Of a DNA stretch of 49,666 nucleotides, positions 1-49,666 are shown one piece after another. Source of the DNA: Candidatus Poribacteria bacterium (GTDB taxonomy: Bacteria > Poribacteria > WGA-4E > WGA-3G); NCBI GenBank assembly GCA_022822275.1, contig JAJEBZ010000157.1, positions 1-49,666 on the forward strand, given 5' to 3'. The notes below the pieces were generated by a model. It was not told the DNA's origin. It worked only from the letters and a program-made list of their open reading frames with translations, and ran no database searches. A program made the position numbers and the translations under genes. Positions within the stretch are counted from its first letter, which is position 1; each line of letters begins with the position of its first letter.

Positions 1-49
1 GGGAATGCGTAAGTCCTGTTGGTATTATATTGGTTTTGTGTGTTGTATT

Positions 50-3000
50 TTATGCATTATTTTCAAGAGGCCATCCACCGTGTTCAGCGATAGTATTGTC
101 AATATTTTTCATAATATCAACAGTTTTATCCAATGCCCCGCAGATATTTCGATAGTGTTGAATTTCATCAAACGTCAAAGTTCTCGATTTCCGGTCATCA
201 AGCCATTTTTTTGTGGGTTGGTGCCCACCTACGCGAAACTCCCAAACTTCCCGCGGTACTGGAGAGAAATATTGATCCGAATTAATCCAAACACGTTGGT
301 TTTCCTCTGTCCAACGAACTTCTTCAATTTGTGAATTGCCAGCTTCTGGAAAATCAGGTTGGTTTGTATCTTGACTTTGAAGGAGGTGCAATTCTGCTAA
401 TTGTTCACCGAACAGTACTAATTTTTGGAATAGCGCGCGATTGGTTGTCAACGGAATATGTGGGAAATCAATTTTGAGTTGATCTGCATACCGCTGCCGG
501 TACCCTGGTGCGTGCAAAATTGCGTAGATGTATTGGAAGATATCCTCCGGTCCGATAGTCGTGTTGCAGTTTCCCTTTCCATCATGAATGAAACGCAGTT
601 CAGTGGTGTGTTCATTTTCATAGTTAAGATGTCTGCAAACTTCTTCCTGAAATTGTGGTGATATGTTAGGAGATCTTTGTCCTCCCTGCTCTACATAGCA
701 GTAAAGTGGAAAAACACGGTTTCCTCCGCGCCGAAAAATATTCAAATCAACTATTATTTTTGAGATAGAGATGAGATTCCATGTAGTATCCTCTACGGCT
801 TGTCCAGCTCTGCCGACACACATTGCTATATTCTCACCTGCAAGGAGATGGTTCATCACTTCCCTCCTTGGCCTAGCAACTATGTCATCATGATAAAAAA
901 TGAATCGTTCATCATAAAGACGATATAAAATTGGCTCAATATGCCTATAGATGTCTTGTTCTGCCCGGAGTGTGTCCCGTGCTCTGCTAATATTCCATTC
1001 GGCAATCATATTTATAGGGAGTAGGTTGCATAGCGTTTCATTGGATTCAGTTGAATTTCGGAAATAGTTTACACGTTCAAGTATCGGTCCCGGTTCAAAA
1101 TCTACCACCATTTTGTCTCGCTTTGTGGATATACCGCTAACCTTCAAGAGAAAAATATCGGTAAGTTTCCAGTGGCGTTCGTATTCTTCAGTTATGCTTT
1201 CACTATGTGGGACAAAGAGATAGTTGGGAGATATTGAGGTCAATTCATTCCATGGGGTTGTGTCAATAGTGTTTGTCTCAAGCCAATTGTATTTGTCTTC
1301 TCGGTCTCCCCATACCTCTGCATGATAAAGTTGTGTTGGTGAAAGTTTTTCGGGGGAATGCTTAACAAAAATGCCGATGGAGACACCTTGCTGGATATTA
1401 AATACGTTTTCATCTGGACCTCCATCGGGTGGCTGTTCATTTGTTCGCTTATTTCCGTGCAGGTCAAGGATATAGATAGCGTCAAAGGTTTTCATGAGGC
1501 TTTGCCGCATACCGCGAAACGTTATATTATTGAGGTAACCGTGATTGGAAATAAAAGCGAGAACTCCGTATCCTGTGTGCGCGATACGCCATTGTGCAAA
1601 TCGGATAAACTTGACATAATCGTCGCTTAACCATCTTTGGGTGTTTTCTCCAAGCGGTTGCCCATCCACCTCGAAATAATTCTCTGTAACGATGCTCCCA
1701 TCAAGTCCTCGTAAGAGTTTTGTAATCCATTCACCTTTGTTTTCTGACTCTCCCAAATAGGGTGGATTTTTGACGATCACCATGACTGGCAGAGCGCGTT
1801 TAACAGTGGCAGCGGATTCGGCTTCTCTGGCAATTTCATCTAAAAAGGTAAATAACCCTTCTTGAGGATCTTTTGATTCAAGCGTATCTGTGAGGTAGAC
1901 ATTTAGCCGTTCTCCATCTTGCAAATTGTATCCAAGTTGTGTAAGTTGATGTGTGAGGGTCAGATGGCACATTGTGTAAGGTGCGACCATGCGTTCAAAC
2001 CCGTAAAGCCGAGGTAAGAGATGATTTGATACATATTCCTCCCAAGCACCTGCCATCCCACTGGTGATAATGGTATGATGTATTTGTTCAATTATCGATC
2101 GGAGAAAAGTTCCGGTACCGGCAGCCGGGTCAAGGATTTGAACCTTCGGTAACTGCGTTCCGTTTACATCAACTGTGCCTGTATGTGCAAGGCCATCAGA
2201 CAGATTGAATTGGTCAGTTAGTACTTTGTCAACGCTTCGCACGATATATGAGACAACTGATTCGGGAGTATAATAGACCCCGCGCTTTTTGCGAATATCG
2301 GGATCGTAGTCACTGAGAAAGTCTTCATAAAAGTGAATAATTGGACCTGCTTGTCTACCTTCCGTTCCAAATTCAGAGATTATACTTTCCATATCAGCGC
2401 GGTCAAGTAGTTCAGCAATAGGATCAATAATCCAATGCAATTGCGTCAATCTTTGGATAGATACCCAAAGGAGTTGTGAGAGAAAAGGGTTCATTTCGTC
2501 AAGTGTTTCTATCGCGTTAGTACGGGTAAACGTCCCGTGGGTATGATGGCACCGTGCAGCGAAAAGACTGTAGGTGATTGTCTGTGCCATCATATCTGCG
2601 AAGTCTGTTTCTGACAGATCAGCGATGAGATGTTCACGAAATGCGGATAACCGATTCGTGAGTTCGTTATTTGATGTGTCCCTTAGGAGGTTGGCAATTG
2701 CCATCTTGAGCAATTGTGCTTTGCCACTGAGCATCCGCGCAAGCTCCGATGCTCTACCGATCCTTATAGGTTCTACACCAAAAAACGCGGTTAAAAAGCG
2801 TGAAACTTCGGAGTCGTCTGTATTTCGGTTTATCAAATGATTTGCGGTATTATCAAGGTCAGAGATTCGGACAGAGAGGCAATAATCACCACTACTATAG
2901 AGGCGAAATTCCAAGTAATCGGTTAAGATGAGGTTGGGAAATGCTCTGCGATACCGTTGAAGTTGTTCTGATGTTTCTTCGGCATTTAAATCTGTCCCAG

Positions 3001-3232
3001 GAGGTTTTGTCTCGATCCATCCTAATGATACTTCTCCACGTCGTACAAGGAAATCGGGGGCATTTCCTGCGACACGTCTGGGTTCGTTAGTAATAGTGTA
3101 ATTATTTGTAGATGAGAAGTTCTGACTCCAGTCACTTAAAAACTCATGGATAATAGGACGATATGAATGCTCAGTTGCATCTCCACTTCGGAGGGTAGCC
3201 TCAATTGCGTTTAGATATTCGGTAATTGTCAT
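50..3232 (-). CDS. Single-chain restriction-modification enzyme, Type ISP/IIG-like (adenine-N6 MTase with nuclease domain)
   Basis: Predicted to cut and methylate DNA with one polypeptide. From the ATG at 3232 it is about 1060 residues. The N-terminus has a PD-(D/E)xK-type nuclease signature (PD near residue 60, ETK at 74-76). A coupler follows, then the RGVYYTP segment (about 317), SAM-binding motif I LDPAAGTGTF (368) and catalytic NPPY (489), which marks an N6-adenine methyltransferase. The C-terminal 350 residues match my memory of the Type ISP target-recognition region (YIYAILHAPGYRQRYA..LKIDFPHIPL). Classical ISP enzymes carry an SF2 helicase between nuclease and MTase; only about 240 residues lie there, so the helicase is absent. 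The start at 3232 has an AGGAT ribosome site. The longer open frame reaches 3427, but its 5' end lies upstream of the predicted -10 at 3354-3359, so the extension is probably untranslated. No separate specificity or helicase gene lies nearby. Confidence 0.88.
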   Translation of the reverse strand: MTITEYLNAIEATLRSGDATEHSYRPIIHEFLSDWSQNFSSTNNYTITNEPRRVAGNAPDFLVRRGEVSLGWIETKPPGTDLNAEETSEQLQRYRRAFPNLILTDYLEFRLYSSGDYCLSVRISDLDNTANHLINRNTDDSEVSRFLTAFFGVEPIRIGRASELARMLSGKAQLLKMAIANLLRDTSNNELTNRLSAFREHLIADLSETDFADMMAQTITYSLFAARCHHTHGTFTRTNAIETLDEMNPFLSQLLWVSIQRLTQLHWIIDPIAELLDRADMESIISEFGTEGRQAGPIIHFYEDFLSDYDPDIRKKRGVYYTPESVVSYIVRSVDKVLTDQFNLSDGLAHTGTVDVNGTQLPKVQILDPAAGTGTFLRSIIEQIHHTIITSGMAGAWEEYVSNHLLPRLYGFERMVAPYTMCHLTLTHQLTQLGYNLQDGERLNVYLTDTLESKDPQEGLFTFLDEIAREAESAATVKRALPVMVIVKNPPYLGESENKGEWITKLLRGLDGSIVTENYFEVDGQPLGENTQRWLSDDYVKFIRFAQWRIAHTGYGVLAFISNHGYLNNITFRGMRQSLMKTFDAIYILDLHGNKRTNEQPPDGGPDENVFNIQQGVSIGIFVKHSPEKLSPTQLYHAEVWGDREDKYNWLETNTIDTTPWNELTSISPNYLFVPHSESITEEYERHWKLTDIFLLKVSGISTKRDKMVVDFEPGPILERVNYFRNSTESNETLCNLLPINMIAEWNISRARDTLRAEQDIYRHIEPILYRLYDERFIFYHDDIVARPRREVMNHLLAGENIAMCVGRAGQAVEDTTWNLISISKIIVDLNIFRRGGNRVFPLYCYVEQGGQRSPNISPQFQEEVCRHLNYENEHTTELRFIHDGKGNCNTTIGPEDIFQYIYAILHAPGYRQRYADQLKIDFPHIPLTTNRALFQKLVLFGEQLAELHLLQSQDTNQPDFPEAGNSQIEEVRWTEENQRVWINSDQYFSPVPREVWEFRVGGHQPTKKWLDDRKSRTLTFDEIQHYRNICGALDKTVDIMKNIDNTIAEHGGWPLENNA

Positions 3233-3353
3233 AGTATCCTTAGCCGTTCGCGTAGATGAGTCGTTTGATGTGTATAACGGGCGGTAATGCTTGCAAACCC
3301 CATGATACCTGCAGGAAACATTATTACTGCTCCTTTTTTTAAAGAATGTTATG

Positions 3354-3421
3354 AGAATATCAGAAAATTGGAAAATAAGCAAATGGAAATATAAGATGAG
3401 GGTGTTTAAAGTTTTTGTACA
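3354..3421 (-). promoter_or_regulatory. Promoter of the R-M gene with upstream conserved box
   Basis: Reading the minus strand: a box close to ACTTTACACACCC (here ACTTTAAACACCC) ends at 3400. After 17 bp comes TTGCTT (3382-3377), after another 17 bp TATTCT (3359-3354). The same arrangement recurs at five other places in this window. It implies a leader of about 115 nt before the ATG at 3232. Inferred from sequence only. Confidence 0.6.
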
Positions 3422-3480
3422 ATACATATTTTTGTTCGTTTTTTACGCTGTTTTTTACGCTGCTTAAAATAGAGTTATAC

Positions 3481-3635
3481 ATTCAATTTTTCGTTAGCTC
3501 AGATTCTCTAAAACATACCACGTGGTATGAAATAACATACCGTGGTATGTTTTGAAAAATGGCTTTTAGCCCAGTCGTAGTAAGGGATGAAAGGTGTTTT
3601 TTTCGAAAACACATATTTTTTTCTGAGTTTTTTAT
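3481..3635. repeat. Dispersed palindromic repeat, copy 1 (CACGTG dyad)
   Basis: About 155 bp alignable along its length with 39856-40007. Contains the perfect 16-bp palindrome CATACCACGTGGTATG (3514-3529), a second dyad CATACC-GT-GGTATG (3536-3549), a shared GGCTTTTAG(C/T)CCAGTCGTAG block, and TTTTTTTCGAAAACACA followed by a T-rich tail. Copy 2 keeps the first palindrome with different bases, which suggests the dyad itself matters. Confidence 0.75.
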
Positions 3636-3794
3636 TTTTTCTTGAGTTTTGTATGATTTTTTGTTGCGTTTTCACAGTTATATTATACACTATTTTAGGG
3701 TGAGGACAATTTTGTTTTTTGTGTTTGTTTATTGGGATTTCCAATATATATCCAATAGGTTTAGGGTAAGGGTGAAGCATACGTGATTTAGAAT

Positions 3795-3985
3795 TGCGGC
3801 GTGTACGGAATCGCGGATTTCGCGGATTACACGGCGTGCGCGGATAAGATACAAGACTGAGATCGTAATGGCAGCGGATAAGTGTTCTCTAAGCAATACA
3901 ATTAGATGCAGAGGTCTTCTCCGCGTCTTCCGCGAAATCCGGGGAATGCCATAAGGAAACCTTCATACCGTTGATTTGGTGATTC
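3795..3985. repeat. CGCGGATT-rich intergenic repeat, copy A
   Basis: A GC-richer island in AT-rich DNA containing repeated CGCGGATT/AATCCGCG-type words in both orientations. Positions 3915-3985 match 26733-26803 at 68 of 71 bases by my count. A related island lies at 39608-39785. It sits between two inverted copies of the ACTTTACACACCC box (3400-3421 and 3998-4018). Confidence 0.75.
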
Positions 3986-3997
3986 TGACAAAAAGAG

Positions 3998-4064
3998 TGA
4001 CAGTTACTTTACACACCCACATGTTAGAATTCACTTGACACAAAAACAATTTGGGTGGTACACT
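3998..4064 (+). promoter_or_regulatory. Promoter of the NIPSNAP/PhyH/sulfatase cassette with upstream conserved box
   Basis: The box ending ACTTTACACACCC occupies 3998-4018, then 16 bp, TTGACA (4035-4040), 18 bp and TACACT (4059-4064). The box-to-minus-10 distance is 40 bp, as at the 26846 and 39605 promoters. Transcription would begin near 4071, giving a leader of about 170 nt before the ATG at 4240. Confidence 0.6.
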
Positions 4065-4239
4065 TATATCTTGATAACAAACAGGAACGGAATAGATGAT
4101 TTATGGCGATATTTTATCGCGAATCAGGCATTGGTCCTTTCTGCCTCCTATATTGTTAATGAGGTATATCATGAACAGATATAAGGTAAAATCTCCGTTC
4201 GATCTTACTATAAAAAAATTGGATTTATAAGGAGAATTT

Positions 4240-4563
4240 ATGGCATTTTTTGAATTACGTCAATATAGAACACAACCCGGGCAACATGAAAACTGGGTGA
4301 AATACATGGAGGAAACGGTGATACCGTTCCAGATATCTAAAGGTATGGTTGTTATTGGTAGTTTCATCGGTGAAGAGGAGGATGACCTTTACGTTTGGAT
4401 ACGACGGTTTGAAAGCGAGGAACAACGTGAAAAACTCTACGCGGCGGTTTACGAAGATGAACGGTGGGTAAACGAAATCTCTGCACGTGTGGGAGAACTC
4501 ATTGATAGATCCAAAATTGTTGTAACACGTCTTGAACCGACTTCGCGCTCACCGCATCAATAA
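4240..4563 (+). CDS. NIPSNAP family protein
   Basis: A 107-residue single-domain protein. The opening FFELRQYRTQPGQHENWVKY is the typical beginning of the NIPSNAP fold, a ferredoxin-like dimeric alpha/beta barrel. The molecular role of bacterial members is mostly unknown; in environmental genomes they are often encoded beside dioxygenases and hydrolases. No signal peptide or membrane segment is seen. The AAGGAG site sits at good spacing before the ATG. The next gene starts 19 bp after the stop, so it is probably first in a three-gene operon with PhyH and sulfatase. Family call is firm, function is not. Confidence 0.85.
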   Translation: MAFFELRQYRTQPGQHENWVKYMEETVIPFQISKGMVVIGSFIGEEEDDLYVWIRRFESEEQREKLYAAVYEDERWVNEISARVGELIDRSKIVVTRLEPTSRSPHQ

Positions 4564-4582
4564 CAGCAATGGAGATGGTTTA

Positions 4583-5329
4583 ATGAACGCTGAAGAAAAA
4601 TATCTGTTTGACCTGTGGGGTTATGTCAACATTGAGGGTGTCTTAAGTGAAAATGAACTTGCGGCATTGAATACCTTGATTGATGCACAAGACTATCCTG
4701 ATCCTGCTGATGATAACATCCATTCGCAACGATTTGGTGGCTTCTTAAAATGGGAAGACGAGGCTTTTCGGAATCTTCTGAATCATCCCCGTATCATGCC
4801 GTGTTTGGCTGAGATCGTCGGTCCAAAATTCCGACTTGACCACGTTTACGGTATCCTGATGAAGGATGGAAACCCAGGCGGCACACTGCATGGTGGTGGC
4901 ACACCTTACGATCCAGCACAGTATTATGTCTTCCGAAATGATCGGATGTATAACGGCTTAACAGTCGTTTCGTGGGCGTTGACAGACATGCTTCCAGGAC
5001 ACGGCGGTTTCTGCTGTATTCCTGGTAGTCATAAGAGTAACTATCCGTGTCCACCGCAGTTCCGTCCCGTAAAAGATAACAAAACCTGTATGGCACCAGT
5101 GCATCAGAAAGCGGGTGATGTGGTCATCTTTACAGAAGCGTTGACGCATGGTACATTGCCGTGGACTGCTTCACATCAACGCCGTTCCATTCTTTTCAAG
5201 TATTCTCCTGGGCATGCTTCATGGGGACGAGAAAGATATGACGAAGCACTCCTTAACCTGATGTCTGAGGAAGATCAGAAGTTGATGCTTGAACCGCCTT
5301 ATGTGTCACACCGTAAACCTGTTGTTTAA
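4583..5329 (+). CDS. Phytanoyl-CoA dioxygenase (PhyH) family Fe(II)/2-oxoglutarate oxygenase
   Basis: A 248-residue cytoplasmic protein of the PhyH family, which hydroxylates small molecules with Fe(II), O2 and 2-oxoglutarate. Visible marks are the LHGGG segment (first metal-binding His region), the GGFCCIPGSHK stretch, the distal His in EALTHGTLPW, and RRSILFKYSPGH, whose Arg would bind 2-oxoglutarate. The ATG at 4583 follows GGAGATGG; an in-frame ATG at 4532 lies inside the previous gene and adds an unrelated 17-residue stub, so I reject it. Substrate cannot be read. Its position between NIPSNAP and a sulfatase suggests catabolism of sulfated or otherwise modified organic matter, as an inference only. 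Confidence 0.88.
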   Translation: MNAEEKYLFDLWGYVNIEGVLSENELAALNTLIDAQDYPDPADDNIHSQRFGGFLKWEDEAFRNLLNHPRIMPCLAEIVGPKFRLDHVYGILMKDGNPGGTLHGGGTPYDPAQYYVFRNDRMYNGLTVVSWALTDMLPGHGGFCCIPGSHKSNYPCPPQFRPVKDNKTCMAPVHQKAGDVVIFTEALTHGTLPWTASHQRRSILFKYSPGHASWGRERYDEALLNLMSEEDQKLMLEPPYVSHRKPVV

Positions 5330-5376
5330 TAGCGAATCCTAACTGTCAATCTCAATTGGAAAACAAAGGAGGAAAT

Positions 5377-6714
5377 ATGTCTTCAAGACCTAATGTTGTA
5401 TTTATGATCGCTGATGACCACCGATGGGATGCCATTGCAGGTATGGGCGATCCAACAGTTGAAACACCAACGATGGATTCCCTCATGGAACGTGGGACAA
5501 CCTACCGAAGAACGCATATAATGGGATCCCTTGTCGGTGCTGTATGTGTTCCGAGTCGTGCAGCAGTTCTTACAGGTGCGAATCTATTCCGTAGTGGTGG
5601 AAACCAGATAAACCCTGATTTGGCAGTTTGGCCACAAGTGATGCGAGAAGCAGGTTATCGGACATTCTTTAGTGGCAAATGGCACAACGATAGAAACACT
5701 TTCTCAAATAGTTTTGACGATGCTGCTAAGATATTCTTCGGGGGCATGGGCAACCAATATAAAGTGCCGGTTTTTGATTTTGATCCGACCGGCAAATATC
5801 CAAAAGAGGATAGATATATTGGCGACAAGTTCTCTTCAACACTGTTTACAGACGCTGCTGTGCAGTTCTTAGAGGGCTATGACCAAACTGATCCGTTTTT
5901 CCTGTATCTCTCCTTTACATCACCGCACGATCCGAGGACACCTCCTGGTGAATATGCTACGATGTATAAACCGGAAGATATACCATTACCAGAGAACTTT
6001 TATCCTCAACACCCATTTGACAACGGGGAGATGCGAATACGAGACGAAAAGTTAGCACCGTTTCCTCGCACTCCTGAAGTTGTTCAGCAACATATTGCCG
6101 ATTACTACGGTATGATTAGCAGTCAAGATTACGAAATGGGAAGGGTGATAGAAACATTAGAAGCAAAAGGGTGTCTGGATAATACAATCGTAATCTATAC
6201 GTCTGATCACGGACTTGCTGTCGGTCAACACGGATTGTTCGGGAAGCAGAATCTATATGAGCATAGTATCCGTGTGCCATCCATCTTTGCAGGACCAGGT
6301 GTCTCTGAAGGTGTTACGGTAGATGAATTGACCTATCTTTACGATGTGTTTCCCACTGTGTGTGACCTAACCGATGTTGACTGTCCTGGGACTGTTGAGG
6401 GTACCAGTTTAGTTCCGTTAATGGAAGGTTGTGTTGATAAGGTGCGTGATTCTGTTTTTGCTGCCTACAAGGACATTCATCGCACCGTCAGTGATGGTCG
6501 TTGGAAACTTATACGCAATTATGTCTCCAAAGAAACTGGACGAGGAACAGATTGTCTCCAACTGTTTGATCTTGAAAATGATCCGTGGGAAATTGCAAAC
6601 CTTTCGGATCTTTCTGAACACAAGGAACGTATTGAAACATTGGCAGCTGAACTAAAAAGATGGCAGAACGAGACCGATGACTTTATGAAAGATGTTCCGG
6701 TATTGTTGGGATAG
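5377..6714 (+). CDS. Type I sulfatase (alkaline-phosphatase superfamily)
   Basis: A 445-residue formylglycine-dependent sulfatase. It starts SSRPNVVFMIADDHRWD with the metal-binding DD at 13-14. It carries the C-x-P-S-R maturation motif (Cys57 in CVPSRAAVLTG), the GKWH segment, and the metal-binding TSDHGLAVGQHGLFGKQNLYEHSIRVP region. Cys-type motifs are oxidised by the aerobic formylglycine-generating enzyme; no such gene is in this window. No signal peptide is visible, so export is uncertain. The start is the ATG at 5377 with AAAGGAGG; an upstream TTG at 5356 would add 7 residues. Last gene of the cassette. Confidence 0.92.
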   Translation: MSSRPNVVFMIADDHRWDAIAGMGDPTVETPTMDSLMERGTTYRRTHIMGSLVGAVCVPSRAAVLTGANLFRSGGNQINPDLAVWPQVMREAGYRTFFSGKWHNDRNTFSNSFDDAAKIFFGGMGNQYKVPVFDFDPTGKYPKEDRYIGDKFSSTLFTDAAVQFLEGYDQTDPFFLYLSFTSPHDPRTPPGEYATMYKPEDIPLPENFYPQHPFDNGEMRIRDEKLAPFPRTPEVVQQHIADYYGMISSQDYEMGRVIETLEAKGCLDNTIVIYTSDHGLAVGQHGLFGKQNLYEHSIRVPSIFAGPGVSEGVTVDELTYLYDVFPTVCDLTDVDCPGTVEGTSLVPLMEGCVDKVRDSVFAAYKDIHRTVSDGRWKLIRNYVSKETGRGTDCLQLFDLENDPWEIANLSDLSEHKERIETLAAELKRWQNETDDFMKDVPVLLG

Positions 6715-6724
6715 TTTGCTTGTT

Positions 6725-6772
6725 TACTTGTCTGCAATAGGATTTGCCTGAGCGTTTTTATTCAGACAAGTA
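6725..6772. repeat. Inverted repeat after the sulfatase gene
   Basis: TACTTGTCTG (6725-6734) pairs with CAGACAAGTA (6763-6772) across a 28-nt loop, just past the sulfatase stop. No T-tract follows, so a terminator role is weak. ACTTGTC appears once more at 6791. Confidence 0.4.
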
Positions 6773-6840
6773 GACAATCATTAAATGCATACTTGTCAAT
6801 CACGAAACATTTTACCAATCCTGTAAACCAACAAATTGCT

Positions 6841-6869
6841 TTGAATTTCTCTGATATTTTTGGTATAAT
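6841..6869 (+). promoter_or_regulatory. Promoter for the small antitoxin-like gene
   Basis: TTGAAT (6841-6846), a 17-bp spacer and TATAAT (6864-6869), about 35 bp ahead of the ATG at 6904. Near-consensus sigma70 type. Confidence 0.6.
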
Positions 6870-6903
6870 ACACACCGAGACTTAAGTATAATGGAGTTGA
6901 CCG

Positions 6904-7137
6904 ATGAACGCTGCATCCCAAACCATATTAGAAGCATTCAATGCACTACCTGATATAGAAAAACATGTCCTTGCCTCTGAAATCATCAAAACAGTAACAC
7001 TTATGGATTACCCGCAGCTAACTGATGATGCCCTCACAGAAATTGCAGACGACCTATTTGTTATGCATGATGAAACGGAGAGGAACGATGCCGTTGAAAA
7101 CGCAATCTGTCAATGGTTAAATCTCGGAACTAAATGA
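6904..7137 (+). CDS. Small acidic protein, antitoxin-like
   Basis: A 77-residue acidic, all-helical-looking protein (MNAASQTILEAFNALPDIEKHVLASEIIKT...ADDLFVMHDETERND). The ALP-x-x-EK-x-x-x-A-x-EI pattern resembles small addiction-module or CHP02574-like antitoxins of cyanobacteria and related environmental bacteria, but I cannot assign a family firmly. No toxin gene (RelE-, PIN- or MazF-like) follows; the next gene is glycerate kinase on the other strand. It has its own strong promoter and looks monocistronic. It could be an orphan antitoxin or an unrelated small protein. Confidence 0.6.
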   Translation: MNAASQTILEAFNALPDIEKHVLASEIIKTVTLMDYPQLTDDALTEIADDLFVMHDETERNDAVENAICQWLNLGTK

Positions 7138-7211
7138 TCAATCTGACGTAGGTTGGGTTTCTGTGCTTTCCATTGACTATCTGTGAATCATAAACCTAAC
7201 CTATTTCAATC

Positions 7212-8351
7212 CTATACTACTCTTCCAATAGCGAGTAATCTTGCAGCTTGTTCAGCAGTGTCTGTGATCAGTCGTTGTGCGTCCTCTACAGCATCATCAA
7301 GGGACATCGGAGCTTGCACAATGGCTAACATTGCATCAATTCCTGCATCATAAACCGCCTCAGCCCCTTCTCCAATTCCACCAGCAATTGCAATAACAGG
7401 GATATTTTCCGCTTTTGCTACCTTTGCTACACCAACAGGCGTTTTTCCGAATGCGGTTTGGTAATCAATTTGTCCCTCACCAGTAATGACAAGAGAGGCA
7501 TCTTTCATTCGCTCTTTGAGATTGACGGTATCTATGACAATATCGACGCCGAGTTTTAATTCAGCATTGAGGAATGCCATGAGACCAGCACCTAAGCCGC
7601 CTGCGGCACCTGCACCTGGAATACTATTATAGGATTGTCCGAAGAAGTTCACTAAAATCTCATCATAGTGACTTAAGTTTTCGTCAAGTGTCTTTATCAT
7701 CTCTGGTGTTGCCCCTTTTTGTGGACCATACACATGGGACGCACCGTTTGGACCGGTCAATGGATTGTTGACATCGCATGCGACAACTGTTTCTGTTTCA
7801 GCAATTGCAGGATGTAGGTTTGTCATATCAATTGATGCTAACTTCCTAAGTCCACCCCCTCCACGTTCAATTAGTTTTCCATCTTCGTTGGTAAATTTCA
7901 CACCAAGTGCTTCCGCCATTCCCGCACCACCATCGTTAGTTGCACTTCCCCCTATGCCGATGATGAGTCGTTTACAACCTGCATCCAATGCTCTACGGAT
8001 GAGTTGTCCGGTACCATAAGTTGTTGTGATTAAGGGATTTCTTTTTTTAGGTGGAACCAGTGTTAGTCCAGAAGCAGATGCCATTTCGATGACAGCGGTT
8101 TGACCATCGGCAAGTATTCCAAATTTGGCATCTATTTCGTTTTCAAGTGGGTCAAGTACTTGAGCAGTCTTGATTGTGCCACCTGTTGCATCAACAAGAG
8201 ATTGTACTGTGCCTTCTCCACCATCAGCCATTGGAATTTTCTCAATGATAGCATCAGGCAATACGCGGTGTAATCCTTGTTCTATGGCATGTGCAGCTTG
8301 TAGTGCTGTTACACTCCCCTTGAATGAATCGGGGGCAACGATGATCTTCAT
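7212..8351 (-). CDS. Glycerate 2-kinase (GlxK/GarK family)
   Basis: A 379-residue cytoplasmic kinase that phosphorylates D-glycerate to 2-phosphoglycerate, feeding glyoxylate- or glycolate-derived carbon into glycolysis. The N-terminus MKIIVAPDSFKGSVTALQAAHAIEQG and the PMADGGEGTVQSLVDATGG and IGIGGSATNDGGAGMAEALG segments are family hallmarks; the length is standard. It ends with ITGEGQIDYQTAFGKTPVGVAKVAK, also characteristic. It lies 43 bp downstream of the WD40 gene on the same strand and may be co-transcribed with it. No obvious ribosome site before the ATG at 8351. Confidence 0.93.
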   Translation of the reverse strand: MKIIVAPDSFKGSVTALQAAHAIEQGLHRVLPDAIIEKIPMADGGEGTVQSLVDATGGTIKTAQVLDPLENEIDAKFGILADGQTAVIEMASASGLTLVPPKKRNPLITTTYGTGQLIRRALDAGCKRLIIGIGGSATNDGGAGMAEALGVKFTNEDGKLIERGGGGLRKLASIDMTNLHPAIAETETVVACDVNNPLTGPNGASHVYGPQKGATPEMIKTLDENLSHYDEILVNFFGQSYNSIPGAGAAGGLGAGLMAFLNAELKLGVDIVIDTVNLKERMKDASLVITGEGQIDYQTAFGKTPVGVAKVAKAENIPVIAIAGGIGEGAEAVYDAGIDAMLAIVQAPMSLDDAVEDAQRLITDTAEQAARLLAIGRVV

Positions 8352-8394
8352 ATCAGGTGGTCTATGGTTATCAAAAATTCCTATTTGTATGAAT

Positions 8395-10668
8395 TTATTT
8401 CTTCTTCAATTCACCCCATAGGATAGTCGCCTTGTCCTTAGCTTGGACACTCAAACTACCTGGAAATGGAGCAGTGCTTTTAGATACAATGAAATTATCC
8501 ATTACAAAATGTGCAATCGGGACCTCAGATGTATAAGCTATAAGACCGAGACAATCAATCGTAGGGAGTTTAGGTTCCTTAAATTCAAGGATATGTTTTC
8601 CTTCAGACAACAATTCAAAATGTCCATTCTTAAAGACAATTTCTATATCATTTAGATTTTCATATTTTACATCTGGTGCCTCCCTGAATTCTATTGCAGG
8701 CCAACTTGATTTGTGTAGGAATTTATAGGTGCGACGTGCTGTTCCTATACCGTTCTCGTCATATTGGCCGATGAGAATTCCAACATTTGCGTTATGTGCT
8801 TCAAGGACATCAACCTTAACGCGCAACTCTTTTTCGTTAATTGGAAAATCGGTAAATTCCAACTGATATGTTTGTATAAATGCATGTGACGGAATTGGTT
8901 GAATCCACACATCCAGCAGTCCATTTTTCGGTTGCCAAGTGGCTCTCTTATCTTCCGCTTCGTGTTTTGGTTGTGTCCATGAATCAAGTCTGTCATTACT
9001 AAAACGTTCAACCCAAACCCCATCAATTGTCCTTGGTTTATCAACACTTATGTCTTCCGGTACCTCTTTTGGTATTCTAACAGTGGAAACAGAGGGACCG
9101 GAAATTTCAAAATCGTCCAGGGTTACGGAAGCGTTGTTTCCACAACTTTTTGGAAAAACAACAATCCCAACATAATCTATAGTTCGGAGGCTGGAACGGA
9201 AGTCAGTGATATATTCCCCTTCTGAATAGAGATGGAACTGTCCACGGTCAAAAACGACATCAATTTCTGACAGGTTATAGCCAATCGTCGGTTCCCCATA
9301 ATCTCCACTATTATTTGGTCCTCCGATAGTATGGTTGGAGAATAGATATGCGTGTTGCATCACATGATGATATAAACTGTCAGGTTTCTTGCCTATAAAA
9401 AGTCCGGCATTTGCATTTTCGGTTTCAAGGATTTTCAGTTTCACCCGTAATTGTTGAGCATCTATTGGAAAGGCAGTAAATTCAAAACTGTATTTGGTAT
9501 TATATGCCAATCTATCATTAATATTCAATCTGCCGTTGCAGAAAGGTTGTGTCTGTACGTCCAATTGTCCGTGCTTTCCTTGCCATTTGACTCTTTCACG
9601 TTGATGTTCGCGCCTTGTCCACGAATCCAGGTTTCCGTTGTTGAAATCTTCTGTCCATATTTTTATATTTGGACCAGTTAGACCTTCAGGAAATTTTGGT
9701 GGTACATTTTCTTGTAAGGGTGTAATTTCCCAGAGTCTAACCTTGTTATCACTACCCACACTTGCGAGGAGTCGTCCATCTGGACTAAAAGCGACATCAT
9801 AGACTGTCTGTCCATCTCCAGCAAGGTTTCCTATTAGAGTTCCGGTGTTTGTGTTCCACATGTCGATCCCGCCGCTATCCTTTCCGCATGCAAGTATATT
9901 CCCATCAGGACTAAAGGCAACGCACAACATAATTCTTCCGATTTCTCTCGGGAAACTTCGTACTAATTCTCCAGTGTGACCATCCCATAAATCTATTCCG
10001 TGCCAACCGGCACTTGCTAAAAAGTGTTCTTTAGAACTGAATGCGATATCATAGACATCATGAATGTCAGGTTTTAGCGTGTGTATAAGTGCTCCCGTTT
10101 CGGTATTCCATAGTTTTATGTTTGAATCTTCCCTTCCCCCATTTGCGAGTATTCTGCTATCATGACTGAAAGCGATCCCGTCGATTTTCTTCGGATGTAG
10201 GATTCTTAGAAGATGATCTGTATTGGGTTTCCAGAGTCGAATCGTCCCGTCCGTGCTTGCACTTGCAAGAAAATTTCCATTTGGACTAAACGCAACGTTG
10301 CTGACATTGTTGTGATGTGCTTTGAAACTTCTCAAGAGTTTTCCGGTATTTGGATTCCAAAGATTTACAACCTTTTCTGCTCCCCCGCCACTTGCGAGTA
10401 CCTTTCCATCAGGACTAAATGCAATACCTCCCTCTGAATTTGTATGTATGGTTCTCAAGAATTGTCCAGTATGAGGATCCCATAGGCGTATTGTTGAGTC
10501 ACCACTCTTAGTCGCCAGCATATCACCATTGGGACTGAACTCCACAGATTTTACATAATCTGTATGTCCTGTAAGTATCCTATCAGGGGCATCTGCTGCC
10601 ATAGTTACCGATAGAACGGAAAAATTAACCAGAAAGATTGTGGCAATAAAAAACGGATTGATTTTCAT
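8395..10668 (-). CDS. Exported seven-repeat WD40 protein with two C-terminal LamG-like domains
   Basis: A 757-residue secreted protein. A signal peptide covers about residues 1-25 (MKINPFFIATIFLVNFSVLSV..MAA). Seven WD40 repeats follow to about residue 320 (repeats of AFSPDG..LAS....IRLW), enough for one closed beta-propeller. Two related beta-sandwich-like domains come next, each starting F-N/S-x-x-x-LDSW and continuing with W-x-x-K-x-G-x-LDV. They resemble concanavalin or keto-disaccharide-hydrolase-like domains and look like an internal duplication. The role is probably scaffolding or carbohydrate/surface binding; no catalytic site is evident. I prefer the ATG at 10668 (GGAGA upstream, signal peptide directly) to the ATG five codons earlier. 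The tRNA-Val gene ends 71 bp upstream on the same strand, so read-through transcription is possible. Confidence 0.82.
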   Translation of the reverse strand: MKINPFFIATIFLVNFSVLSVTMAADAPDRILTGHTDYVKSVEFSPNGDMLATKSGDSTIRLWDPHTGQFLRTIHTNSEGGIAFSPDGKVLASGGGAEKVVNLWNPNTGKLLRSFKAHHNNVSNVAFSPNGNFLASASTDGTIRLWKPNTDHLLRILHPKKIDGIAFSHDSRILANGGREDSNIKLWNTETGALIHTLKPDIHDVYDIAFSSKEHFLASAGWHGIDLWDGHTGELVRSFPREIGRIMLCVAFSPDGNILACGKDSGGIDMWNTNTGTLIGNLAGDGQTVYDVAFSPDGRLLASVGSDNKVRLWEITPLQENVPPKFPEGLTGPNIKIWTEDFNNGNLDSWTRREHQRERVKWQGKHGQLDVQTQPFCNGRLNINDRLAYNTKYSFEFTAFPIDAQQLRVKLKILETENANAGLFIGKKPDSLYHHVMQHAYLFSNHTIGGPNNSGDYGEPTIGYNLSEIDVVFDRGQFHLYSEGEYITDFRSSLRTIDYVGIVVFPKSCGNNASVTLDDFEISGPSVSTVRIPKEVPEDISVDKPRTIDGVWVERFSNDRLDSWTQPKHEAEDKRATWQPKNGLLDVWIQPIPSHAFIQTYQLEFTDFPINEKELRVKVDVLEAHNANVGILIGQYDENGIGTARRTYKFLHKSSWPAIEFREAPDVKYENLNDIEIVFKNGHFELLSEGKHILEFKEPKLPTIDCLGLIAYTSEVPIAHFVMDNFIVSKSTAPFPGSLSVQAKDKATILWGELKKK

Positions 10669-10738
10669 AAACAGTGTCTCCATGAGTTGATAGTTAACAA
10701 ATGTAGAATACCACTATTCAATTCAAAAAAAGGAGGGA

Positions 10739-10812
<74 letters not shown>

Positions 10813-10825
10813 GGTTTGATGAATT

Positions 10826-10900
10826 TGGAGGTGGCGGTCGGAATCGAACCGACGAATAGGAGTTTTGCAGACTCCGGCCTTACCACTTGGCTACGCCACC
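10826..10900 (-). tRNA. tRNA-Cys (GCA anticodon)
   Basis: Cloverleaf on the minus strand: acceptor GGTGGCG/CGCCACC, anticodon stem GGAGT/ACTCC with loop CTGCAAA (anticodon GCA), T stem GTCGG/CCGAC. Unlike its two neighbours the 3' CCA is encoded (10826-10828). Middle gene of the tRNA cluster. Confidence 0.95.
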
Positions 10901-10907
10901 GAAAGAA

Positions 10908-10979
10908 AGCGGGAGACGAGATTTGAACTCGCGACTTCCACCTTGGCAAGGTGGAGCTCTACCACTGAGCTACTCCCGC
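10908..10979 (-). tRNA. tRNA-Gly (GCC anticodon)
   Basis: Cloverleaf on the minus strand: acceptor GCGGGAG/CTCCCGC, D stem GCTC/GAGC, anticodon stem CCACC/GGTGG with loop TTGCCAA (anticodon GCC), T stem GCGAG/CTCGT with loop TTCAAAT. CCA not encoded. First tRNA of the cluster, about 36 nt from the predicted transcription start. Confidence 0.95.
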
Positions 10980-11021
10980 AGAAACACGCGATAAGGACAA
11001 AAGTTCCATTAATGCGTATGT

Positions 11022-11088
11022 ATTTTAACATATTATTACATGAATGTCAAATTAATTCCAGGGTTAGGGTGTGTAAAATTTATTTGCA
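11022..11088 (-). promoter_or_regulatory. Promoter of the tRNA-Gly-Cys-Val operon with upstream conserved box
   Basis: On the minus strand: box ATTTTACACACCC ending at 11067, 16 bp, TTGACA (11050-11045), 17 bp (ending ATGT) and TAAAAT (11027-11022). The -35 is consensus and the box-to-minus-10 gap is 39 bp. The dipeptidase promoter at 39539-39605 shares the same ATGT-TAAAAT -10 region. Confidence 0.65.
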
Positions 11089-11110
11089 TGGTTTACCAAT
11101 TTTGTGATAG

Positions 11111-11116
11111 TATAAT
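11111..11116 (+). promoter_or_regulatory. Candidate -10 box for the FnIII lipoprotein gene
   Basis: TATAAT about 75 bp before the ATG at 11191. The best -35-like hexamer (TTGCAT, 11084-11089) is 21 bp away, too far for a normal sigma70 site, so only the -10 is offered. Confidence 0.35.
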
Positions 11117-11190
11117 AAGCGTGTCAACAAGGATTATATGATTTGCGTTATACATGGATATTGACAATAATATCCTACAGGAGAAATATA

Positions 11191-12036
11191 ATGTTAAAAA
11201 AAATAGTTGAACTTATTGTACCATTTTTATGCGTAATCTTTGTTGTAACGCAAATTGGTTGTTATATAGACGCGAACGATGATAGGGAACTTGTAGATGA
11301 TAGGGAACTTGTAGATGTTGATGATGATCCTCCTGCTATCCCACGAGGTGTCAGAACGATAACCGGGGATGAGTACGTAATAATTGAGTGGTACCCAAAT
11401 GGAGAAAATGATTTAGAAGGTTATAGAGTATGGCGGGGTGAAGATGATATTAACTTTGACCTAATCGCGGAAATCCTTGCCGACGGGTCAGAGGACATAG
11501 ACCGTGAAAAGTACGAGGATGCAGATGTGCGAAATGGCAGTACCTATTTCTATGCAGTTACTGCTTTTGACATAAACGGTAATGAAAGCGAATTGAGTCC
11601 GGAGGAAGCGTGGGATACACCTCGACCTGAGGGGAGAAACATTACATTGGACGATTATCAACTTGCACCCGAACGGAGCGGCTTTGATTTTTCAAACGCC
11701 TTTAGAGGTGCGATTTCATGGAATGATAGAGAAACGGATATATATTTTGGATTAGAGGTCGCAACAAATATCACCTATCTCTATTCTGACAATGATACTG
11801 GGATACAAGATTTGGGGTATCACGAATACTTTGATGACGTTGATGTTGCCCCGGAACGTGGTTATGTCAGATCGTTTGTAGAACTCGTTGAAGGACATAT
11901 TTACGCCTTCTATACTCCTGAAGGGAATTTTGCAAAAATACATGTACGTCTTTTAACAGATGATAATGTTGAATTTGATTGGGCATACCAAACCGAAGCT
12001 GAGAATATACAATTAGCACCAGCACAACCTAAGTAA
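11191..12036 (+). CDS. Fibronectin type III-containing lipoprotein
   Basis: A 281-residue predicted lipoprotein. The signal peptide ends in a lipobox (TQIGC, Cys24), pointing to membrane anchoring. An acidic stalk follows, containing a direct duplication of DDRELV (an 18-bp DNA duplication near 11278-11313). One FnIII domain lies at about 45-140 (PPAIPRGVRTITGDEYVIIEWYPN...GYRVWRG...TYFYAVTAFDINGNES). The last 130 residues form an unassigned beta-rich domain with several Tyr- and Asp-rich strands. The start is the ATG at 11191 with a CAGGAGAAA site; an in-frame ATG at 11143 would put 16 residues ahead of the signal peptide. Probably surface binding or structural; no catalytic motif seen. Confidence 0.75.
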   Translation: MLKKIVELIVPFLCVIFVVTQIGCYIDANDDRELVDDRELVDVDDDPPAIPRGVRTITGDEYVIIEWYPNGENDLEGYRVWRGEDDINFDLIAEILADGSEDIDREKYEDADVRNGSTYFYAVTAFDINGNESELSPEEAWDTPRPEGRNITLDDYQLAPERSGFDFSNAFRGAISWNDRETDIYFGLEVATNITYLYSDNDTGIQDLGYHEYFDDVDVAPERGYVRSFVELVEGHIYAFYTPEGNFAKIHVRLLTDDNVEFDWAYQTEAENIQLAPAQPK

Positions 12037-12059
12037 CGTGAGTTCGGTATAAGCGATTT

Positions 12060-12122
12060 TTTGTAGCACACACTGTTAGTTTGTGTTCTATGGAGGCACA
12101 AACTAACAGTGTGTGCTACAAA
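12060..12122. repeat. Perfect 26-bp inverted repeat (TTTGTAGCAC family)
   Basis: Arms 12060-12085 and 12097-12122 are exact reverse complements with an 11-nt loop. Each arm also folds on itself (CACACACT-GTT-AGTTTGTG, one mismatch). It lies between two same-strand genes 143 bp apart and may end the lipoprotein transcript, although no T-tract follows. A diverged relative is at 19686-19747. Confidence 0.85.
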
Positions 12123-12178
12123 GTGTGGTTACATAAACAGATTTTTGAGAAATACTTTTCAAACTTATAGGAGAGACT

Positions 12179-12793
12179 GTGTACAAGTACAAATACATAC
12201 TACTTTTGTTAATCGCGTATTTGTTTCTAATAGCCAGTCCGATGGATATATATTCAGAAGCAGAGGAATCCTCAGACAAAAAGTTGATTTCAAGACAGCA
12301 GGTATCAAGTACAAAACCAGATGCATTATCAGAACCGTTGTATCCTCTATATCGCGAACATTCGTTGCAATACTATCCCACTCGTAGTACCCGTAAAGCT
12401 ACATTACTATCAGCAACAATGCCCGGATTAGGGCAAGCTTATGCGGATAACTATATTAAAGCTACGTTTTTTCTTGCCTCCGAGATAACTATATTTTCTT
12501 ATGCGGGTTATCACTTTGCACGGGCATTGCATTATAGGAAGCATAGCACTTTCGGAACGGGGTTCTATGATGAGAGGACCGGAAATTTCTTAACTCATGA
12601 TCAGGTCAGTTCACGAAGTGCAGATCACAACATACGCGGGACACTTTTTCTCATTGCTGGCATAGGAATTCATGTCTGGAATATCCTTGATGCCTCAAAA
12701 TCAGTGGATGCCTATAATAATCGAAGAAATTTCGTGCAAATGCAACATAATAAGTATGGAAGGCATACACTCATTTTTACACATCGTTTTTAA
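12179..12793 (+). CDS. Predicted membrane protein, DUF5683-like
   Basis: A 204-residue protein starting at GTG (12179) after a TAGGAGAG ribosome site. It opens with a hydrophobic signal or anchor (ILLLLIAYLFLIASP), followed by a polar stretch. ATLLSATMPGLGQAYADNYIKATFFLASEITIFSYAGYHFARAL matches the pattern of DUF5683-type proteins (small-residue PGxGQ-x-Y turn, then a membrane segment). A second membrane segment lies near residue 160 (GTLFLIAGIGIHVWNILD). The function of the family is unknown. It is one of three consecutive exported or membrane-protein genes. Confidence 0.7.
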   Translation: MYKYKYILLLLIAYLFLIASPMDIYSEAEESSDKKLISRQQVSSTKPDALSEPLYPLYREHSLQYYPTRSTRKATLLSATMPGLGQAYADNYIKATFFLASEITIFSYAGYHFARALHYRKHSTFGTGFYDERTGNFLTHDQVSSRSADHNIRGTLFLIAGIGIHVWNILDASKSVDAYNNRRNFVQMQHNKYGRHTLIFTHRF

Positions 12794-12830
12794 CGTTATT
12801 GCCTTTTATACTGAAACCTAAAATATATGC

Positions 12831-12919
12831 ACACTCACGGTAGATGTGGTTTCCTAACCGCATCTATAAGACTGAATAAACATCGGTTCGGTTGGGAAAC
12901 CGAACCTACCGTAGTGTGT
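12831..12919. repeat. Small element with terminal inverted repeats and two internal hairpins
   Basis: Ends ACACTCACGGTAG and CTACCGTAGTGTGT are near inverted repeats. Inside are two hairpins: GATGTGGTT-TCCT-AACCGCATC (a G-T pair) and GGTTCGGTT-GGGA-AACCGAACC (perfect 9-bp stem). The 89-bp unit fills the gap between the DUF5683-like and DUF3108-like genes and looks like a non-coding mobile or structural repeat. Confidence 0.65.
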
Positions 12920-12974
12920 CTATAATTATGGTTTTTACTATAATGTATAGTGTTTATTGATGGGTCTAAAAATA

Positions 12975-13042
12975 GTCGGGAATCGGAGTTCCCTCGGACA
13001 ACACACAAGATTTCTGTAGGAGCGATCTCCGAATAGCGACCT
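12975..13042. repeat. GTAGGAG repeat family, permuted copy
   Basis: Contains GTCGGGAATCGGAGTTCC (starting 12975) and TGTAGGAGCGATCTCCGAATAGCGACC-type sequence (13016-13042). The same two modules occur in the opposite strand and the opposite order at 26041-26099, and a diverged complete unit is at 19864-19925. The order here is circularly permuted, as expected at a junction of two tandem units. Confidence 0.7.
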
Positions 13043-13087
13043 ATATTGATAGTAATCCGAAAGGCGTTTATTATCTGGAGTGGTAAA

Positions 13088-13936
13088 GTGAATTATCTAA
13101 AGTCCTTATTGTTCGTAGTCTTATTTATAGGAATTAGTTTACCACTCTCTGAGATTGTGTCTGAGGAAGTTCAACCTAAAAGCAGTTCTTCACAAAAACG
13201 CACAAATAATGAGATAGCACTTGTTGATGTAGAAAATGTATCAAAACAACCGCTACGTGTTGGAGAGAGGTTGACCTACAACATTAAAGTTTCTTGGGTC
13301 CCTGTTTCGGCAGGAAAACGCGTTGACATGGTAGAAAAGATTTTGCCACTTGAGAGGAACAACGTTTACCATATTACTTCAGAGGCGAAAACAGGTAGAG
13401 TTGCATCCAGAATACACCGTTTTCAGAACCGGCAATCAACTTTTTTGAATACCAAAAGCCTTGTTCCTATGAGTTTCAGGAACCAACTTCAGGACAAGAA
13501 ATATAGAGCGCGTGTTGAAATTAAGATCAAAGATGATAAGGCAGAATATGAAAAGATTTCACAAAACAAACCGAATGAGCCAGAGAAACGTGATAAAAAG
13601 GTAATAGAAATTCCTTATGGGACGCAAGATGAGTTGTCAATGGTTTACTTCTTACGGTCAAAAAAATTGGAAATTGGAAAAACCTATTTCTTCCCTCTTA
13701 TTGTCAAAGCAAAAGTAATAAAAGTTACTATTAGCGTGCATCGTGGTGATGTATTAAAAGTAAAAGGATTAGGCAGGGTGAAAACCATTGTGGTGCAGAC
13801 CTCCCACGGTTATAGGCTTTGGTTGACCGATGATCCGCGCCACATCCCTGTTAGAATTGAGGCGGAAGCAAAAATTGGTAAGATGAAAGCCAACCTTGAA
13901 AAAATAGAATATGTTGGACAGGTCGCGCGTCAATAG
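13088..13936 (+). CDS. DUF3108-like exported protein
   Basis: A 282-residue protein with an N-terminal hydrophobic export signal (NYLKSLLFVVLFIGISLPLSEI). The body opens with LRVGERLTYNIKVSWVPVSAGKRVDMVEK, a hallmark of DUF3108 proteins, and continues as beta-rich sequence (TSEAKTGRVASRIHRFQNRQSTFLNTKSLVPMSF). The family is thought to be periplasmic; its biochemical role is not established. I choose GTG at 13088 (GGAG 10 nt upstream, signal peptide at once) over TTG at 13046, which lies next to the upstream repeat. It sits 57 bp ahead of mfd, on the same strand and possibly co-transcribed. Confidence 0.78.
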   Translation: MNYLKSLLFVVLFIGISLPLSEIVSEEVQPKSSSSQKRTNNEIALVDVENVSKQPLRVGERLTYNIKVSWVPVSAGKRVDMVEKILPLERNNVYHITSEAKTGRVASRIHRFQNRQSTFLNTKSLVPMSFRNQLQDKKYRARVEIKIKDDKAEYEKISQNKPNEPEKRDKKVIEIPYGTQDELSMVYFLRSKKLEIGKTYFFPLIVKAKVIKVTISVHRGDVLKVKGLGRVKTIVVQTSHGYRLWLTDDPRHIPVRIEAEAKIGKMKANLEKIEYVGQVARQ

Positions 13937-13993
13937 GTATTTTTGAGGAATGTGTTTATTTCAATCATACTATCGATCGGCAAGGAATAGTTC

Positions 13994-16900
13994 GTGTTAG
14001 AATATTTACGAAAAACAGCAAACTACCAAGATTTTGTTGAATACATTAGGGCAGGAGAACCCACCCCATCAATCCGGGGGTTAAGGAATGCATCTACATC
14101 CTATTTCATCTCGACGCTAATTAAGGATTTTCCAAATAAATCCTTCCTTATCGTTTTTCCTTCACATCGTGAAGCGGAACAAGCCTTAGAAGAGGTGCGC
14201 GCGTTTCATCTATATAATGGCAAACTCAACAGTGATGAGGAAAAAACTACACGAGACAGAATGCATCTCTTTCCAGCATGGCAAAACACCCTTTTTGACG
14301 GAATTTCTCCAACGACACATATCTCAGTCGGTCGCATGCACACTCTAAACAGTCTAATATCAAGCAACGGGCGACACACCTGTTTAGATTCTTCAGTGCC
14401 TTCACCGCAAGATGTGGTTTTTACGACTATTCGTGCTTTATCCTTTAAAATCACTCCGTTCAAAATTCTCTCTTCAGCATGTCGCACTTACAAGGTTGGT
14501 GATGAAGTAAAGTGCGATGACTTTATAGATTTTCTGTTGCGTAGTGGTTATAGAGAGGTTGAATTGGTTGAAGTAAAGGGAGAATTCGCTCATAGAGGGG
14601 ACATAATTGATATTTATCCACTTACTGCAGATGCACCTGTCAGGCTTGACTTTTTTGGAGATGAGCTGGATGAAATCCGTGTTTTCGATCCGACATCGCA
14701 AGTATCAATATTGAAGACAAACTCTGTAGACATTACACCGATGTCAGAGATTTGTCTTGCAGACATATCGTTATCCCATTGGAAATCACAAATCGAACGT
14801 CTGATGAAAAAACCTGGAAATTCCGCAGATATTATTAATTCTGTTAGAGAAATAACAGTACATTTAGAGAATTCGCTTGCAGAAACACAGTCCGACAGTC
14901 TGTTTACAAATGATGATGTGCCGGATGAAATTGATGGAATTGAGTTGTTCCTGCCAATGCTATATCCACATCCTGAAATGCTAACGGATTATTTACCAGA
15001 TGGAACGGTTGTCATCAATGTAGAACCCCGTTGGCAAAAACGGGAGGCAGAACAGATGCGTGAACAACTACGAGATATATTTGATCAGAAATTCACTGAT
15101 GGGAAGTTGGTGCCAACTTTGGATGACCTATTGGTTTCAGATGAACTGCTACAGTTGAGAATGGATAACTTCATGCAAATCCCAATTTCATTAGGAGCAC
15201 CTGCGATTAAACCAGATAAACCAAAAAACTTGCCAGATAAAACCCATGATACTGATACCTTTGAATGTCATTTTGACATCAAACCACTTGGTCTCGGTAA
15301 AGGGAATTATCAGATGGTTATTGATCATATCAATAGATGGACAATGAAGGAGTACCTCGTAAATGTTTTTTGTGAGACTCCCCAACAAGCAAAACGCGTA
15401 TTAGAAATGTTAATTGAACGTGATCTACCACCTGAATATATTTCGGTTTCTGTTGGTTTTATCTCTGAAGGATTTCTAAGCGAGTCATTAAAACTCGTGA
15501 TTATCTCAGAGAATGAAATATTTGGTAATCGTAAGCGACGCGTAGTGTCTCGCAAACGTTACAATAGTGGCGCACCCATCCTGAGTCTAATTGATATGAA
15601 GGTGGGGGACCACGTTGTGCACGTTTCACATGGTATCGCCATCTATGAAGGCATTCGCCGTATAGATATTGATGGACAGGCACAGGATTTTCTTATTCTC
15701 AAGTATAAGGAAGATGATAGGCTTTATGTTCCAACCTATCAGGTTGATCTTGTGCAAAAGTATGTTGGAAACAAGGATGAATCCTACGAACCGAGGATTG
15801 ACTACCTTGGCGGGAAATCATGGCAAAACAGAAAACGTCGTGCAAAAGCTGCCGTTGAAGAGATGGCTGAGGAACTACTAAAATTATACGCCTCACGTCA
15901 AGCGAACGAAGGTTTTTGTTTTCCAAAAGAGGTCCCATGGGAAAGTGAATTTGAAGCACTCTTTCCATTCACCGAAACGGATGACCAACTGCAAGCGATC
16001 GAAGATGTGAAAGCGGATATGGAAACAGACAGACCGATGGATCGGCTTGTCTGTGGAGATGTCGGTTATGGAAAAACTGAAGTCGCACTACGGGCTGCGT
16101 TCAAAGCGGTCATGACAGAAAAACAGGTCGCACTCCTCGTTCCAACAACTATTCTCGCTTTGCAGCACTATGATACTTTTGAAAAACGGTTCAAGCAGTT
16201 TCCACTTCATGTTGAGATGCTAAACCGCTTCCGTAGTCAAAAAGAGATAAAGTCTGTAAAAGAACGACTTGCGGATGGTACCGTAGATATTGTCATCGGC
16301 ACTCACTCATTGCTTTCAGAGACCGTCTCATTTAACAATCTCGGTTTATTGATTGTAGATGAAGAACACCGTTTTGGTGTAAAACATAAAGAGAAAATTA
16401 AGCAGTTTAAAGAGACAGTTGATGTGTTAACACTAACGGCTACCCCGATTCCACGCACATTACACATGTCACTTGTTGGTATAAGAGATTTTAGCATTAT
16501 CAACACACCACCAGCGAATAGATTGCCGATTCAGACGTATGTTCTGCCCTATAATAGTCAAGTCGTTAAAGAAGCTATCTTGAAGGAGATGTCTCGGGAT
16601 GGTCAAGTTTTCTTCGTTCACAACCGTGTTCAGAATATTGCGATGATAGCAAAATCTATCCAAGAACTTGTTCCACATGCACGCGTTGCCATCGCCCATG
16701 GGCAAATGCGTGAACGAGAATTAGAAAACGTAATGTTAGAGTTTGTCCGTCATAAGCATGACATTCTGGTTTGTACAATGATCATTGAATCGGGATTAGA
16801 CATTCCAAATGTCAATACCATCATGATAAATCGTGCAGATGCCTTCGGTTTAGCACAGTTGTATCAACTTCGGGGACGGGTGGGGCGCGCAGACGAACAG

Positions 16901-17599
16901 GCGTATGGTTACCTCTTTTATCCACAAGACAAACCGATTACTGAACGGGCACAGAAAAGGTTACGCGTTATAGAAGAATTTACTGATCTCGGTTCAGGTT
17001 TCAAAATTGCACTTAGGGATTTGGAAATACGCGGGGCAGGAAATATCCTCGGTGCACAACAACACGGACACATTACAAATGTTGGGTACGAACTTTACTG
17101 CAAATTGCTGGATGAGGCTGTCCGAAAGTTAAAAGGGGAAAAAGTTGAGGAAGAAATTGAAACGAACATCAATCTACCTATTGAAGCGTTTTTGCCTGAC
17201 GATTATATTCCCGAAAGCCGCCAGAAAATATCCATCTATAAGAAAATATCTGCCCTAAGAACCGATGAAGAAAAACAGGAACTGATCAACGAACTAAAAG
17301 ATAGATATGGTGATATACCTGCACCTGTTGAGATGCTGTTGGAAATTGCATCAATTAAACAGTTATGTCATAAACTTGGAATCACTGCTATAGTCGCAGG
17401 AGGTAACCGAATTAAAGTGACATTTGATGAACATAATCCACGCATAGATGTAGCTCAGTTTGTTGAGACAGTTCAAAAGAATCCACAACTTGAATTACGC
17501 CCACCAGCACAACTACTGGTAGGTGTAGAAAACTTAACTGGAAAGAAATTATTAACCGAATTACAACGAATTCTAATGATATTTGTTGTCCCTGAATGA
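13994..17599 (+). CDS. mfd: Transcription-repair coupling factor Mfd
   Basis: A 1201-residue DNA translocase that removes RNA polymerase stalled at lesions and recruits UvrA; the length is normal (the E. coli protein is 1148). The N-terminal third is UvrB-like. The RNA-polymerase interaction (CarD-like) domain begins near residue 537 ([19 protein letters not shown]). The RecG-like helicase has Walker A GDVGYGKT (688-695), DEEH (789-792) and [10 protein letters not shown]. The translocation module contains [17 protein letters not shown] and the C-terminal D7 domain ends the protein. It starts at GTG (13994) after AAGGA. The three downstream folding-factor genes run in the same direction. Confidence 0.97.
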
Positions 17600-17610
17600 A
17601 CTTGATAACG

Positions 17611-17631
17611 GGTTAGGTGTAACACCTAACC
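17611..17631. repeat. Short near-perfect palindrome downstream of mfd
   Basis: Arms GGTTAGGTGT and ACACCTAACC around a single central A, between the mfd stop and the GTG of the next gene. It could form a 9-bp hairpin 27 nt before that start, so it could attenuate or pause transcription into the folding-factor genes. Confidence 0.5.
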
Positions 17632-17657
17632 GCCATAAAAATAAGGAGAATTCCAAA

Positions 17658-18632
17658 GTGAAAAAAGCGTATATTGTCGTCATGGCAGTTGTAGCAAGTT
17701 GCCTTCTCACTTGGTCTCTTGTACGTTCCGATAATCATGAAGTCTCTGTAGATGAGGCTGAGAAGAATGATATTGTTATTGCTGAGATGAAGTGGAATGG
17801 AGAGTTACACCAGATTTCCCTCGCGGAACTGGAGGCTGCAATTGCAGAATTACCAACTTACCGTCAGCGAAACTACGCAAGTAAAGCGGGTAAAGCAGAA
17901 TACTTAGAAACCTATATAGATGAAAAACTAAAAATACTGCAAGCGAAAGAAGCAGGTTTTGATAAATTACAGGAACATTTGAAAAGATTGGAAGAATATA
18001 CACATCAACTTATGATAGAAAAACTCACTGAAATGGAAGTTGATGAGAAAGTCACATATACCGAAAAGGATCTGATGGCATACTATGAGGGGCATAAGAA
18101 GGATTATATTGAACCTGCTCAAGTGCGTGCCACATGTATTACCCTTGATGATGAAGACCTTGCTAATGAAACTTTAGACCAGATTACTGCTGGTAAAGAC
18201 ATTGTAGAAATGGCAAAGAAATTGTCTGAGGAGAAAAAATTAGCCAATGGCCCCGGTAGTGGTCAGGAAGATCCAGGCAACACTTTCTTCTTTAACAAAA
18301 ACGCATCTCCGACCTGGTCGGAGTTCATAGATGCCGTATTTGAAATGGAAATCGGTGATACAACAGAAACAGTTTTTGAAATCGATGTACAAGATACGAC
18401 ATATTATCTGATTTTCCGTAAAGAGGAAGCGAAACCGGAACGACAGAAAGAATTCGAAGAAGTTAAATCTGATGTTGAACGTAAAGTTAAACGTGCAACA
18501 AAACGGGCGCGTATCCTTGAATGGATAGACGAAATTTCTAAACAAGCAAAACTGAAAACTTATCCTGAGAATATTCCAATTCCCGTTCAACCTGAGACAA
18601 CTGAAGAAAAACCTGGAAACCCAGATAAATAA
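17658..18632 (+). CDS. Parvulin-like peptidyl-prolyl isomerase (SurA/PrsA type), membrane-anchored
   Basis: A 324-residue exported protein. The start is the GTG at 17658 behind AAGGAG; an in-frame upstream start would add 25 unrelated residues. The signal segment AYIVVMAVVASC contains a possible lipobox (VASC). A helical N-domain of SurA type (residues about 40-150, RQRNYASKAGKAEYLETYIDEKLKILQA) precedes a parvulin-like domain (about 155-280). That domain has lost the usual GGDLG and terminal GFHI motifs (GPGSGQEDPGNTFFF, TTYYLIFRKEE), so catalysis is doubtful and a chaperone-only role is likely. It is a paralogue of the next gene. Confidence 0.8.
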   Translation: MKKAYIVVMAVVASCLLTWSLVRSDNHEVSVDEAEKNDIVIAEMKWNGELHQISLAELEAAIAELPTYRQRNYASKAGKAEYLETYIDEKLKILQAKEAGFDKLQEHLKRLEEYTHQLMIEKLTEMEVDEKVTYTEKDLMAYYEGHKKDYIEPAQVRATCITLDDEDLANETLDQITAGKDIVEMAKKLSEEKKLANGPGSGQEDPGNTFFFNKNASPTWSEFIDAVFEMEIGDTTETVFEIDVQDTTYYLIFRKEEAKPERQKEFEEVKSDVERKVKRATKRARILEWIDEISKQAKLKTYPENIPIPVQPETTEEKPGNPDK

Positions 18633-18666
18633 CGCTACACCGTATACTACTTAGGAGGTTAACTTA

Positions 18667-19641
18667 ATGTTCAAATATAGTATTATTCCAATTTTGTTGT
18701 TATTTGCAATACTCACAACCCTACCCTTTATATCAAGTTGTGCTGACAAGGCTATTAGTGCAGATGGCACTGTCATTGCCGAATTTGAATGGGATGGAAA
18801 GCAACGAATTACGCTTGAAGAGATGATGCAAGAGATCAGCGAACTACCAGATTACAAACAGCGACTATATAAAGACAAGAAAGGGCTTGAAGAATACATG
18901 ACCCTGATGGCTGAAAGTCGTTTGATACTTTGTCTCGCAAAAGACAAGAAACTCAATGAGGATCCGGAAATACTCAAGAAAGTTCAAGACTACCTACTGG
19001 ACTTGATGGTTGATAGGATTACAGAACAGGAAGTTGATGCGAAACTTATTTTGACAGAAAATGACTATCTGGCATATTATGAAGCAAACAAAGCCGATTA
19101 TGTTCGTCCAGAGCAGGTCAAACTGATGTGCATCACATTGCAGGACAAAGCACGTGCTGATGCGGTTTTTGCCGAACTAAAAGCTGGCAAAGATATTGCT
19201 GTTGCAGCACAAGAACTTTCTGATAGAGGTGAATTGGTTGGACCAGGTTCAAATCCTGAAGCACCCGGGGACACAGATTATATAAGTAAGAATACATATT
19301 CTCCAGGAACAGAACCCTTTATGGATGCAGCCTTCAAAGCAGAACTTGATGTGCTCCACCCATCAGTTATTGAAGTGGAAGTTCAAGGTGAAAAATTCTT
19401 TATGATGTTCATTAAGAAGGAAGCAAGAGACGAATTTCAGAGACCTTTTTCTGAAGAAGCTGTCAGAAAAAGTGTTGTCAGAAAAGCAGAACGTGAAAAA
19501 CGGGATGCGCTTATGGCAACGTGGCTATTGCAACTACGGGAACGCGCTGAAGTAAAAACCTTCATAGACCGTATTCCAGAAGACAAAGCACCTGAGGAAA
19601 AAACTGAGACACCTACTGAACAAACTACACCTGAGAAATAA
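18667..19641 (+). CDS. Parvulin-like peptidyl-prolyl isomerase lipoprotein
   Basis: A 324-residue predicted lipoprotein (signal peptide ending FISSC) that aligns along its length with the preceding gene (VIAEFEWDG..., YKQRLYKDKKGLEEYM..., DYLAYYEANKADYVRPEQVKLMCITLQD). SurA-type N-domain, then a parvulin-like domain with GPGSNPEAPGDTDYI in place of GGDLG. This looks like a tandem duplication followed by divergence. It has a strong AGGAGG site, 34 bp after the previous stop. It likely works in the periplasm on outer-membrane or exported clients. The C-terminal 30 residues are Pro/Glu/Thr-rich. Confidence 0.8.
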   Translation: MFKYSIIPILLLFAILTTLPFISSCADKAISADGTVIAEFEWDGKQRITLEEMMQEISELPDYKQRLYKDKKGLEEYMTLMAESRLILCLAKDKKLNEDPEILKKVQDYLLDLMVDRITEQEVDAKLILTENDYLAYYEANKADYVRPEQVKLMCITLQDKARADAVFAELKAGKDIAVAAQELSDRGELVGPGSNPEAPGDTDYISKNTYSPGTEPFMDAAFKAELDVLHPSVIEVEVQGEKFFMMFIKKEARDEFQRPFSEEAVRKSVVRKAEREKRDALMATWLLQLRERAEVKTFIDRIPEDKAPEEKTETPTEQTTPEK

Positions 19642-19685
19642 ACGCTCAGTGAATAGATTGTATTACTTTAACCTAAGTTGCCACC

Positions 19686-19747
19686 TTTGTAGCACAATCT
19701 GTTAGATTGTGCATATTAGCACACAAACTGACAGTTTGTGCTACAAA
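19686..19747. repeat. Inverted repeat of the TTTGTAGCAC family, diverged copy
   Basis: Outer arms TTTGTAGCACA.../...TGTGCTACAAA pair imperfectly. Each arm is itself a perfect hairpin: CACAATCT-GTT-AGATTGTG (left) and CACAAACT-GAC-AGTTTGTG (right). The T-A to A-T swap between them keeps pairing. Same family as 12060-12122. Confidence 0.75.
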
Positions 19748-19863
19748 ATCTTGCGAAAAATGAATTATTCTCTATTAAAAACATTGTTTGCTGGTCTGAA
19801 ATCCTGTAGGTAGCAACTTGAGTTACTTTAGTAGATTCTTGGATTAATTGGTCATAGGTTAAC

Positions 19864-19925
19864 TGTAGGAGGGAACTCCGATTCTCGACTATTCTTGCGT
19901 CCTGTTTCGGAGTATCACTCCTACA
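19864..19925. repeat. GTAGGAG repeat family, complete unit
   Basis: A 62-bp unit bounded by perfect 8-bp terminal inverted repeats TGTAGGAG and CTCCTACA. Inside are GGAACTCCGATTCTCGAC and TTCGGAGTATCA. It relates to 12975-13042 and 26041-26099. Confidence 0.7.
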
Positions 19926-19988
19926 TGCGATGTATAAAAAACCCTATAATTCAATATTATTGCAGATTTCTAAAATTGGAGGAATACC

Positions 19989-21329
19989 ATGAGACCTAAG
20001 CCAATTGCCTATGTACTGTTGATAATTTTTGCAGTTTATAGTGTGGTATCATTAAGCCATGCACGGATTTTTGATAGAATCATCGCTTATGTGAACGATG
20101 ATGTTATCACGAAACGTAAACTTGATGTGTTAGTAAAACAGCAAGCATTCGAACTTCAGCAGGTACACCGTTACAGTGAAAGTGAAGCACTGATTGAAGC
20201 AGAAAAACAACGGAGTGAACTGCTTGATAGATTTATTCGTCAGATGCTTCTTTTAGAAGCGGCTTTGACATTAAAAATACAGGTTACTGATGTTGAGATT
20301 GAAGAACAGATACAAAAGTCTAAAACACAATATCAAATAGCGTCTGATGAAGAATTCAAGAAATTGCTCAATCGTGACGGACTAACACTAATTGCATTTC
20401 GTGAACTGATAGAGCGAAATCTGAAGACTGAAAAACTCGTGATGGGTCGGATCCTGCCTCGATTACAGGTACGCGATAGTGATGTGCAGAAGTTTTTTGA
20501 AGAAAACAGAGACCAACTTCCAACTAAAGCTGATAGAGTACATTTGCGTCAAATATATATCGCTTACAAACCAAGTGATGCAGACAAGAAGACTGCAAAT
20601 GAAACGGTTACGCAAGCTATTGAAGAAATTCGCTCAGACAAAACGAAATTTGAAGAGGTAGCACAACGCATTTCCTCAGAACAGAATCCAGGCTCTCGAG
20701 TCGGTATGCTTATAGAAATTACGCCTGCCGAGATACTTACATTACCCGATGCGTTTCTAACCGTAATGGCGAAACTTAGTGCAGGAGAGATCAGTGATGT
20801 AGTAGAAACTGCAGATGGATTTCATGTGTTTTTGGTAGAAACTCGAACTAACGAAAAAGTTTCCTTCAGACATTTGACTGTGCCTTTTATGTTTAGTGAA
20901 GACGCAAAACAGATTACTCGTGAAAAAGCATCAGAGATAACCAAGAAATTGGAAAAAGGTGAGTCGTTTGTTAACCTTGCAAAAGAACATTCCAATCATG
21001 AAGAGACGCATGAGAAGGGCGGTGACATCGGCACTCATGTTCTAACAGAGTTAAACCCAAGAATAAGAGACGCTGTTGAGAACATTGAGGAAGGTAAGTA
21101 TAGCAAACCTATAGAAACAGAAACAGGATTCTATATCTTTCAAGTTGATAAACGCATAACGCCAGAATTGACCCCGCAAGAGAAGCAACAAATCATTGGT
21201 ATCCTTCGTCAACAACTTTTCCAAAAAGAGTGGACAGCATACACCGATACACTCATGGAAAACGCCTATATCAAGATAAAACCTGAGGCAATACCTACAA
21301 CCGCAACACCGAAAACTACTGATAAATAA
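19989..21329 (+). CDS. surA: SurA-like periplasmic chaperone/prolyl isomerase
   Basis: A 446-residue exported protein (signal peptide 1-26, ending SLSHA). The SurA N-domain begins at once (RIFDRIIAYVNDDVITKRKLDVLVKQQ). Two parvulin domains follow: about 180-285 (VHLRQIYIAYK..., ADGFHVFLVETR) and about 290-395 (VSFRHLTVPF, EKGGDIGTHV, TGFYIFQVDKR). The C-terminal helix (about 400-435) is as in SurA. The second domain keeps the active-site pattern better. SurA escorts outer-membrane proteins, LptD above all, to the BAM complex. Here the very next gene is an LptD, 114 bp to its preferred start, with the open frame beginning 9 bp after this stop. The gene name rests on architecture. Confidence 0.88.
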   Translation: MRPKPIAYVLLIIFAVYSVVSLSHARIFDRIIAYVNDDVITKRKLDVLVKQQAFELQQVHRYSESEALIEAEKQRSELLDRFIRQMLLLEAALTLKIQVTDVEIEEQIQKSKTQYQIASDEEFKKLLNRDGLTLIAFRELIERNLKTEKLVMGRILPRLQVRDSDVQKFFEENRDQLPTKADRVHLRQIYIAYKPSDADKKTANETVTQAIEEIRSDKTKFEEVAQRISSEQNPGSRVGMLIEITPAEILTLPDAFLTVMAKLSAGEISDVVETADGFHVFLVETRTNEKVSFRHLTVPFMFSEDAKQITREKASEITKKLEKGESFVNLAKEHSNHEETHEKGGDIGTHVLTELNPRIRDAVENIEEGKYSKPIETETGFYIFQVDKRITPELTPQEKQQIIGILRQQLFQKEWTAYTDTLMENAYIKIKPEAIPTTATPKTTDK

Positions 21330-21443
21330 TCAAGATAATTGAGTAAAAAAACTGTGCAGAAAAACGAAGACAACTCACCAATCAATAACAGGACTCCCGC
21401 TGTAGCAAGTTTGTTCACAAAAATAATTCCTAAAAACATTCCC

Positions 21444-24400
21444 ATGAAGAAATTGCGAAGTCTCTGTAGGTTTGCTTGTTTACAACAATTTGCTGTAGTA
21501 TTTGCTTGCATTTTTCTCGCTCTTACTCCACTTAATGCACAAGAAGCAGAACCAAACGAACAGATCCCCGCACCAGACACATCAGAAAAGTCTAACACAA
21601 CATCTGATCAAAAAACGCCCCAACCTACCACTACAAAAAAATCAACTTTAGATCCTGAAACTATGACTCCCGAAATAGATACAGTAATCGGGGATGGTGA
21701 CAAGGTCGTTATACACGGAAATTTTGTACAAATTCATGGGGATGCCCTCATAAAATATGATAATATCATCTTGCGAGCAGACAACGTGTGGGCTGACTTT
21801 AATGAAAATCTATTACGTGCTGCAGGAAATGTGTATCTTAAGGTCGGTGAGGAGGAAACCTATTCAGATGAACTCGTGTTCAACCTTAAAACAAAGAAGG
21901 GAATTGCCCGAAATGGGTTCACATTCAGTGATCCATGGTACTTTGGAGGGAGTGAAATCTTTAAAATAGAGGATAAAAAATCTTATATTCGCGGAGGTAC
22001 CCTTACAACATGCTCCCTTAAGCATCCACACTATCATTTCAGCGTATCCCAAGTGATAATCAAAATGAACCAGGAGATGATTGCAAAAAATATCGTCATG
22101 CGGATAGGGGGTGTCCCCATTTTCTATTTCCCCGTGATTCGTCGCGATCTGCGTAAAGATAAAGTCGCAAAGATAGTTGTGCGGGTGGGAACGGATAGCT
22201 ACCAAGGTCCTAACATTAGTATCATCCTGCCTGTTGCACGTGAAAGAAGATACGATGGTGCGTTATTATATGATCGGAGTGCTCGAAGAGGACAGGGCTT
22301 CGGTACTGAAGGTAAATATAGGTTTAGTGATACCCAATTTCAAGAAATCCATATTCCTGTCCCACCAGATGCTACACCTGCACAACGTACAAAATTGGAA
22401 GAGAAGGCAAAAGAGATATATGACCGACTTGAAGGTAAATATGACCGGTTTTGGTTAAAACAGATATTTCTGGAATATAAGATTACCGGCGAAGATGCTG
22501 ACCGAGCAAAGTCAGAAGCAGAAGCATTACTAAATCGATTGAATGAAGAAGGGGCTGACTTTTCCCGAATCGCTCAAACTGAATCTGACCATACTGATAC
22601 GCGATACGATGGTGGCGATATGGGTTTCCTTGTAAAAGGTGAAACTGATGAGGAGGGAAATCCAAAACTCGATCCAATCTTAGAAGAAGCTGCGTTCAAC
22701 CTTAAGGAAGGTGAACTTAGTGATATATTAAAAACTGAAACCGCATTCCACATTCTAAAAGCTGAACGGGTTATTGACATCTACGGTGAGCGTGAGGTAA
22801 AACTGCTTCGCATTGATATAGCGATTACCGCCAGCAATGAAACGCAGCAAAGTGTCCGCGGAATTGCTACTACTATCCATGAACGCGCACTCGCTGGTGA
22901 AACTTTTGAAGAACTTGCTAACGAATTTTCAGAAGCTACTTTATCTGAAATAAATGAGGGTAAAGGCCTACCCCTCAACGAGATGGAAGCTGGTTGGCAG
23001 TTTTCTGTTAGAAGGATGACTCAACCCGGAGACATAACAGAACGACGTCCTGTTTTTTCTCCGAAGGGTGTTTATATCTTCCAGTTGATTAAAAGAGAGA
23101 AAACACCTACCTTTGAAGAGCTTGCTGAACAGTTTGAAGCGGAATGGAAAACTTTTGAAGCAGAAGTATTAGCGACGACAGACGATGAAGAAGATAAAGA
23201 TTCTTCAGATGGAACTAAAGACGATTCTGGCAAAGATAATGCCACCTCGTCAGAAGTAATTGAGAAAAATGAGAATGAAACACCAACGAAACCTGTGCCA
23301 ACTGAGGATGCTCCTACAAAGGTGGAAAATGCTGAAAACGAAGAGGAAGAAAAAACAACGGATAAAGAAAATGTTGAGGTGGAAGGAGAAAATATAGAAG
23401 ATGAAGAGGAGATAAAAGTTTATAGAAAACACGGTTTCCGCGGACGATGGGAAGACCCAAGACAAGTTGCTTCAGAAGCAAATAATCTATATGCTGGTGA
23501 ACATAGTCGGGTTCTTAATACGAAGGATGCGTTTAGACTGATCAAAGTTGATAGAAAACGGAGTTACAACGGAGATCTATATCTTTACGGGGCAGACGAA
23601 TACTCCTTTAGCAGACAGGATGCAACCCGAATTGGTAGACGTTGGAATATGCGTTTGGGACACAAACATTCCTTCTACACACCGTGGGACAGTCGGAAAG
23701 CTGGAAGACGCCCAATCAGTTTCGTTGGTCGGACTGCATGGCGTGCAATCCACTATAAAGATGATTTAGGGTTACAAAACGATTCCTCACTTAATTCTTT
23801 TGGGATCCTGACGTACGGTTCCGCATTATCCACAGCAAGCCACGAAGACGTTGATAAAGATGGCAATCTTACGTATTCTGATGAAACCATAGGGGATATT
23901 TCAAGCAGACTTGAAGTTCGTCATGTCCAAGATTTCTCTGGACAGCCAAACACTGCACTACAAAAACTACCTCAATTCACTCTAAATTTTTCCCGCATGC
24001 GTTTTAACAGACTGCCAGTCTTTGAAACGATAAATAAGGGGATGGTTGCAGTAGCGGAAAAAACTAAAATCAATAAACCGATTCTATCACTCCTTGCCTT
24101 TCCAACACTTGAAGACACCAGTTTTGATATGGATATTGAATTTGGCAATTTTTATAGACAGACGTATCTCGGTAAAAATGGGGAGGAGAACAACGTTTTT
24201 CTTCAGACCCTAAACTTAGGTTTTGACCTTCGCAAACAGGCAAACATATTTATCACACCTATGCGTGAGATAAAGTTAAATGCTAATCTGAATACAAATG
24301 GAATTTGGCACGCAAAAGATCAAGATAAGAATCGTAATATAATTCGTGGGGTATATAGTATAAGCGCACAAGCGACTAATACGCTGTTTCGCATATACAA

Positions 24401-25241
24401 TACGAACTTTATTCCTGCTGTTCGTAAATTGCGTCATGAAATACAATCCACACTAACATTTAGCTATCAACCTGCAATTGATGAAAATAACAATCTTTAC
24501 CCGTTTGGACCTAGCACCTATTTCTTTGAGAGAAAAAGGTTGACTTACAATTTCAATACGAATATTGAAATAAAAACGCGACGAAGTCAGAGCGCACACC
24601 GTATCTTCCATTTTGATACACGACTTACAGCAGATTTTACAGATTTTGAGGCACTATACAGGCGAAGATATGAACCAATTGAAAGCGATTTCACAATTGT
24701 TCCATTGCCAAGCCGTAGTCTTAATATCACTGTCCGCCTCACGCATGACCCTAATCCACATCCAGATGATGGGAAACAGTTCAAGATGGTAGGTGTACGG
24801 ACAAATGTTAGATACACACGAAGCGATTGGTATGTGAGCTTCGGAAACTCTTTCAGCAAACGTCATACTTCTATTCAAGCCTCACGTTCTATGACGGCAA
24901 ATGGTCGCTACCGTGTCAATAAGGACCTTGAATTTGACTTTAGCCTAATATATTATCCTATTGAAAGACAATTTTATTCACAACGAATCAGTATTAACCG
25001 AAATTTGCATGATTGGAACTTGCGAATCTCGTGGAGTCGAGTTGGTATCAAACGTGATCCACCGTTTGATAATGTACGTCAAGACTTTACATTCCAAGTT
25101 AACTTGATAGGTGAACCAGCAGTGTCTATGGGTGTTGGTTTTGACGCAACCACAGAAACTTGGGGACTACATACTTTGCCTGCTGGTGTGCCATATAATG
25201 CGTTTGGCACTGGAAATTCACTTGGTCGTTCCTTCTTCTAA
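21444..25241 (+). CDS. lptD: LptD-like LPS-assembly outer-membrane protein with inserted parvulin domains
   Basis: A 1265-residue protein; canonical LptD has about 780. Numbering is from the ATG at 21444, chosen because it starts the signal peptide (1-32, cleavage after LNA); a TTG at 21339 would add 35 residues, and neither has a good ribosome site. The LptA-like domain spans about 80-180. LptD continues (GGSEIFKIEDKKSYIRGGTLTTCSLKHPHYHF) into the first barrel strands (about 248-295). Then about 410 extra residues: a parvulin domain (336-445, GGDMGF at 390, AFHILKAER at 434), a degenerate second one (450-555), an acidic linker (576-657) and a tail-like fragment (670-705). The barrel resumes near 708 and ends in Phe, as outer-membrane barrels do. 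It would place LPS in the outer leaflet with LptE, which is not seen here. Confidence 0.85.
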   Translation: MKKLRSLCRFACLQQFAVVFACIFLALTPLNAQEAEPNEQIPAPDTSEKSNTTSDQKTPQPTTTKKSTLDPETMTPEIDTVIGDGDKVVIHGNFVQIHGDALIKYDNIILRADNVWADFNENLLRAAGNVYLKVGEEETYSDELVFNLKTKKGIARNGFTFSDPWYFGGSEIFKIEDKKSYIRGGTLTTCSLKHPHYHFSVSQVIIKMNQEMIAKNIVMRIGGVPIFYFPVIRRDLRKDKVAKIVVRVGTDSYQGPNISIILPVARERRYDGALLYDRSARRGQGFGTEGKYRFSDTQFQEIHIPVPPDATPAQRTKLEEKAKEIYDRLEGKYDRFWLKQIFLEYKITGEDADRAKSEAEALLNRLNEEGADFSRIAQTESDHTDTRYDGGDMGFLVKGETDEEGNPKLDPILEEAAFNLKEGELSDILKTETAFHILKAERVIDIYGEREVKLLRIDIAITASNETQQSVRGIATTIHERALAGETFEELANEFSEATLSEINEGKGLPLNEMEAGWQFSVRRMTQPGDITERRPVFSPKGVYIFQLIKREKTPTFEELAEQFEAEWKTFEAEVLATTDDEEDKDSSDGTKDDSGKDNATSSEVIEKNENETPTKPVPTEDAPTKVENAENEEEEKTTDKENVEVEGENIEDEEEIKVYRKHGFRGRWEDPRQVASEANNLYAGEHSRVLNTKDAFRLIKVDRKRSYNGDLYLYGADEYSFSRQDATRIGRRWNMRLGHKHSFYTPWDSRKAGRRPISFVGRTAWRAIHYKDDLGLQNDSSLNSFGILTYGSALSTASHEDVDKDGNLTYSDETIGDISSRLEVRHVQDFSGQPNTALQKLPQFTLNFSRMRFNRLPVFETINKGMVAVAEKTKINKPILSLLAFPTLEDTSFDMDIEFGNFYRQTYLGKNGEENNVFLQTLNLGFDLRKQANIFITPMREIKLNANLNTNGIWHAKDQDKNRNIIRGVYSISAQATNTLFRIYNTNFIPAVRKLRHEIQSTLTFSYQPAIDENNNLYPFGPSTYFFERKRLTYNFNTNIEIKTRRSQSAHRIFHFDTRLTADFTDFEALYRRRYEPIESDFTIVPLPSRSLNITVRLTHDPNPHPDDGKQFKMVGVRTNVRYTRSDWYVSFGNSFSKRHTSIQASRSMTANGRYRVNKDLEFDFSLIYYPIERQFYSQRISINRNLHDWNLRISWSRVGIKRDPPFDNVRQDFTFQVNLIGEPAVSMGVGFDATTETWGLHTLPAGVPYNAFGTGNSLGRSFF

Positions 25242-25268
25242 TGGTTGTTTACAAAGGAATTGTTCATT

Positions 25269-26042
25269 GTGCAACTAAAAGACCGTATCTGTATTGTAAC
25301 TGGTGGTAGCTCAGGTATCGGACGTGGTATCGCGCTGGAATTCGCTCGCGAAGGTGCAATTGTAGTAATAGCCGATATACAGGAAACACCTATTCAAGGT
25401 AAATATCATCAGACAGATGTTACAACCCCAACTGTCAAAGAAATAGAGAAATATTGTCCAAGAGGCATATTCATAGAAACCGATGTTTCTGATATAACAC
25501 AAATAGAAAACATGCTCAAGATTGTTATTGAACAATTTGGGCGATTAGATGTTCTCGTCAATAATGCAGGTATACATATTCCCGGTGGTTCACAAGATAT
25601 ATCTATTGCAGATTGGGATAAAGTTATTGGTGTGAACCTTCGCGGTGTTTTCATGACAACGAAGCTTGCTATACCGTTCTTAAAAGAGTCTGAATATGGG
25701 CGGATTATCCAAATTGCTTCTATTCACGCCTTCGGTGGTGGTGCAGGCCCCGCTTATGCATCTGCAAAAGCGGCTATTGTAAACATGGTGAAAGATACGG
25801 CTTTAGAAGTTGGCAAATATGGTATTACTGTCAATGCGATCTGTCCAGGATACATTGAAACTGCTATTCAAGACTACCTCACCCCAGAACAGATCGAGTC
25901 ATCCTTACAAAAAACACCTCTACAACGTTTAGGATTACCCAAAGACATTGGGCGGGCAGCTGCTTTCTTTGCATCAGACGATGCTGAGTGGATTACTGGT
26001 ACATCCCTTATTGTTGATGGAGGTGCAAGTGCAAAGTCTTAG
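25269..26042 (+). CDS. Short-chain dehydrogenase/reductase (SDR)
   Basis: A 257-residue classical SDR: TGGSSGIG (11-18) binds NAD(P), NNAG at 98-101, catalytic Ser151, Tyr163 and Lys167 (PAYASAKAA), and a C-terminal WITGTSLIVDGG typical of the FabG-like group. The loop after beta-2 is longer than usual (IQETPIQGKYHQTDVTTPTVKEIEKYCPRGIF). Substrate not assignable. The start is GTG at 25269 with AAGGAA 10 nt upstream; TTG at 25245 is the alternative. It begins 27 bp after lptD and may be read through from it, but has no evident link to LPS assembly. Its TAG stop lies at the edge of a GTAGGAG-family repeat. Confidence 0.9.
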   Translation: MQLKDRICIVTGGSSGIGRGIALEFAREGAIVVIADIQETPIQGKYHQTDVTTPTVKEIEKYCPRGIFIETDVSDITQIENMLKIVIEQFGRLDVLVNNAGIHIPGGSQDISIADWDKVIGVNLRGVFMTTKLAIPFLKESEYGRIIQIASIHAFGGGAGPAYASAKAAIVNMVKDTALEVGKYGITVNAICPGYIETAIQDYLTPEQIESSLQKTPLQRLGLPKDIGRAAAFFASDDAEWITGTSLIVDGGASAKS

Positions 26043-26099
26043 GAACTCCGATTCCCGACTACCAAAGAGTTTGGTCGCTATTCGGAGATCGCTCCTACA
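26041..26099. repeat. GTAGGAG repeat family, copy abutting the SDR stop codon
   Basis: GGAACTCCGATTCCCGAC, a short spacer, then GGTCGCTATTCGGAGATCGCTCCTACA. It is the reverse complement, with swapped module order, of 12975-13042. The left terminal repeat is worn to TTAGGA, and its TAG is the stop codon of the SDR gene. Confidence 0.7.
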
Positions 26100-26155
26100 G
26101 AAAAATGTCAATATATTGCTATAATTCACTATATAATACCATTGTTCCATAACAA

Positions 26156-26620
26156 TTACTCGTCTGCTTCATCGGAAGGCATATCAATTATCCAATTGCT
26201 TATATAGTCAACATCGCGTACAACCTCTCCCGTAGATTTCAATCTATACTCTGCACCTTGTGTGGCAGGTTCAAGAGATTCAAGGTCGGGTGGCAAGGAA
26301 AACTCGCCTTTGCCATCAGCCCTATTGAAAAAGATACCGTCTTTGGTGATACGTGTGATCTTTCCATGCACTTGGATACGTTTGACAACTTCTCCATCGC
26401 TATTGCGATACGCGAGTCCTGCAAGCAGATGTTTACCAATATATGCTTTTGTTTCTTCCATTTTCTCTTGACCCTCTGGTTGTGAAACGTCTTGCGATTC
26501 TACAGTTTCAGCGGGTTCTTTGTTGATGTCTTCATGCAAATCTTGATTAACATTTGAAGTACATTCTGAAAATAACACGAATACCAGCATCAATTTGATG
26601 AAAACTACAATCTGTTCCAT
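26156..26620 (-). CDS. Small acidic lipoprotein, unknown function
   Basis: A 154-residue predicted lipoprotein: hydrophobic signal with lipobox FSEC (Cys20), then an acidic Glu/Gln-rich linker to about residue 60. A compact C-terminal domain follows (YIGKHLLAGLAYRNSDGEVVKRIQVHGKITRITKDGIFFNRADGKGEFSLPPDLESLEPA). The HGKITRITKDGIFF pattern looks like a small beta-barrel, but I cannot name a family. GAGG lies 8 nt before the ATG at 26620. Divergent from the LRR lipoprotein gene, with which it shares a region carrying two inverted regulatory boxes. Confidence 0.7.
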   Translation of the reverse strand: MEQIVVFIKLMLVFVLFSECTSNVNQDLHEDINKEPAETVESQDVSQPEGQEKMEETKAYIGKHLLAGLAYRNSDGEVVKRIQVHGKITRITKDGIFFNRADGKGEFSLPPDLESLEPATQGAEYRLKSTGEVVRDVDYISNWIIDMPSDEADE

Positions 26621-26652
26621 TAGGTAACCTCGTGAGTTCTAATCTTTTTAAA

Positions 26653-26716
26653 AGTTTAGCAGAATTGTTTCACAAGTTCAATCCAAAAAGACATAGGTTG
26701 CGTAAAGTTTTTGGCA
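26653..26716 (-). promoter_or_regulatory. Promoter of the acidic lipoprotein gene with upstream conserved box
   Basis: Minus strand: box ACTTTACGCAACC (within 26696-26716), about 14 bp, TTGAAC (26681-26676), 17 bp, TAAACT (26658-26653). Start near 26646 gives a short leader to the ATG at 26620. The box-to-minus-10 gap is 37 bp, the shortest of the six. Confidence 0.55.
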
Positions 26717-26866
26717 TCCTTTGATTGTGGTATCTTCTCCGTGTCTTCCGCGTAATCCAGGGAATGCCATAAGGAAACCTTCATACCGTTGATTTGGTGA
26801 TTCCGTACACAAAGGAATATGAAATTCCAAAATTGATACTTATAGTGACAAAAACTTTACACACCC
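26696..26866. repeat. CGCGGATT-rich repeat bracketed by inverted boxes, copy B (possible MITE)
   Basis: 21-bp ends 26696-26716 and 26846-26866 are inverted repeats (18 of 21 by my count) built on GTAAAGTTTTTG. The interior carries the 71-bp segment shared with copy A. The 171-bp length and inverted ends fit a MITE, but both ends sit at fixed distance from a promoter, so a paired regulatory site is equally possible. Confidence 0.6.
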
Positions 26867-26912
26867 CTAATACAACACAACGATTGACATATTCAACGTG
26901 AAAGAGTATAAT
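26846..26912 (+). promoter_or_regulatory. Promoter of the LRR lipoprotein gene with upstream conserved box
   Basis: Box ending ACTTTACACACCC (26846-26866), 17 bp, TTGACA (26884-26889), 17 bp, TATAAT (26907-26912): a full sigma70 consensus. Start near 26919, leader about 59 nt. Confidence 0.75.
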
Positions 26913-26977
26913 TCCCCTTTAGTTGAAAGGTGAAAATCTGAATATGCAAATCGAAAGATATTAAGGAGACCCGAACC

Positions 26978-29086
26978 ATGAAATATCTGATACCCATTTT
27001 GGTATTTATAAGTGTATTTATCGGTTGTTCTTCTACACAGAACATTGAAATCCCAGAGGAAAACATAACACCACAAGCAGATAATCTTGAGAAAGTAGTT
27101 GTTGAAGCGGAAAAGGGACCAAAAGAAAACAGAGTACCACAGGAAGAGTCCGCTCAAAAGGTAGAAACACCACAGAAAGATGAATCGGTTGCTGAAAAAG
27201 AAGCCCCAAAGGATGTTTCAAAACCAGATGTCGTTACACCTATTGAAAAACCTGAAAATACACCTATTGAAAGACCTGAACCCAGTCCACCTGATTTCAT
27301 TGAGTTTCCTGATCCAAAATTGGCGGAAGTCATACGTGAAGTGCTGAAGATAGCACCAGAAGAACCCATATCTCGCGAAGCACTAAAAGAAATAAAGACG
27401 CTATTTGCACCAAACAGAGGCATAACAGATTTGACAGGACTTGAATATGCAACGGGGCTTACTGATTTAGAGCTTGGTGGGAATGACATTTCGGATCTAA
27501 CAACACTTCCAGTTTTGCCCCAATTGACAGACCTATCTCTAAGTAGCAATCATATTAAAGATATTGGACCGTTAAAGAAACTTACCCAACTGAAGAAATT
27601 GGAGTTGGTCCATAATCAGATTGTAGACGTTACACCCCTCAAAGAGTTAAAACAACTAACCCTTCTGTATATTCGTTACAATAAAATTGAAAACATAAAA
27701 CCGCTTAGTGGTCTGACAAACTTAGAACTTTTAGAACTTTTCGATAACCCAATCACGGATCTGACTCCTATTCAAGGAATGAAAAGCCTCCAATACCTGT
27801 ATGTGATGGGACTGCCGATTGACAGCATTGAACCTATAAAAAATTTGACTAAACTTAGAAGCATTAAAATGAATGGATGTCACATAAATGATGTTTCTCC
27901 GCTTTCAAATTTGTCACATCTTACAAAAATAGTAGCTGGCAACAATCGTATTCATGACATTACACCATTAAAATCTTTGATAAATCTGACAGAATTACAT
28001 CTTAATAACAATCAAATTAATAGTATTGAAGCATTGGCAGGTTTGTCTGAAATAGAAAGGTTATCACTATCATCTAACCGTATCAGCGATATAACGCCAC
28101 TTTCATCATTAACGCAACTTGAAGAATTGACTTTAGCTCAAAATATAATAAACGATTTAACACCGCTTGGAAAACTGACTAATCTGCGTAAATTGTCTCT
28201 AACAAATAATAGAATTAGCGATATAACGCCTCTTGCAAATTTGACACGACTTCAAAGTTTACCGCTTAGTCAAAATCAGATAAGCGATGTTTCTCCAATT
28301 ATTAAAATGAAAAATGTGTCAAGTCTTTCCCTTTCCTCCAATAGAATCAGTGATATAACTCTACTTGCAAACATGCGACAATTGACATACTTAGGGCTTG
28401 ATGGGAATCAGATAACCGACATTTCACCACTTGCAGGATTGACCCAATTAAAAGGGTTAAGCCTTGGTAACAATCAAATTAGTGATGCTACGCCTCTTAT
28501 TGGATTAACACAACTTAGTACTCTACAGATTGGAAATAATCAAATAGCTGACCTAACTTTGCTTGCAAGATTATCCCAACTCAGACATTTACAAATCAAT
28601 AACAATCAGATTAAAAACATTGAATTCCTTAAGGAATTCCGGCTATTGCGGAAATTAAACATTGAGCAAAACCCAATAGAGGATTACACGCCACTCAAGG
28701 AATTAGAGAATTTGTCTGGACTATCGATTGGAGGTGTTCATTTTTCGGATATTAATACAATTGGTGCTTGCATCAGTCTCAGATCATTATACTTACGAAA
28801 TTCCCAAATCAGTGACATTACACAACTTTCAAATTTAAAACAGCTTAGCATACTACTACTCGTGAATAACAAAATACAAAACATTACCCCTCTTGCTAAT
28901 TTTCCGAAACTGTCACACTTATACCTTGATGAAAACCATATTACCGATATAAGTTCAGTTGAGAAACTTACGAATTTAAAATCTATTTTTGTCAAAGTAA
29001 ATCCAATTACTGACATTACACCCTTACAGAAACTTCTTGAAAATAACCCAAAACTGAAGGTAATCACTAAAAAATTGTATTTGTGA
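26978..29086 (+). CDS. Leucine-rich repeat lipoprotein (SDS22/internalin-like)
   Basis: A 702-residue surface or periplasmic lipoprotein. The signal peptide ends in lipobox FIGC (Cys17). Residues 18-105 form a Pro/Glu/Lys-rich linker with repeated PQ-x-E and EKPE-type words. A short cap (DFIEFPDPKLAEVIREVLKI) follows. Roughly two dozen 22-residue LRRs of the form L-x-x-L-x-x-L-x-L-x-x-N-x-I-x-D-I-x-P-L fill about 145-695, the bacterial internalin/SDS22 spacing. The protein would be a long curved solenoid for protein-protein binding. No sorting signal or catalytic domain. AAGGAG precedes the ATG. It has the strongest promoter in the window, divergent from another lipoprotein gene. Confidence 0.88.
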   Translation: MKYLIPILVFISVFIGCSSTQNIEIPEENITPQADNLEKVVVEAEKGPKENRVPQEESAQKVETPQKDESVAEKEAPKDVSKPDVVTPIEKPENTPIERPEPSPPDFIEFPDPKLAEVIREVLKIAPEEPISREALKEIKTLFAPNRGITDLTGLEYATGLTDLELGGNDISDLTTLPVLPQLTDLSLSSNHIKDIGPLKKLTQLKKLELVHNQIVDVTPLKELKQLTLLYIRYNKIENIKPLSGLTNLELLELFDNPITDLTPIQGMKSLQYLYVMGLPIDSIEPIKNLTKLRSIKMNGCHINDVSPLSNLSHLTKIVAGNNRIHDITPLKSLINLTELHLNNNQINSIEALAGLSEIERLSLSSNRISDITPLSSLTQLEELTLAQNIINDLTPLGKLTNLRKLSLTNNRISDITPLANLTRLQSLPLSQNQISDVSPIIKMKNVSSLSLSSNRISDITLLANMRQLTYLGLDGNQITDISPLAGLTQLKGLSLGNNQISDATPLIGLTQLSTLQIGNNQIADLTLLARLSQLRHLQINNNQIKNIEFLKEFRLLRKLNIEQNPIEDYTPLKELENLSGLSIGGVHFSDINTIGACISLRSLYLRNSQISDITQLSNLKQLSILLLVNNKIQNITPLANFPKLSHLYLDENHITDISSVEKLTNLKSIFVKVNPITDITPLQKLLENNPKLKVITKKLYL

Positions 29087-29128
29087 TTGTCAATCGATTA
29101 TCAATTTGTGGATAGAAAAGGAAATTTC

Positions 29129-30733
29129 ATGCTTCTGACACTCAAACAAGCAAGCCAATGGGCTTCCGACTACATCAATAAGAACGTCACCACGGCAAAC
29201 ATCTCCTACTTGATACAATATGGACATATTCAATCTAAGCTTGAAAAGGGAGTTACCTTGATTCCCTTGGAAAGTCTTGAAGAATACTATGGACAGAATA
29301 ATCGAGAAAAACGATGGAAAAACGAACTCGGTGATGACCTAAATTGGGCACTGTCTTTTGAGAAGTTCAAAGAAGCAGAAACGACTAAACATGTCCATCG
29401 TCTACATCCTTACAAAGGTAAATTCATACCGCAATTGGTTGAATACTTTTTAGATGGACATATTGACGATTATAAAAAGGAAGCATATTTCCAGGCGGGA
29501 GATATTGTACTGGATCCGTTTTGCGGTAGTGGAACAACGTTGGTGCAAGCCAACGAACTCGGTATGCATGCAATTGGGATTGATGTGTCCGCTTTTAATG
29601 CTTTCATAAGCAATGCAAAGGTAGGCACATTCAACTATGTTCAACTATACGATGAAGGACTGAAGATTACAGCATCACTTAAGAATCGTGTTGCACGGTC
29701 TGGTGTAATTGCGTTTGAAAGCCAACTTGCTGAAAAACTAAAAGCATTCAACAATAAGTACTTTCCGATTTCATTCAAACGAAAAGTGAGAAATGGTGAA
29801 ATTGATCAGAAAAAATATGGTGCTGAAAAAGAAGCTGCTTTTTTAGAGACATACTCTCAATTGATTTCTGAGCATCATATTGATATACAAATGCCAAAGG
29901 ACTCTACCCGTTTTATGAAACAGTGGTATCTGCCCGGAGTCAAAGCAGAGATAGATTTTGTCCACAGCGAAATAAGTAAAATAGAAGACTCATCTACGCA
30001 AAACGCTTTGAGACTCATCTTAAGCAGGACAATTCGTTCTTGCAGAGCCACAACACATGCAGATTTAGGAACTTTACGAAAACCTGTTACGACAACCTAC
30101 TATTGCAGGAAGCATGGAAAAATATGTAAACCCCTCTTTTCCATTTTAGGGTGGTGGGAAAGATATTGTAAAGATAGTTTGCAAAGATGGATTGAATTCA
30201 GTAAGTTAAAAACGGGAACATTTCAATATTGCATTACGGGTGATTCTCGGACGATTGATGTTTTTAAGATGTTGAGTCAAGTAGCTCCCAAATTCACGAA
30301 AGTTGCTGAAAAACAGAAGATCAAAGGCATATTTACAAGTCCACCTTATGTTGGGCTTATCAACTATCATGAGCAGCATGCTTATGCTTATGATCTCTTC
30401 GGCTTCAAAAGGTTAGATGAATTAGAAATTGGACCGCTGTTTAGAGGAAAAGGTAAAGAGGCAAGAGAATCGTATATCCAAGGCGTTGCGCAGGTCTTCA
30501 AAAACTGCAAGCGTTTTTTGGCTGACGATTACAATGTTTTTGTTGTGGCAAATGATAAGTTTAATATGTATCCGACTATTGCAGAAATTGCAGGCATGTG
30601 CATTGTTGATGAACATAAGCGACCTGTACTAAATCGGACAGAAAAAAATCGTGAATCAGCGTATTCCGAAACTATATTCCATATAAAAAACGTACAAGAT
30701 GAAAAAGTTAGGTCACATGAAAGATACTTTTGA
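29129..30733 (+). CDS. DNA methyltransferase (N4-cytosine/N6-adenine type), apparently orphan
   Basis: A 534-residue DNA amino-methyltransferase. Residues 1-55 look like a helix-turn-helix of MerR/excisionase type (LTLKQASQWASDYINKNVTTANISYLIQYG). Then LHPYKGKFIPQLVEYFL (92-108), SAM-binding DPFCGSGTT (129-137) and catalytic TSPPY (403-407), with about 265 residues between. Motif I before the catalytic motif is the alpha/gamma order; TSPPY is commoner in N4-cytosine enzymes. The start is the ATG at 29129 with AAAGGA; TTG at 29087 touches the LRR stop. No endonuclease gene is adjacent, so it may be regulatory or a leftover of an R-M system. Confidence 0.85.
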   Translation: MLLTLKQASQWASDYINKNVTTANISYLIQYGHIQSKLEKGVTLIPLESLEEYYGQNNREKRWKNELGDDLNWALSFEKFKEAETTKHVHRLHPYKGKFIPQLVEYFLDGHIDDYKKEAYFQAGDIVLDPFCGSGTTLVQANELGMHAIGIDVSAFNAFISNAKVGTFNYVQLYDEGLKITASLKNRVARSGVIAFESQLAEKLKAFNNKYFPISFKRKVRNGEIDQKKYGAEKEAAFLETYSQLISEHHIDIQMPKDSTRFMKQWYLPGVKAEIDFVHSEISKIEDSSTQNALRLILSRTIRSCRATTHADLGTLRKPVTTTYYCRKHGKICKPLFSILGWWERYCKDSLQRWIEFSKLKTGTFQYCITGDSRTIDVFKMLSQVAPKFTKVAEKQKIKGIFTSPPYVGLINYHEQHAYAYDLFGFKRLDELEIGPLFRGKGKEARESYIQGVAQVFKNCKRFLADDYNVFVVANDKFNMYPTIAEIAGMCIVDEHKRPVLNRTEKNRESAYSETIFHIKNVQDEKVRSHERYF

Positions 30734-30772
30734 AACCACAGATTATGGTATGAACGACTTGGAGGAAAATTA

Positions 30773-31504
30773 ATGTCTCAAATCAAATCGGTGTTACTTT
30801 GGGAAAATCAAAGGCGGTATATCCGTGAAGCGATAGATGCAGGCACGCTCGTAGGAGCGATAATTCCAACTGGTAGCACTGAACAACATAACGAACACTT
30901 GGCAATGTACCACGATACGCAGAGCGCGGTGTATGTATCAAAACTGGCCGCAGAAAAGCTGTTTCCACAGGTGATTGTTACAACGCCGCTGGCAATCGGT
31001 GTCTCGGAACACTGGATGGATCACAAAGGCACACTTACCCTACGTCCAGAGGTGTTTTGTGAGGTGCTTTACGATGTTGCAGATAGTGTGTGTAGACATG
31101 GCATAAGCAATATTCTGATTTGCAATGGTCACGCGGGCAATTCCGCGCCAGTCCGAAATGTGTTAGATGAATACCGAGATAAACTTGGTGTCAACATTGC
31201 ATTTCATTCCTATTGGGAAGCTTATGGCAGTGAGTTAGTCAAAGAACAGATGGAATCCGGTGAATGTCCAGGACATGCAGCAGAATTTGAAACTGCGTTT
31301 GCACTTGCTGCATTTGCTGAAAACGTTGATTGGAACGGTGTTGATTACGATAGTGCCAAACTTACTATATCGGATGAAAATCAAGCAAAATCTGACCGTA
31401 AATATCATCATCATGCTAAACTTGCTACTATAGAAAAAGGGCAGGTTATGATTGATGTGGCAGTGGATTGGGTAGCAGAAAAGATGCAAGGGATGCTGTC
31501 GTAA
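30773..31504 (+). CDS. Creatininase family amidohydrolase
   Basis: A 243-residue metal-dependent hydrolase. It shows PTGSTEQHNEHLAMYHDT (Glu37, His39, His42, Asp48 as likely metal ligands), the NGHAGN motif near 117-122 and an EFETAFAL segment with the last ligand. Members cleave creatinine or formamide-type rings; the genus-level substrate is not readable from sequence. GGAGG sits just before the ATG. It lies 39 bp after the methyltransferase gene, same strand, but unrelated in function, and convergent with an aldolase gene. Confidence 0.92.
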   Translation: MSQIKSVLLWENQRRYIREAIDAGTLVGAIIPTGSTEQHNEHLAMYHDTQSAVYVSKLAAEKLFPQVIVTTPLAIGVSEHWMDHKGTLTLRPEVFCEVLYDVADSVCRHGISNILICNGHAGNSAPVRNVLDEYRDKLGVNIAFHSYWEAYGSELVKEQMESGECPGHAAEFETAFALAAFAENVDWNGVDYDSAKLTISDENQAKSDRKYHHHAKLATIEKGQVMIDVAVDWVAEKMQGMLS

Positions 31505-31534
31505 TTTATTCTTGCTGTAGGCGTGTGTTATCGT

Positions 31535-31553
31535 GCGCGGTTGAAAACCGCGC
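31535..31553. terminator. Hairpin between convergent creatininase and aldolase genes
   Basis: GCGCGGTT-GAA-AACCGCGC, a perfect 8-bp GC-rich stem with a 3-nt loop in the 65-bp convergent gap. There is no T-tract on either side, so it may be a repeat rather than an intrinsic terminator. Confidence 0.45.
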
Positions 31554-31569
31554 CGACAAATTGCCTTTT

Positions 31570-32358
31570 CTAATGTCCTTCAAGTGCTTTTCGCAGCCCA
31601 TCGCCATGCTGCCGCCACCAACTATAGAGTATTGAAATGTCTGTGCCGATGCAGAAATGTTTTACTCCCATATCAAGGAACCGTTTTGCCCCATCAACAC
31701 TTCCAATTTCAGCACGTGGCGGTACTCCCATCTTTATTGCTGTATCAAACACCTTCCGTTCTGCTTCCTGTATTTCAGGTGCGCCACGTTGTCCTACCTT
31801 TCCAACGCTCATAGAATAATCTGATCCACCCCATTGAATCATATCAACACCTTTAACAGATAGCACCTCCTCAAGGTTCTCAACGGTGCCTTTTTTCTCA
31901 ATCATAATGACAACGACGACATCTCGGAGAGCTTGTACATACTCAGGTCCACCACCGTATCCCATATAGGCGAACCGACGCGTTGCTACGCCATAACTCC
32001 CACCATCTTCAGGTGTATCTGCACGCGTGGTGCGGACACATTCTTTTACATCTTCAACGTTTTGACAATCTGCGTATAGTATACTTTGGAAACCAGAACC
32101 GATGGCTCGTTGTGCTAAAAACCCACGTGGTTCCTGGTCAACTTTGATCATTGTAGAGATATTGTGAAGCTCAGCGGCACGGCATAAGTTATCTAAATCG
32201 TGTAGGTCGTACGGACCATATTCACCTACAAATTCAACATAGTCGTACATACCCGTATGACCAATTGCTTCCACTATTGAGGGCCAAGTTGTGTGGATAT
32301 GCGTTCCAATTGTCGGCTTTCCATCATTGAGTAGTTCCCGAAAGGTGTTTTTTCTCAT
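31570..32358 (-). CDS. HpcH/HpaI family aldolase (2-oxo-acid aldolase/citrate lyase-like)
   Basis: A 262-residue TIM-barrel class II aldolase of the HpcH/HpaI family, which cleaves 2-keto-3-deoxy or hydroxy-2-oxo acids to pyruvate and an aldehyde. Visible: the start NTFRELLNDGKPTIGTHIHTTWPSIVEAIGHTGMYDYVEFVGEYGP, a YMGYGGGPEYVQ segment, VVVVIMIEKKG with the metal-binding Glu, and WGGSDYSMSVGKVGQRGAPEIQEA. The C-terminus HFCIGTDISILYSWWRQHGDGLRKALEG is typical. GAGAGG lies before the ATG at 32358. Single gene convergent with creatininase; the exact substrate cannot be read. Confidence 0.9.
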   Translation of the reverse strand: MRKNTFRELLNDGKPTIGTHIHTTWPSIVEAIGHTGMYDYVEFVGEYGPYDLHDLDNLCRAAELHNISTMIKVDQEPRGFLAQRAIGSGFQSILYADCQNVEDVKECVRTTRADTPEDGGSYGVATRRFAYMGYGGGPEYVQALRDVVVVIMIEKKGTVENLEEVLSVKGVDMIQWGGSDYSMSVGKVGQRGAPEIQEAERKVFDTAIKMGVPPRAEIGSVDGAKRFLDMGVKHFCIGTDISILYSWWRQHGDGLRKALEGH

Positions 32359-32475
32359 CTATATTCCTCTCAAGTTTTGAATCTAACAGTCTTTAGTTAT
32401 CTTGTATTCGAAACTGAATGTGCTTATATTAGCAGGAATCAACACTTTTTACAACTGAAATAACTAACCACTACC

Positions 32476-32504
32476 TTGTTTTTTATTATCGTATCGTATA
32501 TAAT
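32476..32504 (+). promoter_or_regulatory. Promoter for the FMN reductase-rnhC-thiI-GT9 gene run
   Basis: TTGTTT (32476-32481), 17-bp spacer, TATAAT (32499-32504). Start near 32511, leader about 68 nt to the ATG at 32579. A CTTTTTACAAC sequence upstream (TTTTAC at 32447-32452) sits at the box position seen in six other promoters but matches only in its core. Confidence 0.55.
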
Positions 32505-32578
32505 AGACATATAATCAGAGTGGATATATCATTATTAAGACATTTGCGTTTATTTGTAAGAAACATTACAGTAATATC

Positions 32579-33178
32579 ATGAGTAAACATAATTACGATG
32601 AACTGAAATCTGAAGTTGAACAGATCAATGTTGTTGCCCTGTGTGGGAGTTTGCGGAAAGGGAGTACCACACACGCGGCACTGACAATAGCACTTTCTGG
32701 TGCGAAAGAGGTCGGTGCAAAAGTAGAGTTGATTGATCTGAGTCAATATCAGCTTATATTTTATGGCGCGGTTGCTGATGTGTCAGAGTATCCTGCTGAT
32801 GTATTCAAACTTAGAGAAAAAGTAAAACATGCCCATGGTATCCTGCTTGGTACGCCTGAGTATCATGGGAGTTTTAGTGGTGTTTTAAAGAATGCGTTAG
32901 ATTTGATGTGGTATGATGAATTTGAGAATAAGGTTGTTGGTTTAATCGGTGTTTCTGGTGGCAGATTAGGTGCGGGAAATGCGTTATCTATGCTAAGGAC
33001 CGTTGGTGCTACATTACGCGCCTGGGTTATTCCGACAGAGGTATCCATTGCGCGTGCGTCTGAAGCATTTGATGAGAATGGCAACCTACATGATTCTGAA
33101 TTGTCGGCGCGCGTAAAAGCGATTGGTCGGCAGGTCACGCAGTTCGCTGCGCTTTGTAAATCTGGAAAGAAGTTGTAA
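32579..33178 (+). CDS. NADPH-dependent FMN reductase family flavoprotein
   Basis: A 199-residue flavodoxin-like protein. It carries the FMN-phosphate loop CGSLRKGSTTHAAL (about 23-36), the GTPEYHGSFSGVLKNALDLM segment (typical T/PEYHGSxSGxLKNALD of NADPH:FMN/azo reductases) and a GLIGVSGGRLGAGNAL loop. It reduces FMN, quinones or metal ions with NAD(P)H in the cytoplasm. No strong ribosome site before the ATG. The stop is followed by a tandem duplication at the start of the next gene, 45 bp away. Confidence 0.9.
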   Translation: MSKHNYDELKSEVEQINVVALCGSLRKGSTTHAALTIALSGAKEVGAKVELIDLSQYQLIFYGAVADVSEYPADVFKLREKVKHAHGILLGTPEYHGSFSGVLKNALDLMWYDEFENKVVGLIGVSGGRLGAGNALSMLRTVGATLRAWVIPTEVSIARASEAFDENGNLHDSELSARVKAIGRQVTQFAALCKSGKKL

Positions 33179-33297
33179 TTAATCATGGAAGAAATACATA
33201 ATTGGAACAGGTTGTAATTAATCATGGAAGAAATACATAACATGGAAGAAATACATAACATGGAAGAAATACATAACATGGAAGAAATACATAATTG
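33172..33297 (+). repeat. Tandem repeats: 39-bp duplication plus four 18-bp units at the rnhC start
   Basis: A 39-bp unit (33172-33210) is followed by a second copy starting at 33211. In the second copy the 18-bp word ATGGAAGAAATACATAAC is iterated, with ATGs at 33224, 33242, 33260 and 33278. The first unit ends in a stop after 10 codons (ATG 33185). Each 18-bp unit supplies both an ATG and, for the next unit, a GGAAGAA ribosome-site-like sequence 9 nt upstream. Confidence 0.9.
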
Positions 33298-33982
33298 GAA
33301 CAGTTGGATCGGAACAGACGAAGCTGGCAAAGGAGACTATTTCGGACCTCTCGTTGTCGCTGGTGTATATGTTGATGCCACCAACCGGGATGAACTAATG
33401 GCAAAAGGTATTACAGATGGTAAGAAACTAACAAAACAACGTATCCGAAAACTTGCAGATTGGTTGTGGAACAATCACAAACAACACATGGCAGTTGTGC
33501 AAAAGATGCCAATAGAATATAATGCACACTACGAGTCTTTACAAGAATATGGTGCTAATCTGAACACTATGCTTGTCGGCCTTCATGCTGAGGTAATTCA
33601 AACGCTTGTAAACATTACCGAGGCAGAATATGGACTTGTAGATCAGTTTACAAAGAAAAAAGGTTTGATTGAAAAACAGCTGAAGAAAACGATTCACTCA
33701 GAAAAAGCACAATCAAAGACAGAGATATTAGAAATTCCAAAGATATTAGAAATTACAAAGGCAGAAAGGGATATTGCAGTTGCTGCTGCATCCATAATTG
33801 CCCGTGATGCGTTCCTGAGAGGAATAGAATCATTGTCACAGCAATATAAGATCAAATTGCCAAGAGGATCATACAAAGTTATTGATGCTGGAAAAGAGTT
33901 TGTGAAATTACATGGAACCGATGCTTTAAGAAATGTTGCAAAGTTGCATTTTCGTTTAACAAAAATTGTTCTTGAACAATAG
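33224..33982 (+). CDS. rnhC: RNase HIII-like ribonuclease with repeated MEEIHN start
   Basis: Cleaves RNA in RNA-DNA hybrids. The active-site opening WIGTDEAGKGDYFGPLVVAGVYVD is of the HIII type (HII has DExGRGxLxGP). A later Asp in AEYGLVDQF and RDAFLRGIESLSQ complete the acidic site. It is 252 residues from 33224 or 234 from 33278. The roughly 80-residue TBP-like N-terminal domain of standard RNase HIII is missing. The N-terminus is instead four copies of MEEIHN encoded by 18-bp repeats, and any of four ATGs could initiate; the last gives the most normal protein. It sits between FMN reductase and thiI, likely co-transcribed. Confidence 0.82.
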   Translation: MEEIHNMEEIHNMEEIHNMEEIHNWNSWIGTDEAGKGDYFGPLVVAGVYVDATNRDELMAKGITDGKKLTKQRIRKLADWLWNNHKQHMAVVQKMPIEYNAHYESLQEYGANLNTMLVGLHAEVIQTLVNITEAEYGLVDQFTKKKGLIEKQLKKTIHSEKAQSKTEILEIPKILEITKAERDIAVAAASIIARDAFLRGIESLSQQYKIKLPRGSYKVIDAGKEFVKLHGTDALRNVAKLHFRLTKIVLEQ

Positions 33983-34005
33983 ACTAACAGGATAAGTGTA
34001 TTACC

Positions 34006-35184
34006 ATGAATTTTTCCGATAAGTATTTTGTAATTCATTACGCTGAGGTTGGACTTAAAGGCAAGAATAGAGTGTTTTTTGAAAAGAAACTTGCCCGTAA
34101 TATAAGTCTCTCCTTGCAGGGTACTGACTATGCTGAAGTCAAAAGATTACACGATAGAATTGTTGTTTATGTAAAGGATAATACGGATATAAAAGAAATT
34201 GAGAACCGGCTACGACGGGTTATGGGTATTGCACATTTTGAACTTGTATATCGCACTGAAAAAGAGATCACAGCCATAAAAGAAACCGCTTTACAGTTAG
34301 CAGAAGATAAGGCATTTGAAACACTAAAGGTAGAAACGAAACGCACAGATAAGACATTCCCATTGACTTCTCCAGAGGTAAGCAGTGAAGTAGGAGGGTA
34401 TGTAATTCAAAAGACTGGTACACAAGCGGATATGTACAATCCTGACCTCCGATTTTGGGTGAATATATCACATAAGGATGCATATATTTATACAGATAAA
34501 CTGAGAGGGATCGGCGGACTACCCGTTGGTGTTAGTGGTAAAGTACTTGTGATGTTGTCTGGTGGTATTGATTCTCCTGTTGCTGCTTGGCAAATGATAA
34601 AACGTGGTGCAAAAGCGGTATTTATCCACTTCTATAGTTATCCATATACGGATAAAGCATCTTTGGAAAAGGTCATTGAGTTAGCTCGTATCTTGTCAGA
34701 GTCAAATTATAGAAGTGAGGTCTATTTAGTTCCGTTTGCAGAACTCCAACAGACTATTGTGACAGAAACACCAACTCCATTTAGGGTTTTGTTGTATCGT
34801 AGGATGATGACTCGGATTGCGCAACGTGTAGCTGCGCTTGCTGATGCGGAAGCACTTGTTACAGGTGAAAGTCTTGCACAGGTTGCGTCACAAACGTTGA
34901 CGAACCTTCGGTCTATAGAGGCGATTGCTGAAATCCCGATTCTACGTCCCCTTATTGGTTTTGATAAGGTTGAAATTATTGCTAAAGCAGAAGAGATCGG
35001 TACTTTTGAAATTTCCACACAACCGCATCAGGATTGCTGTTCACTCTTTGTTCCGAAGCATCCTGCAACACATGCATCTGTCTCAGAATTAGATAAGGCA
35101 GAAGCAGTTCTTGATATTTCTGCCCTTGTTGATTCAACGATGAAAGGTATTGAGAAACAGGTTGTCAGTTTTTCTTATGAGTAA
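34006..35184 (+). CDS. thiI: tRNA 4-thiouridine synthetase ThiI
   Basis: A 392-residue enzyme that makes 4-thiouridine at tRNA position 8 and can supply sulfur for the thiazole of thiamine. N-terminal ferredoxin-like plus THUMP domains (about 5-165: YAEVGLKGKNRVFFEKKLARNI), then the PP-loop ATPase with SGGIDSPV (185-192), HFYSYPYTDKASLEKV, and GESLAQVASQTLTNL. The protein ends without the C-terminal rhodanese domain found in E. coli ThiI, as in many non-enterobacterial forms. Starts 23 bp after rnhC. Confidence 0.95.
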   Translation: MNFSDKYFVIHYAEVGLKGKNRVFFEKKLARNISLSLQGTDYAEVKRLHDRIVVYVKDNTDIKEIENRLRRVMGIAHFELVYRTEKEITAIKETALQLAEDKAFETLKVETKRTDKTFPLTSPEVSSEVGGYVIQKTGTQADMYNPDLRFWVNISHKDAYIYTDKLRGIGGLPVGVSGKVLVMLSGGIDSPVAAWQMIKRGAKAVFIHFYSYPYTDKASLEKVIELARILSESNYRSEVYLVPFAELQQTIVTETPTPFRVLLYRRMMTRIAQRVAALADAEALVTGESLAQVASQTLTNLRSIEAIAEIPILRPLIGFDKVEIIAKAEEIGTFEISTQPHQDCCSLFVPKHPATHASVSELDKAEAVLDISALVDSTMKGIEKQVVSFSYE

Positions 35185-35284
35185 CCAGATCATAGTTCCG
35201 ATGTCGCATGTATAAAATTATTCATTTTTTTGCGTTTTCATAAGTTGTGAAAGTTTTTACACCAACAAAGGAGGACACAGAAGT

Positions 35285-36280
35285 ATGGACAAGATTTTAC
35301 TGATTCGGCTTAGTTCACTTGGTGATATTGTGTTGACAACACCAGCCATTCGGGCGATCCGTGCCCACTACCCTAACGCTTATTTGGCGATGCTTGTTGC
35401 TAAGCAATCAGCAGATGTTCTTAGAAATAATCCGCATCTAAATGAGGTCATCCAATTTAATCGGACAGCCAAAGACAAGGATACAAAAGAGATGCTTCGG
35501 GTTGTCCGTATTTTGCGTCAACGTAAATTTGCAGTATCCTTTGATTTTCAGCGTCGGTTTCGGACAGAACTCCTTATGTATTTCAGTGGAGCGTCTGAGC
35601 GTATTGGTAAGGGTATGCTTTGTACCGTTCGTGTTCCTGTTCAGGGTAATAAACATGCGACAGAACACTATTTTGACCTATTGCGTGCTGTTGGCATTCC
35701 AGCGGAAGATCGTCAATTAGAAATATTTCTATCTAACTCCGAACGTGCTGATGCATGTCATACCTTTGAAGAGGCAGGTATTTCAGAGCTTCCCTTAAAG
35801 ATAGGACTATTTCCAGGTGCAGGTTGGAAGTTACGTGAATGGATGCCAGAACGTTTTGCTGCCATTGGTGATAAACTTGTTGAAAAATACAATGCGCAGG
35901 TAATTCTGTTTGGTGGTCCGAAAGAGGCGGAGCTTGTCCGAAGCGTTTCCAGTCTAATGCGGTGCCCATCGTATGCTTTTGCAGGCATACTTGAACTTCG
36001 GCAGTTAGCTGCATGTATAGAAAAGTGTGACCTATTTCTTTCTAACGATACTGGTCCAATGCATATTGCGACTGCAGTGAAGACACCTACGTTAGCCTTG
36101 TTCGGTCCTGGTAATCACATAAAATTCCAACCTATTGGTGATGAACATAAAATGATTCGTCATAATGTGCCGTGTAGTCCTTGTAAACAGTTTACGGACA
36201 AGTGTAAAGATAACATCTGTATGAAAAAGATCACGGTTGATGAGGTATGGGATTCAATTTGTCAAATGATTGAGAGATAG
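35285..36280 (+). CDS. Glycosyltransferase family 9 (heptosyltransferase-like)
   Basis: A 331-residue GT-B enzyme of the LPS heptosyltransferase family. The N-terminus ILLIRLSSLGDIVLTTPAIRAIRAHYPNA is the WaaF/WaaC signature; the donor-binding half has LFPGAGWKLREWMPERFAAIGDKL, SNDTGPMHIATAVKTPTLALFGP and a Cys-bearing CSPCKQFTDKCKDNICMKKIT segment. It would add a heptose or similar sugar to the LPS core at the inner membrane, in keeping with LptD in this window. AAAGGAGG precedes the ATG. It is 100 bp after thiI, so it may use a separate promoter. Acceptor unknown. Confidence 0.9.
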   Translation: MDKILLIRLSSLGDIVLTTPAIRAIRAHYPNAYLAMLVAKQSADVLRNNPHLNEVIQFNRTAKDKDTKEMLRVVRILRQRKFAVSFDFQRRFRTELLMYFSGASERIGKGMLCTVRVPVQGNKHATEHYFDLLRAVGIPAEDRQLEIFLSNSERADACHTFEEAGISELPLKIGLFPGAGWKLREWMPERFAAIGDKLVEKYNAQVILFGGPKEAELVRSVSSLMRCPSYAFAGILELRQLAACIEKCDLFLSNDTGPMHIATAVKTPTLALFGPGNHIKFQPIGDEHKMIRHNVPCSPCKQFTDKCKDNICMKKITVDEVWDSICQMIER

Positions 36281-36310
36281 ATTTTCGTTATGAATGATAT
36301 GTATTTACTT

Positions 36311-38194
36311 CTATTCGTTGGGCAAATTCCATAGGAGTACTATTCCGTCACGTCCAGTACTTGCGATTGTTTTCCCATCTGGGGAATAAACAGCATAAAA
36401 GACAGTGCCGATATGTCTTTCAAAAGTACTTATTATTTCCCCTGTTTTTGCATCCCACAGAACTGTAGTAAAACTATTCCCTCCCCCACCCAGGACGGTT
36501 TTTCCATCAGGTGAAAATGCGATTGAATGCACAAACGAAACATGTTTGGTAAGTAAAGAGATTGCTTCTCCTGTTTTTGCGTCCCATAGTCGCACTTCGC
36601 CTTCCATATCACCACTTACAAGTGTTTTTCCATCAGGTGAAAATGCGACTGCTTGTACTTCCTCAGTGTGTCCATTGAGAATTGCTACCACACTTTGGGT
36701 AGATACATCCCACAAGCGTAGGGTTTTGTCGTTACTTGCAGATGCGATTGTTTTTCCATCGGGAGAAAACGCAACGGATCGTACTGTGTCGGTATGCCCG
36801 GAAAGGACGGTAATGTGTGTTTTAGTTGTCATATCCCACAAATTCAACTCATTTCCGCTTCCGCTCACGACAGTTTTACCATCTGTAGAATATGCAATTG
36901 AATAAACGACACCTTCTTTTTCGGTTCGCATGGGTTTATAAGTTTTTGTGTCAACATTCCACATGCCTAAAGCATCATATCTACCCACAATGATAGTTTT
37001 TCCATCAGGTGAAAAAGCAAGGGACTCTGTATCATTACTAAGAAGTTTGGAAATGAGGCGGCCGGATTGTGCATCCCACAAGCATAAATATTTTTCATCA
37101 TGGTCTGTTGCGATTATTTTTCCATCAGGCGAATAACCGATGTCATGAACAGAACTCATAAATCCATCAAAAGTGTGTTTGACTTTTCTTGTGTTTACAT
37201 CCCACAGTTTTACAGTTCCATCCTCTTCGCTGGCACTTGCAATAGTATTTCCATCTGGTGCAAACACAACAGATTTTACAGCCCCTTTATGTCCAGAGAG
37301 TGCTGCTTTAACCCTACCTGTGGATGCGTTCCACAGTCTTATTATTCTATTCTTACTTGAACTAACGACGGTTTGTCCATCAGGTGAGAATGCAACAGAA
37401 AGCACTTCATCTCGATGTCCAGTAAGGACTCGCTGAATAGATTCAGTTTCCACATCCCATAATATCACGGTTTTGTCTTTACCAGCACTTGCAACTGTTT
37501 TTCCATCAGGAGAAAACGCGACAGAATGGACATGTCCGGGTCCATGAGCAAAATGTCCACTGAGTGTAGCTTTACGTTCTCCAGAGGCAGCATCCCACAA
37601 GAATACATTTCGATCGTTTGCACTTGCAAATGTATTCCCATCGGGAGAAAATGTAATGGTATCAACCTCGCCTCTTGGTTGTACGTTATTAGCGATTTCT
37701 TCCTTTGTTTTAAGATTCCAGACACGTATATAAGGACTTCCACCACTAACAAGTGTTTTTCCATCAGGAGAAAACGCAACAGATTTTATGCTTCCGTAAT
37801 CTGCCTTAAATGTGGTGATTAGGTCACCCTTGGTAGCACTTATCAAGCGTAATGTATTGTTATCTCTACTATCAATACCAACAGCAATGGTTGAACCGTC
37901 GGGTGAATATGCAACACATCGAACCCATTTATCTGCATGTTTATTAAACAGATGTTGTTCTTTTCCTATTTCTGTGTTGTATATCCAAACGCCTATCGTT
38001 GTGCTGACAGCTAACTGTGTGCCATCAGGAGAAAACGCTATATTTCCAATTAGCATACCTTTACCAAGACGTGCCTTTGCTCCTTGAGGCAACCCCCATT
38101 TGGTATAATCTTGTGCAGCTGCATAATTCGAATATGTGGCAAAACAGAACATTGAGAGCAATAGTATAGTGAGAGTGCAGACCGTTGATTTCAT
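36311..38194 (-). CDS. Exported 14-repeat WD40 protein
   Basis: A 627-residue secreted protein: signal peptide about 1-28 (CTLTILLLSMFCFATYSNYAAA) followed almost directly by 14 WD40 repeats that fill the protein to its last residues (NIAFSPDGTQLAV ... LLWNLPNE). Fourteen repeats make two seven-bladed propellers or one double ring. Repeats are highly regular (VAFSPDGKT-x-x-S-G...LWD), suggesting recent expansion or gene conversion. No enzymatic domain, so likely a periplasmic or secreted scaffold. AAGGAAAA precedes the ATG at 38194. 52 bp downstream of the dipeptidase gene, same strand, probably co-transcribed. Confidence 0.88.
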   Translation of the reverse strand: MKSTVCTLTILLLSMFCFATYSNYAAAQDYTKWGLPQGAKARLGKGMLIGNIAFSPDGTQLAVSTTIGVWIYNTEIGKEQHLFNKHADKWVRCVAYSPDGSTIAVGIDSRDNNTLRLISATKGDLITTFKADYGSIKSVAFSPDGKTLVSGGSPYIRVWNLKTKEEIANNVQPRGEVDTITFSPDGNTFASANDRNVFLWDAASGERKATLSGHFAHGPGHVHSVAFSPDGKTVASAGKDKTVILWDVETESIQRVLTGHRDEVLSVAFSPDGQTVVSSSKNRIIRLWNASTGRVKAALSGHKGAVKSVVFAPDGNTIASASEEDGTVKLWDVNTRKVKHTFDGFMSSVHDIGYSPDGKIIATDHDEKYLCLWDAQSGRLISKLLSNDTESLAFSPDGKTIIVGRYDALGMWNVDTKTYKPMRTEKEGVVYSIAYSTDGKTVVSGSGNELNLWDMTTKTHITVLSGHTDTVRSVAFSPDGKTIASASNDKTLRLWDVSTQSVVAILNGHTEEVQAVAFSPDGKTLVSGDMEGEVRLWDAKTGEAISLLTKHVSFVHSIAFSPDGKTVLGGGGNSFTTVLWDAKTGEIISTFERHIGTVFYAVYSPDGKTIASTGRDGIVLLWNLPNE

Positions 38195-38246
38195 AGTAAT
38201 TTTCCTTAAATGAATAATGGTGTAAATTCATTTTTGTTTCATAGTT

Positions 38247-39299
38247 TTATCCACATGCGGATTCAAAGACGCGTAGTATATTTCTTCCCAAGATTTTCTG
38301 TATTGCTGTATCTGAATAACCCCTATCCTTAAGACCTTCAGTGAGTTTGGGGTATTCTGTTGCGTCTTTGAGTAAATCGCCACCGCCGTCAAAATCTGAG
38401 CCGATTCCCACATGGTCAATTCCAGCGATGTCTACTGCGTATTCAATGTGATTCAGTAGTTGTGCGAAAGTTGGTGTTTTTTTCCAACCGTCTACTGTGA
38501 TAAAACCAGGTACAAATGTGATTCCTACCACACCGTCGTTGGCTGCAATTGCCTTTAGTTGTTCGTTAGTTAGATTCCGAGAATGGTTGCATAATGTTTT
38601 GCAGTTGCTATGTGAAGCGATGACAGGTGCATCAGAAATATCTAATACATCCCAAAACCCACGTTCACTAATATGTGATACATCTACAAGCATTCCAATT
38701 TTATTCATTTCTTTAACTAACTGAACCCCAAATTTTGTCAATCCGCCTCCGGTTTCTCCTTCATCATTGCCTGCAGCTGCCCATGTATTTGGGTTGTGTG
38801 TTAGTCCAATAGAACGAACACCGAGGAGATATAGCGATCTTAGGATATTTAGACTGCGTTCCACTGCTTCGCTGTTTTCTATTGCCAGTATTGCGGCGAT
38901 TTTTCCCTCAGACTTAGCAGTTTGAATATCTTCTGCGTTACGTACGATACAAATTTCGGAGGGTTTGGTTTCTACCTCTGCATTGAACCACCCAAAAGCA
39001 TCTAAGGCATAGGAGAGATGATTTTTCCATGCGCGTGTTACATCTACAGCAAAGAACGCAGCGTCTATTCCTCCCTGGCGCATCTTCGGTATATTGAGCT
39101 GAATACCGATAACGTCCTCTTCTGGTGGGACTCGCCCACGTAGGTAAGCAATTGTACCGCTATGCTGATTCGGGTTCTTTTTGTTTTCGTCTATAAGACT
39201 CAAGTTGTGTCGACGGATGTGTGCGACGATGGAATCGTTATGAGAATCAATCACGAGGGACTGTTTATGAAAATCATGAATATTGTTTGAATCTGACAT
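38247..39299 (-). CDS. Membrane dipeptidase family (peptidase M19)
   Basis: A 350-residue zinc dipeptidase of the renal-dipeptidase family. Metal-binding IDSHND (His20, Asp22) near the N-terminus, the bridging Glu in AILAIENSEAVE, VDVSHISERGFWDVLD, PVIASHSNCKTLCNHSRNL, VVGITFVPGFI and IDHVGIGSDFDGG are all present; the length is normal. It cleaves dipeptides, often including D-amino acids. No signal peptide, so probably cytoplasmic. AAGGAA precedes the ATG at 39299. A promoter with the conserved box lies about 240 bp upstream; the leader contains a hairpin. Confidence 0.93.
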   Translation of the reverse strand: MSDSNNIHDFHKQSLVIDSHNDSIVAHIRRHNLSLIDENKKNPNQHSGTIAYLRGRVPPEEDVIGIQLNIPKMRQGGIDAAFFAVDVTRAWKNHLSYALDAFGWFNAEVETKPSEICIVRNAEDIQTAKSEGKIAAILAIENSEAVERSLNILRSLYLLGVRSIGLTHNPNTWAAAGNDEGETGGGLTKFGVQLVKEMNKIGMLVDVSHISERGFWDVLDISDAPVIASHSNCKTLCNHSRNLTNEQLKAIAANDGVVGITFVPGFITVDGWKKTPTFAQLLNHIEYAVDIAGIDHVGIGSDFDGGGDLLKDATEYPKLTEGLKDRGYSDTAIQKILGRNILRVFESACG

Positions 39300-39352
39300 C
39301 AGAAAATTCCTTAATGGTAGAAATAAGAATAGGTTATGTTGTCACCTCTTGC

Positions 39353-39399
39353 AAAATGTTTTCAAATGAAAACATTTTTCTTTTTAATGAAAACATTTA
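39353..39399. promoter_or_regulatory. Palindrome in the dipeptidase leader (possible operator or RNA hairpin)
   Basis: AAAATGTTTTC (39353-39363) and GAAAACATTTT (39368-39378) form a perfect 11-bp inverted repeat with a 4-nt loop. AATGAAAACATTT recurs at 39387-39399. About 75 bp before the ATG of the dipeptidase gene, inside its predicted leader. It could bind a repressor or fold in the RNA. Confidence 0.5.
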
Positions 39400-39538
39400 T
39401 AAATTGCTCTTATGCCTATCTACGTCTATGTTTATAGAAGCTTTTCTTAATTATGAAAAAAATATTTCCGGTTTTTGGAAATGTTTTCTATTTTGTTCTT
39501 ATGTGTATGAATTTCACTACATTTTATATGTTATATTT

Positions 39539-39605
39539 ATTTTAACATGTATTTTTGTGTTTGTCAAGTCTTTTTTTGAGTATAGGGTGTGTAAAGTTTA
39601 TGTCA
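39539..39605 (-). promoter_or_regulatory. Promoter of the dipeptidase-WD40 operon with upstream conserved box
   Basis: Minus strand: box ACTTTACACACCC ending at 39585, 17 bp, TTGACA (39567-39562), 17 bp, TAAAAT (39544-39539). The box-to-minus-10 gap is 40 bp. Predicted leader about 230 nt. Confidence 0.65.
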
Positions 39606-39816
39606 CCCCAGTATCGCGGATTACGCGGCGTGTGTTCAGAATCGCGGATTTCACGGATTACGCGGAAGACACGGAGAAGATACCACAATCAAACGTCTTG
39701 CTTAGATAATGTTATTCTTAGCAAAAAATCATAAGGTAGCGGTCTTTTCCGCGTACTCAGCGTAATCCGTGTCCTCCGCGATTCAGACAACACTATGCCA
39801 AAAACTTTACTAACCT
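39585..39816. repeat. CGCGGATT-rich repeat bracketed by inverted boxes, copy C (possible MITE)
   Basis: Ends 39585-39605 and 39796-39816 are inverted (16 of 21 by my count). The interior has ATCGCGG...GGATTACGCGGA (39642-39677) and its near reverse complement (39749-39783), so the whole 232-bp unit can fold into one long stem. Unlike copy B, only its left end faces a full promoter. Confidence 0.65.
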
Positions 39817-39855
39817 ATTTGACACGTTTTCAGTGTTTTTCTCACCGATAAATGT

Positions 39856-40007
39856 ATTCAATTTTGGGTTGCTCTGATTGTCCATTTCTTACCACGTGGT
39901 AAGAAATTTCATACCATGGTAAGATTTGCAAATTGGCTTTTAGTCCAGTCGTAGTCGGGACTGAAAGGATTTTTTTCGAAAACACAAATTTTTTTCTGAG
40001 TTTTTTG
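39856..40007. repeat. Dispersed palindromic repeat, copy 2 (CACGTG dyad)
   Basis: Aligns with 3481-3635. The dyad CTTACCACGTGGTAAG is part of a perfect 24-bp palindrome (39884-39907). In copy 1 the outer bases are CATACC/GGTATG, so both arms changed together. A second dyad TACCATGGTA lies at 39912-39921. The distal half TTTTTTTCGAAAACACA is nearly identical between copies. Confidence 0.75.
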
Positions 40008-40212
40008 TATTTCTGTTTTTTATTTGGTTTCGTTGCTTTAGGTTTTACTCCTTTTTTGTGTGAGGAATAACTGCAAATTTTTTCTGTACAGGACTTACGC
40101 AGTTTTCAAGATTTAATCAAGAAATATGACGAAAATGATGTAATTTTCAGCATTTTTTCGTTGATAAAATAAAGTTATTTTTCAAAATGAAACAAACTCA
40201 AATAGTTTTCGT

Positions 40213-40218
40213 TATAAT
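40213..40218 (+). promoter_or_regulatory. Candidate -10 box of the PP2C gene
   Basis: TATAAT 25 bp before the ATG at 40243. I see no convincing -35 at 16-18 bp. Confidence 0.4.
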
Positions 40219-40242
40219 ACTTAATGTTTTAGGCGGAAGGGC

Positions 40243-40986
40243 ATGAATCCAATGAATTTTATAGCCAAAACTGATATAGGGAATCTCCGAGAAAGAAACG
40301 AAGATTGCTATTTTTTTGACGAATCGAAACGTTTGTTTGCGATCGCTGATGGTATGAGCGGTCATGCGTGTGGTGATATTGCGAGTAAACTTGCACTTCA
40401 AATCTTTGAGGAGTGGGCAGCTGAGTCTGCTAATCCTGTAAGTGATTTGGGGCCTATTAATAGTCTTAATATATTGGAAAGACTCGCCACCGAGGCGAAT
40501 GAGCGTGTCTACGCGATGGGACAGGAATCGTTGAAGTACCAGAGAATGGGAACGACATTGACAGCAGGTTTTGTGACTCCGAGTTATTTAGCTTATGTAC
40601 ATGTTGGTGATAGTCGTTTGTATGTCCTCCATAATGATATTCTCACCCAAATCACCACAGACGATTCTTTAGTACAACAGATGATAGAGAAGGGTGATAT
40701 TACGCCTGAAGAGGGGCGTGTTCATGTGAGGCGTAATATCATAACACAAGCCATTGGATTAGCACCTGAAGTAAAACTTGCGTCAGATGTATTTCCTCTT
40801 GCGCCTGGGGATATTGTGCTGGCTTGTACTGACGGATTGCATGACCTTATTACGGATGACACAGAAACGCGAAATATAATATCCTCAGCCCCATCGCTTG
40901 AGACAGCAAGTGAAAACCTGATTAGTCGAGCACTTGCTTATGGTGGTACTGATAATGTAACAGTGCTTTTAAGTAATATTGATTAA
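40243..40986 (+). CDS. PP2C-type protein serine/threonine phosphatase
   Basis: A 247-residue metal-dependent phosphatase of the bacterial Stp/PrpC type. It contains AKTDIGNLRERNEDCYFF (motif 1, Arg and Asp), FAIADGMSGHACGDIAS (metal-binding D-G-M-x-G), MGTTLTAGFV, YVHVGDSRLYVL, ITQAIGLAPEVK, DIVLACTDGLHDLITD and GGTDNVTVLL, the full ordered motif set. Cytoplasmic; no partner kinase gene is seen here. ATG 40243 is preceded by AGGCGGAAGG; an in-frame ATG at 40252 would have better spacing from GGAAGG. Monocistronic, convergent with rsfS. Confidence 0.93.
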   Translation: MNPMNFIAKTDIGNLRERNEDCYFFDESKRLFAIADGMSGHACGDIASKLALQIFEEWAAESANPVSDLGPINSLNILERLATEANERVYAMGQESLKYQRMGTTLTAGFVTPSYLAYVHVGDSRLYVLHNDILTQITTDDSLVQQMIEKGDITPEEGRVHVRRNIITQAIGLAPEVKLASDVFPLAPGDIVLACTDGLHDLITDDTETRNIISSAPSLETASENLISRALAYGGTDNVTVLLSNID

Positions 40987-41024
40987 GTTTGTTTATGATT
41001 ACATCAAACCATACTTCAAATCCT

Positions 41025-41477
41025 TTAAGATTGTCCTGCCTCTTCAGCCGAAACAAGACCTAAGACGACTTCATCCTCATCGTAAACTTCTGGTTCGTCT
41101 ATAGTTGGAATTGTGTCCATTTCAGGGAGTTGGATATGTGGAGCTTCTGCCCACAGTCGTTCCAGGTTGTAGTATGATCGACTTTCATCTATGAATATGT
41201 GCACAACAAAATCTACGTAGTCTAACAGAATCCAATCAGCTTTATTTGTTCCCTCTCGATGCCAAGGTGTTTGCTTCCAGTTTTCCTCAAGTTCATCTAA
41301 TATTGCTTCCGAAATTCCTTCAACTTGTACGTCAGAGATTCCGCTAAAAATGGCGAAGTAGTCAGTAAAACAGTCCAGTTTGCGTAGGTCAAGTATTACA
41401 GGATTTTGTGCGCGACGACTTACAGCAGCGGATGCGGCTGCTTTTACCATTTCTAATGTATTATTATTTCCCGCCAT
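41025..41477 (-). CDS. rsfS: Ribosomal silencing factor RsfS
   Basis: A 150-residue protein that binds ribosomal protein uL14 and blocks subunit joining when nutrients are low. DUF143 core: VILDLRKLDCFTDYFAIFSGISDVQVEGISEAILDELEEN, WHREGTNKADWILLDYVDFVVHIFIDESRSYYNLERLWAEAP. The last 30 residues are an acidic tail beyond the usual length. I choose ATG 41477 because GGGAG lies 8 nt upstream; a TTG five codons earlier overlaps that site. Downstream of yqeK in the classical nadD-yqeK-rsfS order. Confidence 0.95.
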   Translation of the reverse strand: MAGNNNTLEMVKAAASAAVSRRAQNPVILDLRKLDCFTDYFAIFSGISDVQVEGISEAILDELEENWKQTPWHREGTNKADWILLDYVDFVVHIFIDESRSYYNLERLWAEAPHIQLPEMDTIPTIDEPEVYDEDEVVLGLVSAEEAGQS

Positions 41478-41508
41478 ATTTTCTTCTCCCAATTATGGTG
41501 AATCATTG

Positions 41509-42183
41509 TTAATTTATCTTAGAAAGCATATTGTTTTTCTCAGTTATTGTTGCAAGTGTGCTGTTGTATGTATGGATAGTATTTGGATGTATTATAGAAC
41601 CCTTTTGTAATAAAAACTTGATTTTAGATAATGCGACATGATGTACCGCCTGATTCAGATCTTTTTCAGCAATTTTTCTTACCTGAGCCGCTTCAATGTA
41701 ATCTCGTGTAGGTTCAACAAAGTCTGCGACATAAATCAGTTTTGCAATAGTCCCCATTGAAGTGTTCCCTGTTGTGTGGCACCGAATTGCTTCAAGTATA
41801 TCTAAATCGGTAATTTCAAACAGATCGATTGCATGCTTCACACCGACAATTGCGTGTAACAGAGCAGGCATATTCTTTTCTATTGGGTCGAGTTCTATTT
41901 TGTATTGAGATACAGCGGCGTACAATTGTTCGTCACTCATCCATTTTACGACATCATGTAGGAGTGCAGCGAGACTGACTTTTTGGACATCAGCATTATG
42001 TAACATAGCTAATGCTACTGCGGTCTCTTGAACAGAAAGGACATGATTGTACCGTTCAGGTTCAAGTTTTTCAATTAGATAATTCTGAATTGCGATTGAT
42101 TTTGGTTGTTTCCTTAGTTCCATTATTTTAGGAAACGTTGAGCGTACTTTTCCGTTTACAGGTATTGTTTTATTAATCGTCAT
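41509..42183 (-). CDS. yqeK: HD-domain phosphohydrolase YqeK (Ap4A hydrolase type)
   Basis: A 224-residue HD-superfamily protein. RYNHVLSVQETAVALA (first His47), LAALLHDVVKWM (HD at 76-77), HAIVGVKHAIDLFEI, IRCHTTGNTSMGTIAKLIYVADFVEPTRDY give the complete metal-binding set of the YqeK family, whose members hydrolyse diadenosine tetraphosphate symmetrically. The N-terminal 30 residues are an extra extension. Between yacG and rsfS, same strand. ATG at 42183. Confidence 0.92.
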   Translation of the reverse strand: MTINKTIPVNGKVRSTFPKIMELRKQPKSIAIQNYLIEKLEPERYNHVLSVQETAVALAMLHNADVQKVSLAALLHDVVKWMSDEQLYAAVSQYKIELDPIEKNMPALLHAIVGVKHAIDLFEITDLDILEAIRCHTTGNTSMGTIAKLIYVADFVEPTRDYIEAAQVRKIAEKDLNQAVHHVALSKIKFLLQKGSIIHPNTIHTYNSTLATITEKNNMLSKIN

Positions 42184-42286
42184 TTTCTATATTCAATTAG
42201 TTCCAAAGTTAGAAGGTGTAGATGCAATTTATACCAAACTGGTAGTTATTTTTTTTGACTTACCTAATCGTTTGCTATTTCATCAT

Positions 42287-42520
42287 TTAGTAACTTTTTT
42301 CAGATTTTTCCTTTAATTCATCAAGAACTTGTCGTTGAATATCAGTTAATTCTTCTGCATCGGGTAGGGGAGTACTGATACGGTATTCTTCGTTTAGCCA
42401 TTTTCCTAAATCAATTGCCTTGCATCTGTTACTACAAAATGGAAAGTGTTCTGGTAATGTTTCCTCTTTTTTATAGACAAATTCATAAGGTGTACCACAT
42501 AAACTACATTTTAGTTTCAT
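42287..42520 (-). CDS. yacG: Zinc-binding protein YacG (DNA gyrase inhibitor family)
   Basis: A 77-residue protein with a CxxC...CxxxC zinc site (Cys5, Cys8, Cys29, Cys33) and the diagnostic PFCSNRCKAIDLGKWLNEEYRIS. In E. coli YacG binds and inhibits DNA gyrase. An acidic C-terminal tail follows. ATG 42520 has AAGGA 8 nt upstream; a TTG five codons earlier is the alternative and overlaps that site. It sits between nadD and yqeK, an unusual spot; in proteobacteria it is near coaE. Confidence 0.92.
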   Translation of the reverse strand: MKLKCSLCGTPYEFVYKKEETLPEHFPFCSNRCKAIDLGKWLNEEYRISTPLPDAEELTDIQRQVLDELKEKSEKSY

Positions 42521-42826
42521 TGTTAAATCCTTCAAGGTTTATTGATAGGTGAGATTTTGCTTAATTTATCTAATATTCACGGCTTGTGTTAGTTAACTAT
42601 TTGTTTGTATTATTTTCACACATATTAACTTTGTGTTATAAACATATCGTCCCTACGGGACTAAAGATCGGGGTATTAGACGTTTTTCTATAAACATAGC
42701 GTCCCTACGGGACTAAAGAAGGAATCAACTCATGATAAAACTAACAAAACACCATCCAATTATGAACCTCTTTTTACTAATAGTTATTTAGCACAACTCG
42801 TAATATTCTGTTGTTTGTTTTCTTTG
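42521..42826. other. Intergenic region between nadD and yacG with a direct repeat
   Basis: 306 bp, AT-rich, without a gene. Its only clear content is a pair of 31-bp direct repeats (42637-42719). Confidence 0.6.
42637..42719. repeat. Two 31-bp direct repeats with central palindrome
   Basis: Copies at 42637-42667 and 42689-42719 differ at one base. Each contains GTCCCTACGGGAC, a 13-nt dyad, inside TATAAACATA(T/G)CGTCCC...GGGACTAAAGA. The copies are 21 bp apart. Not a CRISPR: only two units, a spacer shorter than usual and no cas genes. Confidence 0.85.
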
Positions 42827-43420
42827 CTATGACCTATCAGAGCTATATAACCGATGTTTGTGAATATAAATTGCCACTGTTTCTGGAACAAGATAACGGA
42901 TTGACATATTGTTTCGGATACGTTGCCGGATTTCGGTTGCGGACATATCAAACCCGGTGATTTGAAAAATTTTAACCTGATTTAGTATTTCTAATGGTAC
43001 TTGTTCTAAGTTGTAATTTGGTCGCGTTGTAGCAATTAGGGTGCACTGTTTTAGTACTTCATCAAAGTCTTTCCATATTTTGTATTCAATGAGTGAATCT
43101 GCCCCGATGATCCATGCCAATTCGTTTGTTTCCCCATATATTTTGCGTAATGCTTTTATTGTTTGGAAAGTATATGAGGGGCCTTTACGTTCCAATTCAA
43201 TTCGTGACACTTCAAAAAATGGATTGTTTTCAGTTGCTAACGATACCATTTGAAATCGATGTTCTGCAGCGATGATATCTGGATTTGATTTGTGTGGTGG
43301 GCGAGCAGCGGGAACAAAGATAATTTTGTCGAAATTTAATCCTTCACGCACTTGTTCGGCACTCAATAAATGAGCGTAATGTATAGGATTGAATGTGCCA
43401 CCCATGATAGCGATTTTCAT
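42827..43420 (-). CDS. nadD: Nicotinate-nucleotide adenylyltransferase NadD
   Basis: A 197-residue enzyme that joins nicotinate mononucleotide with ATP to give deamido-NAD in NAD synthesis. Nucleotidyltransferase motif GGTFNPIHYAHLLSAEQ (7-23), VPAARPPHKSN, ELAWIIGADSLIEYKIWKDFDEVLKQCTLIATTRPN, and SATEIRQRIRNN, the second ATP-binding motif. Length and order are standard. First gene of the minus-strand nadD/yacG/yqeK/rsfS run; divergent from rsmH. Confidence 0.95.
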   Translation of the reverse strand: MKIAIMGGTFNPIHYAHLLSAEQVREGLNFDKIIFVPAARPPHKSNPDIIAAEHRFQMVSLATENNPFFEVSRIELERKGPSYTFQTIKALRKIYGETNELAWIIGADSLIEYKIWKDFDEVLKQCTLIATTRPNYNLEQVPLEILNQVKIFQITGFDMSATEIRQRIRNNMSIRYLVPETVAIYIHKHRLYSSDRS

Positions 43421-43620
43421 CGTATTGTTAGCATGTAAACCATTAATTTGTTCAAAGAGTCACCGAAAATTTGCTATTGTTAATACCATGTGATTAAAGC
43501 AATAGTTTTTTTGGTTAAGTCTGACGATAATTTATATTAAGCATTATAACAGTATCGCCAATAAAATACAATTGAAAAATTAGGGATTATAACTTACTTA
43601 AATGTCGATTCCAAGAGAAT

Positions 43621-43649
43621 TTGACAACACCAAAATATTGGCATAAAAA
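43621..43649 (+). promoter_or_regulatory. Candidate promoter of the rsmH-ftsI-murE block
   Basis: TTGACA (43621-43626), 17 bp, TAAAAA (43644-43649), 28 bp before the ATG at 43677. The -10 is weak. Confidence 0.45.
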
Positions 43650-43676
43650 TTGCTACAAATATGGTGAGGTTAGAAT

Positions 43677-44645
43677 ATGTCAGAAACGCACATTCCAGTT
43701 TTGCGAAATGAGGTAGTTGATTTTCTCAAGCCAAAATCGGAGGGTGTTTATGTAGATGCCACCGTTGGTTTAGGTGGACATAGTCGGTGGATTTTAGAAC
43801 AGTCCTCTCCAAGTGGTAGGTTGATTGGTATTGACCTTGATGCACATGCGCTTGCAATCGTTGAAAAAAGGTTGAAAATATTCAAGGAACGGTTCAGTCT
43901 GGTGCAAGGTAACTTTGCCCAAATTCACCGTTTATTGTTAGAATTTGGGATCAGCAAAGTAGATGGAGTATTGTTGGATTTGGGAGTGTCATCGTTGCAG
44001 TTGGATTCTCATGAGAGGGGATTCAGTTTTCAACGAGTAGGACCTTTAGATATGCGAATGGATGTTGGGATGTCTATTTGTGCTGCGGACATTATCAACG
44101 ACTGGTCTTCAGAAATGTTGGCAGATATTTTCAGAAAGTATGGTGAAGAAAGGTTTGCAAAGCGAATTGCGGATAAAATCGTTTCAAAGCGTAAGAAAAA
44201 ACCGATAGAAACCACGCTTCAGCTTGCGGGAATTATTGAGAATGTATATTCTTACAACAATACTCGGTCAAGATTAAAGCAACCACGCAAGGTGAGGAAT
44301 AGGAGTATACATCCAGCGACGCGAGTTTTTCAAGCATTACGTATTGCTGTAAATTCCGAACTTGATAACCTATTGGAAGGTTTGGATGGGGCTGTTGCAG
44401 TATTGAAACCGGGAGGCGTTCTTTGTGTCATTTGTTTTCACTCGCTTGAGGATAGAATAGTAAAACGTCATTTTCATAAGTGTGCGAAAAGTTGTATCTG
44501 TCCTCCGAAGACACCTATCTGTATATGTGAGCATAAGAAGCGTTTGAATATCGTCACAAAACGTCCGGTTGTTCCATCAGAAGATGAGATTGCTTCTAAC
44601 CCGCGAGCGCGTAGTGCTAAATTGCGTGTAGCAACCCGTGTCTAA
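43677..44645 (+). CDS. rsmH: 16S rRNA (cytosine-1402-N4) methyltransferase RsmH
   Basis: A 322-residue enzyme, formerly MraW. HIPVLRNEVVDFLKPKSEGVYVDATVGLGGHSRWILE contains the SAM-binding GLGGHS (31-36). Then LIGIDLDAHALAIVEKRL, GVLLDLGVSSLQLDSHERGFSFQRVGPLDMRMD, RNRSIHPATRVFQALRIAVNSEL, and CFHSLEDRIVKRHF, all hallmarks. Usual first or second gene of the dcw (division and cell wall) cluster; mraZ, which normally precedes it, is absent. GGTGAGG ribosome site. Confidence 0.96.
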   Translation: MSETHIPVLRNEVVDFLKPKSEGVYVDATVGLGGHSRWILEQSSPSGRLIGIDLDAHALAIVEKRLKIFKERFSLVQGNFAQIHRLLLEFGISKVDGVLLDLGVSSLQLDSHERGFSFQRVGPLDMRMDVGMSICAADIINDWSSEMLADIFRKYGEERFAKRIADKIVSKRKKKPIETTLQLAGIIENVYSYNNTRSRLKQPRKVRNRSIHPATRVFQALRIAVNSELDNLLEGLDGAVAVLKPGGVLCVICFHSLEDRIVKRHFHKCAKSCICPPKTPICICEHKKRLNIVTKRPVVPSEDEIASNPRARSAKLRVATRV

Positions 44646-44706
44646 AGACAATGTTTTGATTAAAAATATGTATCAAAATTTTAAAACTTTCGTATAGAAT
44701 TATATA

Positions 44707-45030
44707 ATGCGTACCTCGGAAAATTATACACAACTGTTTGAAGAACCTCCGCAAACTGAACCGAAAGTAGCGATGTTATTTGTCTATATCGTGCTTGGTT
44801 TGTCATTATGTGTTTTTGTTGTGAGCATCTGGTTTTCATCGTATGCAAAGGATGTTGTTTTTCAACAGAGACCGGCTTTTGATGAAGAAAGAGGTAAAAT
44901 TCAGTACGAGATTCAAGCATTGGAGTTAGAAGAAAACGCGTTAGTTGATGTTGAAAGGGTCCGTAAGTTAACTCAAGAATTAGGTTTGGTTGAACCCACA
45001 GGAAAACCGATAGAACTCTTAGATAGGTAG
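44707..45030 (+). CDS. ftsL: FtsL-like bitopic division protein
   Basis: A 107-residue protein: about 20 cytoplasmic residues, one membrane span (AMLFVYIVLGLSLCVFVVSIWF, about 22-43), then a periplasmic helix with coiled-coil character (EERGKIQYEIQALELEENALVDVERVRKLTQELGLVEP). Sequence identity of FtsL homologues is always poor. The call rests on size, topology, the ending ...LGLVEP and its position between rsmH and ftsI. FtsL pairs with FtsB to activate FtsWI. No good ribosome site before the ATG. Confidence 0.75.
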   Translation: MRTSENYTQLFEEPPQTEPKVAMLFVYIVLGLSLCVFVVSIWFSSYAKDVVFQQRPAFDEERGKIQYEIQALELEENALVDVERVRKLTQELGLVEPTGKPIELLDR

Positions 45031-45132
45031 TTTATTTGTATATTGAACGATTAGAAACCCATCTCAGTTTACTTTAATGTTGATGAATGTTTGTTAGCAT
45101 GAAGACATAGTTTTTAGAAAGAAGAGTCATAA

Positions 45133-46989
45133 ATGAAAAACAACACACCCCTCTCAATTCGACGGCTTGTATTCACACTTATTGTTTTGCAGATAGGTTT
45201 TCTTGTATTGGTAGGAAAACTGTTTACGATTCAATATTCTGGACTAAGTGGGGAGTTATTATCACGGAAAGATTGGCGATCTCGTGCAGAACAGGATGTC
45301 AAACGCGGTAAGATTCTTGACCGTCATCAAAGTGTGTTAGGTATCAGCCAAGATACTCTATCGATATCTGTAGATCCAAAGACCTTTAATCGTAAATCGA
45401 ATGCGTATAGTGTCGCAACGGAATTAGCACCTATTTTGGAAGAATCTAAAACTGAGCTGCTTGAAAAGTTAAAACGTAAACAGAACGATCAATATGTAGA
45501 ATTTGTGTGGCTCAAAAAGGATGTTGATTATGAAAAATATGATGATCTACGGAACATTACCAGCAATCATCGCGGACTGAAGATTTCAGTTGAATCCAAA
45601 CGAGTTTACCCGAAAAAGACATTGGCATCGCAAGTTATCGGCTATCTCAATGATGAAAAGAAGGGGGAAGGTATTGAATTTCTGTATGACAAATATCTTG
45701 AGAATCTTCATCCTTCGTTTATAGAACAGACTTCTACTTTAACCACTGTTTCAGCACAAACACAATCTACGACAAACGCACTTAATAACAGTGGTTGTAA
45801 TGTAGTTCTCACCCTTGATGAGTACATTCAGCGAGTTGTTGAGAAGGAACTCGAACAGGGTTGTAAAGAATGGAATGCCCCAAGGGGAACTGCTATAGTA
45901 TTGGCTGTAGATACTTCAGAGATTTTAGCGATGGCAAGTTGTCCATCTTACGACATAAATGACCAGACGAATGCCAGTGAAGATGCAAAACGGAATTTGG
46001 GTATATGGTATGTATTTGAACCGGGATCCATATTTAAGATTATTGCGTCCTCAGCAGTGCTTAATGAAGATATTATGACATCAGAATCTACTGTTTTCTG
46101 TGAATATGGTCGCTTTCGTCTTCCGAACGGTCGTTCTATAAAGGATGTATCAAAAAAAGGATGGTTGTCCCTATCGGAAGTCGTCCAGAAATCAAGTAAT
46201 ATTGGCATGATAAAAATTGTTCAAAAATTGGGTATAGACTCATTCCAGGATTATGTATATAAGTTTGGTTTCGGTAAAAAGACGGGTGTCGATCTGCCTT
46301 ATGAAAAGTTGGGTAACCTTTATGCGTTGAGGAATTGGGATACGAATTCTCTGGGTGCTATTCCATTCGGTCAAGGTATCTCAGTGACTCCACTACAGAT
46401 GGTGAACGCATTAGCCGTCATAGCGAACGGTGGTATATTGCAACGTCCGTATATTACAAAGGAAATTCGGGATGCCCATGGTAATATAGTCCAAAAGAAC
46501 AGACCGACAAATGTACGAAGAGTATTACGTCCAGAAATTGCCAGAACGATGACAGAGATCCTTGTTGGTGTGGTTGAAGAAGGCAGTGGTAAGAGGGCAA
46601 GAATAGAGGGAGTTCGTGTAGCAGGAAAAACCGGTACTGCACAGAAAGCAGAAAAAGGTAAAGGATATAGTGCGGGTAAAGAGGTGATGTCATTTATGGG
46701 GTTTCTTCCCGCTGACGATCCTAAAATAGCAATTATCGTTACGATTGACGAACCTACTGGTGCAAGATTTAGTGGACTGGTTGCTGGACCTGTTTTCAAA
46801 CGGATTGCAACGCAATCGCTAAAATATATTGAAAGGACAGGTTTTCTTGACACCGGTGAAAGAAAAAGAAATAACAGAAACATAAGTAATGTAGTTGAGA
46901 AACCGATTAAAACAGGTAAAGAGAATTCAAGACGTAAGACTACACCACTCTCTGACGACACTCTGGTGAGAAATGGAGAGGGTTTATGA
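45133..46989 (+). CDS. ftsI: Septal peptidoglycan transpeptidase FtsI (PBP3)
   Basis: A 618-residue class B penicillin-binding protein. One N-terminal membrane span (about 11-32), a PBP dimer domain with RGKILDRHQSVLGIS (58-72), then the transpeptidase with SxxK (Ser299-Lys302 in EPGSIFKI), SSN (354-356) and KTGTA (499-503). The tail after about 570 is basic and Asn/Arg-rich and there are no PASTA domains. Cross-links septal peptidoglycan with FtsW. The stop overlaps the next start as ATGA, so murE is translationally coupled. Confidence 0.95.
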   Translation: MKNNTPLSIRRLVFTLIVLQIGFLVLVGKLFTIQYSGLSGELLSRKDWRSRAEQDVKRGKILDRHQSVLGISQDTLSISVDPKTFNRKSNAYSVATELAPILEESKTELLEKLKRKQNDQYVEFVWLKKDVDYEKYDDLRNITSNHRGLKISVESKRVYPKKTLASQVIGYLNDEKKGEGIEFLYDKYLENLHPSFIEQTSTLTTVSAQTQSTTNALNNSGCNVVLTLDEYIQRVVEKELEQGCKEWNAPRGTAIVLAVDTSEILAMASCPSYDINDQTNASEDAKRNLGIWYVFEPGSIFKIIASSAVLNEDIMTSESTVFCEYGRFRLPNGRSIKDVSKKGWLSLSEVVQKSSNIGMIKIVQKLGIDSFQDYVYKFGFGKKTGVDLPYEKLGNLYALRNWDTNSLGAIPFGQGISVTPLQMVNALAVIANGGILQRPYITKEIRDAHGNIVQKNRPTNVRRVLRPEIARTMTEILVGVVEEGSGKRARIEGVRVAGKTGTAQKAEKGKGYSAGKEVMSFMGFLPADDPKIAIIVTIDEPTGARFSGLVAGPVFKRIATQSLKYIERTGFLDTGERKRNNRNISNVVEKPIKTGKENSRRKTTPLSDDTLVRNGEGL

Positions 46990-48545
46990 AACTCAATAAG
47001 CTTCTTGAAGGAATAGAAGTTAGAGAGCTCACTGGCAATCATAATCCCGAAATTACTGGTGTTGTTAGCGATCATCGAAAAGTTAAGCCTGGATATGTAT
47101 TCGTTTGTTACCAAGGTTTGAATGTTGATGGTCACAGTTTTATTGAAGGTGCAATAGGAAACGGTGCAAGAGTAATTGTTTCTGAGAAACGCATACAGCA
47201 CCTACCGCAAGATGTGGCAAGTGTAGTCACCCCTAACGGACGGATAGCACAAGCCGTTTGTGCAGCCAATTGGTATGGAAATCCTGCGAAAAGCTTAAAG
47301 TTAATTGGAATTACTGGAACAAATGGAAAGACCTCAACGGCACATTTAAGTTATGGAATCCTGAAAGCACAAGGATTAAAAGCCTCAGTATTAGGCACCA
47401 TTGGTCATACCATTGGCATAGATGATAAGAGTTCAGGAGAGAACCAACCTTCCAAAATAGAGATACCGGCACTATTGACGACACCTGATGCATTTCAGCT
47501 GCATGCAATGCTAAGAAAGATTGTCGATTCTGGAATAGAGCATGTAGTGATGGAAACCTCGTCTCAAGGACTTGCTCAACACCGATTAGCCGGACTTACA
47601 TTTGACACAGCAGTGTTCACGAACTTAACACAAGATCATCTTGATTACCACGGCACAATGGAAAAATATCTTGCTGCCAAAATGATGTTGTTTGAGCAGT
47701 TACGTCAAGGAGGATTAGCCATATTAAATGCTGATTCTTCTGTTACAGAACAGATAAGACAACATATTTCTGAGGCAAATATTCTAACTTATGGACTTGA
47801 AAAGAAAGCGGATTTAATCGCGCAGAACTTAGAAGTTACTTTAAGAAAGTTGGCATTCACTGCGGCTCTGAATGAAGAAAAACAGGTTAATGATTCAGAT
47901 TTTTCCTATAGAGAGATACAAGCAAAAATGGGATTACTGGGTGCGTATAATATTTACAATGCGCTTGCCGCGATAGGTGTTGGTATACAATACAACTGCA
48001 GTGCTAAGTCTATTAGAGAAGGTCTTGCCAAGACAGTGGTTCCAGGGCGTTTTGAATGTATAAACTTGAATGGAACTCACAACAAAGATTTTGCAGTTAT
48101 TGTTGATTATGCACATACACCTGATGGTTTGGAAAATGTCTTAACGGCGGCGCGTGGTATCACTGAAGGTAGATTAATATCTGTGTTTGGTTGCGGAGGT
48201 GACCGCGATAGAGGGAAACGTCCGAAAATGGGGGCAATATCCACGCAACTTGCCGATATTAGTGTGATTACCTCGGACAACCCGCGAACTGAAAATCCTG
48301 ATGAAATCATATCAGAAATTGTGTCAAAATTGCCACATGATGCAGCATATATCTGTATTTCAGAGAGACGTGAAGCAATTCGAAAGGCAATAACCGATGC
48401 AAATTCGGGTGATGTTGTCGTGATTGCAGGAAAAGGACATGAAAATTATCAAGAAATACATGGAAAAAGATATCCTTTTGATGACAGAAAAGTTGCATTA
48501 GAATTATTGCAACAGAAACCGTTTCATACACAGCAAACATCTTGA
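46986..48545 (+). CDS. murE: UDP-MurNAc-tripeptide ligase MurE (meso-diaminopimelate type)
   Basis: A 519-residue Mur ligase. N-terminal UDP-binding domain (SDHRKVKPGYVFVCYQG), ATP-binding GTNGKTST (111-118), carbamylated-lysine region around EKYLAAKMMLFEQL, and ATDPR-equivalent DNPR (431-434 in SDNPRTENPDEI), the motif that selects meso-diaminopimelate over lysine. The wall is therefore probably of the DAP type. Overlaps ftsI by 4 bp. Confidence 0.96.
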   Translation: MKLNKLLEGIEVRELTGNHNPEITGVVSDHRKVKPGYVFVCYQGLNVDGHSFIEGAIGNGARVIVSEKRIQHLPQDVASVVTPNGRIAQAVCAANWYGNPAKSLKLIGITGTNGKTSTAHLSYGILKAQGLKASVLGTIGHTIGIDDKSSGENQPSKIEIPALLTTPDAFQLHAMLRKIVDSGIEHVVMETSSQGLAQHRLAGLTFDTAVFTNLTQDHLDYHGTMEKYLAAKMMLFEQLRQGGLAILNADSSVTEQIRQHISEANILTYGLEKKADLIAQNLEVTLRKLAFTAALNEEKQVNDSDFSYREIQAKMGLLGAYNIYNALAAIGVGIQYNCSAKSIREGLAKTVVPGRFECINLNGTHNKDFAVIVDYAHTPDGLENVLTAARGITEGRLISVFGCGGDRDRGKRPKMGAISTQLADISVITSDNPRTENPDEIISEIVSKLPHDAAYICISERREAIRKAITDANSGDVVVIAGKGHENYQEIHGKRYPFDDRKVALELLQQKPFHTQQTS

Positions 48546-48569
48546 CGGTAGACGAAGACACAAATTGAC

Positions 48570-49316
48570 ATGTTTACAGAAATCGATAGTTTAAAGGTTG
48601 CCTATCAAGTAAAAGGGAGCGGCACGCCCGTTGTATTACTGCATGGGTGGGGTGGCGAAGCGAACAGTTTTAAACCTGTATTTGACAGGTTATCAAAATC
48701 TTACCAAGTATTTGTGTTGGATCTGCCTGGATTTGGATTAAGTGAGCTTCCACCGCAAGCATGGGATGCTTGTGACTATGCAAGTTTTCTTTCTTCATTC
48801 TTCAATAAACATGGTATTAACAAAGCCCATCTAATAGGACATTCTTACGGAGGAAGAATCTCTATTGTAATGGCATCTACGGAACCAGAAAAAGTTGACA
48901 AGTTGATTTTAGTAGATAGCGCAGGAATTATTCCTCCGCGTTCATCAAAATACTACATACGAGTCGGTTTAGCAAAGATTGGACGGCAATTACGCTGTTT
49001 GGGAGCCGTTGGAAACCGGTTAGCAGATAGCATCTCGCGGCATACAGGTTCAAAAGACTATAGAGAAGCAGGACTGATGAGACCAACAATGGTGAAATCG
49101 GTGAATCAAGATTTAAGACCGTATTTACCCAAGATCAAATCATCTACGTTATTAATTTGGGGAGAAAACGACAAAGACACACCGGTATCTTACGGCAAAA
49201 TCATGGAAGCGGAAATCCCTGATGCTGCATTAGTCGTTCTAAAGGATGCTGGACATTTCTCGTATTTGGATCAATTTCCGCAATTCTGTCAAATTGTGGA
49301 AAACTTTTTAGCATGA
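48570..49316 (+). CDS. Alpha/beta-hydrolase fold protein
   Basis: A 248-residue hydrolase: oxyanion-hole VVLLHGWGGEANSF, nucleophile Ser92 in GHSYGG, acid in IWGENDKDTPVSYG and His in LKDAGHFSYLDQ. The cap region is short and basic (RVGLAKIGRQLRCLGAVGNRLADSISRHTGS). It begins 24 bp after murE, where murF would be expected in a standard dcw cluster, so it is likely co-transcribed with cell-wall genes. Substrate unknown; esterases and C-C hydrolases share this pattern. No signal peptide. Confidence 0.88.
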   Translation: MFTEIDSLKVAYQVKGSGTPVVLLHGWGGEANSFKPVFDRLSKSYQVFVLDLPGFGLSELPPQAWDACDYASFLSSFFNKHGINKAHLIGHSYGGRISIVMASTEPEKVDKLILVDSAGIIPPRSSKYYIRVGLAKIGRQLRCLGAVGNRLADSISRHTGSKDYREAGLMRPTMVKSVNQDLRPYLPKIKSSTLLIWGENDKDTPVSYGKIMEAEIPDAALVVLKDAGHFSYLDQFPQFCQIVENFLA

Positions 49317-49666
49317 ACGAACCTTTGCATTCTTTGATGCATTAGGTTTTGCTGTTGAAATGTAGGCATTAGACAAGGCTCGCAATAAATTATGGTGCTA
49401 CCGATGTTTTTTGTAGCACCATAATTCATTGCGTTTTTGTTATCTAATTTCAGCGATATTGAAACGTAATTTACAGTTATTCAGTTTTATCTGTTGTAGG
49501 TCGCGTAAAAATACTCTGTAAAGTCGACAAACCCTGAATTGGCACAACAATAGTTTTACAATAGTGTTTTCTTAAAAATAGTGTTTTCTTAAAAATGATT
49601 AGCAATATATTTTTTTATATACTCATTGTTATATGTCTTGTAAGGTCTGTCATCAGGACAACTGGT
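49317..49666. other. Gene-free right end of the window
   Basis: 350 bp after the hydrolase gene. It holds the strong terminator at 49381-49438 and, near 49561-49596, a short tandem word (TAGTGTTTTCTTAAAAA twice). No coding sequence recognised; a following gene may start beyond the window. Confidence 0.6.
49381..49438 (+). terminator. Rho-independent terminator ending the cell-wall block
   Basis: 21-nt arms (49381-49401 and 49413-49433) pair at 20 of 21 positions around an 11-nt loop and are followed by TTTTT. The stem contains GGTGCTAC/GTAGCACC, reminiscent of the TTTGTAGCAC hairpin family. Placed 65 bp after the alpha/beta hydrolase stop. Confidence 0.7.

Follow-up and report, generated by a model that had tools for sequence, protein, structure and literature searches.

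Parvulin domains of SurA type in a predicted periplasmic turn of the LptD barrel of Poribacteria

The assembly of LptD in E. coli depends on SurA. It takes about 20 minutes, placing LptD among the slowest outer-membrane proteins (PMC13067283). In E. coli SurA, the client site lies between the core and the parvulin domain P1, and the core by itself can complement a surA deletion for membrane sensitivity, the role of the parvulin domains being unsettled (PMC11366764). Here we describe an LptD that carries parvulin domains within its own barrel, found in a Candidatus Poribacteria genome (GCA_022822275.1) and throughout the phylum. No description of a parvulin-bearing LptD was found in the literature searched, which covered few subscription-journal papers. 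The window is the whole stretch analysed, 49,666 nucleotides of contig JAJEBZ010000157.1, and the features given below for lptD and its upstream neighbors are on its forward strand.

The ORF at 21444..25241 encodes an LptD of 1265 aa with an internal parvulin module, as indicated by its fold, its profile match across phyla and the LPS partner genes of the genome. A signal peptide was recognized by eye in the sequence (residues 1-32, MKKLRSLCRF...LNA; 21444..21539), followed by an N-terminal LptA/OstA-type jelly-roll (NTD; residues 79-240; 21678..22163), all-beta in the model and with a profile match. Barrel strands 1-4 (residues 245-305; 22176..22358) come next in the model, the fourth continuing into the insert, and the remaining 22 strands, 5-26, extend with the C-terminus from residue 696 to 1265 (23529..25241; LptD_2 at residues 889-1019), ending in GRSFF. 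The AlphaFold2 model, built for residues 70-1265 with 44 sequences, has moderate confidence (pLDDT 76.7, pTM 0.58) and shows the jelly-roll, 26 barrel strands by our own count and the parvulin module between strands 4 and 5; strands 1-4 are residues 176-182, 186-197, 201-210 and 214-236 of the model (69 is added for protein numbering). Foldseek placed LptD structures at the top (4q35_A, E 3.0e-20), with many LptDE entries, and after them the PPIase 8hm4 and SurA (1m5y). Residues 80-297 match the LptDs of other phyla by profile (P 99.9), the match ending exactly at the insert. The same genome contains LpxC (E 1.2e-87), LptF/G (E 8.6e-83 and 2.6e-79) and LptE (E 3.4e-7), and only one LptD was found in it. 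An LptF-LptG fusion, suspected from a single 768-aa frame, was discarded, as a stop separates two neighboring ORFs. The sequence-only reading had taken the ORF, its start and its features for those of an LptD-like protein, and the 26-strand model and the match to 4q35 agree with that description.

Among the Pfam families for LptD, PF04453 matches neither the LptD of the window nor anything else in its genome, while LptD_2 (PF19838) reaches 22.1 bits against a cut-off of 22.5, and 35.9 bits in a relative from the second class. Since PF04453 misses this protein, whereas Rotamase scores strongly, automatic annotation would probably name it a peptidylprolyl isomerase.

The insert comprises residues 296-707 (22329-23564), about 410 residues, between barrel strands 4 and 5. 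PF00639 (Rotamase) matches the protein with E 3.1e-27 in two separate stretches, the best at residues 345-441. When scored separately, P1 (residues 337-446; 22452..22781) has 62.9 bits and the degenerate P2 (residues 447-556; 22782..23111) has 30.7 bits, both above the Pfam cut-off of 21.7 bits, and comparison with profiles of the neighboring SurA domains gives E 1.7e-26 and E 8.9e-20, respectively. The sequence-only reading had described in this insert a parvulin with GGDMGF and AFHILKAER and a second, degenerate one, and both are borne out by the HMM scores; the limits that it gave for the insert and the placement "between early barrel strands" also stand, the latter made precise by the model as strands 4-5. 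Parvulin fold matches of the insert include 3gpk, Pin1 and PrsA. SurA_N has no match in the LptD protein, the likeness of the insert being limited to the P1-P2 part of SurA. Among 44 relatives, the lengths of P1 and P2 are nearly fixed and the tail varies from 40 to 48 residues. Relatives show three or four Rotamase stretches. The LptDs of genus g3 have about 50-60 additional residues within P1 (G019:C2 933071-933252; G022:C131 16279-16436). In another bin, G067, there are two LptD copies (G067:C130 and G067:C35), of which 9% contamination is the likely cause.

Downstream of P2 there is an acidic low-complexity linker (residues 569-657; 23148..23414), with 35 D/E in 95 residues and pLDDT of about 25, followed by a further parvulin segment, P3C (residues 658-705; 23415..23558; profile comparison E 9.9e-10), which runs into barrel strand 5. 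The linker evolves fast (23% identity) and varies from 46 to 153 aa in the order of the window, against 8-9 aa in other orders. Being confined to one order, with about 8 aa elsewhere, it was probably absent from the ancestral insert; the linker pointed out from sequence is therefore present, although as an order-specific element. In the orders with the 8-9-residue linker we found a continuous segment, TPTFEELARQYS...GGDKGYRG...GEMSDVIETPKTYRIIKVEDKR, equivalent to a parvulin without its N-terminal third, and in eight genomes the P3C segment corresponds to Rotamase positions ~33-97 (55.1 bits in G051, 50.8 bits in G061). The fragment that had been likened to a parvulin tail is thus real, and belongs to a third parvulin, P3. 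The possibility that the tail has a full-length parvulin of its own was rejected, since the segment is the latter part of a domain that is probably discontinuous.

The first third of P3 is most likely the stretch that precedes P1 (EIHIPVPPDATPAQRTKLEEKAKEIYDRLEG), judging from weak similarities that are in register. This stretch, P3N (residues 298-336; 22335..22451), would provide the N-terminal strand and helix of the domain, which is how it appears in the AlphaFold2 model. In 40 of the 44 relatives it matches, weakly, SurA-parvulin profile positions before 34, and the copy in the window aligns with residues 179-211 of E. coli SurA, where P1 starts (pairwise z 5.3; 0.3-7.7 in other relatives). 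Strands 4 and 5 of the model are long, with 23 and 25 residues, which would fit an outer P3 whose terminal strands extend the barrel hairpin. We suggest that P1-P2 are probably nested inside a discontinuous P3.

Whether the insert ends up periplasmic or extracellular had been called a puzzle by the sequence-only reading, and the answer is the periplasm. As the NTD is periplasmic, strand 4 leads back to the inner side, which makes its turn into strand 5 periplasmic; the insert occupies an even-to-odd strand turn in the 26-strand model. LptDs of other phyla have only 2-4 turn residues at this position (YNLQDKTKGFLYGYYI or the like). Since the lone E. coli LptD sequence gave too weak a profile match for locating the turn, its position was derived from bridging LptDs and strand parity. 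Extracellular loop 4 of E. coli LptD corresponds to residues 330-352 (PMC13067283), and counting strands back from it by eye puts the matching turn (~279-285) on the periplasmic side. Given strand parity and turn length, we reject an extracellular placement, and the predicted position of the module in a periplasmic turn is well supported.

LptDs of the other class (G060 and G061) have an additional parvulin within the barrel, at residues 749-835 of L084 (51.7 bits for Rotamase), making four Rotamase stretches altogether. The model of this LptD puts it between strands 10 and 11, also an even-to-odd turn, where the protein of the window has only a helix (residues 854-891; 24003..24116). This suggests that the periplasmic turns of a barrel can accommodate multiple folded domains, here at two different sites. 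After the second-site parvulin, the L084 ORF (residues 749-880, G061) and L086 show what appears to be a lone N-terminal strand and helix of a parvulin (KARHIFIAIDPNIRTKDEASKLSDIIYRKLDEG).

An insert at the same place was sought in 85 Poribacteria genomes from 22 genera, 10 families and 2 classes. LptD was not detected in three drafts (G049, G065 and G068), and 81 of the 82 genomes with a detectable LptD have the NTD and the insert in one frame, the exception being G011, whose lptD gene is split over two contigs. In a small number of further genomes the gene is interrupted elsewhere, by a stop or a contig break. The genome of the window is itself a draft with 320 contigs, which would suit an artefact of assembly or binning that fused lptD with a parvulin gene. 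This explanation is hardly credible, since assemblies made independently show the same fusion at an identical position, among them single-contig genomes (G010, G024, G044, G082-G084) and, from different studies, 19 named records, all Candidatus Poribacteria; an assembly join is thereby ruled out. The Poribacteria carrying this LptD are sponge-associated. Outside the phylum, the NTD is present in 213 of 302 genomes, and a search of these 302 (few genomes per phylum) with the NTD + insert profile (E <= 1e-40) recovered no insert-bearing LptD. The best outside matches (1e-41 to 1e-44) are ordinary LptDs of 661-763 aa, with the alignment stopping before or near the insert, and the ten longest outside LptDs (1051-1384 aa), when checked, had N-terminal extensions in which no parvulin was found. 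A very diverged or an independent insertion outside Poribacteria is possible. The anatomy of the protein and its conservation throughout the phylum are well supported.

The gene lies in a conserved order that starts with mfd (13994..17599), followed by two genes for PPIase-like proteins with Rotamase_2 (17583..18632 and 18667..19641), surA (19989..21329, with the SurA_N core and two parvulins) and lptD. This order is kept across most Poribacteria loci, with surA directly upstream of lptD in the window and in nearly all of them, as the sequence-only reading had seen for this locus. In E. coli lptD is also beside surA, in the reversed order. Further downstream in the window, a 702-aa protein (26978-29086) consists mostly of leucine-rich repeats (LRR_4, 15 stretches) and is internalin-like by family score. 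The A1 profile matches the neighboring SurA over the whole P1-P2 tandem (E 6.5e-31), and by this measure the insert reads as a SurA-type P1-P2 tandem. In a domain tree of few columns, the P1 domains of LptD join SurA-P1 of the second class (97/87) and the P2 domains form one group (92/89) near SurA-P2, the latter proximity without firm support. Most likely, the module arose by copying of P1-P2 from the adjacent surA before the known Poribacteria diverged. The view that a client has absorbed a chaperone module is well supported for anatomy and history, as a SurA-type tandem is found in the sole LptD, beside surA, phylum-wide; LptD itself would be the client of the module.

Chaperoning in cis, or docking of the SurA core, during the assembly of LptD seems to us the most likely use of the module, with about an even chance of being right. 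In this reading, a SurA-type module is built into the LptD barrel at the periplasmic turn of strands 4-5, where the terminal strands of the outer P3 probably extend these barrel strands and P1-P2 would hang, nested, in the periplasm. During the time that LptD, very large and slow to fold, spends in the periplasm and at BAM, P1 and P2 may bind the unfolded strands of the same protein, offer the SurA core a docking site in cis, or both, so that a tethered encounter would replace the bimolecular one between SurA and LptD. The module would remain periplasmic once LptD is assembled, and prolyl isomerization by catalysis would probably be secondary. A full SurA is kept in most of the phylum, which indicates that the module is not a simple replacement for it.

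Family f5 is different in this respect. In the place of surA there is a gene of about 225 aa with the SurA_N core and the SurA C-terminal tail, and P1 and P2 are cleanly absent in 5/5 genomes examined (L049:5865-6539, L053:6973-7677, L057:5181-5858; also L055 and L056). The LptDs of f5 retain their parvulins, and the remaining Rotamase matches in these genomes are PpiD-like or weak. The gene before surA in f5 (about 650-740 aa) appears to join ppiA and ppiB, which are separate in the window (L049:3645-5861, L053:7681-9624; also L055, L056 and L057). SurA could have been split, with its parvulin half moved into LptD, its core working with LptD in trans and the LPS gate doubling as a docking station for barrel assembly, f5 being the completed state; we regard this scenario as speculative and rather unlikely. 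A phylum with parvulins covalently bound to the client, together with the f5 SurA that lacks them, offers a natural experiment on the role of these domains.

The same f5 genomes, in which SurA looks as though it were split over two proteins, would also fit a general foldase anchored in the outer membrane. After the placement of LptD, the tethered SurA half would receive other outer-membrane proteins, with the free SurA core possibly binding in trans. Parvulins tethered to a membrane are familiar from PrsA and PpiD; on the other hand, E. coli has few copies of LptD, an LPS pore would be an odd site for a general foldase, and most of the phylum also retains the full SurA, all of which leaves this role doubtful when compared with the chaperoning or docking in cis proposed above.

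Conservation is 0.56-0.59 in P1, P2 and P3C, against 0.63 in the barrel, and these domains are under purifying selection with low dN/dS (e.g., dN 0.008 and dS 0.162 in P2). Such selection, near the level of the barrel, disfavors a passive ornament, that is, an insertion that does no harm in a permissive turn and is simply inherited. The insertion does sit at a turn, and its linker accepts large changes in length (46-153 aa); since the domains have nearly fixed lengths and 81 of the 82 genomes, deeply diverged as they are, have kept them, we consider this explanation very improbable. At the positions which, aligned by eye with Pin1, we take to be those of the parvulin active site, the first catalytic-type histidine is Q/E/R in 44/44 sequences, the second is H throughout the order of the window and not in other orders, and the position of F134 is mostly L. 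The missing catalytic-type histidines make binding, chaperoning or docking more likely than catalysis, and the best reading is a mostly non-catalytic module with SurA-type binding or docking that would help the assembly of LptD itself.

The loss of active-site histidines, the conserved fold, found at two sites in the second class, and the insertion in bridge-side turns would also suit a structural role in the mature LPS bridge. The module would then pack on the jelly-roll, on LptE or on LptA, or keep the barrel at a distance from the cell wall, with its parvulin fold used as no more than a binding scaffold. We find this unlikely, because a SurA-type module beside surA, in a phylum where the SurA of f5 lost its own copy, points to the assembly of outer-membrane proteins and away from LPS transport. 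The suggestion that the module serves to fold its own barrel agrees with the periplasmic position and the loss in f5 SurA, while the missing histidines limit it, and we infer such a use with this reservation.

Compared with known systems, the LptD of Poribacteria shares with that of Enterobacteria (PDB 4q35, 8h1r, 9kn3) the jelly-roll, the 26-strand barrel and a gene beside surA, in genomes that likewise have LptE, LptF/G and LpxC. The E. coli protein has 784 aa and a short turn where Poribacteria have about 410 parvulin residues, and the two are only ~8% identical in the structure alignment. Long LptDs from other phyla (1051-1384 aa) are also of unusual length, but their extra length precedes the jelly-roll. 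In PrsA and PpiD (matches 4wo7, 6vj4, 8zht), the parvulin fold is also held by the membrane on the exported side, although by a lipid anchor or a single helix instead of a barrel hairpin, and within another architecture. With SurA, from E. coli and from the neighboring gene, the insert shares the P1-P2 tandem, in the same order and with kinship at the domain level, likewise nested within another domain. It differs from SurA in having no N-core, in being hosted by a third parvulin and a membrane barrel, and in being covalently part of its presumed client. Both LptD and parvulins of SurA type were already known as kinds, and the architecture is a variant of the two.
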